Source: Kandleria vitulina DSM 20405
Lineage (GTDB): Bacteria > Bacillota_I > Bacilli_A > Erysipelotrichales > Coprobacillaceae
Length of the DNA: 49,297 bases
Assembly: GCF_000702065.1 (NCBI RefSeq)
Contig: NZ_JNKN01000015.1
Span: 1 to 49,297, forward strand
Direction: 5' to 3'
Part shown: positions 1 to 49,297 of the stretch, piece by piece
Layout: each line of letters opens with the position of its first letter
How positions within the stretch are numbered: position 1 is the stretch's first letter
Translations under genes and position numbers: made by a program
Notes under the pieces: model-generated
Seen by the model: the letters and a program-made list of their open reading frames with translations, nothing else
Databases searched by the model: none
Told to the model about the DNA's origin: nothing

Positions 1-75
1 TCGCTTTATGTCCATTATTAAAGAAAAACCTTATGTATTCTTGATTTTACTCTTTTCCTTTCAATATTTTTCTTA

Positions 76-81
76 TATAAT
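76..81 (+). promoter_or_regulatory. -10 box of the proS promoter
   Basis: A perfect TATAAT lies 28 bases upstream of the proS start codon, followed by the ribosome binding site AAAGGGG at 95-101. No good -35 hexamer is visible at the usual distance, and no T-box leader is seen. Confidence 0.45.
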
Positions 82-108
82 ATCAAAGAATACGAAAGGG
101 GAATAAAC

Positions 109-1548
109 ATGGCAAAAAATATTAAAAACGATGCCATTACATCAAGAGATGAAAACTTCGCCCAGTGGTATACAGATGTATGTCGTAAAGCTGAGCTAAT
201 GGATTATTCAAGTGTAAAGGGCTTTATCATCTATAGACCATATGGTTATGCGATGTGGGAACAGATTCAGAATTATATGGACAAAAGATTTAAGGAGACA
301 GGACATGAGAATGTCTATATGCCTTTAGTCATCCCTGAATCATTATTACAGAAAGAAAAGGATCACGTAGAAGGGTTCGCACCTGAATGTGCTGTTGTCA
401 CTAGAGGTGGTGTGAATGAATTAGAAGAAAATCTTATTATTAGACCAACTTCTGAAACATTATTTAGTGAACATTATGCTAAAATCGTAAAATCATATCG
501 TGATCTTCCAAAGAAATATAATCAGTGGTGCTCTGTTGTACGTTGGGAAAAAACCACAAGACCATTTTTAAGAGGATCTGAATTCTTATGGCAGGAAGGT
601 CATACAGTTCATGCCACTGAAGAAGAAGCAAGAAAAGAAACTTTACAGATGAGAGATATCTATCTTGAAACAGCTAAGGATGTTCTTGCGATTCCAATGT
701 TGACAGGGAGAAAGACAGACAAAGAAAAATTTGCAGGTGCTGAAGAAACTTATACAATTGAAGCATTGATGCATGATGGAAAAGTTCTTCAGTCTGGTAC
801 TTCTCACTATTTTGGACAGGGATTTGCGGAAGCATTCGGTATTCAGTTCTTAGATAAGGATAATAAACAGAAATTTGTTCATCAGACTTCATGGGGTGTA
901 TCTACACGTCTATTAGGTGCAATCATCATGGTACATGGTGATGACAATGGTTTAGTGTTACCTCCAAGAGTCGCACCTACTCAGGTTGTTATTGTACCAA
1001 TCATGCAGAAAAAAGAAGGTGTATTGGATAAAGCTTATGAAATGGCTGAACAGCTTAAGAAACAGGGAATCAGAGTTAAAGTTGATGATTCTGATAAATC
1101 ACCAGGATGGAAATTCTCTGAAGCTGAAATGCGTGGTATTCCAGTACGTATTGAAGTGGGTCCAAGAGATATCGAAAATGGTCAGTGCATTGTTGCTAAA
1201 CGTAATGATGGCAAGAAAGAAACAGTGGCACTTGATGAACATTTAGGTGATTATGTTATCAATCTGATGAATACAATTCATGATGAAATGTATAAGAAAG
1301 CAGAAGAACATCTTCAAGCACATATCACACATTCAGAAGACTTCAATGAATTTGGAGATATTCTTGACAATAAAGGTGGCTATATTGAAACATACTGGTG
1401 TGGCGATCTAGATTGTGAAATGAAAGTGAAAGATGAATATCAGGCAACAAGCAGATGCTACCGTCCTGATGAAGCTAAAGAAGATGCTGTTTGTCCTTGC
1501 TGTGGCAAGAAAGCTAAACATATCATCTACTATGCAAGAGCTTATTAG
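109..1548 (+). CDS. proS: Proline-tRNA ligase, eukaryote/archaea-like short type
   Basis: Charges tRNA-Pro with proline in the cytoplasm. The 479-residue protein has the class II synthetase motifs in order: motif 1 around GHENVYMPLVIP, motif 2 around RWEKTTRPFLRGSEFLWQEG, and motif 3 around GWKFSEAEMRGIPVRIEVGP. It lacks the large editing insertion of the long bacterial ProRS. Instead it has a C-terminal zinc-type domain (WCGDLDC, then CPCC) and ends in YYARAY, as in the eukaryote/archaea-like family found in some Firmicutes and Mycoplasma relatives. The start follows AAAGGGG with good spacing. It appears monocistronic, with a terminator immediately after the stop. Confidence 0.97.
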   Translation: MAKNIKNDAITSRDENFAQWYTDVCRKAELMDYSSVKGFIIYRPYGYAMWEQIQNYMDKRFKETGHENVYMPLVIPESLLQKEKDHVEGFAPECAVVTRGGVNELEENLIIRPTSETLFSEHYAKIVKSYRDLPKKYNQWCSVVRWEKTTRPFLRGSEFLWQEGHTVHATEEEARKETLQMRDIYLETAKDVLAIPMLTGRKTDKEKFAGAEETYTIEALMHDGKVLQSGTSHYFGQGFAEAFGIQFLDKDNKQKFVHQTSWGVSTRLLGAIIMVHGDDNGLVLPPRVAPTQVVIVPIMQKKEGVLDKAYEMAEQLKKQGIRVKVDDSDKSPGWKFSEAEMRGIPVRIEVGPRDIENGQCIVAKRNDGKKETVALDEHLGDYVINLMNTIHDEMYKKAEEHLQAHITHSEDFNEFGDILDNKGGYIETYWCGDLDCEMKVKDEYQATSRCYRPDEAKEDAVCPCCGKKAKHIIYYARAY

Positions 1549-1575
1549 AACTTAGATTATTCTAAGTTCTTTTTT
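1548..1575 (+). terminator. Rho-independent terminator after proS
   Basis: Perfect 9-bp stem (GAACTTAGA / TCTAAGTTC) with a TTAT loop, followed by TTTTTT. The stem starts on the last base of the stop codon. Confidence 0.9.
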
Positions 1576-1625
1576 CTACATTTTTTAAAAGAATGTGTTA
1601 CAATTTTATAGAAAGAGGTAAAAGT

Positions 1626-2360
1626 ATGTTATACATGACAAGAGAAGAACGTTATATTTCATTAGATCATATGCCCAATACAAGAGATTTAGGTGGCTAT
1701 GAAACACAGGATGGTCATTATACAAAGGCTCATCACTTTGTTCGTGCATCAGGTCCTTATGAATGTAGTGATCATGATTTAGATAAACTCTATGATTATG
1801 GAGTACGTGTAACCATCGACTTACGAAGTGATTTTGAGAAAAAAGCAATGGCTTCTCGCTTTAGTGAAGATGACCGCTTTGAAAACATTGAAATCAATCT
1901 TCTAGATACTGAAGTCGTCAAGGTAGTACCAGAAGAAGTCAAGGAATACAAAGATCTTGGCGGTGTCTATATTTATGCATTAGAAGCACATAAGCAACAG
2001 ATCAAAGAGGTATTTGATGTCTTCCTTAATCATCTTTATGATTGTGTTCTATTCCACTGCTCAGCAGGAAAAGATAGAACAGGTATCATCTCTGCCTTAT
2101 TGTTGGATTTAGCAGGATGTCATGACTACGATATCGTCAAAGATTACAGTGAGTCTTACTCCAACAATATGGAAATTATTGAACAGCTTGAAGAAAACAT
2201 GGATGAAGCGACAAGAGCTTATTTAAATTCATCTCCACGTTACATGATGATCATGATAGATTTCCTTCGTGAACATTATGGCAGTGCCTATAGCTACTTA
2301 TTGGATATTGGTCTTACTGAAGATGAAATCAATGATATTAAAGATAGCTTTATTATTTAA
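1626..2360 (+). CDS. Tyrosine/serine protein phosphatase family protein
   Basis: Predicted cysteine-dependent phosphatase of the Y_phosphatase3 type (lipid/protein tyrosine phosphatases of Firmicutes). The P-loop signature HCSAGKDRTG is at residues 144-153, with Cys145 as nucleophile and Arg151 binding phosphate. The N-terminal NTRDLGGY (residues 18-25) is also typical of the family. At 244 residues it has normal length, with no signal peptide or membrane segment. The start at 1626 is chosen because GAAAGAGG lies just upstream; an upstream in-frame ATG at 1593 has no ribosome binding site. The substrate cannot be told from sequence. Confidence 0.85.
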   Translation: MLYMTREERYISLDHMPNTRDLGGYETQDGHYTKAHHFVRASGPYECSDHDLDKLYDYGVRVTIDLRSDFEKKAMASRFSEDDRFENIEINLLDTEVVKVVPEEVKEYKDLGGVYIYALEAHKQQIKEVFDVFLNHLYDCVLFHCSAGKDRTGIISALLLDLAGCHDYDIVKDYSESYSNNMEIIEQLEENMDEATRAYLNSSPRYMMIMIDFLREHYGSAYSYLLDIGLTEDEINDIKDSFII

Positions 2361-2361
2361 G

Positions 2362-2406
2362 AAAAGAACCTCCTATTTGTGAATACAAGGATAGGAGGTT
2401 CTTTTT
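2362..2406 (+). terminator. Terminator whose 3' arm holds the next gene's Shine-Dalgarno
   Basis: Stem of about 14 bp: AAAGAACCTCCTAT at 2363-2376 pairs with ATAGGAGGTTCTTT at 2391-2404, then T residues. The AGGAGG at 2393-2398 in the 3' arm is also the ribosome binding site for the ATG at 2407, so folding would both end transcription and hide that site. Confidence 0.8.
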
Positions 2407-2742
2407 ATGCAAGTAGAAACAATGCTTTACTTTGATCGCTATCTTCAATCAAAGAGGTGTCTTGAAGAAATATATGGACGTAACTATTATCCTTCACAGA
2501 AGCACAGTGAAGTTAGTCCAGGAAGCTATTACTTGAATAGACTTATGGATAAGGAAGCGTATTTAAAGAAATATGTTTCCTATATTGATTCTTTTAAATC
2601 TGAGTATCAGGAAGATTATCGTATTCTTGAAGATGATTATTATCATCGTGTTCATTATTATACCTCGCAAAGTACCTATTATCGAAAGAGAAGATTGGCA
2701 GAAGATCATTTTTTAAATTACATGAAAAGGTATTATGATTGA
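2407..2742 (+). CDS. Hypothetical small tyrosine-rich protein
   Basis: Not recognised. The 111-residue protein is rich in Tyr, Asp, Glu and Lys/Arg, with short runs such as YYHRVHYYTSQSTYYRKRR. It has no membrane segment, no cysteine motif and no signal peptide, so it is probably a soluble, partly helical cytoplasmic protein. Its AGGAGG (2393-2398) lies inside the terminator stem of the gene before, eight bases before the ATG, so translation may depend on read-through and on how that hairpin folds. Its stop codon overlaps the -35 box of the acyl carrier protein promoter. The start with strong spacing supports a real gene. Confidence 0.6.
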   Translation: MQVETMLYFDRYLQSKRCLEEIYGRNYYPSQKHSEVSPGSYYLNRLMDKEAYLKKYVSYIDSFKSEYQEDYRILEDDYYHRVHYYTSQSTYYRKRRLAEDHFLNYMKRYYD

Positions 2743-2766
2743 GTTTTCATTTTTTTCTTGTATAAT
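2739..2766 (+). promoter_or_regulatory. Promoter of the acyl carrier protein gene
   Basis: TTGAGT at 2739-2744 and TATAAT at 2761-2766 with a 16-base spacer. The -35 box overlaps the stop codon of the preceding gene. Confidence 0.65.
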
Positions 2767-2788
2767 TATTTTGTGAGGTGAAATAATA

Positions 2789-3013
2789 ATGGATTATTTT
2801 GATAAAATCAAAGAAGCCTTAAGTGATAAACTTAATGGGAAAGAATTGACATTAGATTCTTCTTTTAGAGACTTAGGAATCGATTCTTTAGACTTAGTAG
2901 ATTTAGTATTCGCATTAGAAGAAGAAATCGGTACTGAATTTGAAGATGAAGAATTATTAAGCATTAAGACAGTTAAAGATTTATTAAATTTAATTGATGA
3001 AAAGACAAAATAA
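2789..3013 (+). CDS. acpP: Acyl carrier protein
   Basis: Small acidic carrier of fatty-acyl intermediates, of 74 residues. The phosphopantetheine attachment site is Ser33 in the motif LGIDSLDLVDLVFALEE, and the four-helix acidic composition is typical. It carries growing acyl chains in the cytoplasm for fatty acid synthesis or for a dedicated acylation reaction. It stands alone with its own promoter and terminator, not in a fab cluster, so whether it is the main ACP or a second one (for example for wall polymer D-alanylation) cannot be decided here. AGGTGAAATAATA precedes the start. Confidence 0.9.
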   Translation: MDYFDKIKEALSDKLNGKELTLDSSFRDLGIDSLDLVDLVFALEEEIGTEFEDEELLSIKTVKDLLNLIDEKTK

Positions 3014-3041
3014 CGCCTGTGCATTGCACAAGCGTTTTTTT
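3012..3041 (+). terminator. Terminator after acpP
   Basis: Hairpin from AACGC..TGTGC pairing with GCACA..GCGTT, with a short ATT loop and a run of seven T. Confidence 0.85.
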
Positions 3042-3073
3042 GTTCTTGAGACAACTTATTTTATGTGTTGCTT

Positions 3074-3097
3074 CCTTCATAATAATCATGAAGGAGG
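3074..3097 (+). promoter_or_regulatory. Hairpin overlapping the hcp ribosome binding site
   Basis: CCTTCAT (3074-3080) and ATGAAGG (3088-3094) form a perfect 7-bp inverted repeat with a seven-base loop. The 3' arm includes the first part of the AAGGAGG ribosome binding site of hcp. It could mask that site in the mRNA; this is inference only. Confidence 0.35.
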
Positions 3098-3103
3098 AAA
3101 AGT

Positions 3104-4717
3104 ATGGAAAATAAAATGTTTTGTTTCCAATGTCAGGAAACATTGAATTGTAAAGGATGTACACAATTTGGAGTATGCGGCAAGTCACCTTCATTATCAG
3201 CGATGCAGGATCTTTTGATTTATGTCACAAAAGCTTTGTCAGCTGTCTGTATGCAGCTTAGAAAAGAAGGAACAGCTATTGATCAGGAAATCAATCATCT
3301 TGTCACTACGAATCTTTTTACAACAATTACCAATGCGAATTTTAATGAAGAAGCCATTATTGAAAGAATAGAGAAGACCCTTGAAGTAAAGAAGCTTCTT
3401 TTAAAGAAAGTGAAAGGGGACGTTGTTCAAGCAGCTTTATGGGATGGTGAAAGAAAAGACTTTATCTCATATGCATTACAGGTAGGGGTGCTTTCATGTG
3501 AAGATGAAGATATCCGTTCTTTACGTGAACTTATTACCTATGGTCTAAAAGGACTTTCTGCCTATACAAAACATGCGAATGTACTTTTAAGAGAAGATGA
3601 AAGTATTGATGCATTTATTCAGGAAGGATTGGCAGCTACCTTGGATGATCAGTTAAATGTTGATGATCTTATTGCACTTACATTAAAGACTGGTGAATAT
3701 GGCATCAAGGGAATGGCGATGCTTGATAGAGCCAATACTGAGGCCTATGGTCATCCTCAGGTAAGCAATGTTTCCATAGAGGCAGGAACAAGACCAGGAA
3801 TTCTTATTTCTGGACATGATCTAAAGGATCTTGAATTATTGCTAGAACAAAGCAAAGATAGTGGGGTGGATGTCTATACGCATTCAGAAATGCTGGCAGG
3901 TCACTATTACCCATTCTTCAAGAAGTATCCTCATTTCATTGGCAATTACGGCAATGCATGGTGGAAGCAGAAGGAAGAGTTTGAAGCATTCAATGGTCCT
4001 ATTCTTATGACCACAAACTGTATTGTTCCACCTAAAGATAGCTATAAGAATAGATTATGGACAACTGGAGCAGCAGGCTATCCTGGATGTCGTCATATTG
4101 ATGAAAAGAAAGATTTCAGTGAAATCATCAATCAGGCAAAATCATGTCCTGCACCTACACCATTAGAAAGTGGCAGCATCGTAGGTGGCTTTGCGCATGA
4201 ACAGATCTTCAAGCTTACGGATCAAGTCGTTGAAGCTGTCAAGTCAGGTGCCATCAGAAAATTTGTCGTCATGGCTGGATGCGATGGTCGTCATGCCAGT
4301 CGATCATACTATACTGAATTTGCGAAAGCCTTGCCTCATGATTGCATGATACTTACTGCAGGATGTGCAAAATATAAATACAATAAGCTTCCATTAGGAG
4401 ATATCAACGGTATTCCTCGCGTCTTGGATGCAGGACAGTGTAATGATTCTTACTCGTTGGTACTTATCGCCTTAAAACTTAAGGAAATCTTTAATCTTGA
4501 AGATATCAATGATCTCTCAATCGTTTATAATATCGCCTGGTATGAACAAAAGGCTGTCATTGTTTTATTGGCACTTTTATCACTTGGCGTAAAGAATATT
4601 CATCTAGGACCAACATTGCCAGCTTTTATTTCACCAAATGTTCTTGATGTACTGGTCAACTCATTCAATATTCAATCCATCAGCAATGTAGATGTAGATA
4701 TCAAAGTGATGATGTAA
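3104..4717 (+). CDS. hcp: Hybrid cluster protein (hydroxylamine reductase / NO-stress protein)
   Basis: Cytoplasmic iron-sulfur protein of 537 residues, the usual length. The N-terminal cluster cysteines are Cys7, Cys10, Cys19 and Cys25 in [16 protein letters not shown]. Later hybrid-cluster motifs include [45 protein letters not shown] and WYEQKAV. The family reduces hydroxylamine in vitro and is linked to nitric oxide detoxification and protein S-nitrosation in anaerobes. It appears monocistronic, with AAGGAGG seven bases before the ATG and a strong terminator after it. No separate NADH oxidoreductase gene (hcr) is next to it. Confidence 0.95.
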
Positions 4718-4755
4718 AAATGTACTCTTTTAAAAGAGTGCATTTTTTCTTTTTT
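4717..4755 (+). terminator. Terminator after hcp
   Basis: AAATGTACTCTTT pairs imperfectly with AAAGAGTGCATTT, followed by TTTTTTC and more T residues. Confidence 0.8.
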
Positions 4756-4822
4756 GACCCACCGTGCGAAAACGCTTTAAAAAGGTAGAGTGGTAGAATA
4801 AGTAAGCAAGAAGGATTGAAAA

Positions 4823-4993
4823 ATGAAAAACATGAACAAATCAATTGAAAACAGCGAAGTGGTAAGCATTCTTAAAACACAAACACTTATGAAATTTGAG
4901 AAGGAACATTTTGATCTTATGTGTGGGCATGATGAATACGAACCGTACTGGAGCTTAGAGACAGAAAAAAGCAAGATACATATTGGAAAATGA
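4823..4993 (+). CDS. Hypothetical short protein, possibly a truncated gene
   Basis: A 56-residue reading frame preceded by AAGAAGGATTG. It is acidic/basic mixed, with the phrase FDLMCGHDEYEPYWSLE and no membrane segment. I do not recognise a family. The DNA after it (4994-5225) has no intact frame on either strand but contains frame pieces without starts or with early stops, so this may be the N-terminal part of a gene that has decayed. It lies next to an insertion-sequence remnant, in line with a deletion-prone spot. Confidence 0.35.
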   Translation: MKNMNKSIENSEVVSILKTQTLMKFEKEHFDLMCGHDEYEPYWSLETEKSKIHIGK

Positions 4994-5225
4994 TCAATCG
5001 ATGAACTTCTATGCAAGACATTGCCATTTCACGACAAGATCGAGTTGTGTATCATTCAGCTAATAAAAGTCATGAGTTTGATAACTACGAAAACATTTGA
5101 AGATGATTGGCATGGACAGTGAGAGTGCTAAGGCAGAAACAAGTGTTCCCTCACATTCGCTTTGGCAATTTGACATTCTTGATGGCAGTAGAGCTAAACA
5201 GTGGTCAAATTTCGAATTCTTTTTC
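4994..5225. other. Non-coding stretch, probably decayed gene sequence
   Basis: No intact gene, tRNA or terminator is seen. On the plus strand short open pieces follow one another in different frames, including one beginning near 5103 (MIGMDSESAKAE...) of about 50 codons with no ribosome binding site. This looks like a gene broken by frameshifts, but I cannot assign a family. Confidence 0.4.
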
Positions 5226-5399
5226 GGCTATTTCAGTAACAGTAAGACCTTTTGAGCTATACATTCACGTTCAATTAGTGTAAGATGTTTATGGTGGCTC
5301 ATAGAATAATCCTCCTTTATGATTTGTATTCCCAAGCACATTATAAAACGGATTTTCTATGAGTTACTTTTTTTGTTGCACTTAGATTATAAATTCAAG
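5226..5399 (-). mobile_element. Truncated left end of an IS30-family element
   Basis: Reading the minus strand from 5399, the first 97 or so bases match the IS30 remnant at 17921-18018 base for base, including the terminal repeat CTTGAATTTATAATCTAAG, the AAAGGAGG ribosome binding site and the transposase start. The encoded start is MSHHKHLTLIERECI; a roughly 12-base stretch present here (CACCATAAACAT) is missing in the other copy, while here about 10-15 bases after the ECI codons are missing, which breaks the frame. Similarity stops after GAAATAGCC at 5226. The right end is absent. Confidence 0.8.
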
Positions 5400-5403
5400 C
5401 CAT

Positions 5404-5429
5404 AAAAAAGTTCCTGGAATTCCAGGAAC
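5404..5429 (-). terminator. Terminator after the flippase gene
   Basis: Perfect 20-base palindrome GTTCCTGGAATTCCAGGAAC at 5410-5429, followed on the minus strand by TTTTTT. It starts on the last base of the stop codon. A run of T on the plus side means it may work in both directions. Confidence 0.88.
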
Positions 5430-7060
5430 TATTTTTTATAGAATCGATTTGCGATTTTATCCATATAAGGAATATTGTAGATTGTATCGGGATGATCTTT
5501 ATAAAGATAAAGAATCACTACAAAATAAACAATTATGGCAAGTCCAATTGCTACTACCAATGGAATAAGTACACGATGTGTAAACATAAATAGCACAGTA
5601 TAGCTTCCATATGCGACTACGCCCATGATGACTGCAGCAATAAGCGGTAAGATGAAGATGCGTTTCCACTTATACTTGAAATGCACAAGCTTAACAAGTG
5701 CACGCTGGTTGGTAATGCACATCTGCAATGCATAAAGTGCAGAACCGATAGCTAGCGAATATAATGAGAATTCATGTAAGTTTGCGCTAGGAATCAATAA
5801 AAGCAATGCAGCAAGAATAATTAAATGTGTTACTAAGGCAACGGCAGCATTCTTCAATGGAATGTTAGGATGGCTGATAGCCTGAAGAATACCATTGGAA
5901 ATAGTTGATAGCCCATAGAAGATTGTAGCACATGATCCAATTGTCAGTGTTGTAGCTGCAAGTGAAAGTGTGGCCTTCTGAGGGAAGAGCACACCCATGA
6001 TTGGATAAGATAATACGGCAAGTCCTACTGCACATGGAATAATGACAAGCATGGCAACAGAGATGCTGTTTTCAATATTGGCACGTACATCTTTCAAATT
6101 ATCTAAGGCGTAACTTGAAGAGATGGCAGGAATGGATGCTGTTGACATTGCGGATGCAAGGGCAACAGGGACATTCATAAGGACAGTGTATTTACCAGCA
6201 TAGACCCCATATAGAGAAGTAGCGGCGTCATGTCCTAAGCCTCTGAAGTTCATGATCATGTAGTAAAGTGACATATCGATAATTGTAACAAGGTTATAGA
6301 CACAAGTTGCAATAATGATTGGTGTCACAATTGTCAAAATTGACTTGAAAATTTCTTTTGTAGTTGCGATTCTCTCGTTTTCATTGACATTCTTTGATTC
6401 TTCAAAATCACCGTGATCATTGAAATACTTGTAGACAAGATAAATCAAGGCAATAAGAACGCCGGCTCCAGTACCAAGGGCACTTCCGGCAGAGCCAAGG
6501 CTTGCTTTTGCGACATGTGAGCTGTTGGCTCCTAATCCTTTAATAAAGAGGTAGGCTGCACCAACAGAAACAATGGCGTTAAGAAGCTGTTCAACAATCT
6601 GTGAGATTGAAGTGTACTTTGTTGTATTATGTGCCTGGAAGTATCCTCTCATGACACCGACTAATCCGGAGAAGAAGATAGTTGGACAAAGTACCTGCAA
6701 TGTCATTGCAGCGCCTTTTGCGCTAAGGGCGAAAGGTGCAGCGATGAATGTGATGGTTGCGACCACAGAACCAATGATTGAAATATAGATCAATGCACAT
6801 TTAAAGATCTTGCGTGCATTGCCATATTCTTCAAGAGCAATCTTTTCGCTGATCAGCTTAGAGATTGCGGTCGGAATACTGTAAGAAGAAAGCAGAAGAA
6901 TCATGGCATAGACATTATAGGCTGTGGAATAGTAGCCATTTCCTAAATCGCCAATCATACGTGTCAGTGGGCTTCGATAAAGAACCCCGATAATACGGAC
7001 AACGATACCTGCTAAAGCCAGGATTCCGGCTTGTTTAACGACAGTCTTTGATTTATTCAT
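5429..7060 (-). CDS. MOP-superfamily flippase (SpoVB/MurJ-like polysaccharide exporter)
   Basis: Integral membrane protein of 543 residues with about 14 hydrophobic segments. The N-terminus (KQAGILALAGIVVRIIGVLYRSPLTRMIGDLGNGYYSTAYNVY) is typical of the SpoVB/YtgP branch of the MOP flippases. Such proteins move lipid-linked precursors, such as lipid II, across the membrane; in several Firmicutes the YtgP/MurJ group is the essential lipid II flippase. It is transcribed away from pyrF, alone, and ends in a strong terminator. It could also serve the teichoic acid or capsule pathway encoded next door; the substrate cannot be decided from sequence. The start at 7060 is preceded by AGGAGTG on the minus strand. 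Confidence 0.85.
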   Translation of the reverse strand: MNKSKTVVKQAGILALAGIVVRIIGVLYRSPLTRMIGDLGNGYYSTAYNVYAMILLLSSYSIPTAISKLISEKIALEEYGNARKIFKCALIYISIIGSVVATITFIAAPFALSAKGAAMTLQVLCPTIFFSGLVGVMRGYFQAHNTTKYTSISQIVEQLLNAIVSVGAAYLFIKGLGANSSHVAKASLGSAGSALGTGAGVLIALIYLVYKYFNDHGDFEESKNVNENERIATTKEIFKSILTIVTPIIIATCVYNLVTIIDMSLYYMIMNFRGLGHDAATSLYGVYAGKYTVLMNVPVALASAMSTASIPAISSSYALDNLKDVRANIENSISVAMLVIIPCAVGLAVLSYPIMGVLFPQKATLSLAATTLTIGSCATIFYGLSTISNGILQAISHPNIPLKNAAVALVTHLIILAALLLLIPSANLHEFSLYSLAIGSALYALQMCITNQRALVKLVHFKYKWKRIFILPLIAAVIMGVVAYGSYTVLFMFTHRVLIPLVVAIGLAIIVYFVVILYLYKDHPDTIYNIPYMDKIANRFYKK

Positions 7061-7223
7061 TTTTTCACTCCTATTTAATTGTCATATCATCTCGAATGTA
7101 CACCAAATTGAGGATGAATGCAAATCAGAATAAGAAAATTATACAATAAAAAAACAAAATATTAACTTATATAGAAGGGTTTTCTTTGTTTTGTGAAGTT
7201 GTGTACGAAAACGGTATGAAGTA

Positions 7224-7232
7224 TGCTATAAT
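7224..7232 (+). promoter_or_regulatory. Extended -10 promoter for pyrF
   Basis: TGCTATAAT (7224-7232) is an extended -10 element, 28 bases before the pyrF start. The -35 region is weak, as often with extended -10 promoters. No PyrR attenuator is seen. Confidence 0.6.
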
Positions 7233-7259
7233 GGTACAAATGAATATGTGGAGGAATAT

Positions 7260-7973
7260 ATGAAAAACAATAAAGTCATTATTGCTTTAGATTTTAAGGA
7301 CAAAGAACATGTTTCGATGTTTTTAGATCAATTTAAAGAAGAGACTCTCTATGTCAAAGTAGGGATGGAACTTTTTTATGGAGAAGGTCCTGATATTATT
7401 AGGATGATAAAAGAAAAGGGACATAAGATCTTCTTGGATCTTAAATTGCATGATATCCCACATACTGTTCATCAGGCGATGAAACAGTTGGCAAGATTGG
7501 ATGTGGATATTGTCAATGTACATGCTTCTGGCAGCAAGAAGATGATGGAAGAAGCTATTTCTGGTTTAGAGGAAGGCAAGACTGGGGAAAAGAGACCGTT
7601 ATGTATTGCGGTTACTTGCTTGACATCTTTAGATCAGGATGTTCTTGATCAGGAGTTATTGATTCATGATTCATTAGAAGATGTTGTTGTCCATTGGGCA
7701 AGCAATGCCAAAGCGGCTGGTCTTGATGGTGTAGTTTGCTCACCATTGGAATCAAAGCCAATTCATGAAAAGCTTGGTACATCATTCTTGACAGTAACAC
7801 CAGGTATCCGCTTAGCTACTGATAGCGTTAATGATCAAAAGCGTGTTACGACACCAGCAATGGCTAGAGAATTAACATCAAGCTACATCGTTGTAGGACG
7901 ATCAATTACTGCAGCAACTGATCCAGTTGCAGCATATAAAGAAGTTGTAAGACAGTTTCAGGGGGAAGAGTAA
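7260..7973 (+). CDS. pyrF: Orotidine 5'-phosphate decarboxylase
   Basis: Last step of UMP synthesis: decarboxylates orotidine monophosphate. TIM-barrel protein of 237 residues with the catalytic motif [12 protein letters not shown] (Lys and Asp of the DxKxxDI signature), the N-terminal IIALDF, and the C-terminal TPGIR and SYIVVGRSI phosphate-binding loops. The start at 7260 follows GTGGAGG at the proper distance; an in-frame ATG at 7248 would lie upstream of that site. One base separates it from pyrE, so the two are co-transcribed. The rest of the pyrimidine pathway is not in this window. Confidence 0.96.
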
Positions 7974-7974
7974 T

Positions 7975-8613
7975 ATGGAAACAGCTAAGAAAATTGCAAA
8001 GGATTTATTAGATATCAAGGCGGTGTTTTTAAAGCCAGATCAGCCTTTTACTTGGGCATCAGGTATTAAGTCACCTATCTATTGTGATAATAGATTAACT
8101 TTATCTTATCCAGAAGTTAGAAAAGATGTAGAAGAAGGGTTAGCTGAACTTATCAGAACAAACTTCCCAGATGTAGAATGTCTTGAAGGGACTTCAACAG
8201 CTGGTATTGCACATGCCGCATTAACTGCTGATATTTTAGGGTTACCTATGGGGTATGTAAGAGGCTCTAACAAGACTCACGGTCGTCAGAATAAGATTGA
8301 AGGTGTAGTTAAGAAGGGGATGAAGGTTGTTGTAGTAGAAGATTTAATTTCTACTGGTGGATCTTCATTAGAAGTTGTTCAGGCTTTAAGAGATGCTGGA
8401 TGTGAAGTACTTGGTTTAGTTGCAATCTTTACTTATGGTTTACCAGCTGCTACAAAGAACTTTGAAGAAATGAATTGTAAGTATGTAACACTTTCATCTT
8501 ATGATGCATTATTGCCTGTAGCGATGGAAAATCATTATATTGAAGAAGCGGCTTTAGAAAAATTAAAAGCTTGGAAACAAGATCCTCAGGATGAATCTTG
8601 GATGGAAAAATAA
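7975..8613 (+). CDS. pyrE: Orotate phosphoribosyltransferase
   Basis: Joins orotate to PRPP to make orotidine monophosphate, feeding PyrF. The 212-residue protein has the PRPP-binding signature [14 protein letters not shown] at residues 118-131 and an N-terminal [16 protein letters not shown], both typical of bacterial PyrE. GGGGGAAGAG overlapping the end of pyrF serves as the ribosome binding site. No terminator separates it from the teichoic acid exporter genes 42 bases downstream, so UMP synthesis and wall polymer synthesis may share a transcript. Confidence 0.96.
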
Positions 8614-8655
8614 GTCGTTCTGAGGTCCTTGTATACGATTTAAAGGAGGTACTGT

Positions 8656-9459
8656 ATGATCGAAGCTGTTAAATATGTTCTAAAAGAGAACTTCTCAAAT
8701 GTCTTTCGTATCTATTCAATAGCGAAATACCAGGTTCTTGCAGATATGAGAGATTCTAAGCTAGGACTGTTTTGGAACTTTGCAAATCCGGTTATTCAGT
8801 GTTTAACTTACTGGTTTGTATTTGGACTTGTATTCGACCGTAAGGCCGTTGATGGCATTACCTACATCTGGTGGATGCTAGGTGGAATGGTCTGCTGGTT
8901 CTTTATTTCGCCTTGTATCACTGATGGATGTAATGCGATCTTTAAGAGAATCAATATCATCACAAAAATGAAATTCCCGGTAAGTGTCTTGCCGGCAACA
9001 GTTATTTTCTCTAAGCTGTTTGATCATTTCTGTCTGATGATCATATTAACAATTCTACTTGCATTAGGAGGCTATTATCCATCATTGCATTGGTTTGGAT
9101 TAGCTTACTATTGTTTTTGTGCGATTGTTTTTACAATCTCTTTATCTATGACCACTTCAGTATTGAATATGCTTGCTAGAGATGTACGTAAGCTTATTCT
9201 TGCGTTGATGAGATTGTTATTGTATATGACACCAATCTTATGGGATATTAAGAGATTGCCTGCGATTCTTCAAAGAATCATGTTGACAAATCCTGTTTAT
9301 TATATTGTAGAAGGATATCGTGATTGTTTCTTCTATCATAAAGGATTTATGTATTATAAATATTCAATGACAACGTTTTGGATTATTACCATTGTATTAT
9401 TTGTTTTTGGTAGTACAATGATGTATAAATTCAAGGCGAAATTCGTAGACTTTATTTAG
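8656..9459 (+). CDS. tagG: ABC transporter permease, teichoic acid/polysaccharide export type
   Basis: Membrane part of an ABC-2 type exporter, 267 residues with six predicted membrane segments. The N-terminal cytoplasmic part (YQVLADMRDSKLGLFWNFANPVIQ) and the ending (NPVYYIVEGYRDCFFYHKG) match the TagG/Wzm group that moves undecaprenyl-linked teichoic acid or polysaccharide outward. It is followed 10 bases later by its ATPase and then by teichoic acid glycerophosphotransferase genes, which supports teichoic acid as cargo. AAAGGAGG precedes the start. The symbol is by family and context. Confidence 0.88.
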   Translation: MIEAVKYVLKENFSNVFRIYSIAKYQVLADMRDSKLGLFWNFANPVIQCLTYWFVFGLVFDRKAVDGITYIWWMLGGMVCWFFISPCITDGCNAIFKRINIITKMKFPVSVLPATVIFSKLFDHFCLMIILTILLALGGYYPSLHWFGLAYYCFCAIVFTISLSMTTSVLNMLARDVRKLILALMRLLLYMTPILWDIKRLPAILQRIMLTNPVYYIVEGYRDCFFYHKGFMYYKYSMTTFWIITIVLFVFGSTMMYKFKAKFVDFI

Positions 9460-9469
9460 GAGGTATGTT

Positions 9470-10291
9470 ATGGATTCTAATATTGCAATAGAAGCAAGAC
9501 ATGCTTCTAAGATCTATGAATTAAGAGGAAAACAAAAAGGGGAACAGGGTCAGAAATTCTATGCGTTAAAGGATTTGAACTTTTCTGTTCAGAAAGGGGA
9601 AGTTGTTGGTGTTCTAGGAACAAACGGGTCTGGGAAATCAACGATTTCCATTATTCTTGCAGGAATCTGTGATCCTGATGAAGGGGAAATCAAGGTCAAT
9701 GGTTCTCAGGCGCTGATTGCGATTAACACTGGTTTAAATCAGCAGTTGACTGGTATGGAAAATATCGAACTTAAGGGTGCTTTGCTTGGTCTTACTAGAA
9801 GCAAGATAGAAAAGATCAAGGCAGGGGTTATTGAGTTTGCGGAAATCGGAGATTTCCTTTATCAGCCAGTTAAGACATATTCAAGTGGTATGAAATCCCG
9901 ATTAGGGTTCTCTATTAACTTATGTCTAGATCCTGAAATCATGATTGTCGATGAAGCATTGAGTGTCGGTGATAAAGGCTTTGCTCAGAAATGTATCAAT
10001 AAGATGAAAGAATTACGTGATGAAGGTAAGACAATCATCTTTATTTCACATAACTTAAAGCAAGTGCGAGACTTCTGTGATACTGCCATGTGGATTGAAG
10101 GCGGAATGCTAAGAGAATATGGTGATATCGATGAAGTGTGTGATCGCTATGCACAATATGTGGATTATTATAATAATCTATCTGGTAAAGATAAAAAGAA
10201 AGAGCGTGATCGCAAGTTTGCGAAACGTATCATCAAAAACTCTAAGCAGTCGTTTTTTGATAAGCTCTTTGCTGCCTTGAAGACAAGGTAA
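9470..10291 (+). CDS. tagH: ABC transporter ATPase, teichoic acid export type
   Basis: ATP-hydrolysing partner of the permease before it. In the 273-residue protein, Walker A is GTNGSGKST (residues 50-58), the ABC signature is SSGMKSR (138-144) and Walker B is IMIVDE (157-162), followed by the switch His in FISHNLKQ. The extended N-terminal loop before Walker A and the SSGM signature are typical of the TagH/Wzt group. It lacks the large C-terminal extracellular part of B. subtilis TagH and ends in a short basic tail (KKERDRKFAKRIIKNSKQ). TTTAGGAGGTATGTT gives a strong ribosome binding site. Confidence 0.9.
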   Translation: MDSNIAIEARHASKIYELRGKQKGEQGQKFYALKDLNFSVQKGEVVGVLGTNGSGKSTISIILAGICDPDEGEIKVNGSQALIAINTGLNQQLTGMENIELKGALLGLTRSKIEKIKAGVIEFAEIGDFLYQPVKTYSSGMKSRLGFSINLCLDPEIMIVDEALSVGDKGFAQKCINKMKELRDEGKTIIFISHNLKQVRDFCDTAMWIEGGMLREYGDIDEVCDRYAQYVDYYNNLSGKDKKKERDRKFAKRIIKNSKQSFFDKLFAALKTR

Positions 10292-10303
10292 CCTGGAGGA
10301 TTT

Positions 10304-11926
10304 ATGAGAAGTACACAAAATATTATTATCAAAGATTTATCAATCAATCGTATTGTTGTAAGAATTGATGGTGAATCTTTGATTCCTTTAAAGAAGCTTG
10401 TATTAAAAGATTCTATTACTAATACGGTATTGGATCTTCATTCAGTCAAATGGGAAGGGGCAGCTTTTCATCTCTCATTTAATCTGATGTCTTTAAATCA
10501 TGAGCATCCGATTGAATCTGGAGATTGGTATCTCATTGGTATTGATAAAAATAATAAGAACCATGAATGCTATCCTGTTGAAGAATTGATTAAGGGAATG
10601 AAAGAAAGAATGTTTAACATTTCCAATAAGTACAATGCTTATTTTGATAAGAGTCAAAAGAATTATTACTATGCTGAAAGCAAGATTGATGAAGATAATC
10701 AGTCTTACTTCTTAAAGATAGAATATGCTGTTCCTAGTCAACCTTTGACTTTTATGCAAAAAAGAAAGAAAGCTTATAAAAAGCATATGCATAATCTTTC
10801 TGTGTGGGGCTTTGTTAAAACTTTTAACTTTTTTAAGAAGTTCAATAAGCCAAATGGCAACAGATTGTTATTTACATCTTCTTCAAGAAGTGAGATTGGC
10901 GGCAATCAATTGTATGTCTACAATCGCATGAAGGAAAGAGGAGTAGATCAGCAGTTTAAGATTGATTTTTCTTATAAGGCTAATATCAAAGATCGAAGAG
11001 GATTATTGAATAAGTTCTCTTTTACAAGAAAGCTTGCTATGGCTAATATCATCATCTGTGATGATTATCAGCCTGAACTCTATCATGTAGAATATGCTGA
11101 TGGGGTAGAAATCATTCAATTATGGCATGCCTGTGGTGCATTCAAGACAGTTGGTCTTGAACGTATGGGAAAACCAGGAGCACCAGCATTTGATACTAAT
11201 GTTCATAAGTGCTATACCGCAATGACTGTATCTTCACCATTGGCTGCAGCACATTATGCTGAAGCATTTGGTATCGATGAATCAAAGATTGTATCTTTAG
11301 GAGTACCTCGTACTGATATCTTCTTTGATGAAGAATACAAGAAAGAGATTATTCCTAAGGTTAAAGCAGCATTCCCACAAATTGAGAATGCTGATGAGGT
11401 TATTATGTATGCACCAACATTTAGAGGAATCAATGCGCGTTATGCCTATTTCCCAATGGATATGATTGACTTTGATGGCTTTGGTGAATATTTAGAAAAA
11501 CATAATAGCGTCATGCTTATTAAGATGCATCCATTTGTAAGAGAACCACTTCCTATTCCAGAAAAATACAAAGATCGCATCATTGATGCATCTTCTTATA
11601 GAGAAATCAATAACATGCTCTTTGTAACTGATTTATTGATTACTGACTATTCATCAGTTATCTATGAGTTCTCACTCTTTAATAAGCCAATGCTCTTCTA
11701 TGCATTTGATCGTATGAAATACGAAGCAGATCGTGGGTTCTATGAACCATATGCTAAAATGGTGCCTGGCAAGATTGTCAGAACGTCAGAAGATCTTATC
11801 GCTTCATTAGAAGCACGTGATTTTGAATATGAAAAGGTGGCACCTTTTGTAAAGAAGAACTTCAGTTATACAGATGGAAAATCAACTGATCGTATTATCG
11901 ATCAATTGATTTTAAAGAATAAGTAA
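10304..11926 (+). CDS. CDP-glycerol glycerophosphotransferase family protein with N-terminal extension
   Basis: Teichoic acid polymerase-type enzyme of 540 residues that transfers glycerol-phosphate or ribitol-phosphate from a CDP donor. The C-terminal 360 residues carry the family motifs: QLWHACGAFKTVGL, GVPRTDIFF, YAPTFRG, KMHPFV and ITDYSSVIYEF, with the conserved His and Asp positions of the TagB/TagF fold. The first 170 residues are a separate domain I cannot name, with beta-rich character. No membrane segment is seen; the family binds the inner face by amphipathic helices. Which polymer step it does is undecided. Confidence 0.88.
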   Translation: MRSTQNIIIKDLSINRIVVRIDGESLIPLKKLVLKDSITNTVLDLHSVKWEGAAFHLSFNLMSLNHEHPIESGDWYLIGIDKNNKNHECYPVEELIKGMKERMFNISNKYNAYFDKSQKNYYYAESKIDEDNQSYFLKIEYAVPSQPLTFMQKRKKAYKKHMHNLSVWGFVKTFNFFKKFNKPNGNRLLFTSSSRSEIGGNQLYVYNRMKERGVDQQFKIDFSYKANIKDRRGLLNKFSFTRKLAMANIIICDDYQPELYHVEYADGVEIIQLWHACGAFKTVGLERMGKPGAPAFDTNVHKCYTAMTVSSPLAAAHYAEAFGIDESKIVSLGVPRTDIFFDEEYKKEIIPKVKAAFPQIENADEVIMYAPTFRGINARYAYFPMDMIDFDGFGEYLEKHNSVMLIKMHPFVREPLPIPEKYKDRIIDASSYREINNMLFVTDLLITDYSSVIYEFSLFNKPMLFYAFDRMKYEADRGFYEPYAKMVPGKIVRTSEDLIASLEARDFEYEKVAPFVKKNFSYTDGKSTDRIIDQLILKNK

Positions 11927-11930
11927 AAAG

Positions 11931-11957
11931 AGTGGATATATTATATCCACTTTCTTT
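11931..11957 (+). terminator. Terminator-like hairpin inside the teichoic acid operon
   Basis: AGTGGATATA / TATATCCACT perfect stem, followed by a broken T run (TTTCTTTG). It probably reduces rather than stops transcription into the next gene. Confidence 0.6.
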
Positions 11958-11975
11958 GTCAAGGAGGCAAAATAT

Positions 11976-12965
11976 ATGAAGAAAGTATTTCCTCATCCTA
12001 CCTTCAAGAATATTAAGATTAAATCTTTAGGGGTAGGAGAAACTATTAATATCAAGCCCTTGATCAGGGGACCTGAAGGTGAGATGGAAGCAGACATTCA
12101 TTATAAAAGTGATATGAGTGATATTCTTTCAGTTGATCAGGAAGGAAATGTAACAGGATTAAAAGAAGGATATGGTGAAATTCTCGCATTTGCCTGTGGC
12201 AAATTAGCAAGATTGCCTCTCCATGTCGCCAATGTACCTTCTGGTATAAAGCAGGTGACAGGACATCGTGGCTTAAGAGGATTAGCAGTTGAAAATACGA
12301 TGCCTTCCTTTAAGCTTGCTGCAAAGCATCATGTAGACTTTATTGAAACTGATATCGCAATCACAAAAGATCATCAGCTGGTTCTTTTCCATGATGTCAA
12401 ATCAATGAAAAGACTGACTGAAGAAGAAAGACCAGTCAATGATTTAACTTTAGAAGAAGTCAAGAAGGTAAAGTTTACAGCTGGTAATCATCTAGAAGAT
12501 TATCCTGATGTCAGTGTTCCAACTCTAGATGAATATCTTGATTTTATGGAAACAACATCTTCTTATCCAATGATTGAGCTTAAGGATCCTCAACTTAAAG
12601 ATCATGAAGAACTACTGATTCAGATTAGAGATAAAGTAGATGCACATGGCTTTAGTGATCATGTAAGAATTACTTCTGCTAATATGGATAACCTGTTTGC
12701 TTATGAGAAGATCAATAAGAATCATGAACTATGGATCATTGTGGAAGATCCACTTGATGATATTGAACTATTAAAAGCACATCAGTGGAATTATTCAGTT
12801 AAAAAGAATGCCTGCAAAAAAGATTTTGTTAAGCAGGTACATGATGCTGGATTAAAGACTGATGTATGGATTATCAATGATAAAAAGGAAGCAAAAGACT
12901 TTCTTGATTGGCCAATTACATCTATGACAAGCGATGTTGTGATTATGGATGAAGCAGTCAAATAG
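11976..12965 (+). CDS. Glycerophosphodiester phosphodiesterase with N-terminal Ig-like domain
   Basis: Hydrolyses glycerophosphodiesters to glycerol-3-phosphate and an alcohol (family activity). The 329-residue protein has two parts. Residues 10-85 look like a Big2-type bacterial Ig-like domain (ILSVDQEGNVTGLKEGYGEI). Residues 92-329 form a GDPD TIM barrel with GHRG at 96-99, ENTMPSF at 106-112, the metal-binding ETD at 124-126 and VLFHD near 140. There is no signal peptide, so it appears cytoplasmic, which is odd for an Ig-like domain. It sits between a glycerophosphotransferase and tarI, suggesting glycerol-phosphate supply, polymer editing or turnover. AAGGAGG precedes the start. Confidence 0.88.
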   Translation: MKKVFPHPTFKNIKIKSLGVGETINIKPLIRGPEGEMEADIHYKSDMSDILSVDQEGNVTGLKEGYGEILAFACGKLARLPLHVANVPSGIKQVTGHRGLRGLAVENTMPSFKLAAKHHVDFIETDIAITKDHQLVLFHDVKSMKRLTEEERPVNDLTLEEVKKVKFTAGNHLEDYPDVSVPTLDEYLDFMETTSSYPMIELKDPQLKDHEELLIQIRDKVDAHGFSDHVRITSANMDNLFAYEKINKNHELWIIVEDPLDDIELLKAHQWNYSVKKNACKKDFVKQVHDAGLKTDVWIINDKKEAKDFLDWPITSMTSDVVIMDEAVK

Positions 12966-13022
12966 GTAGATATTTAATGTTAAGTGTGATATTATACGCT
13001 TATCAAACGGAGGTTATATAAA

Positions 13023-13733
13023 ATGATCTATGCGGAAATTTTGGCAGGCGGTAAAGGTACAAGAATGGGTAATACTGCTATGCCTAAACAATTCTTGATG
13101 TTAGGAGGAAAACCAATCTTTGTTCATACTGTAGAACAGTTCTTAATGAACACAAGAATTGATGAAATTATTATCTGTACTCCTGAAGTCTGGATTGCAC
13201 ATACTAGAGATACTTTAAAGAAATATATTAAAGATTTATCAAGAATTCAGATTGTAGCAGGTGGTGCTACAAGAAATGATACTATCATGAATGGTATTAA
13301 GTTTATTGAAGAAACATATGGCTTAAATGATGATGATGTCATCTTGACACATGATGCAGTAAGACCATTCTTAACTCAGAGAATCATTGATGACAATATT
13401 GAAGGTGCTATTAAACATGGTGCAACTGATACTGTTGTAGAAGCATTTGATACAATTGTACATTCAGTAGATGGAAAGATTATTACTGATATTCCAGTAA
13501 GAAGTGAAATGTTCCAGGGGCAGACACCTCAGTCTTTTAATATTAAGCTTTTAAAAGAATTCTTTGAAAACTTGACTGATGATGAAAAAGAAATTCTTAC
13601 TGATGCATGTAAAGCACTTGTCATTAAGGGACATGATGTACATCTTGTAAGAGGCGAAAGCTATAATATGAAGATTACAACTCAGTACGATCTTAAGGTT
13701 GCTAATGGTCTGGTAGAAGGGCAGAAAATCTAA
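13023..13733 (+). CDS. tarI: Ribitol-5-phosphate cytidylyltransferase (IspD/TarI family)
   Basis: Makes CDP-ribitol from CTP and ribitol-5-phosphate for teichoic acid. The 236-residue protein has the nucleotide-binding start ILAGGKGTRMG (residues 6-16), PKQF, and the HDAVRPFL and VHLVRGESYNMKITTQYDL motifs of the IspD fold. IspD and TarI cannot be separated by these motifs alone; the call as TarI rests on tarJ starting at the very next base and on the surrounding glycerophosphotransferase genes. CGGAGG is the ribosome binding site. Confidence 0.88.
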   Translation: MIYAEILAGGKGTRMGNTAMPKQFLMLGGKPIFVHTVEQFLMNTRIDEIIICTPEVWIAHTRDTLKKYIKDLSRIQIVAGGATRNDTIMNGIKFIEETYGLNDDDVILTHDAVRPFLTQRIIDDNIEGAIKHGATDTVVEAFDTIVHSVDGKIITDIPVRSEMFQGQTPQSFNIKLLKEFFENLTDDEKEILTDACKALVIKGHDVHLVRGESYNMKITTQYDLKVANGLVEGQKI

Positions 13734-14750
13734 ATGATCAATACTGTCTATAGATTAATTGCACCTAAATCAATTCGTGCTGATTTCGTTGATCTTAAGC
13801 TAGATGAAGAAAGAATTATTATCAGACCAACATATCTTTCTATCTGTGCTGCTGATCAGAGATATTATACGGGATCAAGAGGAAGAGTTGTCATGAAGCA
13901 GAAGCTTCCAATGGCACTTATTCATGAAGCAGTTGGTGAAGTTGTCTATGATCCAAAAGGTGAACTTCCTGTAGGAACTCATGTTGTCATGATTCCTAAC
14001 ACACCAAATGAAAAAGATGATATTATCAAAGAAAACTATTTAAGATCGTCTCAGTTTAGAGCATCAGGTTTTGATGGCTTTATGCAAAATGTTGTTTCTA
14101 TGAGAAGAGATCTCGTTATTCCATTTGATTATGAACCAGAAGTAGGTGTGCTTCTTGAATTAATGAGCGTTGGTATGAATGCGGTTAGTACATTCAAGAA
14201 ACATGCTCATGATCGTAAGGATGCTATTGGAATCTGGGGAAATGGAAATGTCGGTTTCGTAACAGCATTGATCTTAAGAAAAGAATTTCCAGATGCAAAG
14301 ATCTATGTGTTCGGTGTTGAAGAACACAAGAACAGATATTTCTCATTTGCGGATGATACATTCATCATCAATGATATTCCAGAAGATCTTCAGTTAGATC
14401 ACGCTTTTGAATGTGTAGGTGGAAGAGGTTCGGAAGCTGCTATTTCTCAGATTATTGATTATATTAAACCACAGGGAACAATCAACCTTATGGGTGTATC
14501 TGAGAATCCTGTGCCAATCAATACAAGAATGGTATTGGAAAAAGGTTTACAGCTTTTAGGAAACTCTCGTTCTAACTATGATGATTTCAAGAAATCAGTA
14601 GATATGATGGCTAATAATAAAGATGTCAGAGAATATCTTTCTACAATTGTTTCAGAGATGGTTGTTGTTAACACTATTGATGATATGATTAGAGCATTTG
14701 AAGATGATACATACAATGACTTCAAAACAGTCATGAAATGGGAAATCTAA
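13734..14750 (+). CDS. tarJ: Ribulose-5-phosphate reductase (zinc alcohol dehydrogenase family)
   Basis: Reduces ribulose-5-phosphate to ribitol-5-phosphate with NADPH, supplying TarI. The 338-residue medium-chain dehydrogenase has a catalytic-domain Cys in LSICAADQRYYTG, the HEAVGEV motif, and a nucleotide-binding fold beginning GIWGNGNVGFV. Start and stop are fused directly to tarI with no gap, so the two are translated together. A terminator follows, ending this transcription unit. Confidence 0.9.
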   Translation: MINTVYRLIAPKSIRADFVDLKLDEERIIIRPTYLSICAADQRYYTGSRGRVVMKQKLPMALIHEAVGEVVYDPKGELPVGTHVVMIPNTPNEKDDIIKENYLRSSQFRASGFDGFMQNVVSMRRDLVIPFDYEPEVGVLLELMSVGMNAVSTFKKHAHDRKDAIGIWGNGNVGFVTALILRKEFPDAKIYVFGVEEHKNRYFSFADDTFIINDIPEDLQLDHAFECVGGRGSEAAISQIIDYIKPQGTINLMGVSENPVPINTRMVLEKGLQLLGNSRSNYDDFKKSVDMMANNKDVREYLSTIVSEMVVVNTIDDMIRAFEDDTYNDFKTVMKWEI

Positions 14751-14752
14751 TA

Positions 14753-14780
14753 ACCAGTCCTATAACGGACTGGTTTTATT
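14753..14780 (+). terminator. Terminator after tarJ
   Basis: AACCAGTCC / GGACTGGTT stem with a six-base TATAAC loop, followed by TTATT. A TATAAA near 14801 may start the next transcript. Confidence 0.8.
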
Positions 14781-14835
14781 GCGTTTTTCATATGTTTGTT
14801 ATAAAATGAGATATATTTAAGAAAAGGAATAGATT

Positions 14836-15948
14836 ATGGCCAGCTTTATAAAAATGATCTTACAGATCGCTAGACAATTGGATCTTATTGTCTATTACAT
14901 CTTCTATAGATGGAAATATAATATTATTAATAATCAAGTGCTTTTTCTTTCTCAGACAAGAAATGAATTAACAGGTAACTTCGAGTTTATCTATAATGAA
15001 ATAAAAGCTGATTATCTCGTAAAGACAGCCTTGGGAGATCATATAGGAGAACGTAAAGAACTCGCAAAGACATTTGCGATGTCTCATTATATTCTAGTTG
15101 ATGACTTTACACCAATTATTTATCCTATTCCCCTTAGAAAGGGAACACACCTTATTCAGGTATGGCATGCCTTGGGGGCATTCAAGACAATTGGTTTTGC
15201 AAGATCACGCAATCATGATCGTTTTTCAATGACACATAGAAACTATGATGATACGATCGTTTCAAGTGCATCCATTGTTAAAGATTATGCGAAAGCATTT
15301 CGGATGAATGAAAAAGATGTACATCCTATCGGTATTCCTAGAACTGATATTTTCTTTAATGAAAGAAAAAAAGCAAGCATTCGCTTTTCTCTTTATCGAG
15401 AATACCCTTGGCTAAAGGGGAAGAAGGTCATTCTGTTTGCTCCTACATTTAGAGGTGGCAATATTCATAATGCCTACTATGATTATTCGAAGATCAACTT
15501 TAAAAAACTGCAGATGGCATTAGGTGATGAATATGCCTGTATTGTTAAGATGCATCCATTTATTTCACAGGGTGTACCTGAAGATCTTGATCCATCTTTC
15601 TATATTGACTTATCAAGTCAAAGAGATATTAATGATCTATTGATGATTACAGATATTCTTATTACTGATTATTCATCAGTCATCTTTGAAGCCGCATTGC
15701 TGCCAATTAAGACAATATTCTTTATTTATGATCTAGAGAACTATATTGCAGATAGAGATTTCTTCTATCCGTTTGAAAAGTATACCTATGGTCCTGTCGC
15801 ATTTACACAAGAAGAAATGATAGATGCGATCTTATATGGAGCAGTGAATGAAGAAAAGAAAAAAGAATTTGTAGACTATTTTATTAACGCGTGTGATGGA
15901 TATTCATCTAAACGCTTTGTAGAAACATTAATGAGGATTGATATATGA
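14836..15948 (+). CDS. CDP-glycerol/CDP-ribitol glycerophosphotransferase family protein
   Basis: Second polymerase-type enzyme, 370 residues. Motifs in order: IQVWHALGAFKTIGFARS, GIPRTDIFF, FAPTFRGG, KMHPFI and ITDYSSVIFEAALL. The N-terminus is hydrophobic/amphipathic (FIKMILQIARQLDLIVYYIF), in line with membrane association. It is most like the single-domain TarB/TarF/TarL group, so it could prime or extend a glycerol- or ribitol-phosphate chain. It overlaps the next gene by four bases (ATGA), showing translational coupling. Confidence 0.88.
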   Translation: MASFIKMILQIARQLDLIVYYIFYRWKYNIINNQVLFLSQTRNELTGNFEFIYNEIKADYLVKTALGDHIGERKELAKTFAMSHYILVDDFTPIIYPIPLRKGTHLIQVWHALGAFKTIGFARSRNHDRFSMTHRNYDDTIVSSASIVKDYAKAFRMNEKDVHPIGIPRTDIFFNERKKASIRFSLYREYPWLKGKKVILFAPTFRGGNIHNAYYDYSKINFKKLQMALGDEYACIVKMHPFISQGVPEDLDPSFYIDLSSQRDINDLLMITDILITDYSSVIFEAALLPIKTIFFIYDLENYIADRDFFYPFEKYTYGPVAFTQEEMIDAILYGAVNEEKKKEFVDYFINACDGYSSKRFVETLMRIDI

Positions 15949-17072
15949 GCATAATCATAAAATTAGCAATCGCAATATTAAATGGTATCTTCTTTTTTAT
16001 GAAGCTGCTTCCAGTACAAAAGAAAATCACTTATATATCAAGACAAAGCAATAAGACACCGATTGACTTTGAACTTGTAAAAGAAGATATAAAAAAACAA
16101 GCGCCAGAGTATAAGCATGTGATTCTTGCTAAACGAATCCCCAATCATATGATGGGGAAAATAAAATATGCGTTTCATGTTTTTGTACAGATGTATCATA
16201 TTGCCACAAGTGAAGCAGTACTGCTTGATACATACTGTATTCCTATCAGTATTCTTAAACAAAGACAGTCCCTGGTGGTTATTCAGATGTGGCATGCATT
16301 AGGCGCTTTTAAGAAGTTTGCGTATTCCATTCTTGATCAAAAGGAAGGCTCTTCTAGTCGCATAGCACAGCTGATGAAGATGCATTATCATTATAGCTAC
16401 GTATTAACTTCAAGTCACACGGCATTGCCTTTTTTTGCGGAAGCTTTCAATGTAGAAAAAGAAAAGATGGTTGTCTTGCCACTTCCTCGTACTGATCTTC
16501 TTATAAAAGAAGGAGAAGGTGTTATCGAGAGAATTGAAGAGGCTTATCCTCAATTACAAGATCATGACAAGAAAGTTATTGTATATGCACCGACATTTAG
16601 AAAAAGTGATGATCATTTAAGAGACGCTATTTTATCATTGATCAATGAAATTGATCATTCTAAATATCATCTTGTTTTAAAGCTTCATCCCCTTATTGAA
16701 CGTACATTTGATGATCAGCGTATCATAGTAGATCATAAGTTCAGCACACAGGAATTCTTCCATAGAGCTGATATTATTGTCACAGATTATTCAGCAGCAT
16801 TATTTGAAGCCTGTATGATGAATAAGCCTATCTATTTTTATGATTTTGATTATGATACATATATGCGAAATCGTTCTTTCTATCTTGACTACAAGACAGA
16901 TATGCCTGGTCCTTTATGTGAAACAAGTGAGTCATTGATGAATGCGATTGAGATGAATACATGTGATCTAAAGAGGGTAGAGGCTTTTCGAAAAGAAATG
17001 GTAGCACCTTGCAAGGAAAGCTATACGAGAGATTTTACTTCTTTCTTATTAAAGCAGTTAAGCAGAGACTAG
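15945..17072 (+). CDS. CDP-glycerol/CDP-ribitol glycerophosphotransferase family protein, divergent
   Basis: Third polymerase-type enzyme, 375 residues. Motifs: IQMWHALGAFKKFAYS, PLPRTDLL, YAPTFRK, KLHPLI and VTDYSAALFEACMMNKPIYF. The usual second Ser of TDYSS is Ala here, and the first glycine of FRG is replaced by Lys, so its activity or acceptor may differ from the other two. A hydrophobic N-terminus (IIKLAIAILNGIFFFMKLL) may hold it at the membrane. It is the last gene of the teichoic acid block; the stop codon is inside the terminator stem. Confidence 0.85.
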   Translation: MSIIIKLAIAILNGIFFFMKLLPVQKKITYISRQSNKTPIDFELVKEDIKKQAPEYKHVILAKRIPNHMMGKIKYAFHVFVQMYHIATSEAVLLDTYCIPISILKQRQSLVVIQMWHALGAFKKFAYSILDQKEGSSSRIAQLMKMHYHYSYVLTSSHTALPFFAEAFNVEKEKMVVLPLPRTDLLIKEGEGVIERIEEAYPQLQDHDKKVIVYAPTFRKSDDHLRDAILSLINEIDHSKYHLVLKLHPLIERTFDDQRIIVDHKFSTQEFFHRADIIVTDYSAALFEACMMNKPIYFYDFDYDTYMRNRSFYLDYKTDMPGPLCETSESLMNAIEMNTCDLKRVEAFRKEMVAPCKESYTRDFTSFLLKQLSRD

Positions 17073-17085
17073 GTCTCTGCTTTTT
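17061..17085 (+). terminator. Terminator ending the teichoic acid block
   Basis: AGCAGAGACTAGGTCTCTGCT is a near-perfect palindrome followed by TTTTT. It includes the stop codon of the gene before. Confidence 0.88.
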
Positions 17086-17138
17086 CTTATTTGAACTTAA
17101 AGGGAAGGCATGGTATCATATTACGTAAAGGAGTTATT

Positions 17139-17888
17139 ATGGAAAGAATACATATTGTAAAAGAGTATAGAAATACATTTACACGTAGACTTACAGGAGA
17201 TCAGGGCGCATTGGGATTCCTTATTATGATGCCGGCATTCTTGATCTGTAATTCTGTTATAGTAAGTGCTCTTATTAAATCAGTGCTGCTTATTGGCAAT
17301 ATGAGTATCAGCTACTCTCGCCTGAATCTTGTGTTGAATGTGATGACAGATTTATTGATGATTCTCATTTCAGTTTTCTGTCTTAAAGATTTTATTGTCA
17401 GACAGATTAATGATTTTATGAAGAGAAAAAAGAAAATTATCATTAATGGGGTAGTCATAGGTTATCTGCTTTGTTTTGTGATGAGCATGATCACAGCTCT
17501 TCTTGTAAGAATGCTGACGGCGAAATCTACAAGTGCTAATCAGGAAGCTGTTGTCTCACTTGCTAAATACAATCCTGTCATCATGTTGCTTATGACAGTG
17601 GTCTTTGCACCATTAGCAGAAGAATTGCTTTTTAGAGGATTCTTGTTCACATTCTTTAGAAAATATAATCGTATCTTAGCATATGTGATCTCAGCCTTCA
17701 TGTTTGGCTTTGTCCACGTCATGTCTGCTGTAATGGGAGGGAATCTTTCAGAATTCATTCAGATGATTCCTTATGTAGGAATGGGGCTAGTCTTTGCGTA
17801 TATCTATGAATCAAACGATAATATCGTTGCTTCTATTCTTACCCATGCTACATCAAATTTTATTGCAATGCTATTGATTCTATTTTAA
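17139..17888 (+). CDS. CPBP-family intramembrane metalloprotease
   Basis: Integral membrane protein of 249 residues with about seven hydrophobic segments and the CPBP (Abi/CAAX) motif LAEELLFRGFLF, followed by FGFVHV and HATSNF, which supply the Glu/His active-site residues. Family members process prenylated or bacteriocin-related substrates or act in immunity; here the substrate is unknown. The start at 17139 is chosen for the AAAGGAG nine bases before it; an in-frame ATG lies further upstream at 17091 in the terminator region. Confidence 0.82.
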   Translation: MERIHIVKEYRNTFTRRLTGDQGALGFLIMMPAFLICNSVIVSALIKSVLLIGNMSISYSRLNLVLNVMTDLLMILISVFCLKDFIVRQINDFMKRKKKIIINGVVIGYLLCFVMSMITALLVRMLTAKSTSANQEAVVSLAKYNPVIMLLMTVVFAPLAEELLFRGFLFTFFRKYNRILAYVISAFMFGFVHVMSAVMGGNLSEFIQMIPYVGMGLVFAYIYESNDNIVASILTHATSNFIAMLLILF

Positions 17889-17892
17889 ATGA

Positions 17893-17917
17893 AAACATCC
17901 GAAAGGATGTTTTTTTA
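17893..17917 (+). terminator. Terminator after the CPBP protease gene
   Basis: AACATCC / GGATGTT stem with a GAAA tetraloop, followed by seven T residues. Confidence 0.88.
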
Positions 17918-17920
17918 TAA

Positions 17921-18314
17921 CTTGAATTTATAATCTAAGTGCAACAAAAAAAGTAACTCATAGAAAATCCGTTTTATAATGTGCTTGGGAATACAAATCA
18001 TAAAGGAGGATTATTCTATGAGTCTTACACTAATTGAACGTGAATGTATAATGTATTATTGCTCAAAAGGTCTTACTGTTACTGAAATAGCCAATATTTT
18101 AAATAGAGATAAATCTACCGTATCACGTGAATTACATAGAAACAGTATCAGTGAAGAATATCTTCCAAAGGGAAAAGAGATGGATTCTGTCACTGATGAA
18201 TATATCAATGATTTCATAGACAAACTAAACAAACGACCTCGTAAATGTTTAGGATGGAAAACACCTTATGAAGTACATTATAATAAAGTGTTGCATTTAA
18301 CTTGAAAATTCAAG
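17921..18314 (+). mobile_element. Miniature IS30-family element with an internal deletion
   Basis: 394-bp element bounded by imperfect terminal inverted repeats: left CTTGAATTTATAATCTAAG and, read from the right, CTTGAATTTTCAAGTTAAA, both followed by TGCAACA. It holds a shortened transposase gene with its own AAAGGAGG. It lies between the protease terminator and the tRNA-Asp terminator. The left 97 or so bases are identical to the truncated copy at 5226-5399, so both came from the same element recently. Confidence 0.85.
18018..18305 (+). pseudogene. Internally deleted IS30 transposase
   Basis: A 95-codon open frame. Residues 1-45 are the N-terminal helix-turn-helix of IS30 transposases (LTVTEIANILNRDKSTVSRE). 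Residues from about 62 are the C-terminal tail (NKRPRKCLGWKTPYEVHY..VLHL). The whole DDE catalytic core is missing, joined in frame. A full-length IS30 transposase is about 300-350 residues. The product could still bind DNA but cannot catalyse transposition. AAAGGAGG lies eight bases before the ATG, so translation is plausible. Confidence 0.85.
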
Positions 18315-18318
18315 AAAT

Positions 18319-18341
18319 AAAAAAACCTCTCAATTGAGAGG
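18319..18341 (-). terminator. Terminator of the tRNA-Asp transcript
   Basis: On the minus strand CCTCTCAATTGAGAGG followed by TTTTTTT, starting 13 bases after the tRNA 3' end. Confidence 0.85.
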
Positions 18342-18354
18342 CTAGCTATCAAAA

Positions 18355-18432
18355 TGGCGGTCTGGACGGGGCTCGAACCCGCGACCTCCGCCGTGACAGG
18401 GCGGCATTCTAAACCAACTGAACTACCAGACC
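18355..18432 (-). tRNA. tRNA-Asp (anticodon GTC)
   Basis: The minus strand folds into a full cloverleaf: acceptor GGTCTGG / CCAGACC, anticodon stem GCCGCC..GGCGG with loop CTGTCAC (anticodon GTC, Asp), T arm GCGGGTTCGAGCCCCGT and an encoded 3' GCCA. It has its own promoter and terminator and stands alone rather than in a tRNA cluster. Confidence 0.95.
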
Positions 18433-18449
18433 ATTTCGACTGCATGAAT

Positions 18450-18478
18450 AATTTATCATATTATTAAGAACAGGTCAA
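18450..18478 (-). promoter_or_regulatory. Promoter of the tRNA-Asp gene
   Basis: On the minus strand TTGACC (18478-18473) and TAAATT (18455-18450) with a 17-base spacer, placing the start close to the tRNA 5' end. Confidence 0.65.
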
Positions 18479-18580
18479 CAACTTTTTTGAAAAATCTAAC
18501 AAAATTGTCGTATAAATGAAATTATATTGATAAATAGATGATATTTTCATGAGATGGAATTTATTTATTTTGTAAGCTTA

Positions 18581-18608
18581 TTGCATATCTTGTAGAATGT
18601 ATTATAAT
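18581..18608 (+). promoter_or_regulatory. Promoter of the L,D-transpeptidase gene
   Basis: TTGCAT (18581-18586) and TATAAT (18603-18608) with a 16-base spacer. A small inverted repeat, AAAGAG / CTCTTT (18618-18634), lies just before the AGGAGG ribosome binding site. Confidence 0.6.
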
Positions 18609-18645
18609 ATGCGTATTAAAGAGTGTGTCTCTTTAGGAGGAAAAT

Positions 18646-19599
18646 ATGAAACAAGTAAAGAAGTTTATGCTTGTTTTTGGTCTTTCTTTATGTATGATTA
18701 TGCCAGTGATGGCAGATGTTCACGCAGAAGGTACTACTTCATCTAATGATACTCAGAATACAACTGAGACTACAGGGGATAATGGAAGTACTACTCAGGG
18801 TGAAAATGGTAATCAGACAGGGAATACGGAAGAACCAAAAACAACTCCCGAAACGCCAAAGGAAGAATCGAAGCCTGCTGCTAAGCCTGTTGTAAAGAAT
18901 GGTTTTATTAATGAAAGTGGAAAGATCTATTTCTATAAGAACAATAAGCGTCTTAACTATAAAGGATGGAAAAAGATCAATAAGAAGATCTACTATTTCA
19001 ATAAAAAACATGCTGTTGTAACAGGACAGAAGAAAATCAAGAAATCTTATTTCCTTTTTAATAGTAAAGGGAAATTAATGACTGGATGGCAGAATGTAGG
19101 TAATAAGAGATATCTATTTAAGACAACTGGTAAATTAGGTGTTATTGGTAAACGTCTTAAAGAAGATAAAAGCAAAAATGTTCAGGGATATAAGAGTGAT
19201 ACTAAATGGTTGATTCTTGTAGACCGTTCTGCTCATAAGGTTTATGTATACCATGGCAAAAAAGGAAGCTGGAAATTAAAGAAGAGTTTCTTATGTGGTA
19301 ATGGTAAAGCATCGACACCTACTGTAACTGGTACTTTCAAGATGGGTACTACAAAAGGACGTTACTTCAAGGCTAGATATTTTGATTCAGCACCTGCTAG
19401 ATGCTGGTGGCCAACACGTATTACAGGCGGATATTTATTCCATTCTGTATTATATTATCCATCATCAACACCTGCTCGTGTTATGGATGGCAGAGTTGGT
19501 GTAGGTGTATCACATGGTTGTGTACGTTTGAAATTAAACAATGCAAAATGGATTCATGACCATATCACTAAGAAGACAACTTGTGTTATTTACAATTAA
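18646..19599 (+). CDS. Secreted L,D-transpeptidase (YkuD) with cell-wall-binding repeats
   Basis: Secreted wall enzyme that cross-links or remodels peptidoglycan stem peptides. In the 317-residue protein, a signal peptide ending near MADVHA occupies residues 1-27, then a Thr/Asn/Gly/Pro/Glu-rich linker to about 82. Three to four choline-binding-like repeats (KIYFYKNNKRLNYKGWKKIN, KIYYFNKKHAVVTG, YFLFNSKGKLMTGW) run to about 165. A YkuD domain follows to the end, with the catalytic SHGCVRL at 289-295 (Cys292). An OmpR-type two-component system follows directly and may sense or control wall state. Confidence 0.93.
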   Translation: MKQVKKFMLVFGLSLCMIMPVMADVHAEGTTSSNDTQNTTETTGDNGSTTQGENGNQTGNTEEPKTTPETPKEESKPAAKPVVKNGFINESGKIYFYKNNKRLNYKGWKKINKKIYYFNKKHAVVTGQKKIKKSYFLFNSKGKLMTGWQNVGNKRYLFKTTGKLGVIGKRLKEDKSKNVQGYKSDTKWLILVDRSAHKVYVYHGKKGSWKLKKSFLCGNGKASTPTVTGTFKMGTTKGRYFKARYFDSAPARCWWPTRITGGYLFHSVLYYPSSTPARVMDGRVGVGVSHGCVRLKLNNAKWIHDHITKKTTCVIYN

Positions 19600-19605
19600 T
19601 AGATT

Positions 19606-19637
19606 GTGCATCTCTTGAGATGCACTTTTCTTTTTTT
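19606..19637 (+). terminator. Terminator after the L,D-transpeptidase gene
   Basis: GTGCATCT / AGATGCAC stem with a CTTG loop, followed by TTTTC and seven T residues. Confidence 0.85.
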
Positions 19638-19675
19638 GTAAAATTGTTATACTTATATTAACAGGGAGGTTTCTT

Positions 19676-20353
19676 ATGCGACTGTTATTAGTAGAAGATG
19701 AAAAATCACTTTCAAGAGCGTTATGCAGTATTCTTGAAGACAATGGATACAGTGTTGATCCAGTCTATGATGGAGAAGATGCCATTGCTTTTGCAAATAG
19801 TGAAATATATGATGGGATTATCTTGGATGTCATGATTCCTAAGAAGGATGGATTTGAAGTATTAGAAAGCATTAGAAAATCAGGAAACATGATACCAGTT
19901 CTTATTTTAAGTGCACGTTCAAGGGTGGATGATCGTGTAAAAGGATTAGATCTTGGTGCCAATGATTATCTTACAAAACCATTTTCACCAAAGGAACTGC
20001 TTGCCCGTATTCGTGCTATGTCACGAGTCAAGCTTGCAGAACCTGATACAACACTAAGAGTGGGAAATATAATTCTTGATAAGTCCACTCATGAGTTGTC
20101 TTCAACAGCAGGTAATTTCCATTTGGCCAATAAAGAATTCCAGATGATGGAACAGTTTATGTCACATCCTAAACGTGTCTATTCCATTGATTTCTTTATT
20201 GAAAAAATATGGGGATATGAAAGTGATGCAGAACAGAATCTTGTATGGACTTATGTTTCTTATTTAAGAAAGAAACTAAAAGTGCTACATGCGGATGTGA
20301 AGATTAAGGCCTATCGTAATACAGGCTATTCTTTGGAGCCTTGCGATGATTAA
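19676..20353 (+). CDS. OmpR-family response regulator
   Basis: DNA-binding output half of a two-component system. The 225-residue protein has a receiver domain at 1-115, with acidic pocket EDE at 7-9, phosphorylation site Asp51 in LDVMIPKKDG, Ser79 in LSA and Lys101 in TKPF. A winged-helix DNA-binding domain covers 125-222 (NLVWTYVSYLRKKL, YRNTGYSL). GGGAGG precedes the start. It overlaps the kinase gene by eight bases. Likely targets are neighbouring wall genes, but this is inference from position. Confidence 0.94.
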   Translation: MRLLLVEDEKSLSRALCSILEDNGYSVDPVYDGEDAIAFANSEIYDGIILDVMIPKKDGFEVLESIRKSGNMIPVLILSARSRVDDRVKGLDLGANDYLTKPFSPKELLARIRAMSRVKLAEPDTTLRVGNIILDKSTHELSSTAGNFHLANKEFQMMEQFMSHPKRVYSIDFFIEKIWGYESDAEQNLVWTYVSYLRKKLKVLHADVKIKAYRNTGYSLEPCDD

Positions 20354-21545
20354 CAGATTAAGAAGAAAGTTTATTTTGAGTGCCATCAGTGCACTCCTTC
20401 TTATTGTTATCTTGTTTGTTGGTATTCTGGATGGATTAAACTATCTTCAAATGGATAGAAAACAAGTGAGAACATTGAACATTCTTGAAAAGTATTACAA
20501 GGATGAAATGTCTGCTGTAGATAATAGTGAAATTCCTTATGCATCACGATATTTTGTTGTTGTCTATGATAATGAAGGTCAACTTGTAGAAATCAATACC
20601 GCAAGAGTAAGAACAATTGTTAACAATAAAGCCGAACAATATGGATTAAAGGCTTATCATAGTAAAAAGAAGAGAGATTTTATTGGTCATTATCGTTATA
20701 CAAAATCAAAGAGAGGGGATTCTACTTATATTATTTTCTTGGATGTAGAGAATTCACTTGAAGATTTCTTTGACATTGTCAATTTATCAATAATCTTTGT
20801 AGTATTAGGGGTCGTTCTCTTTATTTTCCTTATTGTGATCTTATCAGGAAAAGTGATTAAGCCTTTTGTAGACAACTATGAAAATCAGCGTAACTTTATT
20901 GCGGATGCTGGTCATGATTTAAAGACACCTATTACCGTTATTGAAGCTGATGCGGAAGTCTTAAAGATGAAATTTGGAGATGATAATGAATTCTTGAATG
21001 ATATCTTCCTTCAGTCTTCAAGATTAAAGCAATTGACAGAAGATCTTATCTACTTATCTAAGCTAGATGAAAATCCTGATTATGAAATGATTGAGTTCCC
21101 GTTATCAGATGTTATTACTGAAATATGTCAATCATTTGAGAGTGTAGCTAAAACACAGAAGAAAGAAATGACAATTACCATTGAACCACATCTCAGTTTT
21201 AAAGGTAATCAGAAGAACATGGAAAGATTGGTTAATATTCTATTGGATAATGCGGTCAAGTATTCTTCTGATCATGGAAAAATCGATGTCTCTTTAGAAA
21301 GACAAAAGAAGTTTATCGTGTTGACTGTTTATAATACAGTCGATCATATCAGCAAAGAAGAATTGCCTAAGCTCTTTGATCGTTTCTATCGTTCTGATCA
21401 ATCAAGAAACTCTGAAACAGGAGGGTATGGTATTGGGCTTTCTGTTGCTAAAAGTGTAGTTGAAGCACATAAAGGAAAAATCAATGCGACTACATCAGAT
21501 GAGAAATCACTGGTTATGATTGTTATCTTGCCAAATAGAATTTAA
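20346..21545 (+). CDS. Membrane sensor histidine kinase
   Basis: Partner of the response regulator before it. The 399-residue protein has membrane segments at about 10-29 and 147-167 around an extracellular sensor of about 115 residues. The H-box is NFIADAGHDLKTPI with His190; Asp/Pro-type dimerisation helices follow, then the ATPase domain with N-box NILLDNAVKYS, DRFYRSDQSR and the G-box GGYGIGLSVAKSV. There is no HAMP domain visible between the second membrane segment and the H-box beyond a very short linker. The signal sensed is unknown; the nearby wall hydrolases and transpeptidase suggest wall stress or antimicrobial peptides. Confidence 0.93.
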   Translation: MINRLRRKFILSAISALLLIVILFVGILDGLNYLQMDRKQVRTLNILEKYYKDEMSAVDNSEIPYASRYFVVVYDNEGQLVEINTARVRTIVNNKAEQYGLKAYHSKKKRDFIGHYRYTKSKRGDSTYIIFLDVENSLEDFFDIVNLSIIFVVLGVVLFIFLIVILSGKVIKPFVDNYENQRNFIADAGHDLKTPITVIEADAEVLKMKFGDDNEFLNDIFLQSSRLKQLTEDLIYLSKLDENPDYEMIEFPLSDVITEICQSFESVAKTQKKEMTITIEPHLSFKGNQKNMERLVNILLDNAVKYSSDHGKIDVSLERQKKFIVLTVYNTVDHISKEELPKLFDRFYRSDQSRNSETGGYGIGLSVAKSVVEAHKGKINATTSDEKSLVMIVILPNRI

Positions 21546-21569
21546 AAAGCAGCCTAGGCTGCTTTTTTA
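21544..21569. terminator. Bidirectional terminator between convergent genes
   Basis: AAAAAGCAGCC / GGCTGCTTTTTT with a TA turn. It has a T run on both strands and separates the kinase from the minus-strand membrane protein gene. Confidence 0.88.
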
Positions 21570-22486
21570 TTTGTAATAGTAATATTAGAATGTGAAATCA
21601 TCAAGAATAAAACTATGAACAATAGATATTTTCTAATTGTTGAGTAGAATGTAACTTTCTTTGAAGAGTCAGCTCTTAGCTTACTGAGTTGACTGCTAGA
21701 AAAGATTTCTGACTTGTTATTGACGTAGGCAAAATGTTCATTGGAAGGGAAATCCTTTGGGCATTTTATTGTTTTAGGTGCATAGAAGTAACGATGATTG
21801 TTCTGTAGAAATGTAACTGAATAGTAATGATCTAAATTTGACTTATAGGACAAATCTATAATATTTAACTTTTCATCTAATCCAACATATAAATTCTTGT
21901 TAATATCAAGCTTATATTTTGCGATAAGCTCATCAGGTATTTGTCTAGGCTCTACTCCTATCTTGAAGTATTCCTTGAACATATAGCCATTGAATACATG
22001 ATAAATATGATATTTATCAAGAGCTTTTAAATGAGATGTAGAAATCATGACTAATGATTGTGATCCAATTAAGAGCAGTATGGTCATAATGAGAACTATT
22101 CCATAAGCAGATAATCTCTTCTTGTGAGGTTTAGCTTGTGGTTTTTTTATTTGTCTGATATCTTCCTTGATTCGATAATAGAGTTTTTCTCTTTCATGAT
22201 TATCTGTTTCTTTTGAGGGAGTGTATATTTCATCAAAAGAATAATCATTGAAAGATGAATCGTTATTAAAAGAATATTCAGCAGCATTTGCACTGTAGAA
22301 AGATGAAACGACACTTCCAGTATAATCTACATAATGCATGTAATGATAATCAGGAAATAGTCTTTGCATTTCTTGTTGAATAGAAGAATAATCTGTTAAT
22401 AGACAATTGATGATAATGGTATCATCATCAAGATATAAATCAAATATCTTATGGTTTGTTTTAGCGTATATGATAATTTTATTCAT
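21554..22486 (-). CDS. Hypothetical membrane protein
   Basis: Not recognised. 310 residues from the ATG at 22486, which follows AAAGGAGAT on the minus strand; an in-frame ATG at 22561 has no such site. The first 145 residues look cytoplasmic, with Tyr/Asp/Ser-rich low-complexity sequence around 65-90 and a basic stretch KKPQAKPHKKR just before a membrane segment at about 147-170. About 115 residues follow outside, then a second hydrophobic segment (KYLLFIVLFLMIS) near the C-terminus. It lies between a two-component system and two secreted lysozymes, so a wall or envelope role is possible. Confidence 0.65.
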   Translation of the reverse strand: MNKIIIYAKTNHKIFDLYLDDDTIIINCLLTDYSSIQQEMQRLFPDYHYMHYVDYTGSVVSSFYSANAAEYSFNNDSSFNDYSFDEIYTPSKETDNHEREKLYYRIKEDIRQIKKPQAKPHKKRLSAYGIVLIMTILLLIGSQSLVMISTSHLKALDKYHIYHVFNGYMFKEYFKIGVEPRQIPDELIAKYKLDINKNLYVGLDEKLNIIDLSYKSNLDHYYSVTFLQNNHRYFYAPKTIKCPKDFPSNEHFAYVNNKSEIFSSSQLSKLRADSSKKVTFYSTIRKYLLFIVLFLMISHSNITITNKKAA

Positions 22487-22568
22487 GATAATCTCCTTTT
22501 GTGATTCATTATAACATAGATTTAAAAAGGAAAGCTTGTCTAAATATAAAATTCTATTCATGATAATA

Positions 22569-22586
22569 TTTTAAGTTCATTTAAGT
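22569..22586 (+). promoter_or_regulatory. Possible regulator site upstream of the first GH25 gene
   Basis: TTTAAGTTCATTTAAGTAACT holds two TTAAGT units starting at 22571 and 22581, exactly 10 bases apart, just upstream of a weak -10 (TAAGAT at 22596). A similar 18-base sequence lies in inverted orientation upstream of the second GH25 gene (24031-24048). The spacing suits an OmpR-type regulator; this is inference. Confidence 0.35.
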
Positions 22587-22623
22587 AACTAAGAGTAAGA
22601 TACTAGTAAAAGGGGATGATGTG

Positions 22624-23967
22624 ATGAAATTATTAGGGAAATTATGCATATCATTATTAAGTGTACTTATGGTCGTAGGATTTATTCCTGTAAATGATGT
22701 CAATGCAGCAGTGAAATTAAGTGCAACTTCTAAGACAATTTATGTAGGCAGCGGGTATACATTAAAACTAAAAGGGACAAGCAAGAAAGGACATGCTAAA
22801 AGTTCTTCTAGTGCTGTCAAAGTGTCCGCAGTTAAAAAGACGAAAAAGGTCAAAGTGAGAAAACGTGTTACTGTTAAAGTGAAAGTACGCGGTAAATGGA
22901 AAAAGAAAAAAGTTTGGCGCAAGGTTACAGTGAAGAAAAAAGTAACTGTAAAGAACAGCTTCTACTTAGCAGGAAAAAGAGCAGGAAGTGCTGATGTAAG
23001 TGTAACATATGGAAAGAATAAGATTGTTTGTCATGTTGCAGTTTATCAGCCACAGTTAAATACTGTTGTGGGATATACTTATAATTTGGCATCTAGACTA
23101 TCTCATACATCTGATTCTAGATATTGGACAAGTAATCAGGCTGTTGCTTTAGTAGATGAGTATAGCGGTCTACTTATGCCAATTCATTCTGGATCTTGTA
23201 TTATTTATCGTAAAGTTAATAATAAGGTAAAGAGCCAGATTAAAATTAATGTAAAATCAAGTGGTGATGTAAAGGTTGGTGTAGATGTTTCAAGACATAA
23301 CGGGATTGTCAATTTCAATACATTAAAGAAGAATAATATTAATTTTGCGATTATCAGAGGTGGCAATGGCTGTCGTAAATACGGTACAACTGACAAAAGT
23401 TCTATTGATTTAAATTTAAAGAGAAATATTGAAGGCGCCAAAGCTGCGGGCATGGAAATTGGATTATATTGGTATTTAAACAGCAGTACCAATGGATTGA
23501 TGTCTAGCGGTGATGCAAAGCTACAAGGAGAACGATTTGCTGACAGACTATTGAGTCTTGATATTGAAAAGAATACACCAATCTATATTGATTTAGAAGA
23601 GCATTCAGCGTTATTAAAGTCTGGTTCAAAAAACACAAAAGCAGAATTCCAGAAAGAGATGTGTCAGATCTTTGAAGCAAAACTAAGAGAAAAAGGATTT
23701 ACGAATATTGGAATCTACGCCTCTACTAGCTGGTATAAGGATTATTTAAAAAATGATTATTTCATGAACAAAGTGGACGTAGGAGAAGAAGGAATCACAA
23801 GTCATTGGCTTGCACATTATAACTACGCTTCAAAAGAAGGAGCACAAACACCACAGTTCTACTATAATGGTAGACTAATTACACCAGATATCTGGCAGAC
23901 AGGAAGTCGTTTCCGTATCTCTGGTATAGGTTCTACTTATGTAGATATGAACTATCTTTATCAATAA
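22624..23967 (+). CDS. Secreted GH25 lysozyme with lysine-rich Ig-like N-terminus
   Basis: Predicted secreted muramidase that cuts the glycan chain of peptidoglycan. From the ATG at 22624 (a GTG lies three bases before), 447 residues: signal peptide 1-29; an Ig-like (Big2-type) domain at about 30-141 with a cationic insertion at 71-110 in which 22 of 40 residues are Lys or Arg and none is acidic; a second Ig-like domain to about 215; then a GH25 domain from VGVDVSRHNG (about 219) to the end, with IYIDLEEHSALL holding catalytic acids. It is paralogous in full architecture to the next gene. The cationic part may bind teichoic acid. Confidence 0.88.
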   Translation: MKLLGKLCISLLSVLMVVGFIPVNDVNAAVKLSATSKTIYVGSGYTLKLKGTSKKGHAKSSSSAVKVSAVKKTKKVKVRKRVTVKVKVRGKWKKKKVWRKVTVKKKVTVKNSFYLAGKRAGSADVSVTYGKNKIVCHVAVYQPQLNTVVGYTYNLASRLSHTSDSRYWTSNQAVALVDEYSGLLMPIHSGSCIIYRKVNNKVKSQIKINVKSSGDVKVGVDVSRHNGIVNFNTLKKNNINFAIIRGGNGCRKYGTTDKSSIDLNLKRNIEGAKAAGMEIGLYWYLNSSTNGLMSSGDAKLQGERFADRLLSLDIEKNTPIYIDLEEHSALLKSGSKNTKAEFQKEMCQIFEAKLREKGFTNIGIYASTSWYKDYLKNDYFMNKVDVGEEGITSHWLAHYNYASKEGAQTPQFYYNGRLITPDIWQTGSRFRISGIGSTYVDMNYLYQ

Positions 23968-23971
23968 AAAG

Positions 23972-24000
23972 AAGATACACGAAAGTGTATCTTTTCTTTT
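23972..24000 (+). terminator. Terminator after the first GH25 gene
   Basis: AAGATACAC / GTGTATCTT stem with a GAAA loop, followed by TTCTTTT. Confidence 0.82.
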
Positions 24001-24030
24001 ATCCTTAATATTAATTTGTATAAAAACAAA

Positions 24031-24048
24031 TTAACTTAAGTGAACCTC
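24031..24048 (-). promoter_or_regulatory. Possible regulator site upstream of the second GH25 gene
   Basis: Read on the minus strand, AGGTTCACTTAAGTTAAT matches AAGTTCATTTAAGTAACT upstream of the first GH25 gene at 14 of 18 positions, in opposite orientation. It is partly palindromic around CTTAAG. Confidence 0.33.
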
Positions 24049-24140
24049 AATAAAAGTGATAAAATTGTCGTATATATAGACTTTTTATTTTAAAAAAATC
24101 GACTTTATGATTTAATAAGTGTAATAGAGGAGGGATAGCC

Positions 24141-25562
24141 GTGAATAGTTTTAAACGATGTCTAAGTGTATGTTTGAGCCTTTTAATGGCACTTACTATC
24201 GTAGGTGTACAAAATGTACAAGCTGCCGGAATCTCATTAAGTGTTACTAAGAAGACAATGAAGGTGGGGCAATCTTTTACTTTTAAGATTAATCATTCTG
24301 CTTCTCATGTTGCAAGATCTACTAACACTAAAATAGTATCTGTTACACAAAAAACAAAAACAAAGTATGTAAAAAAGAAAAAGAAAGTGATTATCTATAA
24401 GAAGGTCAAAAAGAAATATGTAAAAAAGAATGTTTGGCGTACTTATACAGTCAAAAAAGTAAGTAAAGTAAAAAATACGTTTTCTATTAAAGCAAAGAAG
24501 AACGGAAATGCATCCGTACGTGTTGTCTATCGGAACAAGAATTATGATTGCAAGGTTGTCGTTGGAAGTACTTCAACGACAAGCAAGAAAGCTTCTCCAA
24601 GTAATTTAATAACTTCAAAGCCAAAGACTAGCTATACAGCGAAATGTTCCACTACTAATACCATGTATGTTGGACAGACAGTCAAACTAGGTAAAGAACT
24701 TGGTGGAAATGGGGCCTATGTATCAAGTAAGTCAAGCGTAGCGTTGGTTGATACATCTACAGGTCTAGTCATGCCAATTGGTGAAGGGAAAGCTAAAATT
24801 ACGAATACTAAGTCTAATAAGAGTAAGGACATTATTGTTAAAGATTCTAAAAATGTAGAGGTAGGTATTGATGTTTCATATCATAATGAGACAGTCAATT
24901 ATAAATCTGCAAAAAGCAATGGGATTGATTTCGTTGTGATTCGTGGAGGAAATGGCTACAAGAAACGTACGACTACGAATGCTAAAGGTGTTGATCTTAA
25001 CTTAAAGAAGAATATTGATGGCTGTGAAGCAGCTGGACTTAAATATGGTTTCTATTGGTATCTTCAATCAAATAGTGGAAGTGGAAAGATGACTGAAGAA
25101 CATGCTGAGATGCAGGCTACAGCGATGGCTGATGCACTTGATAGATACAAGTCTTCTATGAAGCTCTTTAAGCTTCCAATTTATTTGGATCTTGAACAAC
25201 ATTCTGCTTTACTTGTAAGTGAAGGCAATGACTCAAAGGAAATGAAAGAGAATGCTGCTTTCCAGAAGAAAATCTGTCAGGCTTTTATTAATGTATTATT
25301 AAAACGAGGCTACAATAACATTGGTATTTATGCATCACGTTCTTGGTATAATGACTATCTTCAGGATGAATATTTCGTTAATCAGTTTGCTTCTAGATGG
25401 TTAGCTAATTATCAATTTGATTCTGCCAATAATTCTACGATGATTCCTACATTTAAATATAATAATAAAACATATTATCCAGATATTTGGCAGACAGGGG
25501 AAAACTTTAAGGTATCATTTAATGGCAGCAAAGCTATAGACATGAATTATCGCTATTTATAA
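24141..25562 (+). CDS. Secreted GH25 lysozyme, paralogue of the preceding gene
   Basis: 473 residues starting at a GTG that follows GAGGAGGGATAGCC. Signal peptide 1-29 (ending VQAAG); an Ig-like domain at about 30-142 with a cationic insertion at 71-112 (20 of 42 residues Lys/Arg, none acidic); a Ser/Thr/Lys linker; a second Ig-like domain at about 165-235; and a GH25 domain from VGIDVSYHNE (about 240) with IYLDLEQHSALL. It aligns with the previous gene along its whole length but with clear divergence, so the duplication is old. It has its own leader and terminators on both sides, so the two are separate transcripts. Confidence 0.88.
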   Translation: MNSFKRCLSVCLSLLMALTIVGVQNVQAAGISLSVTKKTMKVGQSFTFKINHSASHVARSTNTKIVSVTQKTKTKYVKKKKKVIIYKKVKKKYVKKNVWRTYTVKKVSKVKNTFSIKAKKNGNASVRVVYRNKNYDCKVVVGSTSTTSKKASPSNLITSKPKTSYTAKCSTTNTMYVGQTVKLGKELGGNGAYVSSKSSVALVDTSTGLVMPIGEGKAKITNTKSNKSKDIIVKDSKNVEVGIDVSYHNETVNYKSAKSNGIDFVVIRGGNGYKKRTTTNAKGVDLNLKKNIDGCEAAGLKYGFYWYLQSNSGSGKMTEEHAEMQATAMADALDRYKSSMKLFKLPIYLDLEQHSALLVSEGNDSKEMKENAAFQKKICQAFINVLLKRGYNNIGIYASRSWYNDYLQDEYFVNQFASRWLANYQFDSANNSTMIPTFKYNNKTYYPDIWQTGENFKVSFNGSKAIDMNYRYL

Positions 25563-25592
25563 CAACCGTCATATGACGGTTGTTATTTTTAT
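25561..25592 (+). terminator. Terminator after the second GH25 gene
   Basis: AACAACCGTC / GACGGTTGTT stem with an ATAT loop, followed by ATTTTTATT. Confidence 0.85.
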
Positions 25593-25662
25593 TATAGAAA
25601 TTAGGATAAATACAAATAATATTATTTTGTTTTGGGAACGACTATTTTTTTACTGTTTTTTC

Positions 25663-25691
25663 TTGACGCCTTACAGTTCTTATATTATTAT
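25663..25691 (+). promoter_or_regulatory. Promoter of the trp operon
   Basis: TTGACG (25663-25668) and TATTAT (25686-25691) with a 17-base spacer, just upstream of the T-box leader. Confidence 0.75.
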
Positions 25692-25697
25692 GTTTAC

Positions 25698-25957
25698 AAC
25701 AAAACCGATGACGTGGAGATAAAAATAGAAAAGACGCGCACAGAGAGTCTCGCATGGTGGAAGCAGATCGTAGTCATCTATTAAATGGACCACAGAGGGC
25801 AAAGTGAAAGGGTTGACCGAGTATTCTTTGACGTGATTCTCGCGTAAAGAGAAAGTGGTTTGATGGAACCACATAAGCGCACTGTTTAGTGAATCAAGGT
25901 GGCACCGCGGTTTGAGAGTAACCGTCCTTGAAAGAGTATTCTTTCAGGACGGTTTTT
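25698..25957 (+). ncRNA. T-box leader (tRNA-Trp sensing) of the trp operon
   Basis: The T-box sequence AAGGTGGCACCGCGG is at 25896-25910, followed by a terminator stem (ACCGTCC..GGACGGT, 25921-25953) and TTTTTT. Stem I can be traced: GTGG (25713-25716) pairs with CCAC (25790-25793) and ATAGA (25725-25729) with TCTAT (25777-25781). The internal loop between them contains TGG at 25786-25788 followed by A, which fits a tryptophan specifier codon. Uncharged tRNA-Trp would therefore open the terminator and turn on the operon. The transcription start is estimated from the promoter. Confidence 0.92.
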
Positions 25958-25977
25958 TGTATAAGAAGGAGGAAGTT

Positions 25978-27438
25978 ATGTTTACACCCACACTAGAAGA
26001 AATGAAGGCATTGCCAATAACAGATGAAAATTACATCCCTATTAAGAAAGAAATCTACGCTGATCTTTTCTCACCAATTAGCGTATTAAAAAAGTTAAAA
26101 TCTGTTTCAGATCACTGCTTTATTCTAGAAAGTCATGAGGATCAGAATAAATGGGGAAGATATTCATTTATTGGATGCAATCCTAAACATGAAATCACAT
26201 GTAATAACAGTCGTCTATTTGTAGATGGAAAAGATAAGGGAAGACAAAATCCCAATGAAGCAATAAGAAAGATTCTTAAAGAAAATAAATCTTATAAGCT
26301 TGAAGGATTTCCTACTTTAACTGGAGGACTTGTAGGATTCTTTGCTTTTGATTATATGAAATATCAGGAACCTTCTATTGAATGGCCTAAGAAGCAGGCT
26401 TCACATTTCAAGGATGTGGACTTGATGCTATTCTCGGATATTATCTGTTTTGATCATTATCGTCAGACATTGATGATCATCACACAGATTGATGCCCATA
26501 ACATAGATGAAGATTACGACAAGGCTTGTCGTCATATTGAAGAAATTGAACATTTGATCAAGAAGGAATATATAGACTTTGAAGAGCCATTAAGATTAAA
26601 GAGTGAATTTACTTCAATGTTCACTAAAGAAGAATATTGTCAATGTGTAGAAAAGTGTAAACAGTACATAAGAGATGGAGACATCTTTCAGGTTGTATTA
26701 GCAAACAGATTAGAAGCAACATGTTCAGGAAGTCTTCTTGATACATATCGTGTCTTAAGAACGACTAATCCTTCTCCTTATATGTTCTACTTCTATTCAG
26801 ATTCTATGGAAGTGGCTGGTTCATCACCAGAAACATTAGTAAAGCTAACTGAAGATGAGCTTTATACATTCCCAATTGCTGGTACAAGAAAAAGAGGAAA
26901 AGATGCTAAGGAAGATAAAGTGTTAAGTGAAGATCTTCTTCATGATGAAAAAGAACTATCTGAACATAATATGCTCGTCGATTTAGGAAGAAATGATTTA
27001 GGAAGAGTGGCCAAGATGGGAAGTGTTGAAGTCATTGATTACAAGAAAATCCTAAAGTTCTCAAAGGTCATTCATATGGCCTCAGTTGTAGAAGGAAAAC
27101 TTAAAGAAGGCAATGATGCTATTGATGTTATTGGTGCATTGTTGCCGGCTGGCACATTATCAGGAGCCCCAAAGATTAGAGCCTGTGAGATTATTAATGA
27201 ACTAGAAACAGTGAAACGTGGAATCTACGGTGGTGCTATTGGATATCTTGATTTTAATGGCAATATGGATACATGCATCGGTATTCGATTAGCTTACAAG
27301 AAATCAAATAAGGTGTATGTATGCTCAGGTGCAGGTATTGTCTATGATAGTGTACCTGAAAATGAATATCGTGAATGTCAGCAAAAGGCATCAGCGATTG
27401 TGGAAGCTTTACAAATTGCGAGTGGAGGAATCGACTAA
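25978..27438 (+). CDS. trpE: Anthranilate synthase component I
   Basis: Converts chorismate to anthranilate using ammonia from TrpG. The 486-residue protein has chorismate-binding domain motifs (DIFQVVLANRLEA, SSPETLV, PIAGTRKRGKD, LSEHNMLVDLGRNDLGRV, AGTLSGAPKIRA, YGGAIGYLDFNG). The start at 25978 follows AAGGAGGAAGTT; a frame open upstream runs back through the T-box terminator and is not used. First gene of trpEGDCFBA, all with overlaps or very short gaps, controlled by the T-box. Feedback inhibition by tryptophan is typical of the family. Confidence 0.97.
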   Translation: MFTPTLEEMKALPITDENYIPIKKEIYADLFSPISVLKKLKSVSDHCFILESHEDQNKWGRYSFIGCNPKHEITCNNSRLFVDGKDKGRQNPNEAIRKILKENKSYKLEGFPTLTGGLVGFFAFDYMKYQEPSIEWPKKQASHFKDVDLMLFSDIICFDHYRQTLMIITQIDAHNIDEDYDKACRHIEEIEHLIKKEYIDFEEPLRLKSEFTSMFTKEEYCQCVEKCKQYIRDGDIFQVVLANRLEATCSGSLLDTYRVLRTTNPSPYMFYFYSDSMEVAGSSPETLVKLTEDELYTFPIAGTRKRGKDAKEDKVLSEDLLHDEKELSEHNMLVDLGRNDLGRVAKMGSVEVIDYKKILKFSKVIHMASVVEGKLKEGNDAIDVIGALLPAGTLSGAPKIRACEIINELETVKRGIYGGAIGYLDFNGNMDTCIGIRLAYKKSNKVYVCSGAGIVYDSVPENEYRECQQKASAIVEALQIASGGID

Positions 27439-28004
27439 TGATACTACTGATCGATAATTACGATAGCTTTGTTTATAATCTTTACCATCTTATTGGTGTA
27501 TATTACGATGACATTAAAGTCATCAGAAATAATGAAATGAGCGTAGAAGACATCAAGAAACTTAATCCCAAAGCCATTGTCCTTTCACCAGGACCAGGCA
27601 GGCCACATGATGCAGGAGTAATTGAAGATGTCATTGAAGAATTCCATGATAAAGTGCCAATGCTGGGAATCTGTTTAGGACATCAGGCTATCATTGAAAC
27701 TTTTGGTGGGAAGATTGTTCATGCATTAAAGTGCATGCATGGCAAGACTTCAACTATTATTCTTCATGAAAATCCATTATTTGAAGGACTTCCTTCAACA
27801 TTGAACGTAGCCCGTTATCACAGTCTAGTAGGAAAAGATATTCCAGAAACATTGGATGTGATCGCATTAAGCGAAGAGGGTGAAGTTATGGCTATAAAGC
27901 ATAAAAAATATCCAGTCTATGGTTTACAGTTCCATCCTGAATCTATTATGAGTGAGGGTGGAAAGGTAATTATACAAAACTTCTTAAAGGAGATATCAAA
28001 ATGA
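27438..28004 (+). CDS. trpG: Anthranilate synthase component II (glutamine amidotransferase)
   Basis: Releases ammonia from glutamine for TrpE. 188 residues from the ATG that overlaps the trpE stop by one base (TAATG). Class I amidotransferase with oxyanion motif LSPGPGRP, nucleophile Cys in GICLGHQA, and the His/Glu pair in LQFHPES. The same fold serves PabA; here it is placed with trpE, so TrpG is the main role, though dual use in folate synthesis is possible as no separate pabA is seen. Confidence 0.95.
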
Positions 28005-29035
28005 TTAAAGAAGCGATTATTAAGATTGTAAATAAAGAAGATTTAACTTACGAAGAAGCCTATGGCGTTATGAATGAAATCATGAACGGTGATACAACGC
28101 CTACACAAAATGCGGCATTCTTAGCCGCATTGTCTACTAAATCTGCAAGAGCAGAAACAATTGAAGAAATTTCTGGTTGTGCTATGGCTATGAGAGAACA
28201 TGCGACAGCCCTCAATCATAATTTTGATAATGTTCTTGAAATTGTTGGAACTGGTGGAGACCAGTCGATGAGTATCAATATTTCCACTACAAGTGCACTT
28301 GTGGCAGCAGCAGCTGGCATCAAGGTTGCTAAACACGGCAATCGTGCTGCCTCTTCATTATCTGGTACTGCAGATTGTCAGGAAGCATTAGGTGTCAATA
28401 TTGAACAGTCCCCAGAATTAGCAGTGAAACTGTTAGATCAGGCCAATATGTGTTTCTTATTTGCACAATGCTATCACAGTGCTATGAAATATGTAGGAGC
28501 AATCAGAAAAGAACTAGGATTTAGAACTGTCTTTAATATTTTAGGGCCACTTACTAATCCTGCTAAGCCTGATTACTATGTATTAGGTGTCTATGATCAA
28601 TACTTGGTAGAACCAATTGCTGCAGTATTAAAACAGCTAGGCGCAAAAAGAGCGTTGGTTGTCTATGGTCAAGATAAACTTGATGAAATCTCAATTGCGG
28701 CACCAACGAGTGTCTGTGAACTTAAAGATGGCACATTAAATTCTTATACAATCACTCCAGAACAGTTCGGCTTATCTCGTGGCAATAAAGAAGATCTAAA
28801 AGGTGGCGACGCCAAGGTCAATGCACAATATACAAGAGATATCCTTAATGGAATGGTGCAAGGTCCAAAAAGAGATGCAGTCTTAATGAATGCCGGAGCT
28901 GCTATTTACGTAGGTGGAAAAGCTGATAGTCTAGAAGAAGGTATCAAGATGGCTGCAGAAATGATTGATACTGGAAAAGCCACAGCTGAATTGGAAAGAT
29001 ATATCACATTATCCAATGAGAAGGTGGATGCATGA
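28001..29035 (+). CDS. trpD: Anthranilate phosphoribosyltransferase
   Basis: Transfers the phosphoribosyl group of PRPP to anthranilate. The 344-residue protein has the glycine-rich [14 protein letters not shown] loop, [15 protein letters not shown], and [19 protein letters not shown], all family signatures. It overlaps the trpG stop by four bases (ATGA) and the start of trpC by four bases at its end, so translation is coupled. Confidence 0.97.
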
Positions 29036-29811
29036 TCTTAGATGATATTGTAGAAAAAACAAAAGTAAGATTAGAAAAGAGTAAATCTCATATTGATGAA
29101 GAGACAATGAGAAAGAACGCATTATCTTCACCATTGCCAAAAGCATCATTCAAGGATGCTCTTGCTAAAGAAGATTTATCCTTCATTTTAGAAGTGAAGA
29201 AAGCCTCACCAAGCAAAGGACTCATTGCCCCAGACTTTCCTTACAAGGCTATTGCCAAGGAGTATGAAGCCATTGGTGCAGATGCTATTTCAGTATTAAC
29301 TGAACCAGATTTCTTTTTAGGCGACATCAACTATCTTAAAGATATCTCTGAGGAAGTGTATATTCCTTTATTAAGAAAGGATTTCATTATTGATCCTTAT
29401 ATGATTGATGAAGCAAGAGCTAATGGTGCGAGTGCCATCTTGCTTATTGTGGCGATTCTTTCAAATAAACAGTTAAAGGATTATATAAAATATGCCCATG
29501 ATTTATCACTTGATGTTCTCGTAGAAGCTCATGACGAAGAGGAAATCAAGATTGCGGTTGAAGCAGGAGCAGATATTATTGGCATCAATAACAGAAACCT
29601 CAAGGACTTTACGGTAGATCAGCGCTTTATGACAATGTCTTCATTGATTCCTGATGATAAGATCATCGTGAGTGAAAGTGGCATATCAACTCGTGAACAG
29701 GTTCTTCAATATGAAAGAGCGAATGCTTTATTGATTGGAGAAACAATGATGAGATCGTCTGATAAACAAAAGACATTAAATATGCTAAAGGGTAAAGAAA
29801 ATGAAAATTAA
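29032..29811 (+). CDS. trpC: Indole-3-glycerol phosphate synthase
   Basis: Closes the indole ring: converts CdRP to indole-3-glycerol phosphate. TIM-barrel enzyme of 259 residues with [13 protein letters not shown], the catalytic Lys in [29 protein letters not shown] and SESGIS. Separate from TrpF, which begins inside its last codons (11-base overlap). Confidence 0.97.
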
Positions 29812-30373
29812 GATATGTGGCTTATCAAGAGAAGAAGATATCGCTTATGTCAATGAAGCCAAACCTGACCTAGTCGGATTTGTTTTTGCAAAAAGCAGAA
29901 GACAGGTTTCTGATAAACAGGCAAAAAAGCTTAAATCACTACTTGATACGCATATTAAAAGTGTTGGTGTCTTTATAGATGAGCCAAGAGAACATATTGT
30001 CAACCTTGTAAAAGAAGGCATTATCGATATCATTCAGCTTCATGGACATGAGAGCCAGGATGATATTGAGTATTATAAAAAGACATGTCGCGTGCCCATT
30101 ATAAAAGCAAGACATGTGGATGATTCAACACACTATGATTGTGATTTTGATCTTATTGATAACATCAATCCAGGTAGCGGACAGAAGTTCGATTGGTCAT
30201 TGATAAAAGTCAATAAACCCACATTTCTTGCGGGGGGGATAGGCATTGACGATATTGAAGAACTATCACATTTACCAATTGTAGGAATAGATCTTTCATC
30301 ATCAGTAGAAACAGATGGAAAAAAAGATAGAGAAAAAATTATAGATATTGTAAGGAGAGTAAGATGCAAGTAG
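29801..30373 (+). CDS. trpF: Phosphoribosylanthranilate isomerase
   Basis: Amadori rearrangement of phosphoribosylanthranilate to CdRP. Small TIM barrel of 190 residues with catalytic Cys in [36 protein letters not shown] and [10 protein letters not shown] little shorter than the usual 200-210 residues, with all motifs present. Its end overlaps trpB by 10 bases. Confidence 0.95.
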
Positions 30374-31548
30374 GAAGATATGGACGTTTTGGGGGACAGT
30401 ATATTCCTGAAACATTAATGCATGAAATACATAAAATAGAAGAAGCGTATGAGTTTTATAAGAACGATAAGGCATTCAATGATGAATTAAACACACTTCT
30501 TAAAGAATATGCCGGAAGACCTTCGCTATTATATTATGCCAAGAAGATGACAGAAAATCTTGGTGGAGCTAAGGTCTATCTTAAAAGAGAAGACTTAAAC
30601 CACACTGGGTCACATAAAATCAACAATGTTCTTGGTCAGTGTCTGATGGCTAAGAAAATGGGCAAGACAAGAGTCATTGCGGAGACTGGAGCCGGTCAGC
30701 ACGGTGTTGCGACCGCAACAGCGGCTGCTTTGCTTGGATTAGAGTGTGAAATCTATATGGGTAAGGAAGATACTGATCGTCAGGCTCTTAATGTATATCG
30801 TATGGAACTGTTGGGAGCTAAGGTTCATCCGGTTACAACTGGGACAATGACTTTAAAGGATGCGGTCAATGAAGCGATGAGACAGTGGACGAAGAGAGTG
30901 GATGATACACTTTATGTTCTTGGATCAGTTATGGGTCCTCATCCTTTCCCTATGATGGTCGGTGATTTCCAAAGTATCATTTCTAAAGAAGCAAAAGAAC
31001 AGATCCTAGAAAAAGAAGGACGCTTGCCAACAGCTGTTATGGCCTGTGTTGGTGGTGGATCTAACGCAATGGGAATGTTCAGAAACTTTATTGATGAACC
31101 CTCTGTCCAGCTTATTGGCTGTGAAGCTGCTGGTAAAGGTGTTGAAACAGCACTGCATGCAGCTACGATTGCGAAAGGGGAAGTTGGTATTTTCCATGGC
31201 ATGAAATCATTGTTCTGTCAGGATGAAGATGGACAGATTGCTCCAGTGTATTCTATTTCTGCTGGTTTGGATTATCCTGGCATTGGTCCTGAACATGCGA
31301 ACCTATATGAAACAGGGCGTGCAAGTTATGTACCAGTTACTGATGATGAAGCCGTTGGTGCTTTTGAATACCTTGCTAAAGAAGAAGGAATCATCTGTGC
31401 TATCGAAAGTGCTCATGCTGTGGCACATGCATTAAAGATTGTACCTCATATGAATAAAGATGATATTGTCATTATTTGTCTTTCTGGTAGAGGAGATAAG
31501 GATGTAGCCGCAATTGCTAGATATAAGGGGGTAGATCTTCATGATTAA
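30364..31548 (+). CDS. trpB: Tryptophan synthase beta chain
   Basis: PLP enzyme that joins indole and serine. The 394-residue protein has the start [12 protein letters not shown], the PLP lysine in HTGSHKINN, the [17 protein letters not shown] loop, the phosphate-binding GGGSNAMG, and GRGDKD near the end. This is the usual TrpB1 type that pairs with TrpA, which overlaps its end by eight bases. Confidence 0.98.
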
Positions 31549-32290
31549 AGACGCATTTCAGGATAAGGCACTTATTGCCTTTGTAACTGCAGGAGATCCT
31601 ACATTAGAAAAGACTAAAGAGAATATTAAAGAAATTGTGGATGCAGGTGCTACACTTGTAGAAATTGGTATTCCTTTTAGTGATCCTATAGCAGAAGGAC
31701 CAATTATCCAGGAAGCAAGCTTAAGAGCTTTGACTCATGGTGTTAAGGTGAATGAAATCTTTGAAATGGTTAAAGAACTAAGAGAAGACGTTTCTGTTCC
31801 TCTATGTTTTATGACATATGCGAACGTATTGTTCCATTATGGCTATGATGCCTTCTTAAAAAGATGTGATGAAGTAGGCATTAATGGATTAATCATTCCT
31901 GATATGCCATTTGAAGAAAAAGAATTAAAAGAAGCAGCACGTGATTATGATGTGAATATCATTTCAATGATTGCGCCAACATCTAGAGATAGAGTCAAGA
32001 TGATTGCTAAAGAAGCCGAAGGCTTCATCTATCTCGTCTCTTCATTAGGCGTAACTGGTGAAAGAGATCAGTTCTCTGATAACTTGAAAGACATCATCGG
32101 TGATATCAGAAGTGTAACTGATGTACCAGTTGCTATTGGTTTTGGTATACATGAACCATCACAGGCTAAAGCAATGGCTGCTATTTCTGATGGCATTATC
32201 GTAGGAAGTGCTATTGTTAAGCGAATTGGTAAACATGAACCACTTTATGATTATGTGAAATCATTAAAGGACGCGATTAAAACTGCATAA
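31541..32290 (+). CDS. trpA: Tryptophan synthase alpha chain
   Basis: Splits indole-3-glycerol phosphate to indole, which is channelled to TrpB. The 249-residue TIM barrel has the catalytic Glu in [16 protein letters not shown], the second catalytic Asp in IIPDMPFEE, and [10 protein letters not shown] and VGSAIV for phosphate binding. Last gene of the trp operon. No clear terminator follows; a 39-base gap leads to the next gene. Confidence 0.97.
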
Positions 32291-32329
32291 TAAATAGTAT
32301 TCTATGTTAAAATAGAAGTGGTGATGAAA

Positions 32330-33637
32330 ATGAATGAACACTTTGATATGATGCAGCCTCTTGCAGAAAGGTTGCGTCCATTAACATTGGATGACTTTGT
32401 TGGACAGAAGCATCTTATTGGCAAAAATAAGGTGCTTTCTTCTTTGATAGAGAATGACCGTATAACATCTATGATCTTCTGGGGACCACCAGGGGTGGGC
32501 AAGACGACTTTGGCAAGAATAATTGCTAACCAGACACATTCTGAATTTATTACTTTTTCAGCGGTCACAAGTGGTATCAAGGATATTCGTAAAGTCATGA
32601 AGGAAGCAGATGAAAATTGTAAATATGGTGTACGTACCATTGTCTTTGTAGATGAAATTCATCGTTTCAATAAAGCACAGCAGGATGCCTTTTTGCCTTT
32701 TGTTGAAAAAGGCAGCATTGTTCTAATCGGGGCAACGACAGAAAATCCTTCATTTGAAGTGAACGGAGCGTTATTATCTCGCTGCAAGGTTTTTGTTCTA
32801 CATCCTTTATCTAATGAAGATATCGTGACACTATTAAAGAATGCCTTGCATTCACCTAAGGGATTCAATAATCAAAAGATTGAGCTCGATGAGAAGTACC
32901 TTTATGCGATTGCGACTTTTTCTAATGGAGATGCAAGAAGTGCCTTATCTACATTAGAAATGTGTATTCTTAACAGTGAAGAAAAGGATGGTGTACTTGT
33001 CATCTCTGATGAGATTGTTGAACAGGTTACTAATAAAAAAGCTTTGCTTTATGATAAGAAAGGTGAAGAACACTACAATCTGATTTCTGCTTTGCATAAG
33101 TCAATGAGGAACTCTGATCCTGATGCCGCCATATACTGGCTGGCCCGTATGCTTGAAGCTGGAGAAGATCCGCTCTATATCGCTAGAAGAGTGACACGCT
33201 TTGCGAGTGAAGATATTGGAATGGCTGATCCTAAGGCATTAGAAATATGCGTAGCCGCTTATCAGGCGTGTCATTTTATAGGCATGCCAGAATGTTCAGT
33301 TCACTTAAGTGAAGCTGTTGTTTATTGTTCACTAACGCCAAAAAGCAATGCTTTATATAAAGCTTATGAAAAAGCCAAGAAGGATGCCTTAAAGACGGTC
33401 GCAGAACCAGTGCCGCTTACTATTCGTAATGCTCCTACAAAACTGATGAAAGAACTTCATTATGGAGAAGGCTACCAGTATGCACATGATTATGAAGAAA
33501 AGATGACCGCTATGCAGTGTCTTCCCGACAGCTTAAAAGATCGTGTCTACTATGAACCTACCAAGCAGGGATTTGAAAGTCAGTACGGTGAACGACTTAA
33601 GCGTATTAAGGAATGGAAGAAAGCTCATCGTAAATAG
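32330..33637 (+). CDS. rarA: Replication-associated recombination AAA+ ATPase (RarA/MgsA)
   Basis: Clamp-loader-like ATPase that acts at stalled replication forks. The 435-residue protein has PLAERLRPLTLDDFVGQKHL at the start, Walker A GPPGVGKTT, Walker B VFVDEIHRFNKAQQDAFL, sensor 1 GATTENPSFEVN, and the MgsA tetramerisation C-terminus (YWLARMLEAGEDPLYIARR, ASEDIGMADP). The start is uncertain among GTG 32318, ATG 32324 and ATG 32330; the last is preferred because GGTGAT lies four bases before it. Confidence 0.93.
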   Translation: MNEHFDMMQPLAERLRPLTLDDFVGQKHLIGKNKVLSSLIENDRITSMIFWGPPGVGKTTLARIIANQTHSEFITFSAVTSGIKDIRKVMKEADENCKYGVRTIVFVDEIHRFNKAQQDAFLPFVEKGSIVLIGATTENPSFEVNGALLSRCKVFVLHPLSNEDIVTLLKNALHSPKGFNNQKIELDEKYLYAIATFSNGDARSALSTLEMCILNSEEKDGVLVISDEIVEQVTNKKALLYDKKGEEHYNLISALHKSMRNSDPDAAIYWLARMLEAGEDPLYIARRVTRFASEDIGMADPKALEICVAAYQACHFIGMPECSVHLSEAVVYCSLTPKSNALYKAYEKAKKDALKTVAEPVPLTIRNAPTKLMKELHYGEGYQYAHDYEEKMTAMQCLPDSLKDRVYYEPTKQGFESQYGERLKRIKEWKKAHRK

Positions 33638-33708
33638 CTTTCTTTATTTGAAAAGACACCACTGTTTTAGAAATGTTGAGGTATGATAGTTTTTGAAGGA
33701 GTGAGGCA

Positions 33709-34497
33709 ATGATGAAAAGAAAATACTTTTTCTTTGATATTGATGGGACATTGGCAGTAGGGCAACCAGGAAGACAATATATTCCTGAATCTACTAAATA
33801 TACATTAGAGAAATTAAAAGAAGCAGGACATTTTGTGGCTATTGCAACAGGAAGAAGCTATGCGATGGCTAAAGAGATGATGGAAAATATGCATTTCCAT
33901 AACATGGTCAGTGATGGGGGGAATGGTATTACCATTGAAGATCAGCTGATAGGCATTGAACCATTAAACTTTGAAGACTGTGTAGCCTTAATTGAAGAAT
34001 GTCAGGAAAAGAATATTCCCTGGGCTTTTTCTCCAGATAATAAAGTCAGACGATTAGCACCTGACGATCGTTTTTATGAAGCAACTCATGATTTTTATAT
34101 GAAAACGAAACGTGTAGAACATCTTAATCCCCGTGATTATGATCAAATCTATAAGGTCTATATCGCTATTGAGAAGGAAGATGAGAATAAGCTGAAGACT
34201 TTGAATCTTGTACCGTGGGTCAGGTTCCACAAAGAATATATCTTTGTCGAACCTAGCGATAAAGCAAAAGGAATAAGAAAGATGGTTGAGCACCTTCATG
34301 GCAACATTGAAGATGTTGTTGTCTTTGGTGATGAAAAGAATGACTTATCAATGTTTAAGAATGAATGGACTTCTATTGCAATGGGAAATGCGATTGATGA
34401 ACTAAAGGAAAGGGCAAGCTATGTCACAACATCATGTGATCATGATGGAATCTACAATGCTTGTGTACATTTTGGGTGGATCAAGGATGAATTATAA
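33709..34497 (+). CDS. Cof-type HAD-IIB phosphatase
   Basis: Soluble HAD-superfamily phosphatase, probably acting on sugar phosphates or nucleotides. The 262-residue protein has nucleophile motif FFDIDGTLA, motif II IATGRS, motif III Lys in DKAKGIR and motif IV VVFGDEKNDLSMF. The cap sits between motifs II and III as in the Cof subfamily. AAGGAGTGAGGCA precedes the start. It overlaps the next HAD gene by 11 bases. Confidence 0.9.
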   Translation: MMKRKYFFFDIDGTLAVGQPGRQYIPESTKYTLEKLKEAGHFVAIATGRSYAMAKEMMENMHFHNMVSDGGNGITIEDQLIGIEPLNFEDCVALIEECQEKNIPWAFSPDNKVRRLAPDDRFYEATHDFYMKTKRVEHLNPRDYDQIYKVYIAIEKEDENKLKTLNLVPWVRFHKEYIFVEPSDKAKGIRKMVEHLHGNIEDVVVFGDEKNDLSMFKNEWTSIAMGNAIDELKERASYVTTSCDHDGIYNACVHFGWIKDEL

Positions 34498-35308
34498 ACT
34501 TATTGCAATGGATATGGATGGTACATTGCTTGACTCTCATAAAGATATTCTGCCTTCTTCTTACAAGGCAATGAAGAAAGCTGATGAACAAGGCGTCTAT
34601 GTTTGTCTTTCTACTGGAAGAGGTCTTAAGGAATTGAATGATTATCAGGAAGAACTTGAGACATTGAGCTATGGCATACTCTTAAGTGGGGGATGTCTTT
34701 ATGATTTCAAGAAGAATGATTATATTTATTTAAGAAGCATGGAAGATGAACTTGTAAATGAAATCATCTCTATGGCTACTAAGAAGGATGTATTGATACA
34801 GCTTCTTACTAAAGATGATACTTTTGTTTATGGTTCTCATCTTAAAGATATTTCATATTATCGTATGGGTGCTTATCAGGATCTATTTGATCGTGTATCT
34901 GTCCCTGTTGAAGATATGAAAGAATGTATTAGATATCATCAAGGGGAAGTCATGAAGATTTGTATTTATCATATTAACGATAAAGAAAGAGAAATGACTT
35001 ATAATCAGTTAAAAGATTATCCACTTACTTTAGCTTATTCAGATGAAACATCAATTGAAATATCACCGTTGGATACTGATAAAGGAAATGGATTACTGAA
35101 GCTTTGTGAGCTCATTGATCTGCCTATTGAAGAAACTATTGCGATTGGTGATTCTTACAATGATGAAGGCATACTCAAGAAAGCAGGGTTATCTGTCGCT
35201 ATGGAGAATGCCTGTACAGAGATCAAAGAGATTTCTGATATTATTACAAGAGATAATGATCATGATGGAATCAAGGATATCTTTGATTTATACTTGAAAA
35301 GACCGTGA
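34487..35308 (+). CDS. Cof-type HAD-IIB phosphatase (second)
   Basis: 273 residues with AMDMDGTLLDS, LSTGRG, DKGNG and AIGDSYNDEGIL, the four HAD motifs. The start at 34487 follows GGGTGGATCAAGG inside the previous gene; an open frame further upstream lacks a ribosome binding site. It is only distantly like the gene before it, so this is not a recent tandem duplication. The substrate is unknown; such paralogues are numerous in Firmicutes. Confidence 0.9.
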   Translation: MNYKLIAMDMDGTLLDSHKDILPSSYKAMKKADEQGVYVCLSTGRGLKELNDYQEELETLSYGILLSGGCLYDFKKNDYIYLRSMEDELVNEIISMATKKDVLIQLLTKDDTFVYGSHLKDISYYRMGAYQDLFDRVSVPVEDMKECIRYHQGEVMKICIYHINDKEREMTYNQLKDYPLTLAYSDETSIEISPLDTDKGNGLLKLCELIDLPIEETIAIGDSYNDEGILKKAGLSVAMENACTEIKEISDIITRDNDHDGIKDIFDLYLKRP

Positions 35309-35326
35309 GTTTCACGATCTTTTTTG
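35299..35326 (+). terminator. Terminator after the second HAD gene
   Basis: AAGACCGTGA / TCACGATCTT imperfect stem with a GTT loop, followed by TTTTT. Confidence 0.75.
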
Positions 35327-35364
35327 ATTCTAGGTATTATTGTTGATAATGGAATAGAATCATT

Positions 35365-35612
35365 ATGAAAGAGCTCGTTAAAGACTAGAAGAAATAAGAC
35401 AAGCTATTCATGAAGTGATTGAAGCAGCTGGCAGATGCCTATATTTTGGAAAGGAGGAAATATTATTCATTTTATGGCCACAAAAAGCATATTGGCATTT
35501 ATTCTGGTGAACATTTTTCTAATAGACTGTCTTAATATGAGACAGCTAAGGGGATAATCAGAATCTATCATGATGAAGTACTTCCTCATAAACGCATTTA
35601 AGATATAGTAAA
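35365..35612 (+). pseudogene. Remnant of a DUF1801 (iron-chaperone-like) gene
   Basis: Pieces in two frames match the order of the DUF1801 family. RLEEIRQAIHEVIEAA (from about 35380) is in one frame. Then, after a frameshift and loss of some 15-20 residues, YYSFYGHKKHIGIYSGEHF, an in-frame TAA near 35532, and YETAKGIIRIYHDEVLPHKRI followed by another TAA appear. Intact family members are about 110-140 residues. No start codon with a ribosome binding site is left. Confidence 0.7.
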
Positions 35613-35631
35613 ATGGGAAAGAAGAATAATT

Positions 35632-35962
35632 ATGATAGATATATTGAAAAAGAGATTTACTGAAAACAAGGAAAGACATTTAGGTATTTCATTTGAAGAA
35701 GTAGAAAAGAAGCTTACTCCTAAAATATTGCATTCACTTACAATGATGGAAGAAGCGGAAAAGATGGGGGTTCGTCTTATGAATGAAGAAGAATATCGTT
35801 ATCTTCAGACATTACATCTAACTGGGTTGTGACACCTGAAAGAATTCGTTGTCTTGGTGGTGCTATTTTTTGTGAACGTAGGTACAATGAAGTTTTTACA
35901 TTTCATAATGTAGCTGATAGCCACTATAGTTCACGTGGCTTTCGCTGCATAGTTGAACTTTA
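35632..35962 (+). pseudogene. Broken DUF4256-family gene
   Basis: The first frame gives 66 residues, IDILKKRFTENKERHLGISF..EVEKKL, then jumps in frame from SLTMMEEAE to MGVRLMNEEEYRYLQTL. This leaves out about 60 residues that normally hold the YDCSAESP-type centre, so there is an internal deletion. After a stop near 35830 another frame continues as VTPERIRCLGGAIFCERRYNEVFTFHN..SSRGFRCIVEL, the usual family C-terminus. Thus it has one internal deletion and one frameshift. An intact gene would encode about 185-200 residues. Confidence 0.75.
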
Positions 35963-35972
35963 AGGAGGATAT

Positions 35973-36272
35973 ATGGTTATAGTATCTGAGGTGTTTATTA
36001 TTTACCTTTTGTTAATAAGTGTTGCTTATTCCTTTTTGATGGTGCTATTGACTGATTATTTCATCAAAAATAACAGCTATAGAAAAGCAGTCTTACTGAT
36101 TGTTCTTGCTTTTCTGTTAGCTGTTGCTTATGCTGGTTATCTTCTTGTAATTACACTAAGTACATCTTTTATGACGAATTTATCTATCTTAATGTTTATT
36201 TTAATCTTTTTGATATTGTGCCTTCCTCCTTTTTTATCGTTAGTGGTTTTTATAACCAGGAAGAAACACTGA
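35973..36272 (+). CDS. Hypothetical small membrane protein
   Basis: Not recognised. 99 residues with three hydrophobic segments (about 5-26, 36-60 and 66-93) and a basic end, TRKKH. AAGGAGG lies six bases before the ATG, so it is probably translated. It sits just after two broken genes, and its stop codon is directly against the stop codon of the convergent TetR-type gene with no terminator between them. Confidence 0.6.
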   Translation: MVIVSEVFIIYLLLISVAYSFLMVLLTDYFIKNNSYRKAVLLIVLAFLLAVAYAGYLLVITLSTSFMTNLSILMFILIFLILCLPPFLSLVVFITRKKH

Positions 36273-36797
36273 TTATATTTTTGTTAATGCACTAATCACT
36301 GAAATGACATATTGGGAATTATAGTCTGCATTTTCCATGTAGGCATAATAGCTGCCATAGATCATGTAGGAAAACATGATATGTTTTTCAGGATTATTCT
36401 GATATTCTGGTCTTAGTGAGAAAAAGAGTTCTGTCAATGATTGATGAATCTTATCAGGAAGAGCACTACGACGACTTCCGGAGAAGAGGGTATGAATCAA
36501 TTCATTGTATTCCTGATAGGATTTGAAAACTTCTTCTGTAAATATATCAGTGTGATCGATAGCTAATTCAGGATGTCGAATAGATTTGGTGATCTTTTCG
36601 ACAATGATGTCTTCTACCTGTTCACAAAGATCAAAGATGTCCTGATAGTAGACATAGAAAGTTGATTTATTGATATTTGCGTTTTTGCATAAAGAAACCA
36701 CTGTCATTTTTTCAATGGGAGTGGTTTTTCTCATGTCGATATAGGTATCAATAATGGCCTGCTTACTTTTGGGATTTTTCATATAAATCCGACACAT
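36273..36797 (-). CDS. TetR/AcrR-family transcriptional regulator
   Basis: Predicted DNA-binding repressor, 174 residues. The N-terminal helix-turn-helix is PIEKMTVVSLCKNANINKSTFYVYYQDIFDL (residues about 29-60), and the C-terminal part is an all-helical ligand and dimer domain of the type seen in the DhaS/TetR_C_7 group. An alternative start is Met6. It is divergent from glgB, with inverted-repeat sites in the 113-base gap, so it likely controls itself and glgB. The ligand is unknown. Confidence 0.82.
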   Translation of the reverse strand: MCRIYMKNPKSKQAIIDTYIDMRKTTPIEKMTVVSLCKNANINKSTFYVYYQDIFDLCEQVEDIIVEKITKSIRHPELAIDHTDIFTEEVFKSYQEYNELIHTLFSGSRRSALPDKIHQSLTELFFSLRPEYQNNPEKHIMFSYMIYGSYYAYMENADYNSQYVISVISALTKI

Positions 36798-36806
36798 TTC
36801 TATTTT

Positions 36807-36821
36807 TGTCTATTTTTAGAC
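36807..36821. promoter_or_regulatory. Possible second operator near the TetR-type gene
   Basis: TGTCTATTTTTAGAC repeats the half-site TGTCTAT of the operator at 36881-36896 and has a degenerate second half. It lies 10 bases upstream of the regulator's start, where it could give autoregulation. Confidence 0.4.
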
Positions 36822-36880
36822 GTTTAAAAATAATTGGTGGTGTCGCTTTCATCTCCTTTAATATATAGTATAAAATGAAA

Positions 36881-36896
36881 ATAGACAGTTGTCTAT
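36881..36896. promoter_or_regulatory. Predicted TetR-type operator upstream of glgB
   Basis: Perfect inverted repeat ATAGACA-GT-TGTCTAT, between a -10-like TATAAA (36869-36874) and the AGGAGG of glgB. Binding here would block transcription of glgB. Confidence 0.6.
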
Positions 36897-36910
36897 AATA
36901 GGAGGTTATT

Positions 36911-38674
36911 ATGGATTTTAATGCATTTTATAATGGTCAGGAATTTGAAGCTTATCGCTATCTTGGGGCACATACTCAAGATCGTGGTGTTATCTTTAGA
37001 ACCTATGCACCTTCAGCACATCGTGTAAGTGTCATCGGTGAATTTACAGATTGGCGTGAAATTCCAATGGAAAGAGTCGGCAATGGACAATTCTGGGAAG
37101 TATATGTCAAAGATGCGGCAGTAGGACATATGTATAAGTATCGTGTTCATCATGGAGGATCTTTTGTGGATCATTGTGATCCTTATGGTTACTTAGCAGA
37201 AGTAAGACCAGCCAATGCTTCTATTGTTTATAATAATAAGAACTATGTTTTTCATGATAATGAATGGTGTGCATCACGTCATGATCTACAGAATGAAAAG
37301 TTGAATATCTATGAACTTCATTTTGGATCTTGGAAAAAGAAGGGGCTTGAAGAAACAGATTGGTACTCTTATAGAGAAATGGCTGATCTCTTGATTCCTT
37401 ATGTTAAGGAGATGGCTTATAACTATATTGAGATTATGCCACTTAATGAATATCCTAATGATTTATCATGGGGATATCAGCCAACAGGCTTTTTTGCACC
37501 TACATCACGTTATGGCAAGCCTGATGATCTACGTTATTTTATTGAACAGTGTCATTTAAATCATGTCGGAGTTATTCTTGATTTTGTACCAGTACATTTC
37601 GCTATTGATGGTTTTGCATTAAATAACTTTGATGGAACACCTCTTTATAATTATCCAAATGATGCAGTAGGAAAAAGTGAATGGGGGACATGTAACTTCC
37701 AGCATTCACGTGGTGACGTGTGTTCATTCTTAAATTCTTCTGCTTATTACTGGCTGAATGAATTCCATTTTGATGGATTAAGATTGGATGCAGTTGGTAA
37801 TCTTATCTACTGGCAGGGTAATTCTCAAAGAGGAGAGAACAGAGAAGCGATGAAATTCCTTCAGACATTAAATAGGGGACTTAAAGAACGTATTCCTCAT
37901 TGTTTGTTGTTTGCGGAAGATTCTTCAAGCTATCAGGGTGTTACTGCACCTATTGAACAGGGTGGATTAGGCTTTGATTATAAATGGGATCTAGGCTGGA
38001 TGAATGATACTTTGGATTTCTTCAAGAAGACTCCTGAAGAAAGAAAGGAACATTATCATAAGCTTACTTTCTCGATGATGTATTTCTACAATGAACATTT
38101 TATCTTGCCATTTTCTCATGATGAAGTTGTTCATGGAAAAAAGACCATCGTAGATAAGATGTATGGTTCTTATGAAGAAAAGTTTGCACAGGCAAGAGCT
38201 CTATATCTTTATATGTATGCTCATCCTGGAAAGAAACTTAACTTTATGGGAAATGAATTTGGACAGTTAAGAGAATGGCATGAATATCGTGAACAGGATT
38301 GGACATTGTTGCATTATCCAATGCATCAGTCATTCCATCAGTTCCATAAAGATCTTATTCGCTTGTATAATGAACATGATGCATTCTATCAGAATGACTT
38401 TAATGAAAAAGGTTTTGCCTGGATAGATTGTCAAAAAGAAGAACAGAGTCTTTATGTCTTTAAAAGATGCAGTGAGGAAACATTGATCTTCTTCTTCAAT
38501 TTTTCTGATGCACCTCAAGATTATCTTTATGAAGAAAAAGGAAAGCTCACTTGCTTGTTGAATACAAATGATCATATCTATAGTGGACAAGGAGATCGTA
38601 TTGATCATATTGAAACAGGCGATAATATCACTATTCCAGCATATACAGGAATGGTCTATCAATTACAAGATTAA
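36911..38674 (+). CDS. glgB: 1,4-alpha-glucan branching enzyme
   Basis: Makes alpha-1,6 branches in glycogen. The 587-residue protein has an N-terminal CBM48 domain at about 15-105 and a GH13 barrel with conserved region I DFVPVHF (224-230), nucleophile Asp293 in GLRLDAV, acid/base Glu336 in FAEDSS and HD403-404 in FSHDEVVH, then a C-terminal beta domain. It is shorter than the usual 630-730 residues because it lacks an extra N-terminal domain. No other glycogen genes (glgC, glgA, glgP) are near, so it is an orphan under a TetR-type regulator. AGGAGG precedes the start. Confidence 0.93.
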   Translation: MDFNAFYNGQEFEAYRYLGAHTQDRGVIFRTYAPSAHRVSVIGEFTDWREIPMERVGNGQFWEVYVKDAAVGHMYKYRVHHGGSFVDHCDPYGYLAEVRPANASIVYNNKNYVFHDNEWCASRHDLQNEKLNIYELHFGSWKKKGLEETDWYSYREMADLLIPYVKEMAYNYIEIMPLNEYPNDLSWGYQPTGFFAPTSRYGKPDDLRYFIEQCHLNHVGVILDFVPVHFAIDGFALNNFDGTPLYNYPNDAVGKSEWGTCNFQHSRGDVCSFLNSSAYYWLNEFHFDGLRLDAVGNLIYWQGNSQRGENREAMKFLQTLNRGLKERIPHCLLFAEDSSSYQGVTAPIEQGGLGFDYKWDLGWMNDTLDFFKKTPEERKEHYHKLTFSMMYFYNEHFILPFSHDEVVHGKKTIVDKMYGSYEEKFAQARALYLYMYAHPGKKLNFMGNEFGQLREWHEYREQDWTLLHYPMHQSFHQFHKDLIRLYNEHDAFYQNDFNEKGFAWIDCQKEEQSLYVFKRCSEETLIFFFNFSDAPQDYLYEEKGKLTCLLNTNDHIYSGQGDRIDHIETGDNITIPAYTGMVYQLQD

Positions 38675-38733
38675 CAAAATCAATCACATTTTTATTCGAT
38701 AATTCTTCACTATTCTAGATAATAGAAAGTGAG

Positions 38734-39252
38734 ATGAATAACATGAGACAAAACAAATTAATGCACATTCTTATCGCAATCATGATTGTAGGAGGGACCG
38801 GCAGCGTATTAACAACAGCCATTATGCCATCTGGCAATAAGACAGTTGAACATATGCATATGAATGGCGGCAATATGCCAAACACGTTGCCAGGCAATGG
38901 AGACAATCAGAATAACAGCAATTCTAACAATTCTAATGATAATTCTTCAAACAATTCCTCAAATAATTCTTCAGGTAACACAACCACTACTGTAACTGCT
39001 GAAACTACGACAGTTTCCACAGCTGTTGGTGGAGGCAGTGTAGGAACACGTTTTGTGGAATTATTAAGAGATTTATGCATCACATTCTTTACTGGATCCA
39101 CATTAATGTATCTATATCTTAAATTTAAAAATGATCCTCAAAAAGAAAACTATCAGTTTGTAAATACTGATGCAAATTATTATCAGCCATACCATGAAAA
39201 CAATGTGCAAATGAACAATGAAAACAATATGAATGAAGAAAAGCAGGATTAG
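38734..39252 (+). CDS. Hypothetical two-pass membrane protein with Asn/Ser-rich linker
   Basis: Not recognised. 172 residues: a membrane segment at about 10-28 (LMHILIAIMIVGGTGSVLTTAIM), a long low-complexity part rich in Asn, Ser and Thr (about 45-90), a second hydrophobic segment within about 110-130 (LCITFFTGSTLMYLYL), and a polar Asn-rich tail. The middle part is likely outside the cell if both segments span. GTGAGATGAATAAC precedes the ATG. Such proteins vary fast and are often genus-specific. Confidence 0.55.
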   Translation: MNNMRQNKLMHILIAIMIVGGTGSVLTTAIMPSGNKTVEHMHMNGGNMPNTLPGNGDNQNNSNSNNSNDNSSNNSSNNSSGNTTTTVTAETTTVSTAVGGGSVGTRFVELLRDLCITFFTGSTLMYLYLKFKNDPQKENYQFVNTDANYYQPYHENNVQMNNENNMNEEKQD

Positions 39253-39265
39253 TTTCCTGCTTTTT
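39240..39265 (+). terminator. Terminator after the Asn/Ser-rich protein gene
   Basis: AAAGCAGGA / TCCTGCTTT stem with a TTAGTT loop, followed by TT. The stop codon lies in the loop. Confidence 0.8.
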
Positions 39266-39307
39266 ATATGGACATTATTAAGAACTATAAGCTATAGATT
39301 AATAAAT

Positions 39308-39359
39308 AAAAAAAGAAGAATTAACAAAGTCCTGTAGACTTTCTTAATTCTTCTTTTTA
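39308..39359 (-). terminator. Long hairpin terminator of the DUF6465-like gene
   Basis: AAAAAGAAGAATTAACAAAG and its near-perfect complement (to 39359) form a stem of about 20 bp with a CTGTA loop. T runs on both strands allow it to work in either direction. Confidence 0.8.
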
Positions 39360-39362
39360 CTT

Positions 39363-39578
39363 TCATACAAATAAAGGTTGTTCATTTTTGAAAATTCTAT
39401 GATCGGTGGTAGTTGCTACATAGTAAAGTGAACCATCTTCCGGTAAGATGTAAATTTCTAATGAATCAATAGATTTTAATGTAATATCTGAGGCTTTTAA
39501 ATGTAATTTAATAATTTTTTTAATGTCTTGCACATTGGCAATAAATGAATTTGTTTGTATCTGAATGTTTGGTACCAT
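39363..39578 (-). CDS. DUF6465-like small protein
   Basis: 71 residues with the order seen in the DUF6465 family of Firmicutes: a short beta start, a helical part (VQDIKKIIKLHLKAS), then KSIDSLEIYILPEDGSLYYVAT. The function of the family is unknown to me. Soluble, no cysteines. A ribosome binding site (AAAGGGGGAATT) precedes the start on the minus strand. Confidence 0.6.
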   Translation of the reverse strand: MVPNIQIQTNSFIANVQDIKKIIKLHLKASDITLKSIDSLEIYILPEDGSLYYVATTTDHRIFKNEQPLFV

Positions 39579-39717
39579 AGCAATTCCCCCTTTTATTTAT
39601 AATAGCAAAAATAATACTTTTTGCAATGGGCTTTCATAATAATAATGAAATGAATCATCAACGAAATTGAAAATTGAGTATTCTTAGTATAAAATAGTAA
39701 AAAATAAGGAGTGTATT

Positions 39718-40122
39718 ATGAGTAAGTATTTAGAACATGCAAAAACTTTAAGAGCAATTGTAGAACCACATTACAATTGTGCACAGGCTGTCCTTGTTCC
39801 TTTTGCTAGGGATGCAGGATTAACTGAAGAAGCAGCCTATGATTTTTCAAGAAACTTTGGTGGTGGAATGAAAATGGGGAGCGTCTGTGGTGCTATCACA
39901 GGTGGATTAATGGTTTTAGGATTATTTGGTGTAGATGATCCAAGAAATATTGGTGCTTATTATCGTCATTTTAAAGAAGAACATAACAATTGCTTAAATT
40001 GTGTAGATCTATTAAAAGCAAGCAGAGAACGTGGTGAAGAAAAGAAACCACATTGTGATGGAATGGTTTATGAAGCTATTGAAGTAGTAGAAGCTATTCT
40101 TAAAGAAAAAGGCAAACTGTAA
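39718..40122 (+). CDS. C_GCAxxG_C_C family redox protein
   Basis: Predicted small redox-active or metal-binding protein of the C_GCAxxG_C_C family, 134 residues. Cysteines occur in the family order: YNCAQAV, then GSVCGAITGG (the CGAxxG core), NNCLNCVD and PHC. Such proteins are often found in anaerobes, alone or near electron-transfer genes. AAGGAGTGTATT precedes the start. The last base of its stop codon region overlaps the ATG of the Nudix gene (TAATG), so they are coupled. Confidence 0.85.
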   Translation: MSKYLEHAKTLRAIVEPHYNCAQAVLVPFARDAGLTEEAAYDFSRNFGGGMKMGSVCGAITGGLMVLGLFGVDDPRNIGAYYRHFKEEHNNCLNCVDLLKASRERGEEKKPHCDGMVYEAIEVVEAILKEKGKL

Positions 40123-40673
40123 TGATTGAAAAGTTAAGAAAGTATAAGCCATATAATGAACAGGAAGAAAAAGATGTAAAAGAGATGATCAGACGTTTAG
40201 AGAATGGGGAAGAACTATTTCTTCGTGATAATGTGTCTGCTCATTTTACTGCTTCTGCCTGGGTTGTTTCACCTGGTCGTAAAAAGGTATTGATGGCTTA
40301 TCATAACATCTATGATTCATGGGCTTGGCTTGGTGGTCATGCGGATGGTGAACATGATCTTCTGAAAGTGGCTATCAAGGAAGTTAAAGAAGAAAGCGGA
40401 CTAGATGTCAAACCAGTAAGCGAAGATATTTATTCAGTAGAGATTCTTTGTGTTGATGGACATATTAAAAATGGACAATATGTGTCTTCACATTTACATT
40501 TTAATGTTACTTATCTTCTAGAAGGTGATGATAAGCTTCCAATTAGAAATAAACCAGATGAAAACGAGGCAGTAGCCTGGTTTGATCGGGAAGAAGCTAT
40601 TGAAAAATCACGTGAAGAATGGTTTAAGAAAAATATTTATAGAAAACTTAATGATCAATTAAAAGGCGCATAA
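40122..40673 (+). CDS. Nudix hydrolase
   Basis: Predicted hydrolase of a nucleoside diphosphate linked to another group; 183 residues. The Nudix box is GGHADGEHDLLKVAIKEVKEESGLD. The essential KEVxEExGL end is present, and the first Glu is one position off the strict consensus, as in many GGHADGxxDLL-type proteins. Upstream it has an N-terminal part FTASAWVVSPGRKKVLMAYH that forms the first strands. The substrate is unknown; this subgroup resembles NUDIX proteins of about 180 residues annotated without function. Confidence 0.85.
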   Translation: MIEKLRKYKPYNEQEEKDVKEMIRRLENGEELFLRDNVSAHFTASAWVVSPGRKKVLMAYHNIYDSWAWLGGHADGEHDLLKVAIKEVKEESGLDVKPVSEDIYSVEILCVDGHIKNGQYVSSHLHFNVTYLLEGDDKLPIRNKPDENEAVAWFDREEAIEKSREEWFKKNIYRKLNDQLKGA

Positions 40674-40683
40674 GCGCCTTTTT
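40661..40683 (+). terminator. Terminator after the Nudix gene
   Basis: AAAAGGCGC / GCGCCTTTT stem with an ATAA loop, including the stop codon, followed by T residues. Confidence 0.85.
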
Positions 40684-40706
40684 CTTTACTTTTAAAGTTC
40701 ATTTGT

Positions 40707-40733
40707 TATAATGAAGATACCCATAGGGGGTGT
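40707..40733 (+). promoter_or_regulatory. Promoter and CsoR-type operator of the copper operon
   Basis: TATAAT at 40707-40712 is followed by ATACCCATAGGGGGTGT (40717-40733), a G/C-tract pseudo-palindrome of the kind bound by copper-sensing CsoR in Firmicutes. It overlaps the expected transcription start. A csoR-type gene is the last gene of the same unit. Confidence 0.75.
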
Positions 40734-40744
40734 AGGAGGTAAAG

Positions 40745-43534
40745 ATGAAAAAGAAATTCGATGTTATGGGAATGACCTGCGCTGCCTGTGAAGCACATGT
40801 CACAAAGAGCGTAAAGAACGTTGATGGAGTTCTTGATTGTCAGGTTAATCTTCTATCAGAAAACATGGAAGTCAATTATGATGAATCAAAGATTTCTTCT
40901 GAAGATATTATTCAAGCTGTAAGAAAAGGTGGGTATGATGCCCGTTTACAAGATGAAGAGATTCATCAGGATATGAGAACTTCTATTGAAAAAAGAAATG
41001 CGAAAAAGGATGAAGAGTTGCGTAAGCAATTTAAAGATCTGATTCTATCATTTTTATTTATGATTCCACTGTTTTATCTTTCAATGGGATCAATGATGCA
41101 TTGGCCTGGTATTCCTTCGATATTCTTAGGTCATGAGAATATGATGATCTTCGCATTAACTGAAATCCTATTGCTTATTCCGATTGTATTTATTCATAGA
41201 AAAAGATTTATAGGAGGATTTCAATCACTTCTTCATGGAGCACCTAATATGGATTCCTTGATAGCGATTGGCTCTTCTGCTTCAATTGTTTATTCATTAT
41301 ATTCAGTTTATATGATGGCATATCATATGGGACGATTTAATTTAGAAGCAGCTCATGATTATCATATGAATCTCTATTTTGAATCAGCCGCAATGATTCT
41401 TACTCTTATTGGGCTAGGCAAATATTTCGAAGCCAGAAGCAAAAAGAGGACAAGTGATGCAATCAATGCCTTGGTGGAGCTTGCACCAGAAAATGCGGTG
41501 GTGCTAAGAAATGGAGAAGAAACAGTTGTTTCTATTGAAGATATCAATATCAATGATCATATCGTTGTAAAGAGTGGAGAAAGTATCGCAGTAGATGGCA
41601 GAATCATTGAAGGTCATGCAAGCGTTGATGAATCCATGATTACTGGTGAATCAATTCCCGTTGATAAAAAAGAAGGAGATCTTGTTATTGGATCTACTAT
41701 CAATAAGAGTGGGCGTATTGTTGTTGAAACATTAAAAACAAATGATCAGTCAACCTTGTCACAGATTATTGCCTTGGTAGAAGAAGCAGGAAACTCTAAA
41801 GCACCTATTGCCAGAATGGCTGATGTTATTTCAGGATACTTTGTTCCAGTCGTTATCGCTATAGCAATAGTGACATGCATTACTTGGATGATGCTAGGAG
41901 AAAGTTTCCATTTCGCATTGACAATGGCTATCTCTGTCCTTGTGATCTCTTGTCCTTGTGCATTAGGGTTAGCTACACCAACAGCCATTATGGTGGGAAC
42001 AGGTAGAGCAGCTAAACTTGGCTTGCTTGTAAAGGATGCAGTTGCATTAGAAACCTTAAGCAAGATTGATACCATTGTCTTTGATAAGACTGGTACATTG
42101 ACAAGAGGAACACCTCATGTCTCTGATGTAGAAATCTACGATGAACGTTTTTTATCTTATGCTTATTCTCTTGAATCTCATTCATCCCATCCATTGGCAG
42201 AAGCTATTGTTCATTACCATGATGAAGAACTCTTTAATGTTAATGAGTATGCAGAAGTACCTGGTGGGGGTATTACAGGAATAATCAATGATGTAATGGT
42301 CATTGGTGGCAATAAGAAAATGATGGAATCCCATGGTATACTTGTTCATGAAGAAAAAGACTATTCTAGTGAAGGCAAGACTGTCATTTATTTTGGTATT
42401 GATGGAAAGTATGCTGGACTATTTGCCTTACAGGATGAATTAAAAGAAGAAGTCAGCGATGTGATCGTTGAACTTAAGAATAGACATATTCAATCCTTGA
42501 TGTTAACAGGGGATAATGATCGAACAGCTAAAGCTTTAGCTTCTAAGCTTAATATTGATTACAAGGCAGAAGTATTGCCTGCTGATAAAGAGAAAGTCAT
42601 TTCTTCTCTTCAAGATGAAGGCCACATTGTCGCAATGGTCGGTGATGGCATCAATGATGCGCCAGCCTTGATGAAAGCACATGTTGGTGTATCTTTCACT
42701 AGTGGATTAGATATTGCAATCGAATCTGCAGATCTTGTACTCATGAAAAATGATATGATTGATTTAGTTAATGCCCTTGATCTTTCACATGCGACAATGA
42801 CGAATATTAAAGAGAACCTTTTCTGGGCTTTATTTTATAATGCAATCTGTATACCTGTCGCATGCGGTGTGTTCTATCCTTTATGGGGATGGAAACTTTC
42901 ACCAATGCTTGGAGCACTAGCTATGAGTTTCTCTTCAGTTTTTGTGGTGTCGAATGCATTAAGACTAAGATGGTTCAAGGTGAAAAAGGAAAGTGTAAAA
43001 AGAAATGAACATGTTATAAATACAGATGTTTCTGTAATTGATAAGAAATCTCTAGGAAAGAAGGATAAGACAATGAATAAAGAAAACTGTGATAAGATCG
43101 TTAAGATCGAAGGTATGATGTGTGAAAAATGTGTTAAGCATGTATCTAATGCATTGAATGCTATTGAACATGTAGAAGCACATGTTTCACTAGAAAACAA
43201 TGAAGCATATCTTCAAGTCTTTAATCATACTGTAACTGATGAAATGATCAAGAATGCGATTGAAGAAGCAGGATATGAATTTAAGGGTATTTGCATCAAT
43301 CACAAATATGATCAGAGTGATTATGATAAAGTCATTATAATTGAAGGTATGATGTGCAAGATGTGTGAAAAGCATGTCAATAAAGCCTTGAATAAACTTG
43401 ACGGTGTAGAAGCAGATGTTTCATTGTTTGAAGGCAAGGCTTATGTTAAGCTTCAAAGTGTAGTTGATGATGAAGTATTAAAGAAAGCTATTGAAGATGA
43501 AGACTATAAAGTCTTATCAATTGAGAAAGCATAG
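40745..43534 (+). CDS. copA: Copper-exporting P1B-type ATPase with extra C-terminal metal-binding domains
   Basis: Pumps Cu(I) out of the cytoplasm. The 929-residue protein has an N-terminal HMA domain with Cys12 and Cys15 (GMTCAAC), membrane helices, the TGES phosphatase loop, the CPC metal site at 403-405 (SCPCALGLATPT), phosphorylation Asp447 in DKTGTLT, HP in SSHPLAEA, and GDGINDAPAL. After the last membrane helices (about 745), it has a charged linker and two further HMA-like domains, with Cys793/Cys796 (GMMCEKC) and Cys871/Cys874 (GMMCKMC). Most bacterial CopA proteins have only N-terminal HMAs. AGGAGG precedes the start. Confidence 0.94.
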   Translation: MKKKFDVMGMTCAACEAHVTKSVKNVDGVLDCQVNLLSENMEVNYDESKISSEDIIQAVRKGGYDARLQDEEIHQDMRTSIEKRNAKKDEELRKQFKDLILSFLFMIPLFYLSMGSMMHWPGIPSIFLGHENMMIFALTEILLLIPIVFIHRKRFIGGFQSLLHGAPNMDSLIAIGSSASIVYSLYSVYMMAYHMGRFNLEAAHDYHMNLYFESAAMILTLIGLGKYFEARSKKRTSDAINALVELAPENAVVLRNGEETVVSIEDININDHIVVKSGESIAVDGRIIEGHASVDESMITGESIPVDKKEGDLVIGSTINKSGRIVVETLKTNDQSTLSQIIALVEEAGNSKAPIARMADVISGYFVPVVIAIAIVTCITWMMLGESFHFALTMAISVLVISCPCALGLATPTAIMVGTGRAAKLGLLVKDAVALETLSKIDTIVFDKTGTLTRGTPHVSDVEIYDERFLSYAYSLESHSSHPLAEAIVHYHDEELFNVNEYAEVPGGGITGIINDVMVIGGNKKMMESHGILVHEEKDYSSEGKTVIYFGIDGKYAGLFALQDELKEEVSDVIVELKNRHIQSLMLTGDNDRTAKALASKLNIDYKAEVLPADKEKVISSLQDEGHIVAMVGDGINDAPALMKAHVGVSFTSGLDIAIESADLVLMKNDMIDLVNALDLSHATMTNIKENLFWALFYNAICIPVACGVFYPLWGWKLSPMLGALAMSFSSVFVVSNALRLRWFKVKKESVKRNEHVINTDVSVIDKKSLGKKDKTMNKENCDKIVKIEGMMCEKCVKHVSNALNAIEHVEAHVSLENNEAYLQVFNHTVTDEMIKNAIEEAGYEFKGICINHKYDQSDYDKVIIIEGMMCKMCEKHVNKALNKLDGVEADVSLFEGKAYVKLQSVVDDEVLKKAIEDEDYKVLSIEKA

Positions 43535-43542
43535 GTGATTGT

Positions 43543-43806
43543 ATGCAGGCAGATGCAAAGAAAGTATTGCGTTATCTAAAGACCGCAAGAGGACAGATTG
43601 ATGGCATCATGAAAATGATTGAAGATGATCGCTATTGTATTGATATTTCTACACAGCTTATGGCGACACAGGGATTATTGAATAGAGCCAATAAGGAAAT
43701 ACTGTCTGAACATATGCGTCATTGTGTGAATGAAGCAACACAGGAAGATGTGCGTGAAGAGAAAATTGAAGAGATGATTAAAGTCATTGATAAACTTGTT
43801 AAATAG
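43543..43806 (+). CDS. csoR: CsoR-family copper-sensing repressor
   Basis: All-helical DUF156 repressor of 87 residues. The Cu(I) ligands of CsoR are present with the right spacing: Cys32, His57 and Cys61 (25 and 4 apart). The N-terminal RYLKTARGQIDGIMKMIEDDRYC is typical. It lies eight bases after copA, and the operator before copA fits CsoR, so copper would release the repressor and raise both genes. CsoR relatives for other metals or formaldehyde lack this exact triad. Confidence 0.9.
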   Translation: MQADAKKVLRYLKTARGQIDGIMKMIEDDRYCIDISTQLMATQGLLNRANKEILSEHMRHCVNEATQEDVREEKIEEMIKVIDKLVK

Positions 43807-43834
43807 AGACTGCAAAAAATGCAGTCTCTTTTTT
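43805..43834 (+). terminator. Terminator after csoR
   Basis: AGAGACTGCA / TGCAGTCTCT stem with an AAAAA loop, followed by TTTT. Confidence 0.88.
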
Positions 43835-43942
43835 GGAATATATAGATAATAATTTGTTATATATAGACCTCGTTTTCAATAATGGGAAGATAATTGAATA
43901 TTTAGAAAAGGTATGCTATTAAAATATTAATAGGAGGAAGAG

Positions 43943-44662
43943 ATGGAGGATTATAGTTTATTAAGTGATAAAGAGAGAGATGCCCTTGATTATATTTTAA
44001 AACATAAAAAAGAAGTGCTTTATATGAGTATGCGAGAACTTGCTCATCAAAGTCATGTATCAACAGCTACGATCAATCGCATGGCGCATAAATTGGGCTA
44101 TATGAATTTTGTGGCTTTTAAACATTCGCTTAAACAGAAAACAATTGTTGATATGTCCTATGACAGTCATGAGATTATTTCTTGTTTAAATGGTTTAGAA
44201 GAAGATTACTATGCGGATAAACTTGATGAGATGGCTTCTATTTTATATGAAGCTGATTTTATTATGATTTATGGCATTGGCTATAGTGGCTATGTCGCTA
44301 AGTATGCGTCTCGTCGTTTTATAGATGCGGGCAAGATTGCCTGGGCGACCAATGATCCATTTTATTATAATCATTCTCTTAAAGGTCATCGGGTGAATCT
44401 GTTTATTTCCATTTCCGGAGAAACAATTGAACTTGTTGATATCCTGAATGTCTGCAAGAGTGAATATCCTGATTCAGTGTCTTTATGTATTACAGCTAAT
44501 ATGAATTCGACATTAGTACATATGTGTGATTATGCTATTGCTTATCCTTTAAAAATGAATCTTCGTGATCTTATTAATAAATCTTCTCAAATTGTAAACA
44601 TGGCTATTATTGAAAAGCTCGCTTTTCATTTGCATGAGATGTCACAAAATGTAATAAAATAG
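43943..44662 (+). CDS. MurR/RpiR-family transcriptional regulator
   Basis: Sugar-phosphate-responsive regulator, 239 residues. N-terminal RpiR helix-turn-helix at about 1-75 (MSMRELAHQSHVSTATINRMAHKLGY) and a SIS sugar-phosphate domain at about 95-235 (IMIYGIGYSGYVAKYASRRF, FISISGETIELVDI). It directly precedes the beta-glucoside PTS genes on the same strand, so it is a likely controller of them. AGGAGGAAGAG precedes the start. Confidence 0.9.
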   Translation: MEDYSLLSDKERDALDYILKHKKEVLYMSMRELAHQSHVSTATINRMAHKLGYMNFVAFKHSLKQKTIVDMSYDSHEIISCLNGLEEDYYADKLDEMASILYEADFIMIYGIGYSGYVAKYASRRFIDAGKIAWATNDPFYYNHSLKGHRVNLFISISGETIELVDILNVCKSEYPDSVSLCITANMNSTLVHMCDYAIAYPLKMNLRDLINKSSQIVNMAIIEKLAFHLHEMSQNVIK

Positions 44663-44754
44663 TTACAAATTTAAGAGAATGAATGCTGATTAATGAAGGT
44701 TTGAACATCTTTCTTTTTTGTGGATTATTTATTATGATAAATATGTCGATAAAA

Positions 44755-44769
44755 AAGAAAACGTTTTCA
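44755..44769 (+). promoter_or_regulatory. Catabolite-responsive (cre-like) or RpiR operator
   Basis: AAGAAAACGTTTTCA fits the Gram-positive cre consensus at all but one fixed position, and its core GAAAACGTTTTC is a perfect palindrome. It lies 25 bases before the PTS start, downstream of TATGATAAAT, where CcpA binding would repress. Confidence 0.55.
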
Positions 44770-44794
44770 AAAAGGAAAAGGAGATGTCACATTC

Positions 44795-47553
<2,759 letters not shown>

Positions 47554-47581
47554 AAATTATTCATAATGAGGAGAGTTTAAG

Positions 47582-48160
47582 ATGAACAAATTACTTTTAA
47601 GTTTACGTAATCGTAAGCCCAATAAAACAAGCCTGATACGACGATTTATCGCCTATGCAATTGACTGGTATCTTGGAAGTGTCATTTCATCATTACCGTT
47701 GATGATTATTTATTTGATGCTACATCCACAGGCTAAAAAGATTCCTAATCAGCTATCGTTATTTTCTTTCCCAACAAATATTATAGTAGGAATTCTCTGT
47801 CTTGCTGTAGCCTTTGGTTATTACTACCTGCTTCCTTTATTTTGGCACACTCAGACATTAGGAAAAAAGATAACACGTATTAAGGTTGTAGACTATGATG
47901 GCAGTGAAGTTACACCTGTACAGCTATTTGTCAGACAGATTATTATGATGACATTAGTAGAAGGGTCGCTCTTTACATCCACAACAACAATTCATCAGAT
48001 GCTTTCCTCTATAATTAATATTAAATATGTTTCAATAATCAGCAGATTTGGATTATGTATTAGCATTGTTACAATTATTCTTCTTATTATCACAAATTCG
48101 CATCAGGCATTGCATGATCTCGTTGCTCATACAATGGTTGTATCTGCATCTCAAGAGTAA
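47582..48160 (+). CDS. RDD-family membrane protein
   Basis: 192 residues with four hydrophobic segments. The RDD signature is RRFIAYAIDWYL near the first segment, and the second half holds LGKKITRIKVVDYDG, the usual cytoplasmic loop of the family. The function is unknown in most cases; some RDD proteins are ion antiporters. GAGGAGAG precedes the start. Its place between the glucosidase and a regulator suggests the same transcript, but a role in sugar use is not evident. Confidence 0.8.
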   Translation: MNKLLLSLRNRKPNKTSLIRRFIAYAIDWYLGSVISSLPLMIIYLMLHPQAKKIPNQLSLFSFPTNIIVGILCLAVAFGYYYLLPLFWHTQTLGKKITRIKVVDYDGSEVTPVQLFVRQIIMMTLVEGSLFTSTTTIHQMLSSIINIKYVSIISRFGLCISIVTIILLIITNSHQALHDLVAHTMVVSASQE

Positions 48161-48173
48161 AGAAAGGAACTAT

Positions 48174-48193
48174 GAAATCATTAAAGTGATTTC
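48174..48193. promoter_or_regulatory. Inverted repeat before the second RpiR-type gene
   Basis: GAAATCA / TGATTTC, a perfect 7-bp inverted repeat with a six-base spacer, 14 bases before the start codon. It could be an operator for an RpiR-type protein or a small hairpin; unproven. Confidence 0.35.
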
Positions 48194-48206
48194 CAATTAG
48201 AGATTT

Positions 48207-48935
48207 ATGAAGACTTTAGAAAAAATGAAATATCTTAGTGATTTAGAATTAGAAATATACCAATATATAATTGCTCACCGATCACAGGTCATCAGCATGA
48301 AACTTAAAGATATTTCAGAAGCCATTCATGTCTCTCCAGCCATGATTACCCGTGTGGCCAAGAAACTAGGCTATGATGGATTTGCGGAATGGAAAGTTGT
48401 TCTAAAGACAGATGAAGGCGTCTATGTCAAACCTAATGAAACTAGCTTAACCTACATTTTCGATTTCTTTAATCGTATAGATTCAAGCGAATATGATGAT
48501 ATGATCCGTTCAGCCGCAAAAATGATTGCTCAATCAAGTGAAGCTGTCTTTTATGGTTTAGGTATTTCAGGTGCAATTGCTAATATGGGTGCGCTTGTCT
48601 TAAATCGCTGTGGCAAGAAAGCTTATTGTATTACAGAATTTTCTAATCGCTCGGATGGCATTTATACTGGAAAAGAAGTTGGGGTGATTTTATCTGTTTC
48701 AGGAGAAACGCCCGAAACCATTCAGGTGATGACATTCTTAAAGCAACAGGGGGTAAAGATCATCGCCATCACGAATGTCAATACTTCTTTAGTTGCCAAG
48801 CTTGCGGATATTTCTATCTGTTATTATATTCCCAATTATCGTCGAGATGACCATGTTTCTACGGCTACTCAAGTTCCTGTTACTTATATTATTGAATCAA
48901 TTGCCAATGAATTAAAAAACTTTGGCGTTATCTGA
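48207..48935 (+). CDS. MurR/RpiR-family transcriptional regulator (second)
   Basis: 242 residues, RpiR helix-turn-helix (MKLKDISEAIHVSPAMITRVAKKLGYDGFAEWK) and SIS domain (AVFYGLGISGAIANMGALVLNRCG, VILSVSGETPETIQVM). It resembles the regulator at 43943-44662 in domain layout but is clearly divergent. The ribosome binding site before this start is weak (TTAGAGAT). Two such regulators flank the PTS/glucosidase genes, so one may respond to the glucoside phosphate and the other to a different sugar phosphate. Confidence 0.88.
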   Translation: MKTLEKMKYLSDLELEIYQYIIAHRSQVISMKLKDISEAIHVSPAMITRVAKKLGYDGFAEWKVVLKTDEGVYVKPNETSLTYIFDFFNRIDSSEYDDMIRSAAKMIAQSSEAVFYGLGISGAIANMGALVLNRCGKKAYCITEFSNRSDGIYTGKEVGVILSVSGETPETIQVMTFLKQQGVKIIAITNVNTSLVAKLADISICYYIPNYRRDDHVSTATQVPVTYIIESIANELKNFGVI

Positions 48936-48981
48936 TTGTCAAAAGGGGCTGACCCAGTAAAGTGATTTATGGATAATCACT

Positions 48982-49003
48982 GAGCTGGACCAGCTCTTTT
49001 TTT
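48982..49003. terminator. Hairpin terminator near the IS end
   Basis: GAGCTGGACCAGCTC palindrome followed by TTTTTTT on the plus strand. It could stop transcripts from the RpiR gene; a second stem, AGTGATT / AATCACT, lies just before it. Confidence 0.7.
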
Positions 49004-49131
49004 CTTTCTTTGACTCCCTACAGCCAGATAAAATCTGTTTACGGGCATTCAGACATAAAAAAACACCCATTTTTGGGCGCAATATCCCTATATAGCTGTG
49101 AATAACGTTTTTCAGTATGTGAATAACTGTT

Positions 49132-49297
49132 CTAGCAGCACTTCATGCTTTCTTCGCTCGGCTTTCTTTTACGAATCATATTGTGATATTTCCTGATATT
49201 GAATCCGATTGCGACCATGAATATCTCAAAAGATACATTGGAATTGCCTCTTCGTCGTAATCTGTCATATCCGTAGTCCTGCTTGATGATTCCGAAT
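49132..49297 (-). CDS. IS1182-family transposase, C-terminal fragment (runs off the window)
   Basis: The last 54 residues of a transposase in one open frame: GIIKQDYGYDRLRRRG, then NVSFEIFMVAIGFNIRKYHN and a basic end KRKPSEESMKCC. The pattern RRRG..N...E....A.GFN.RK is the typical tail of the IS1182-type DDE transposases. The catalytic part lies outside the window, so intactness cannot be judged. Confidence 0.8.
   Translation of the reverse strand, partial: FGIIKQDYGYDRLRRRGNSNVSFEIFMVAIGFNIRKYHNMIRKRKPSEESMKCC

Follow-up and report, generated by a model that had tools for sequence, protein, structure and literature searches.

A recent, most likely inert deletion derivative of the IS30 family in Kandleria vitulina with a helix-turn-helix fused in frame to the transposase tail

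Elements of the IS30 family have target duplications 2–3 bp long. In PMC9333248, IS30 hot spots are described as nearly palindromic, the junction of the two IS30 ends as carrying a promoter (Pjunc), and minicircles of IS30 that lack an intact transposase gene as able to integrate given transposase in trans. Truncated products are treated in PMC3299598: a 17-kDa N-terminal derivative of the IS30 transposase covers part of the promoter region, which it likely represses, OrfA of IS2 is a repressor and OrfA of IS911 does not repress. These descriptions make both mobility in trans and repression conceivable for a miniature element. Among titles and abstract beginnings of the open-access literature, we found no description of an IS30 MITE and none of terminator targeting by IS30 elements.

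Here we describe a miniature element from Kandleria vitulina DSM 20405, carried on contig NZ_JNKN01000015.1, all 49,297 nucleotides of which were analyzed and are referred to below as the window (Table 1). Its limits are exact in the sequence: it begins with CTTGAATTT and terminates with AATTCAAG, and its imperfect, IS30-type inverted repeats of 26 bp agree with each other at 21/26 positions. Terminal inverted repeats matching those of family members and transposase homology are both present, while a complete DDE transposase is absent; the region from the helix-turn-helix (HTH) to the C-terminal tail is deleted, which makes the element a derivative rather than an autonomous IS30. Compared with IS30-family insertion sequences whose ends are near CTTGAATTTACAATCTAAGTGCAAC, it has like ends, an HTH_38 domain, the C-terminal tail, a possible 2-bp duplication and a predicted joined-end promoter. 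Unlike them, it has neither the catalytic core nor the segment with the second predicted HTH, and its 394 bp compare with 1096 bp in the intact IS30 that the genome also carries. The left-end pattern (at most 2 mismatches) is present in 10/315 genomes of the order.

Within the element, an open reading frame of 95 aa starts 8 nt behind the ribosome binding site; the ORF listing had started this frame at an upstream ATG, and position 18018 is used here. Residues 3–42 match HTH_38 above the Pfam cut-off (E 5.4e-13) and residues 42–76 match positions 233–267 of 267 in NF033563 (transpos_IS30) with E 3.7e-6, a match of 26.9 bits that lies below the full-length cut-off of 80. Everything from just past the first HTH up to the start of the tail has been lost. 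A further 12 bp (four codons) just past the start codon are missing relative to both sibling copies (described below) and to the intact IS30.

To the right of the element lies a tRNA-Asp gene (18355–18432, minus strand), whose intrinsic terminator faces the element, and on the left the upstream gene, a putative protease gene according to the first-pass annotation, is followed by a terminator-like hairpin that was absent from a terminator scan using other criteria. Neither hairpin is broken by the element. The A/T-rich site has AA on either side, a possible 2-bp target duplication that may also be chance, since no 2-bp duplication can be clearly made out at the flanks of the intact IS30. Without the element, the site in the window reads TTTTTTTATAAATAAAAAAA, a near-palindrome, in line with the hot spots described in PMC9333248. 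The first-pass annotation of this DNA had proposed a 394-bp miniature IS30 with both inverted repeats, a wholly deleted catalytic core, an HTH joined in frame to the C-terminal tail behind an intact ribosome binding site, and insertion between the terminators of the upstream gene and of tRNA-Asp. All of these structural claims are borne out.

Table 1. Positions in the window of the miniature element, its parts and neighboring features.
Feature	Position	Strand	Basis or remark
Fragment c3, 5' part of the same IS with a 10-bp frameshift (contig C13, in this window)	5226..5399	-	DNA match
Terminator-like hairpin and seven-T tract of the upstream gene	17897..17916	+	sequence; T-tract stops 4 nt before the element
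IS30-family deletion derivative, 394 bp	17921..18314	+	sequence comparison
Left inverted repeat (IRL)	17921..17946	+	TATAAT at 17929–17934, a -10-like box once the ends are joined in a circle
Ribosome binding site AAGGAGG	18003..18009	+	sequence
95-aa ORF, in-frame fusion of HTH_38 with the C-terminal tail of the IS30 transposase	18018..18305	+	profile matches
GAATATCTTCCA (EYLP), stretch at the deletion junction	18156..18167	+	the closest relatives have EYFP at the aligned C-side positions
Right inverted repeat (IRR)	18289..18314	+	TTGAAA at 18302–18307, a -35-like box once the ends are joined; includes the ORF stop codon
tRNA-Asp intrinsic terminator, to the right of the element and directed towards it	18324..18343	-	terminator scan

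In the genome itself (2.13 Mb in 75 contigs, completeness 99.93), the DNA query matched four places, namely the miniature element, two fragments named c2 and c3, and an intact IS30 element named C4 after its contig. Fragment c2 (C12:14972-15219) is a frameshifted 5' fragment of the same IS as the miniature element, and c3, of like origin, adjoins a terminator-like hairpin downstream of a minus-strand gene (5429–7060). The region beyond c3 (4718–5225) lacks any ORF longer than 79 aa as well as the right end of the element, and is perhaps the remnant of another mobile element. Separately, a left-end-like sequence with 3 mismatches (locus L133, C7:40175-40199) lies directly past what by eye appears to be a terminator; it may be a solo end left long ago by a member of the same IS30 group. 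With the family profile, nothing was detected in this genome other than C4 and the tail of the miniature element, and the right-end pattern (at most 3 mismatches) was found only in the miniature element, in C4 and, read backwards with 3 mismatches, in the left end of C4. Neither the DNA query nor the right-end pattern thus gave a second copy of the miniature element. C4 is 1096 bp long and has a frame that, counted from its ATG, stays open for 329 aa; its protein matches HTH_38 at residues 3–46 and, below the respective cut-offs, HTH_32 weakly over 38–118 and the rve core at 178–246. In the two parts that it shares with the miniature element, amino acid identity is 52–57%, and by sequence C4 is an IS different from that of the miniature element, an intact parent of which was not found in the searches made.

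The sibling copies are nearly identical. Miniature element and c2 have 235 matches and 1 substitution over 236 aligned bases, miniature element and c3 have 162 matches and no substitution, and c2 and c3 differ by 1 substitution in 167 aligned bases; each pair also differs by two or three gaps. Judged by these 0–1 substitutions per pair, the miniature element is young. With so few substitutions, point mutations would hardly have had time to disrupt a frame that is not needed, and the open frame is therefore no evidence of selection. Both c2 and c3 lack 10 bp, at different places, with frames shifted in each. The deletions in the miniature element (17921–18314), c3 (5226–5399) and locus L002 are three different ones of 10–12 bp, all in approximately the first 65 bp of the ORF, and such an excess of small deletions among sibling copies is unusual.

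How the core was lost can be approached from c2, which shows the N side of the parent: after the HTH it reads GAAGAATATCTTCCA and then TACATAGCC. The miniature element consists of the c2 bases through TTCCA and continues with AAGGGA into the tail. On the C side, EYFP precedes the tail in six relatives (C4, G019, L014, L015, L017 and L086), whose EYFP-encoding DNA equals the 12-nt stretch of c2 at 8 or 9 positions, a figure that comes from relatives chosen by a motif-based pattern and is not unbiased. Among the 47 distinct matches from all loci collected, unfiltered, the C-side residues aligned to EYLP were EYFP in 9, EFFP in 7 and EFYP in 6, and they ended in P in 46/47. Of the 26 distinct matches reaching the motif on the N side, a few of which represent the tail and not N-side sequence, none had EYLP; GYRP, EYIP and KYLP were among the forms seen. 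The comparison suggests that slippage between EYLP, just past the HTH, and an in-phase EYFP or similar stretch ahead of the tail probably removed the core. The two stretches would have been alike and in phase in the parent, as far as its C-side bases can be deduced; the repeat at the junction is one that we infer, since the C-side motif varies, with EYFP in only 9/47. Given stretches that are in phase, slippage would by itself yield a fusion in frame, without selection. Both deletions in the miniature element keep the frame, as opposed to the 10-bp frameshifts in both siblings, and this weakly suggests that the ORF was maintained; the chance that a 12-bp deletion keeps the frame is about 1/3.

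We aimed to find further copies of the element and further fusions of this kind. In 59 other genomes there was no copy of the miniature element, and the remaining matches there cover at most 80 bases. Matches were obtained for 3 phage and 614 plasmid records in the phage and plasmid collections, none of which had one place covering 80% of the query. In viral contigs, a 46-nt upstream pattern had no match, one of two end patterns matched a single locus (L129, where a left end is followed by the beginning of a transposase frame) and the other matched none. Protein searches covered 394 genomes of the class (67 matched) and 392 of the phylum (89 matched), overlapping samples that both include the K. 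vitulina genome, and no second HTH/tail fusion was present among the matches listed. Likewise, across 128 loci, 61 of them from a scan of named genomes, alignments of the matches spanning both halves showed no joining of HTH to tail apart from the element in the window; the spanning matches at G441:C43 (inside a 411-aa frame) and G317 were left out of this alignment reading. Several candidate fusions were rejected upon alignment. The sequence behind the HTH is not tail in L122 (the same place as L007, L075, L092 and L126), L081, L102 (which shares genome and region with L128) and L108, the sequence ahead of the tail is not HTH in L106 and L120, and the weak spanning match at G322:C7 (L121) consists only of weak, chance-like matches.

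If the two ends of the miniature element are abutted, as in a circle, they read TTGAAA and TATAAT with a 17-nt spacer, equal to the consensus at 11/12 positions, a score reached by shuffled ends in 2/2000 trials. Among six loci of full-length relatives, the joined ends scored 12 in G019 (L122), 11 in C4 and L014, 10 in L015 and L016 (15-nt spacer) and 9 in L017; C4 ends taken the wrong way round scored 7. Abutted ends would thus form a promoter predicted to read into the ORF of the miniature element.

Several readings of these observations were weighed. We consider it probable that the element is a recent, non-autonomous IS30-family deletion derivative that lost its core, probably by slippage between EYLP- and EYFP-like stretches, and that is most likely inert. 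An active MITE, for which the intact C4 would supply transposase in trans, is unlikely. Movement in trans, as the first-pass annotation had suggested, is possible as far as the ends go: IRL is identical to that of C4 at 25/26 and IRR at 23/26 positions, C4 has an open transposase frame, integration of IS30 circles without an intact transposase gene is on record when transposase is given in trans (PMC9333248), and the flanking AA could be a target duplication. Similarly to MITEs and non-autonomous IS derivatives, the element keeps both ends, has its transposase destroyed and shares its ends with a relative in the genome. Unlike them, it occurs as a single copy with both ends, not as dispersed multiple copies, and still carries an open reading frame; the two transposases are only 52–57% identical in their shared parts, and a plain deletion in situ accounts for the same facts. 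The idea of a MITE family did not hold up: there is one copy, and the searches made gave no parent belonging to the same IS. The annotation had also named a single copy without a full-length relative as a finding that would speak against it; the copy is indeed single, whereas a full-length relative does exist, of a different IS.

For the 95-aa peptide, the annotation had further suggested binding to element ends and repression of full copies. This reading, like that of a transposition inhibitor, is unsupported and in our judgment very unlikely. The HTH_38 domain and the ribosome binding site are kept, and in a structure model predicted from the single sequence three N-terminal helices are formed, with block pLDDT values of 68–82 over residues 1–40. 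As with the 17-kDa IS30 derivative and IS2 OrfA, which are end-binding N-terminal pieces, the predicted peptide has an N-terminal HTH without a catalytic domain; it differs in its much shorter N-terminal part and its C-terminal tail. Its DNA-binding region is incomplete: only approximately 45 aa of the region spanned by the 17-kDa derivative are kept, with four residues absent at the start of HTH_38 and the segment of the second HTH (the weak, below-cut-off HTH_32 of the intact IS30) gone. Confidence is low in the modeled tail, and the overall mean pLDDT is 63. In the integrated form, a promoter scan of the sequence ahead of the ORF gave no sigma-70-like candidate above its threshold (a TATAAT at 17975–17980 has, by eye, only a weak -35), and the ORF stands behind the terminator-like hairpin at the left border. 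Its open frame is explicable without selection, and the only intact IS30 of the genome is divergent. An assembly artefact is more improbable still: the genome is a draft of 75 contigs, but the element lies inside a 49-kb contig with ordinary genes on either side, and its junction has a biological explanation. We give the least credence, close to none, to a self-limiting form, in which the two in-phase stretches make the HTH-tail fusion the default outcome of deletion and ends circularized by a transposase in trans switch on the fusion peptide, which then competes for the ends.

The position of the element between terminators led to a comparison of flanks among related elements. The flank set comprised ends with at most 5 mismatches to CTTGAATTTACAATCTAAGTGCAAC in the loci collected (37 flanks, L018 being dropped because its end is at a contig edge), from which five flanks belonging to elements of gammaproteobacteria were excluded once the flank list had been seen. 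The T-tract criterion, likewise chosen after seeing the flanks, was a run of five T within 14 nt. It was satisfied by 16/32 flanks (24 loci), and 9/32 had a terminator-like hairpin with T-tract; the corresponding control values were 3.0% and 0.7% at random positions in the same loci and 5.9% and 2.4% at intergenic positions of the window. With three later loci, T-tracts adjoined 18/35 flanks (binomial p ~1e-13 vs 5.9%), a count that treats the two, non-independent flanks of an element separately and includes L133, whose end is weak. None of the five gammaproteobacterial flanks had a T-tract, and including them gives 18/40; restricting ends to at most 3 mismatches gives 18/32. Counted per locus, a T-tract is found on at least one side in 16/27. 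Overall, members of this IS30 subgroup are found inserted beside T-tracts and terminators (18/35 flanks vs 3–6% in controls). Such a preference would explain the location of the miniature element. Examples adjoining T-tracts or terminators can be seen at 17897–18343 and 5226–5420 of the window and at loci L015, L016, L087, L089, L090 and L129.

Returning to the deletion derivative that we prefer, its history can be sketched as follows. To judge from the flanks, a parent IS would have inserted at an AT-rich, near-palindromic site between two convergent terminators. The catalytic core would then have been lost, probably through slippage between the in-phase EYLP and EYFP-like stretches, and 12 bp near the start codon would have gone as well; the two losses themselves are evident from comparison with siblings and relatives, while the slippage and the order of events are our proposal. 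Since its ends are intact, the element could still be circularized and moved by a related transposase, and the joined ends would then form a promoter that may drive its ORF. In its present form the element is most likely either inert or the origin of small amounts of a peptide that serves no function.

The miniature element is a routine deletion derivative and serves as a worked example that a seemingly designed in-frame fusion can stem from how a deletion arises. Were the self-limiting form true, it would represent a built-in non-autonomous type among some IS30 elements with EYLP-like and EYFP-like stretches. The enrichment of T-tracts and terminators at the flanks is a more useful by-product of this analysis than the element itself. 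Insertion beside T-tracts and terminators is a target choice that would spare genes, and it is directly testable.

Follow-up and report, generated by a model that had tools for sequence, protein, structure and literature searches.

A lysine- and arginine-rich, predicted hairpin insert in a diverged Big_2 domain of two paralogous GH25 proteins from Kandleria vitulina

Results

The window, meaning the whole 49,297-nucleotide stretch of Kandleria vitulina DSM 20405 DNA that was analyzed (contig NZ_JNKN01000015.1), encodes two neighboring secreted lysozyme-like proteins, GH25-a and GH25-b (Table 1). We used the GTG at 22621 as the start of GH25-a; the first-pass annotation had taken the ATG at 22624. 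It had also given both proteins a common plan of signal peptide, first Ig-like domain, second Ig-like domain and GH25 catalytic domain, and the open reading frames and Pfam matches agreed with this plan. The GH25 family (PF01183) matched GH25-a with an E value of 2.4e-17 and GH25-b with 1.5e-16, at 64.3 and 61.7 bits against a cut-off of 27, with profile positions 1–179/180 covered. The catalytic Asp and the D-x-E motif (D222, D324 and E326) were invariant in nine aligned relatives. On the strength of these matches, GH25-a and GH25-b are members of the GH25 family, and muramidase activity is predicted for both. Over 481 aligned positions they share 41% identity, and the genome encodes no other GH25 protein.

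Table 1. Coordinates of GH25-a, GH25-b and neighboring genes in the window
Feature	Residues	Coordinates	Strand	Remarks
Teichoic-acid locus: ABC pair, three Glyphos_transf, GDPD, IspD/TarI-like, TarJ-like dehydrogenase		8656..17072	+	
YkuD L,D-transpeptidase (choline-binding-like repeats), response regulator, histidine kinase		18646..21545	+	same order in sister genus
GH25-a, secreted lysozyme-like protein		22621..23967	+	448 aa from GTG; ATG at 22624
GH25-a signal peptide	1-29	22621..22707	+	by inspection
GH25-a Big_2-like domain, first half	31-70	22711..22830	+	
GH25-a cationic insert, predicted beta hairpin	71-112	22831..22956	+	
GH25-a Big_2-like domain, second half	113-143	22957..23049	+	
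GH25-a second Ig-like domain	about 147-216	23059..23268	+	common to all orthologues
GH25-a GH25 catalytic domain		23278..23964	+	
GH25-b, paralogue of GH25-a		24141..25562	+	473 aa
GH25-b Big_2-like domain, first half	31-70	24231..24350	+	
GH25-b cationic insert	71-112	24351..24476	+	
GH25-b Big_2-like domain, second half	113-142	24477..24566	+	
GH25-b second Ig-like domain	about 176-238	24666..24854	+	
GH25-b GH25 catalytic domain		24864..25559	+	

The teichoic acid locus, which the first-pass annotation had put 5-15 kb away, lies 5.5-14 kb upstream. Its three Glyphos_transf genes encode CDP-glycerol glycerophosphotransferases, and the TarI-like product is a cytidylyltransferase. CDP-glycerol glycerophosphotransferases, TarI/TarJ-like proteins and an ABC pair are what a locus for a polyol-phosphate teichoic acid usually encodes. 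The genome also has three LCP ligase-type genes. DltD was not found in a genome search, which hints that D-alanine does not mask the polymer. In one sister genus (G019), teichoic acid genes, the YkuD transpeptidase, the response regulator, the histidine kinase and the GH25 genes occur in the same order, and in another sister genus (G020) trp genes follow the GH25 genes, as in the window.

The YkuD gene of the window (18646-19599) also encodes a Lys-rich stretch, and its product is 41% identical to the G019 counterpart. In G019, YkuD and a Rce1-like gene are about 8 kb apart (L151 4237-12299), and the counterparts in the window about 0.8 kb. A 335-residue open reading frame (21554-22561, minus strand) sits between the histidine kinase and GH25-a and points away from the latter; no Pfam or NCBIfam family matched it over the cut-off. 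In G020, a TnpB-like gene (IS605 OrfB-type, by inspection) lies between the GH25 paralogues (L050 6379-7626).

The first Ig-like domain of each protein is interrupted by an insert. It occupies the turn of a Big_2 domain, between a strand ending in VATVS and a strand starting with GKVTA, and alignment to plain Big_2 domains set its limits at residues 71-112 in both proteins (71-110 and 71-112 in the first-pass annotation). We compared the 70 residues left after removal of the insert with a profile built from 22 local Big_2 domains, and hhalign matched them at 98.3% probability (E 1.3e-14). It gapped that turn unprompted when the insert was retained (E 1.5e-10), and the best of 40 column-shuffled controls reached 2.7% probability. 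Pfam Big_2 (PF02368) gave no match when the insert was retained. Once it was spliced out, the domains of GH25-a, GH25-b and a third protein described below scored 13.7, 20.9 and 20.2 bits, all below the cut-off of 22.8; GH25-b and the third protein came close to it, and GH25-a did not. From the hhalign match and the near-cut-off Pfam scores, the first Ig domain is best classified as a diverged Big_2 domain carrying one lengthened turn. The flanking strand pattern is that of Big_2; where Big_2 has a turn of about 4 residues, GH25-a and GH25-b have a cationic, predicted hairpin of 42. The first-pass annotation knew of no named domain of this kind. Searches of Pfam, NCBIfam and PDB sequences indeed returned no named family for the insert-bearing domain, but the Ig domain itself is Big_2-like, and its lengthened turn makes up the insert.

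The composition of the insert was as first described, about 40 residues of which about half are Lys or Arg, with no acidic residue. In the stretches first delimited, Lys and Arg account for 21 of 40 residues in GH25-a and 20 of 42 in GH25-b. Acidic residues are absent from the inserts of all three proteins. The two paralogues are 50% identical in the insert and 45% identical in the rest. Identical residues are encoded by different codons in 70% of cases in the insert versus 50% elsewhere. The similarity of the paralogues' inserts exceeded that of all 2000 shuffles that kept the charged/hydrophobic pattern (z 5.1), and the insert of the third protein resembled them more weakly (z 1.8 to 3.5). 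The earlier claim that the insert is kept despite divergence therefore stands between the paralogues, and the prevalence of different codons at identical residues indicates that the protein sequence has been held. No tandem DNA repeat was found in the insert region, only two 15-base runs.

A long beta hairpin with strictly alternating charged and hydrophobic residues had also been proposed. The alternation was no stronger than in shuffled sequences (P 0.19 and 0.83), and the period-two power of the insert fell inside the shuffled range. The hairpin fared better. A single-sequence AlphaFold2 model placed strands at residues 72-89 and 92-109, centered in the insert, with pLDDT of about 85, in a model that was poor elsewhere (mean pLDDT 43.8 for the whole protein, mostly <50 in the Ig part). 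Sequences rich in Val and Lys favor strands in single-sequence models, so the prediction supports a beta hairpin rather than proving one.

The GH25-a first Ig domain, used as a query, revealed a third full-length copy in the same genome, in a 465-residue secreted protein (C6) on another contig. C6 is 35% identical to GH25-a and was matched with an E value of 3.7e-38 by a profile that itself contained the C6 copy. Its C-terminus looks transglutaminase-like by inspection, with no Pfam match. A gene adjoining C6 (L052 1850-3460, contig 6 of this genome, G000) encodes a secreted protein with a short, 17-residue form of the cationic Ig hairpin and, by inspection, the GENLA motif that typifies CAP domains. 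These copies were found by sequence similarity, by which hairpins of dissimilar sequence elsewhere in the genome could be missed.

The computed charge of the mature proteins at pH 7 was +41 and +45, with only +4 on the catalytic domains. The region N-terminal to the catalytic domain carried +38 in GH25-a and +41 in GH25-b, and +34 to +58 in sister-genus orthologues with a stack of Big_2 domains; catalytic domains in the orthologue comparison ranged from -10 to +7. As the totals are similar and one domain takes the place of a stack, the hairpin packs onto a single domain the charge that in relatives is distributed among several domains. Per 100 residues, the N-regions of the Erysipelotrichaceae GH25s examined were all cationic (about +8 to +20), and GH25-a and GH25-b were the highest at +19 to +20. 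N-regions of GH25s fetched from Lachnospiraceae and other Clostridia had about -16 to +2. The similarity in charge might partly reflect a Lys-rich lineage of 35% GC.

Outside this genome, the GH25 muramidases with repeated N-terminal domains share the catalytic domain, the second Ig-like domain and the gene neighborhood with GH25-a and GH25-b. Among them, the Erysipelotrichaceae orthologues of sister genera have a stack of 2-5 ordinary cationic Big_2 domains and lack the hairpin, whereas GH25-a and GH25-b have one elaborated Ig domain. Sister-genus Ig domains have a shorter turn extension, for example KKIKKNQW. Turn lengths of about 4, 8, 17 and 42 residues suggest that one turn may have grown stepwise.

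When named genome contigs were scanned, no relative turned up at first; a second scan gave 79 GH25 loci, none of which had such a hairpin. The profile search of relatives proposed in the first-pass annotation was run on partly overlapping draws of the order, class and phylum (295, 395 and 392 genomes, with 11-15 candidates scored per genome where there were many). The full-length module appeared in this genome only, and orthologues from other genera had not kept the insert. No relative of C6 was found among 42 other genomes of the family. With no other full-length copy in the three draws, the module seems, as far as these searches reach, to be confined to this lineage. A prophage origin was considered and rejected: the domain profile picked up no relative in a scan of viral contigs, and phage matches covered mainly the GH25 part at <30% identity.

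Discussion

The elaboration of a known domain described here is real and unusual, and is probably a wall-binding finger. In the reading that we favor with some reserve, GH25-a and GH25-b would be secreted muramidases that remodel the wall. One Big_2 turn would have lengthened to an acid-free, Lys/Arg-rich beta hairpin of ~42 residues. This hairpin would act as an electrostatic finger that retains the enzyme on anionic teichoic acid beside its peptidoglycan substrate, standing in for the cationic Big_2 stack that would do the same job in sister genera. Teichoic acid is the most likely ligand, judging from the charge comparisons and from other cationic wall enzymes. We infer that the hairpin forms in solution and that it may affect activity. 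The nearness of the teichoic acid genes says little in favor of the hairpin, since a sister genus with this gene order has GH25s that are hairpin-free.

Two systems work in the way proposed here. For cationic M23 wall hydrolases, of which SpM23_B is an example, more positive charge means higher activity and stronger binding, and both depend partly on teichoic acid (PMC9241647); SpM23_B belongs to an unrelated family, and its charge is distributed across enzyme and wall-binding domain instead of sitting on one hairpin. The teichoic-acid-binding (TAB) domain of Lactobacillus SlpA anchors the S-layer to teichoic acid through a strongly positive surface, with a different fold made of two SlpA motifs and a YxY...KxxN phosphate site (PMC11181022). 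In the literature searched, we found no description of such a cationic hairpin, nor of how secreted autolysins of Erysipelotrichaceae are retained at the wall.

A broader version of the proposal is more tentative, and we would give it rather less than an even chance. Here, the hairpin Ig domain would be a distinct movable module for wall anchoring, with a single polybasic finger, that binds poly(ribitol/glycerol phosphate), occurs in unrelated secreted proteins of one lineage and has replaced tandem Ig repeats. The same distribution can be read differently. Charge by itself confers no specificity, and the module sits on a transglutaminase-like protein and, in its short form, on a CAP-like one, neither of them obviously a peptidoglycan enzyme. 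The hairpin could then bind another polyanion, such as a capsule or exopolysaccharide, extracellular DNA, or host sulfated glycans or mucin, and contribute less to wall targeting than to adhesion or the anchoring of biofilms. We consider this unlikely, since the module forms part of GH25 muramidases whose genes lie at a wall and teichoic acid locus that is kept between genera.

Neutral expansion of a low-complexity, Lys-rich stretch would fit an AT-rich genome (35% GC) in a family where Lys-rich Big_2 domains are common. Such drift, or DNA slippage, was rejected as very improbable: the position-specific sequence is kept between the paralogues with changed codons, there is no tandem DNA repeat, and three proteins are free of acidic residues in the insert. 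A membrane-active element resembling an antimicrobial peptide, which would aid lysozyme attack on competing bacteria, is the least probable explanation. The sequence is cationic, acid-free and predicted to form a beta hairpin, as such an element would be, but it lacks cysteines that could lock a short hairpin, lies within an Ig domain and is also found on a protein that does not look lytic.

Retention on teichoic acid by the hairpin, our preferred reading, comes with a natural comparison, in which one enzyme, encoded at one and the same locus, would be targeted in two ways: by stacked cationic Ig domains or by a single Ig domain with a cationic finger. Short recombinant domains would thus allow a direct test of a targeting model based on charge.

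Cationic Big_2 domains also occur elsewhere in the genome. Four tandem paralogues (L039 1472-4317, G000 contig 2) combine a signal peptide, a cationic Big_2 domain and two short helical repeats, and these repeats look Ltp-like by inspection.
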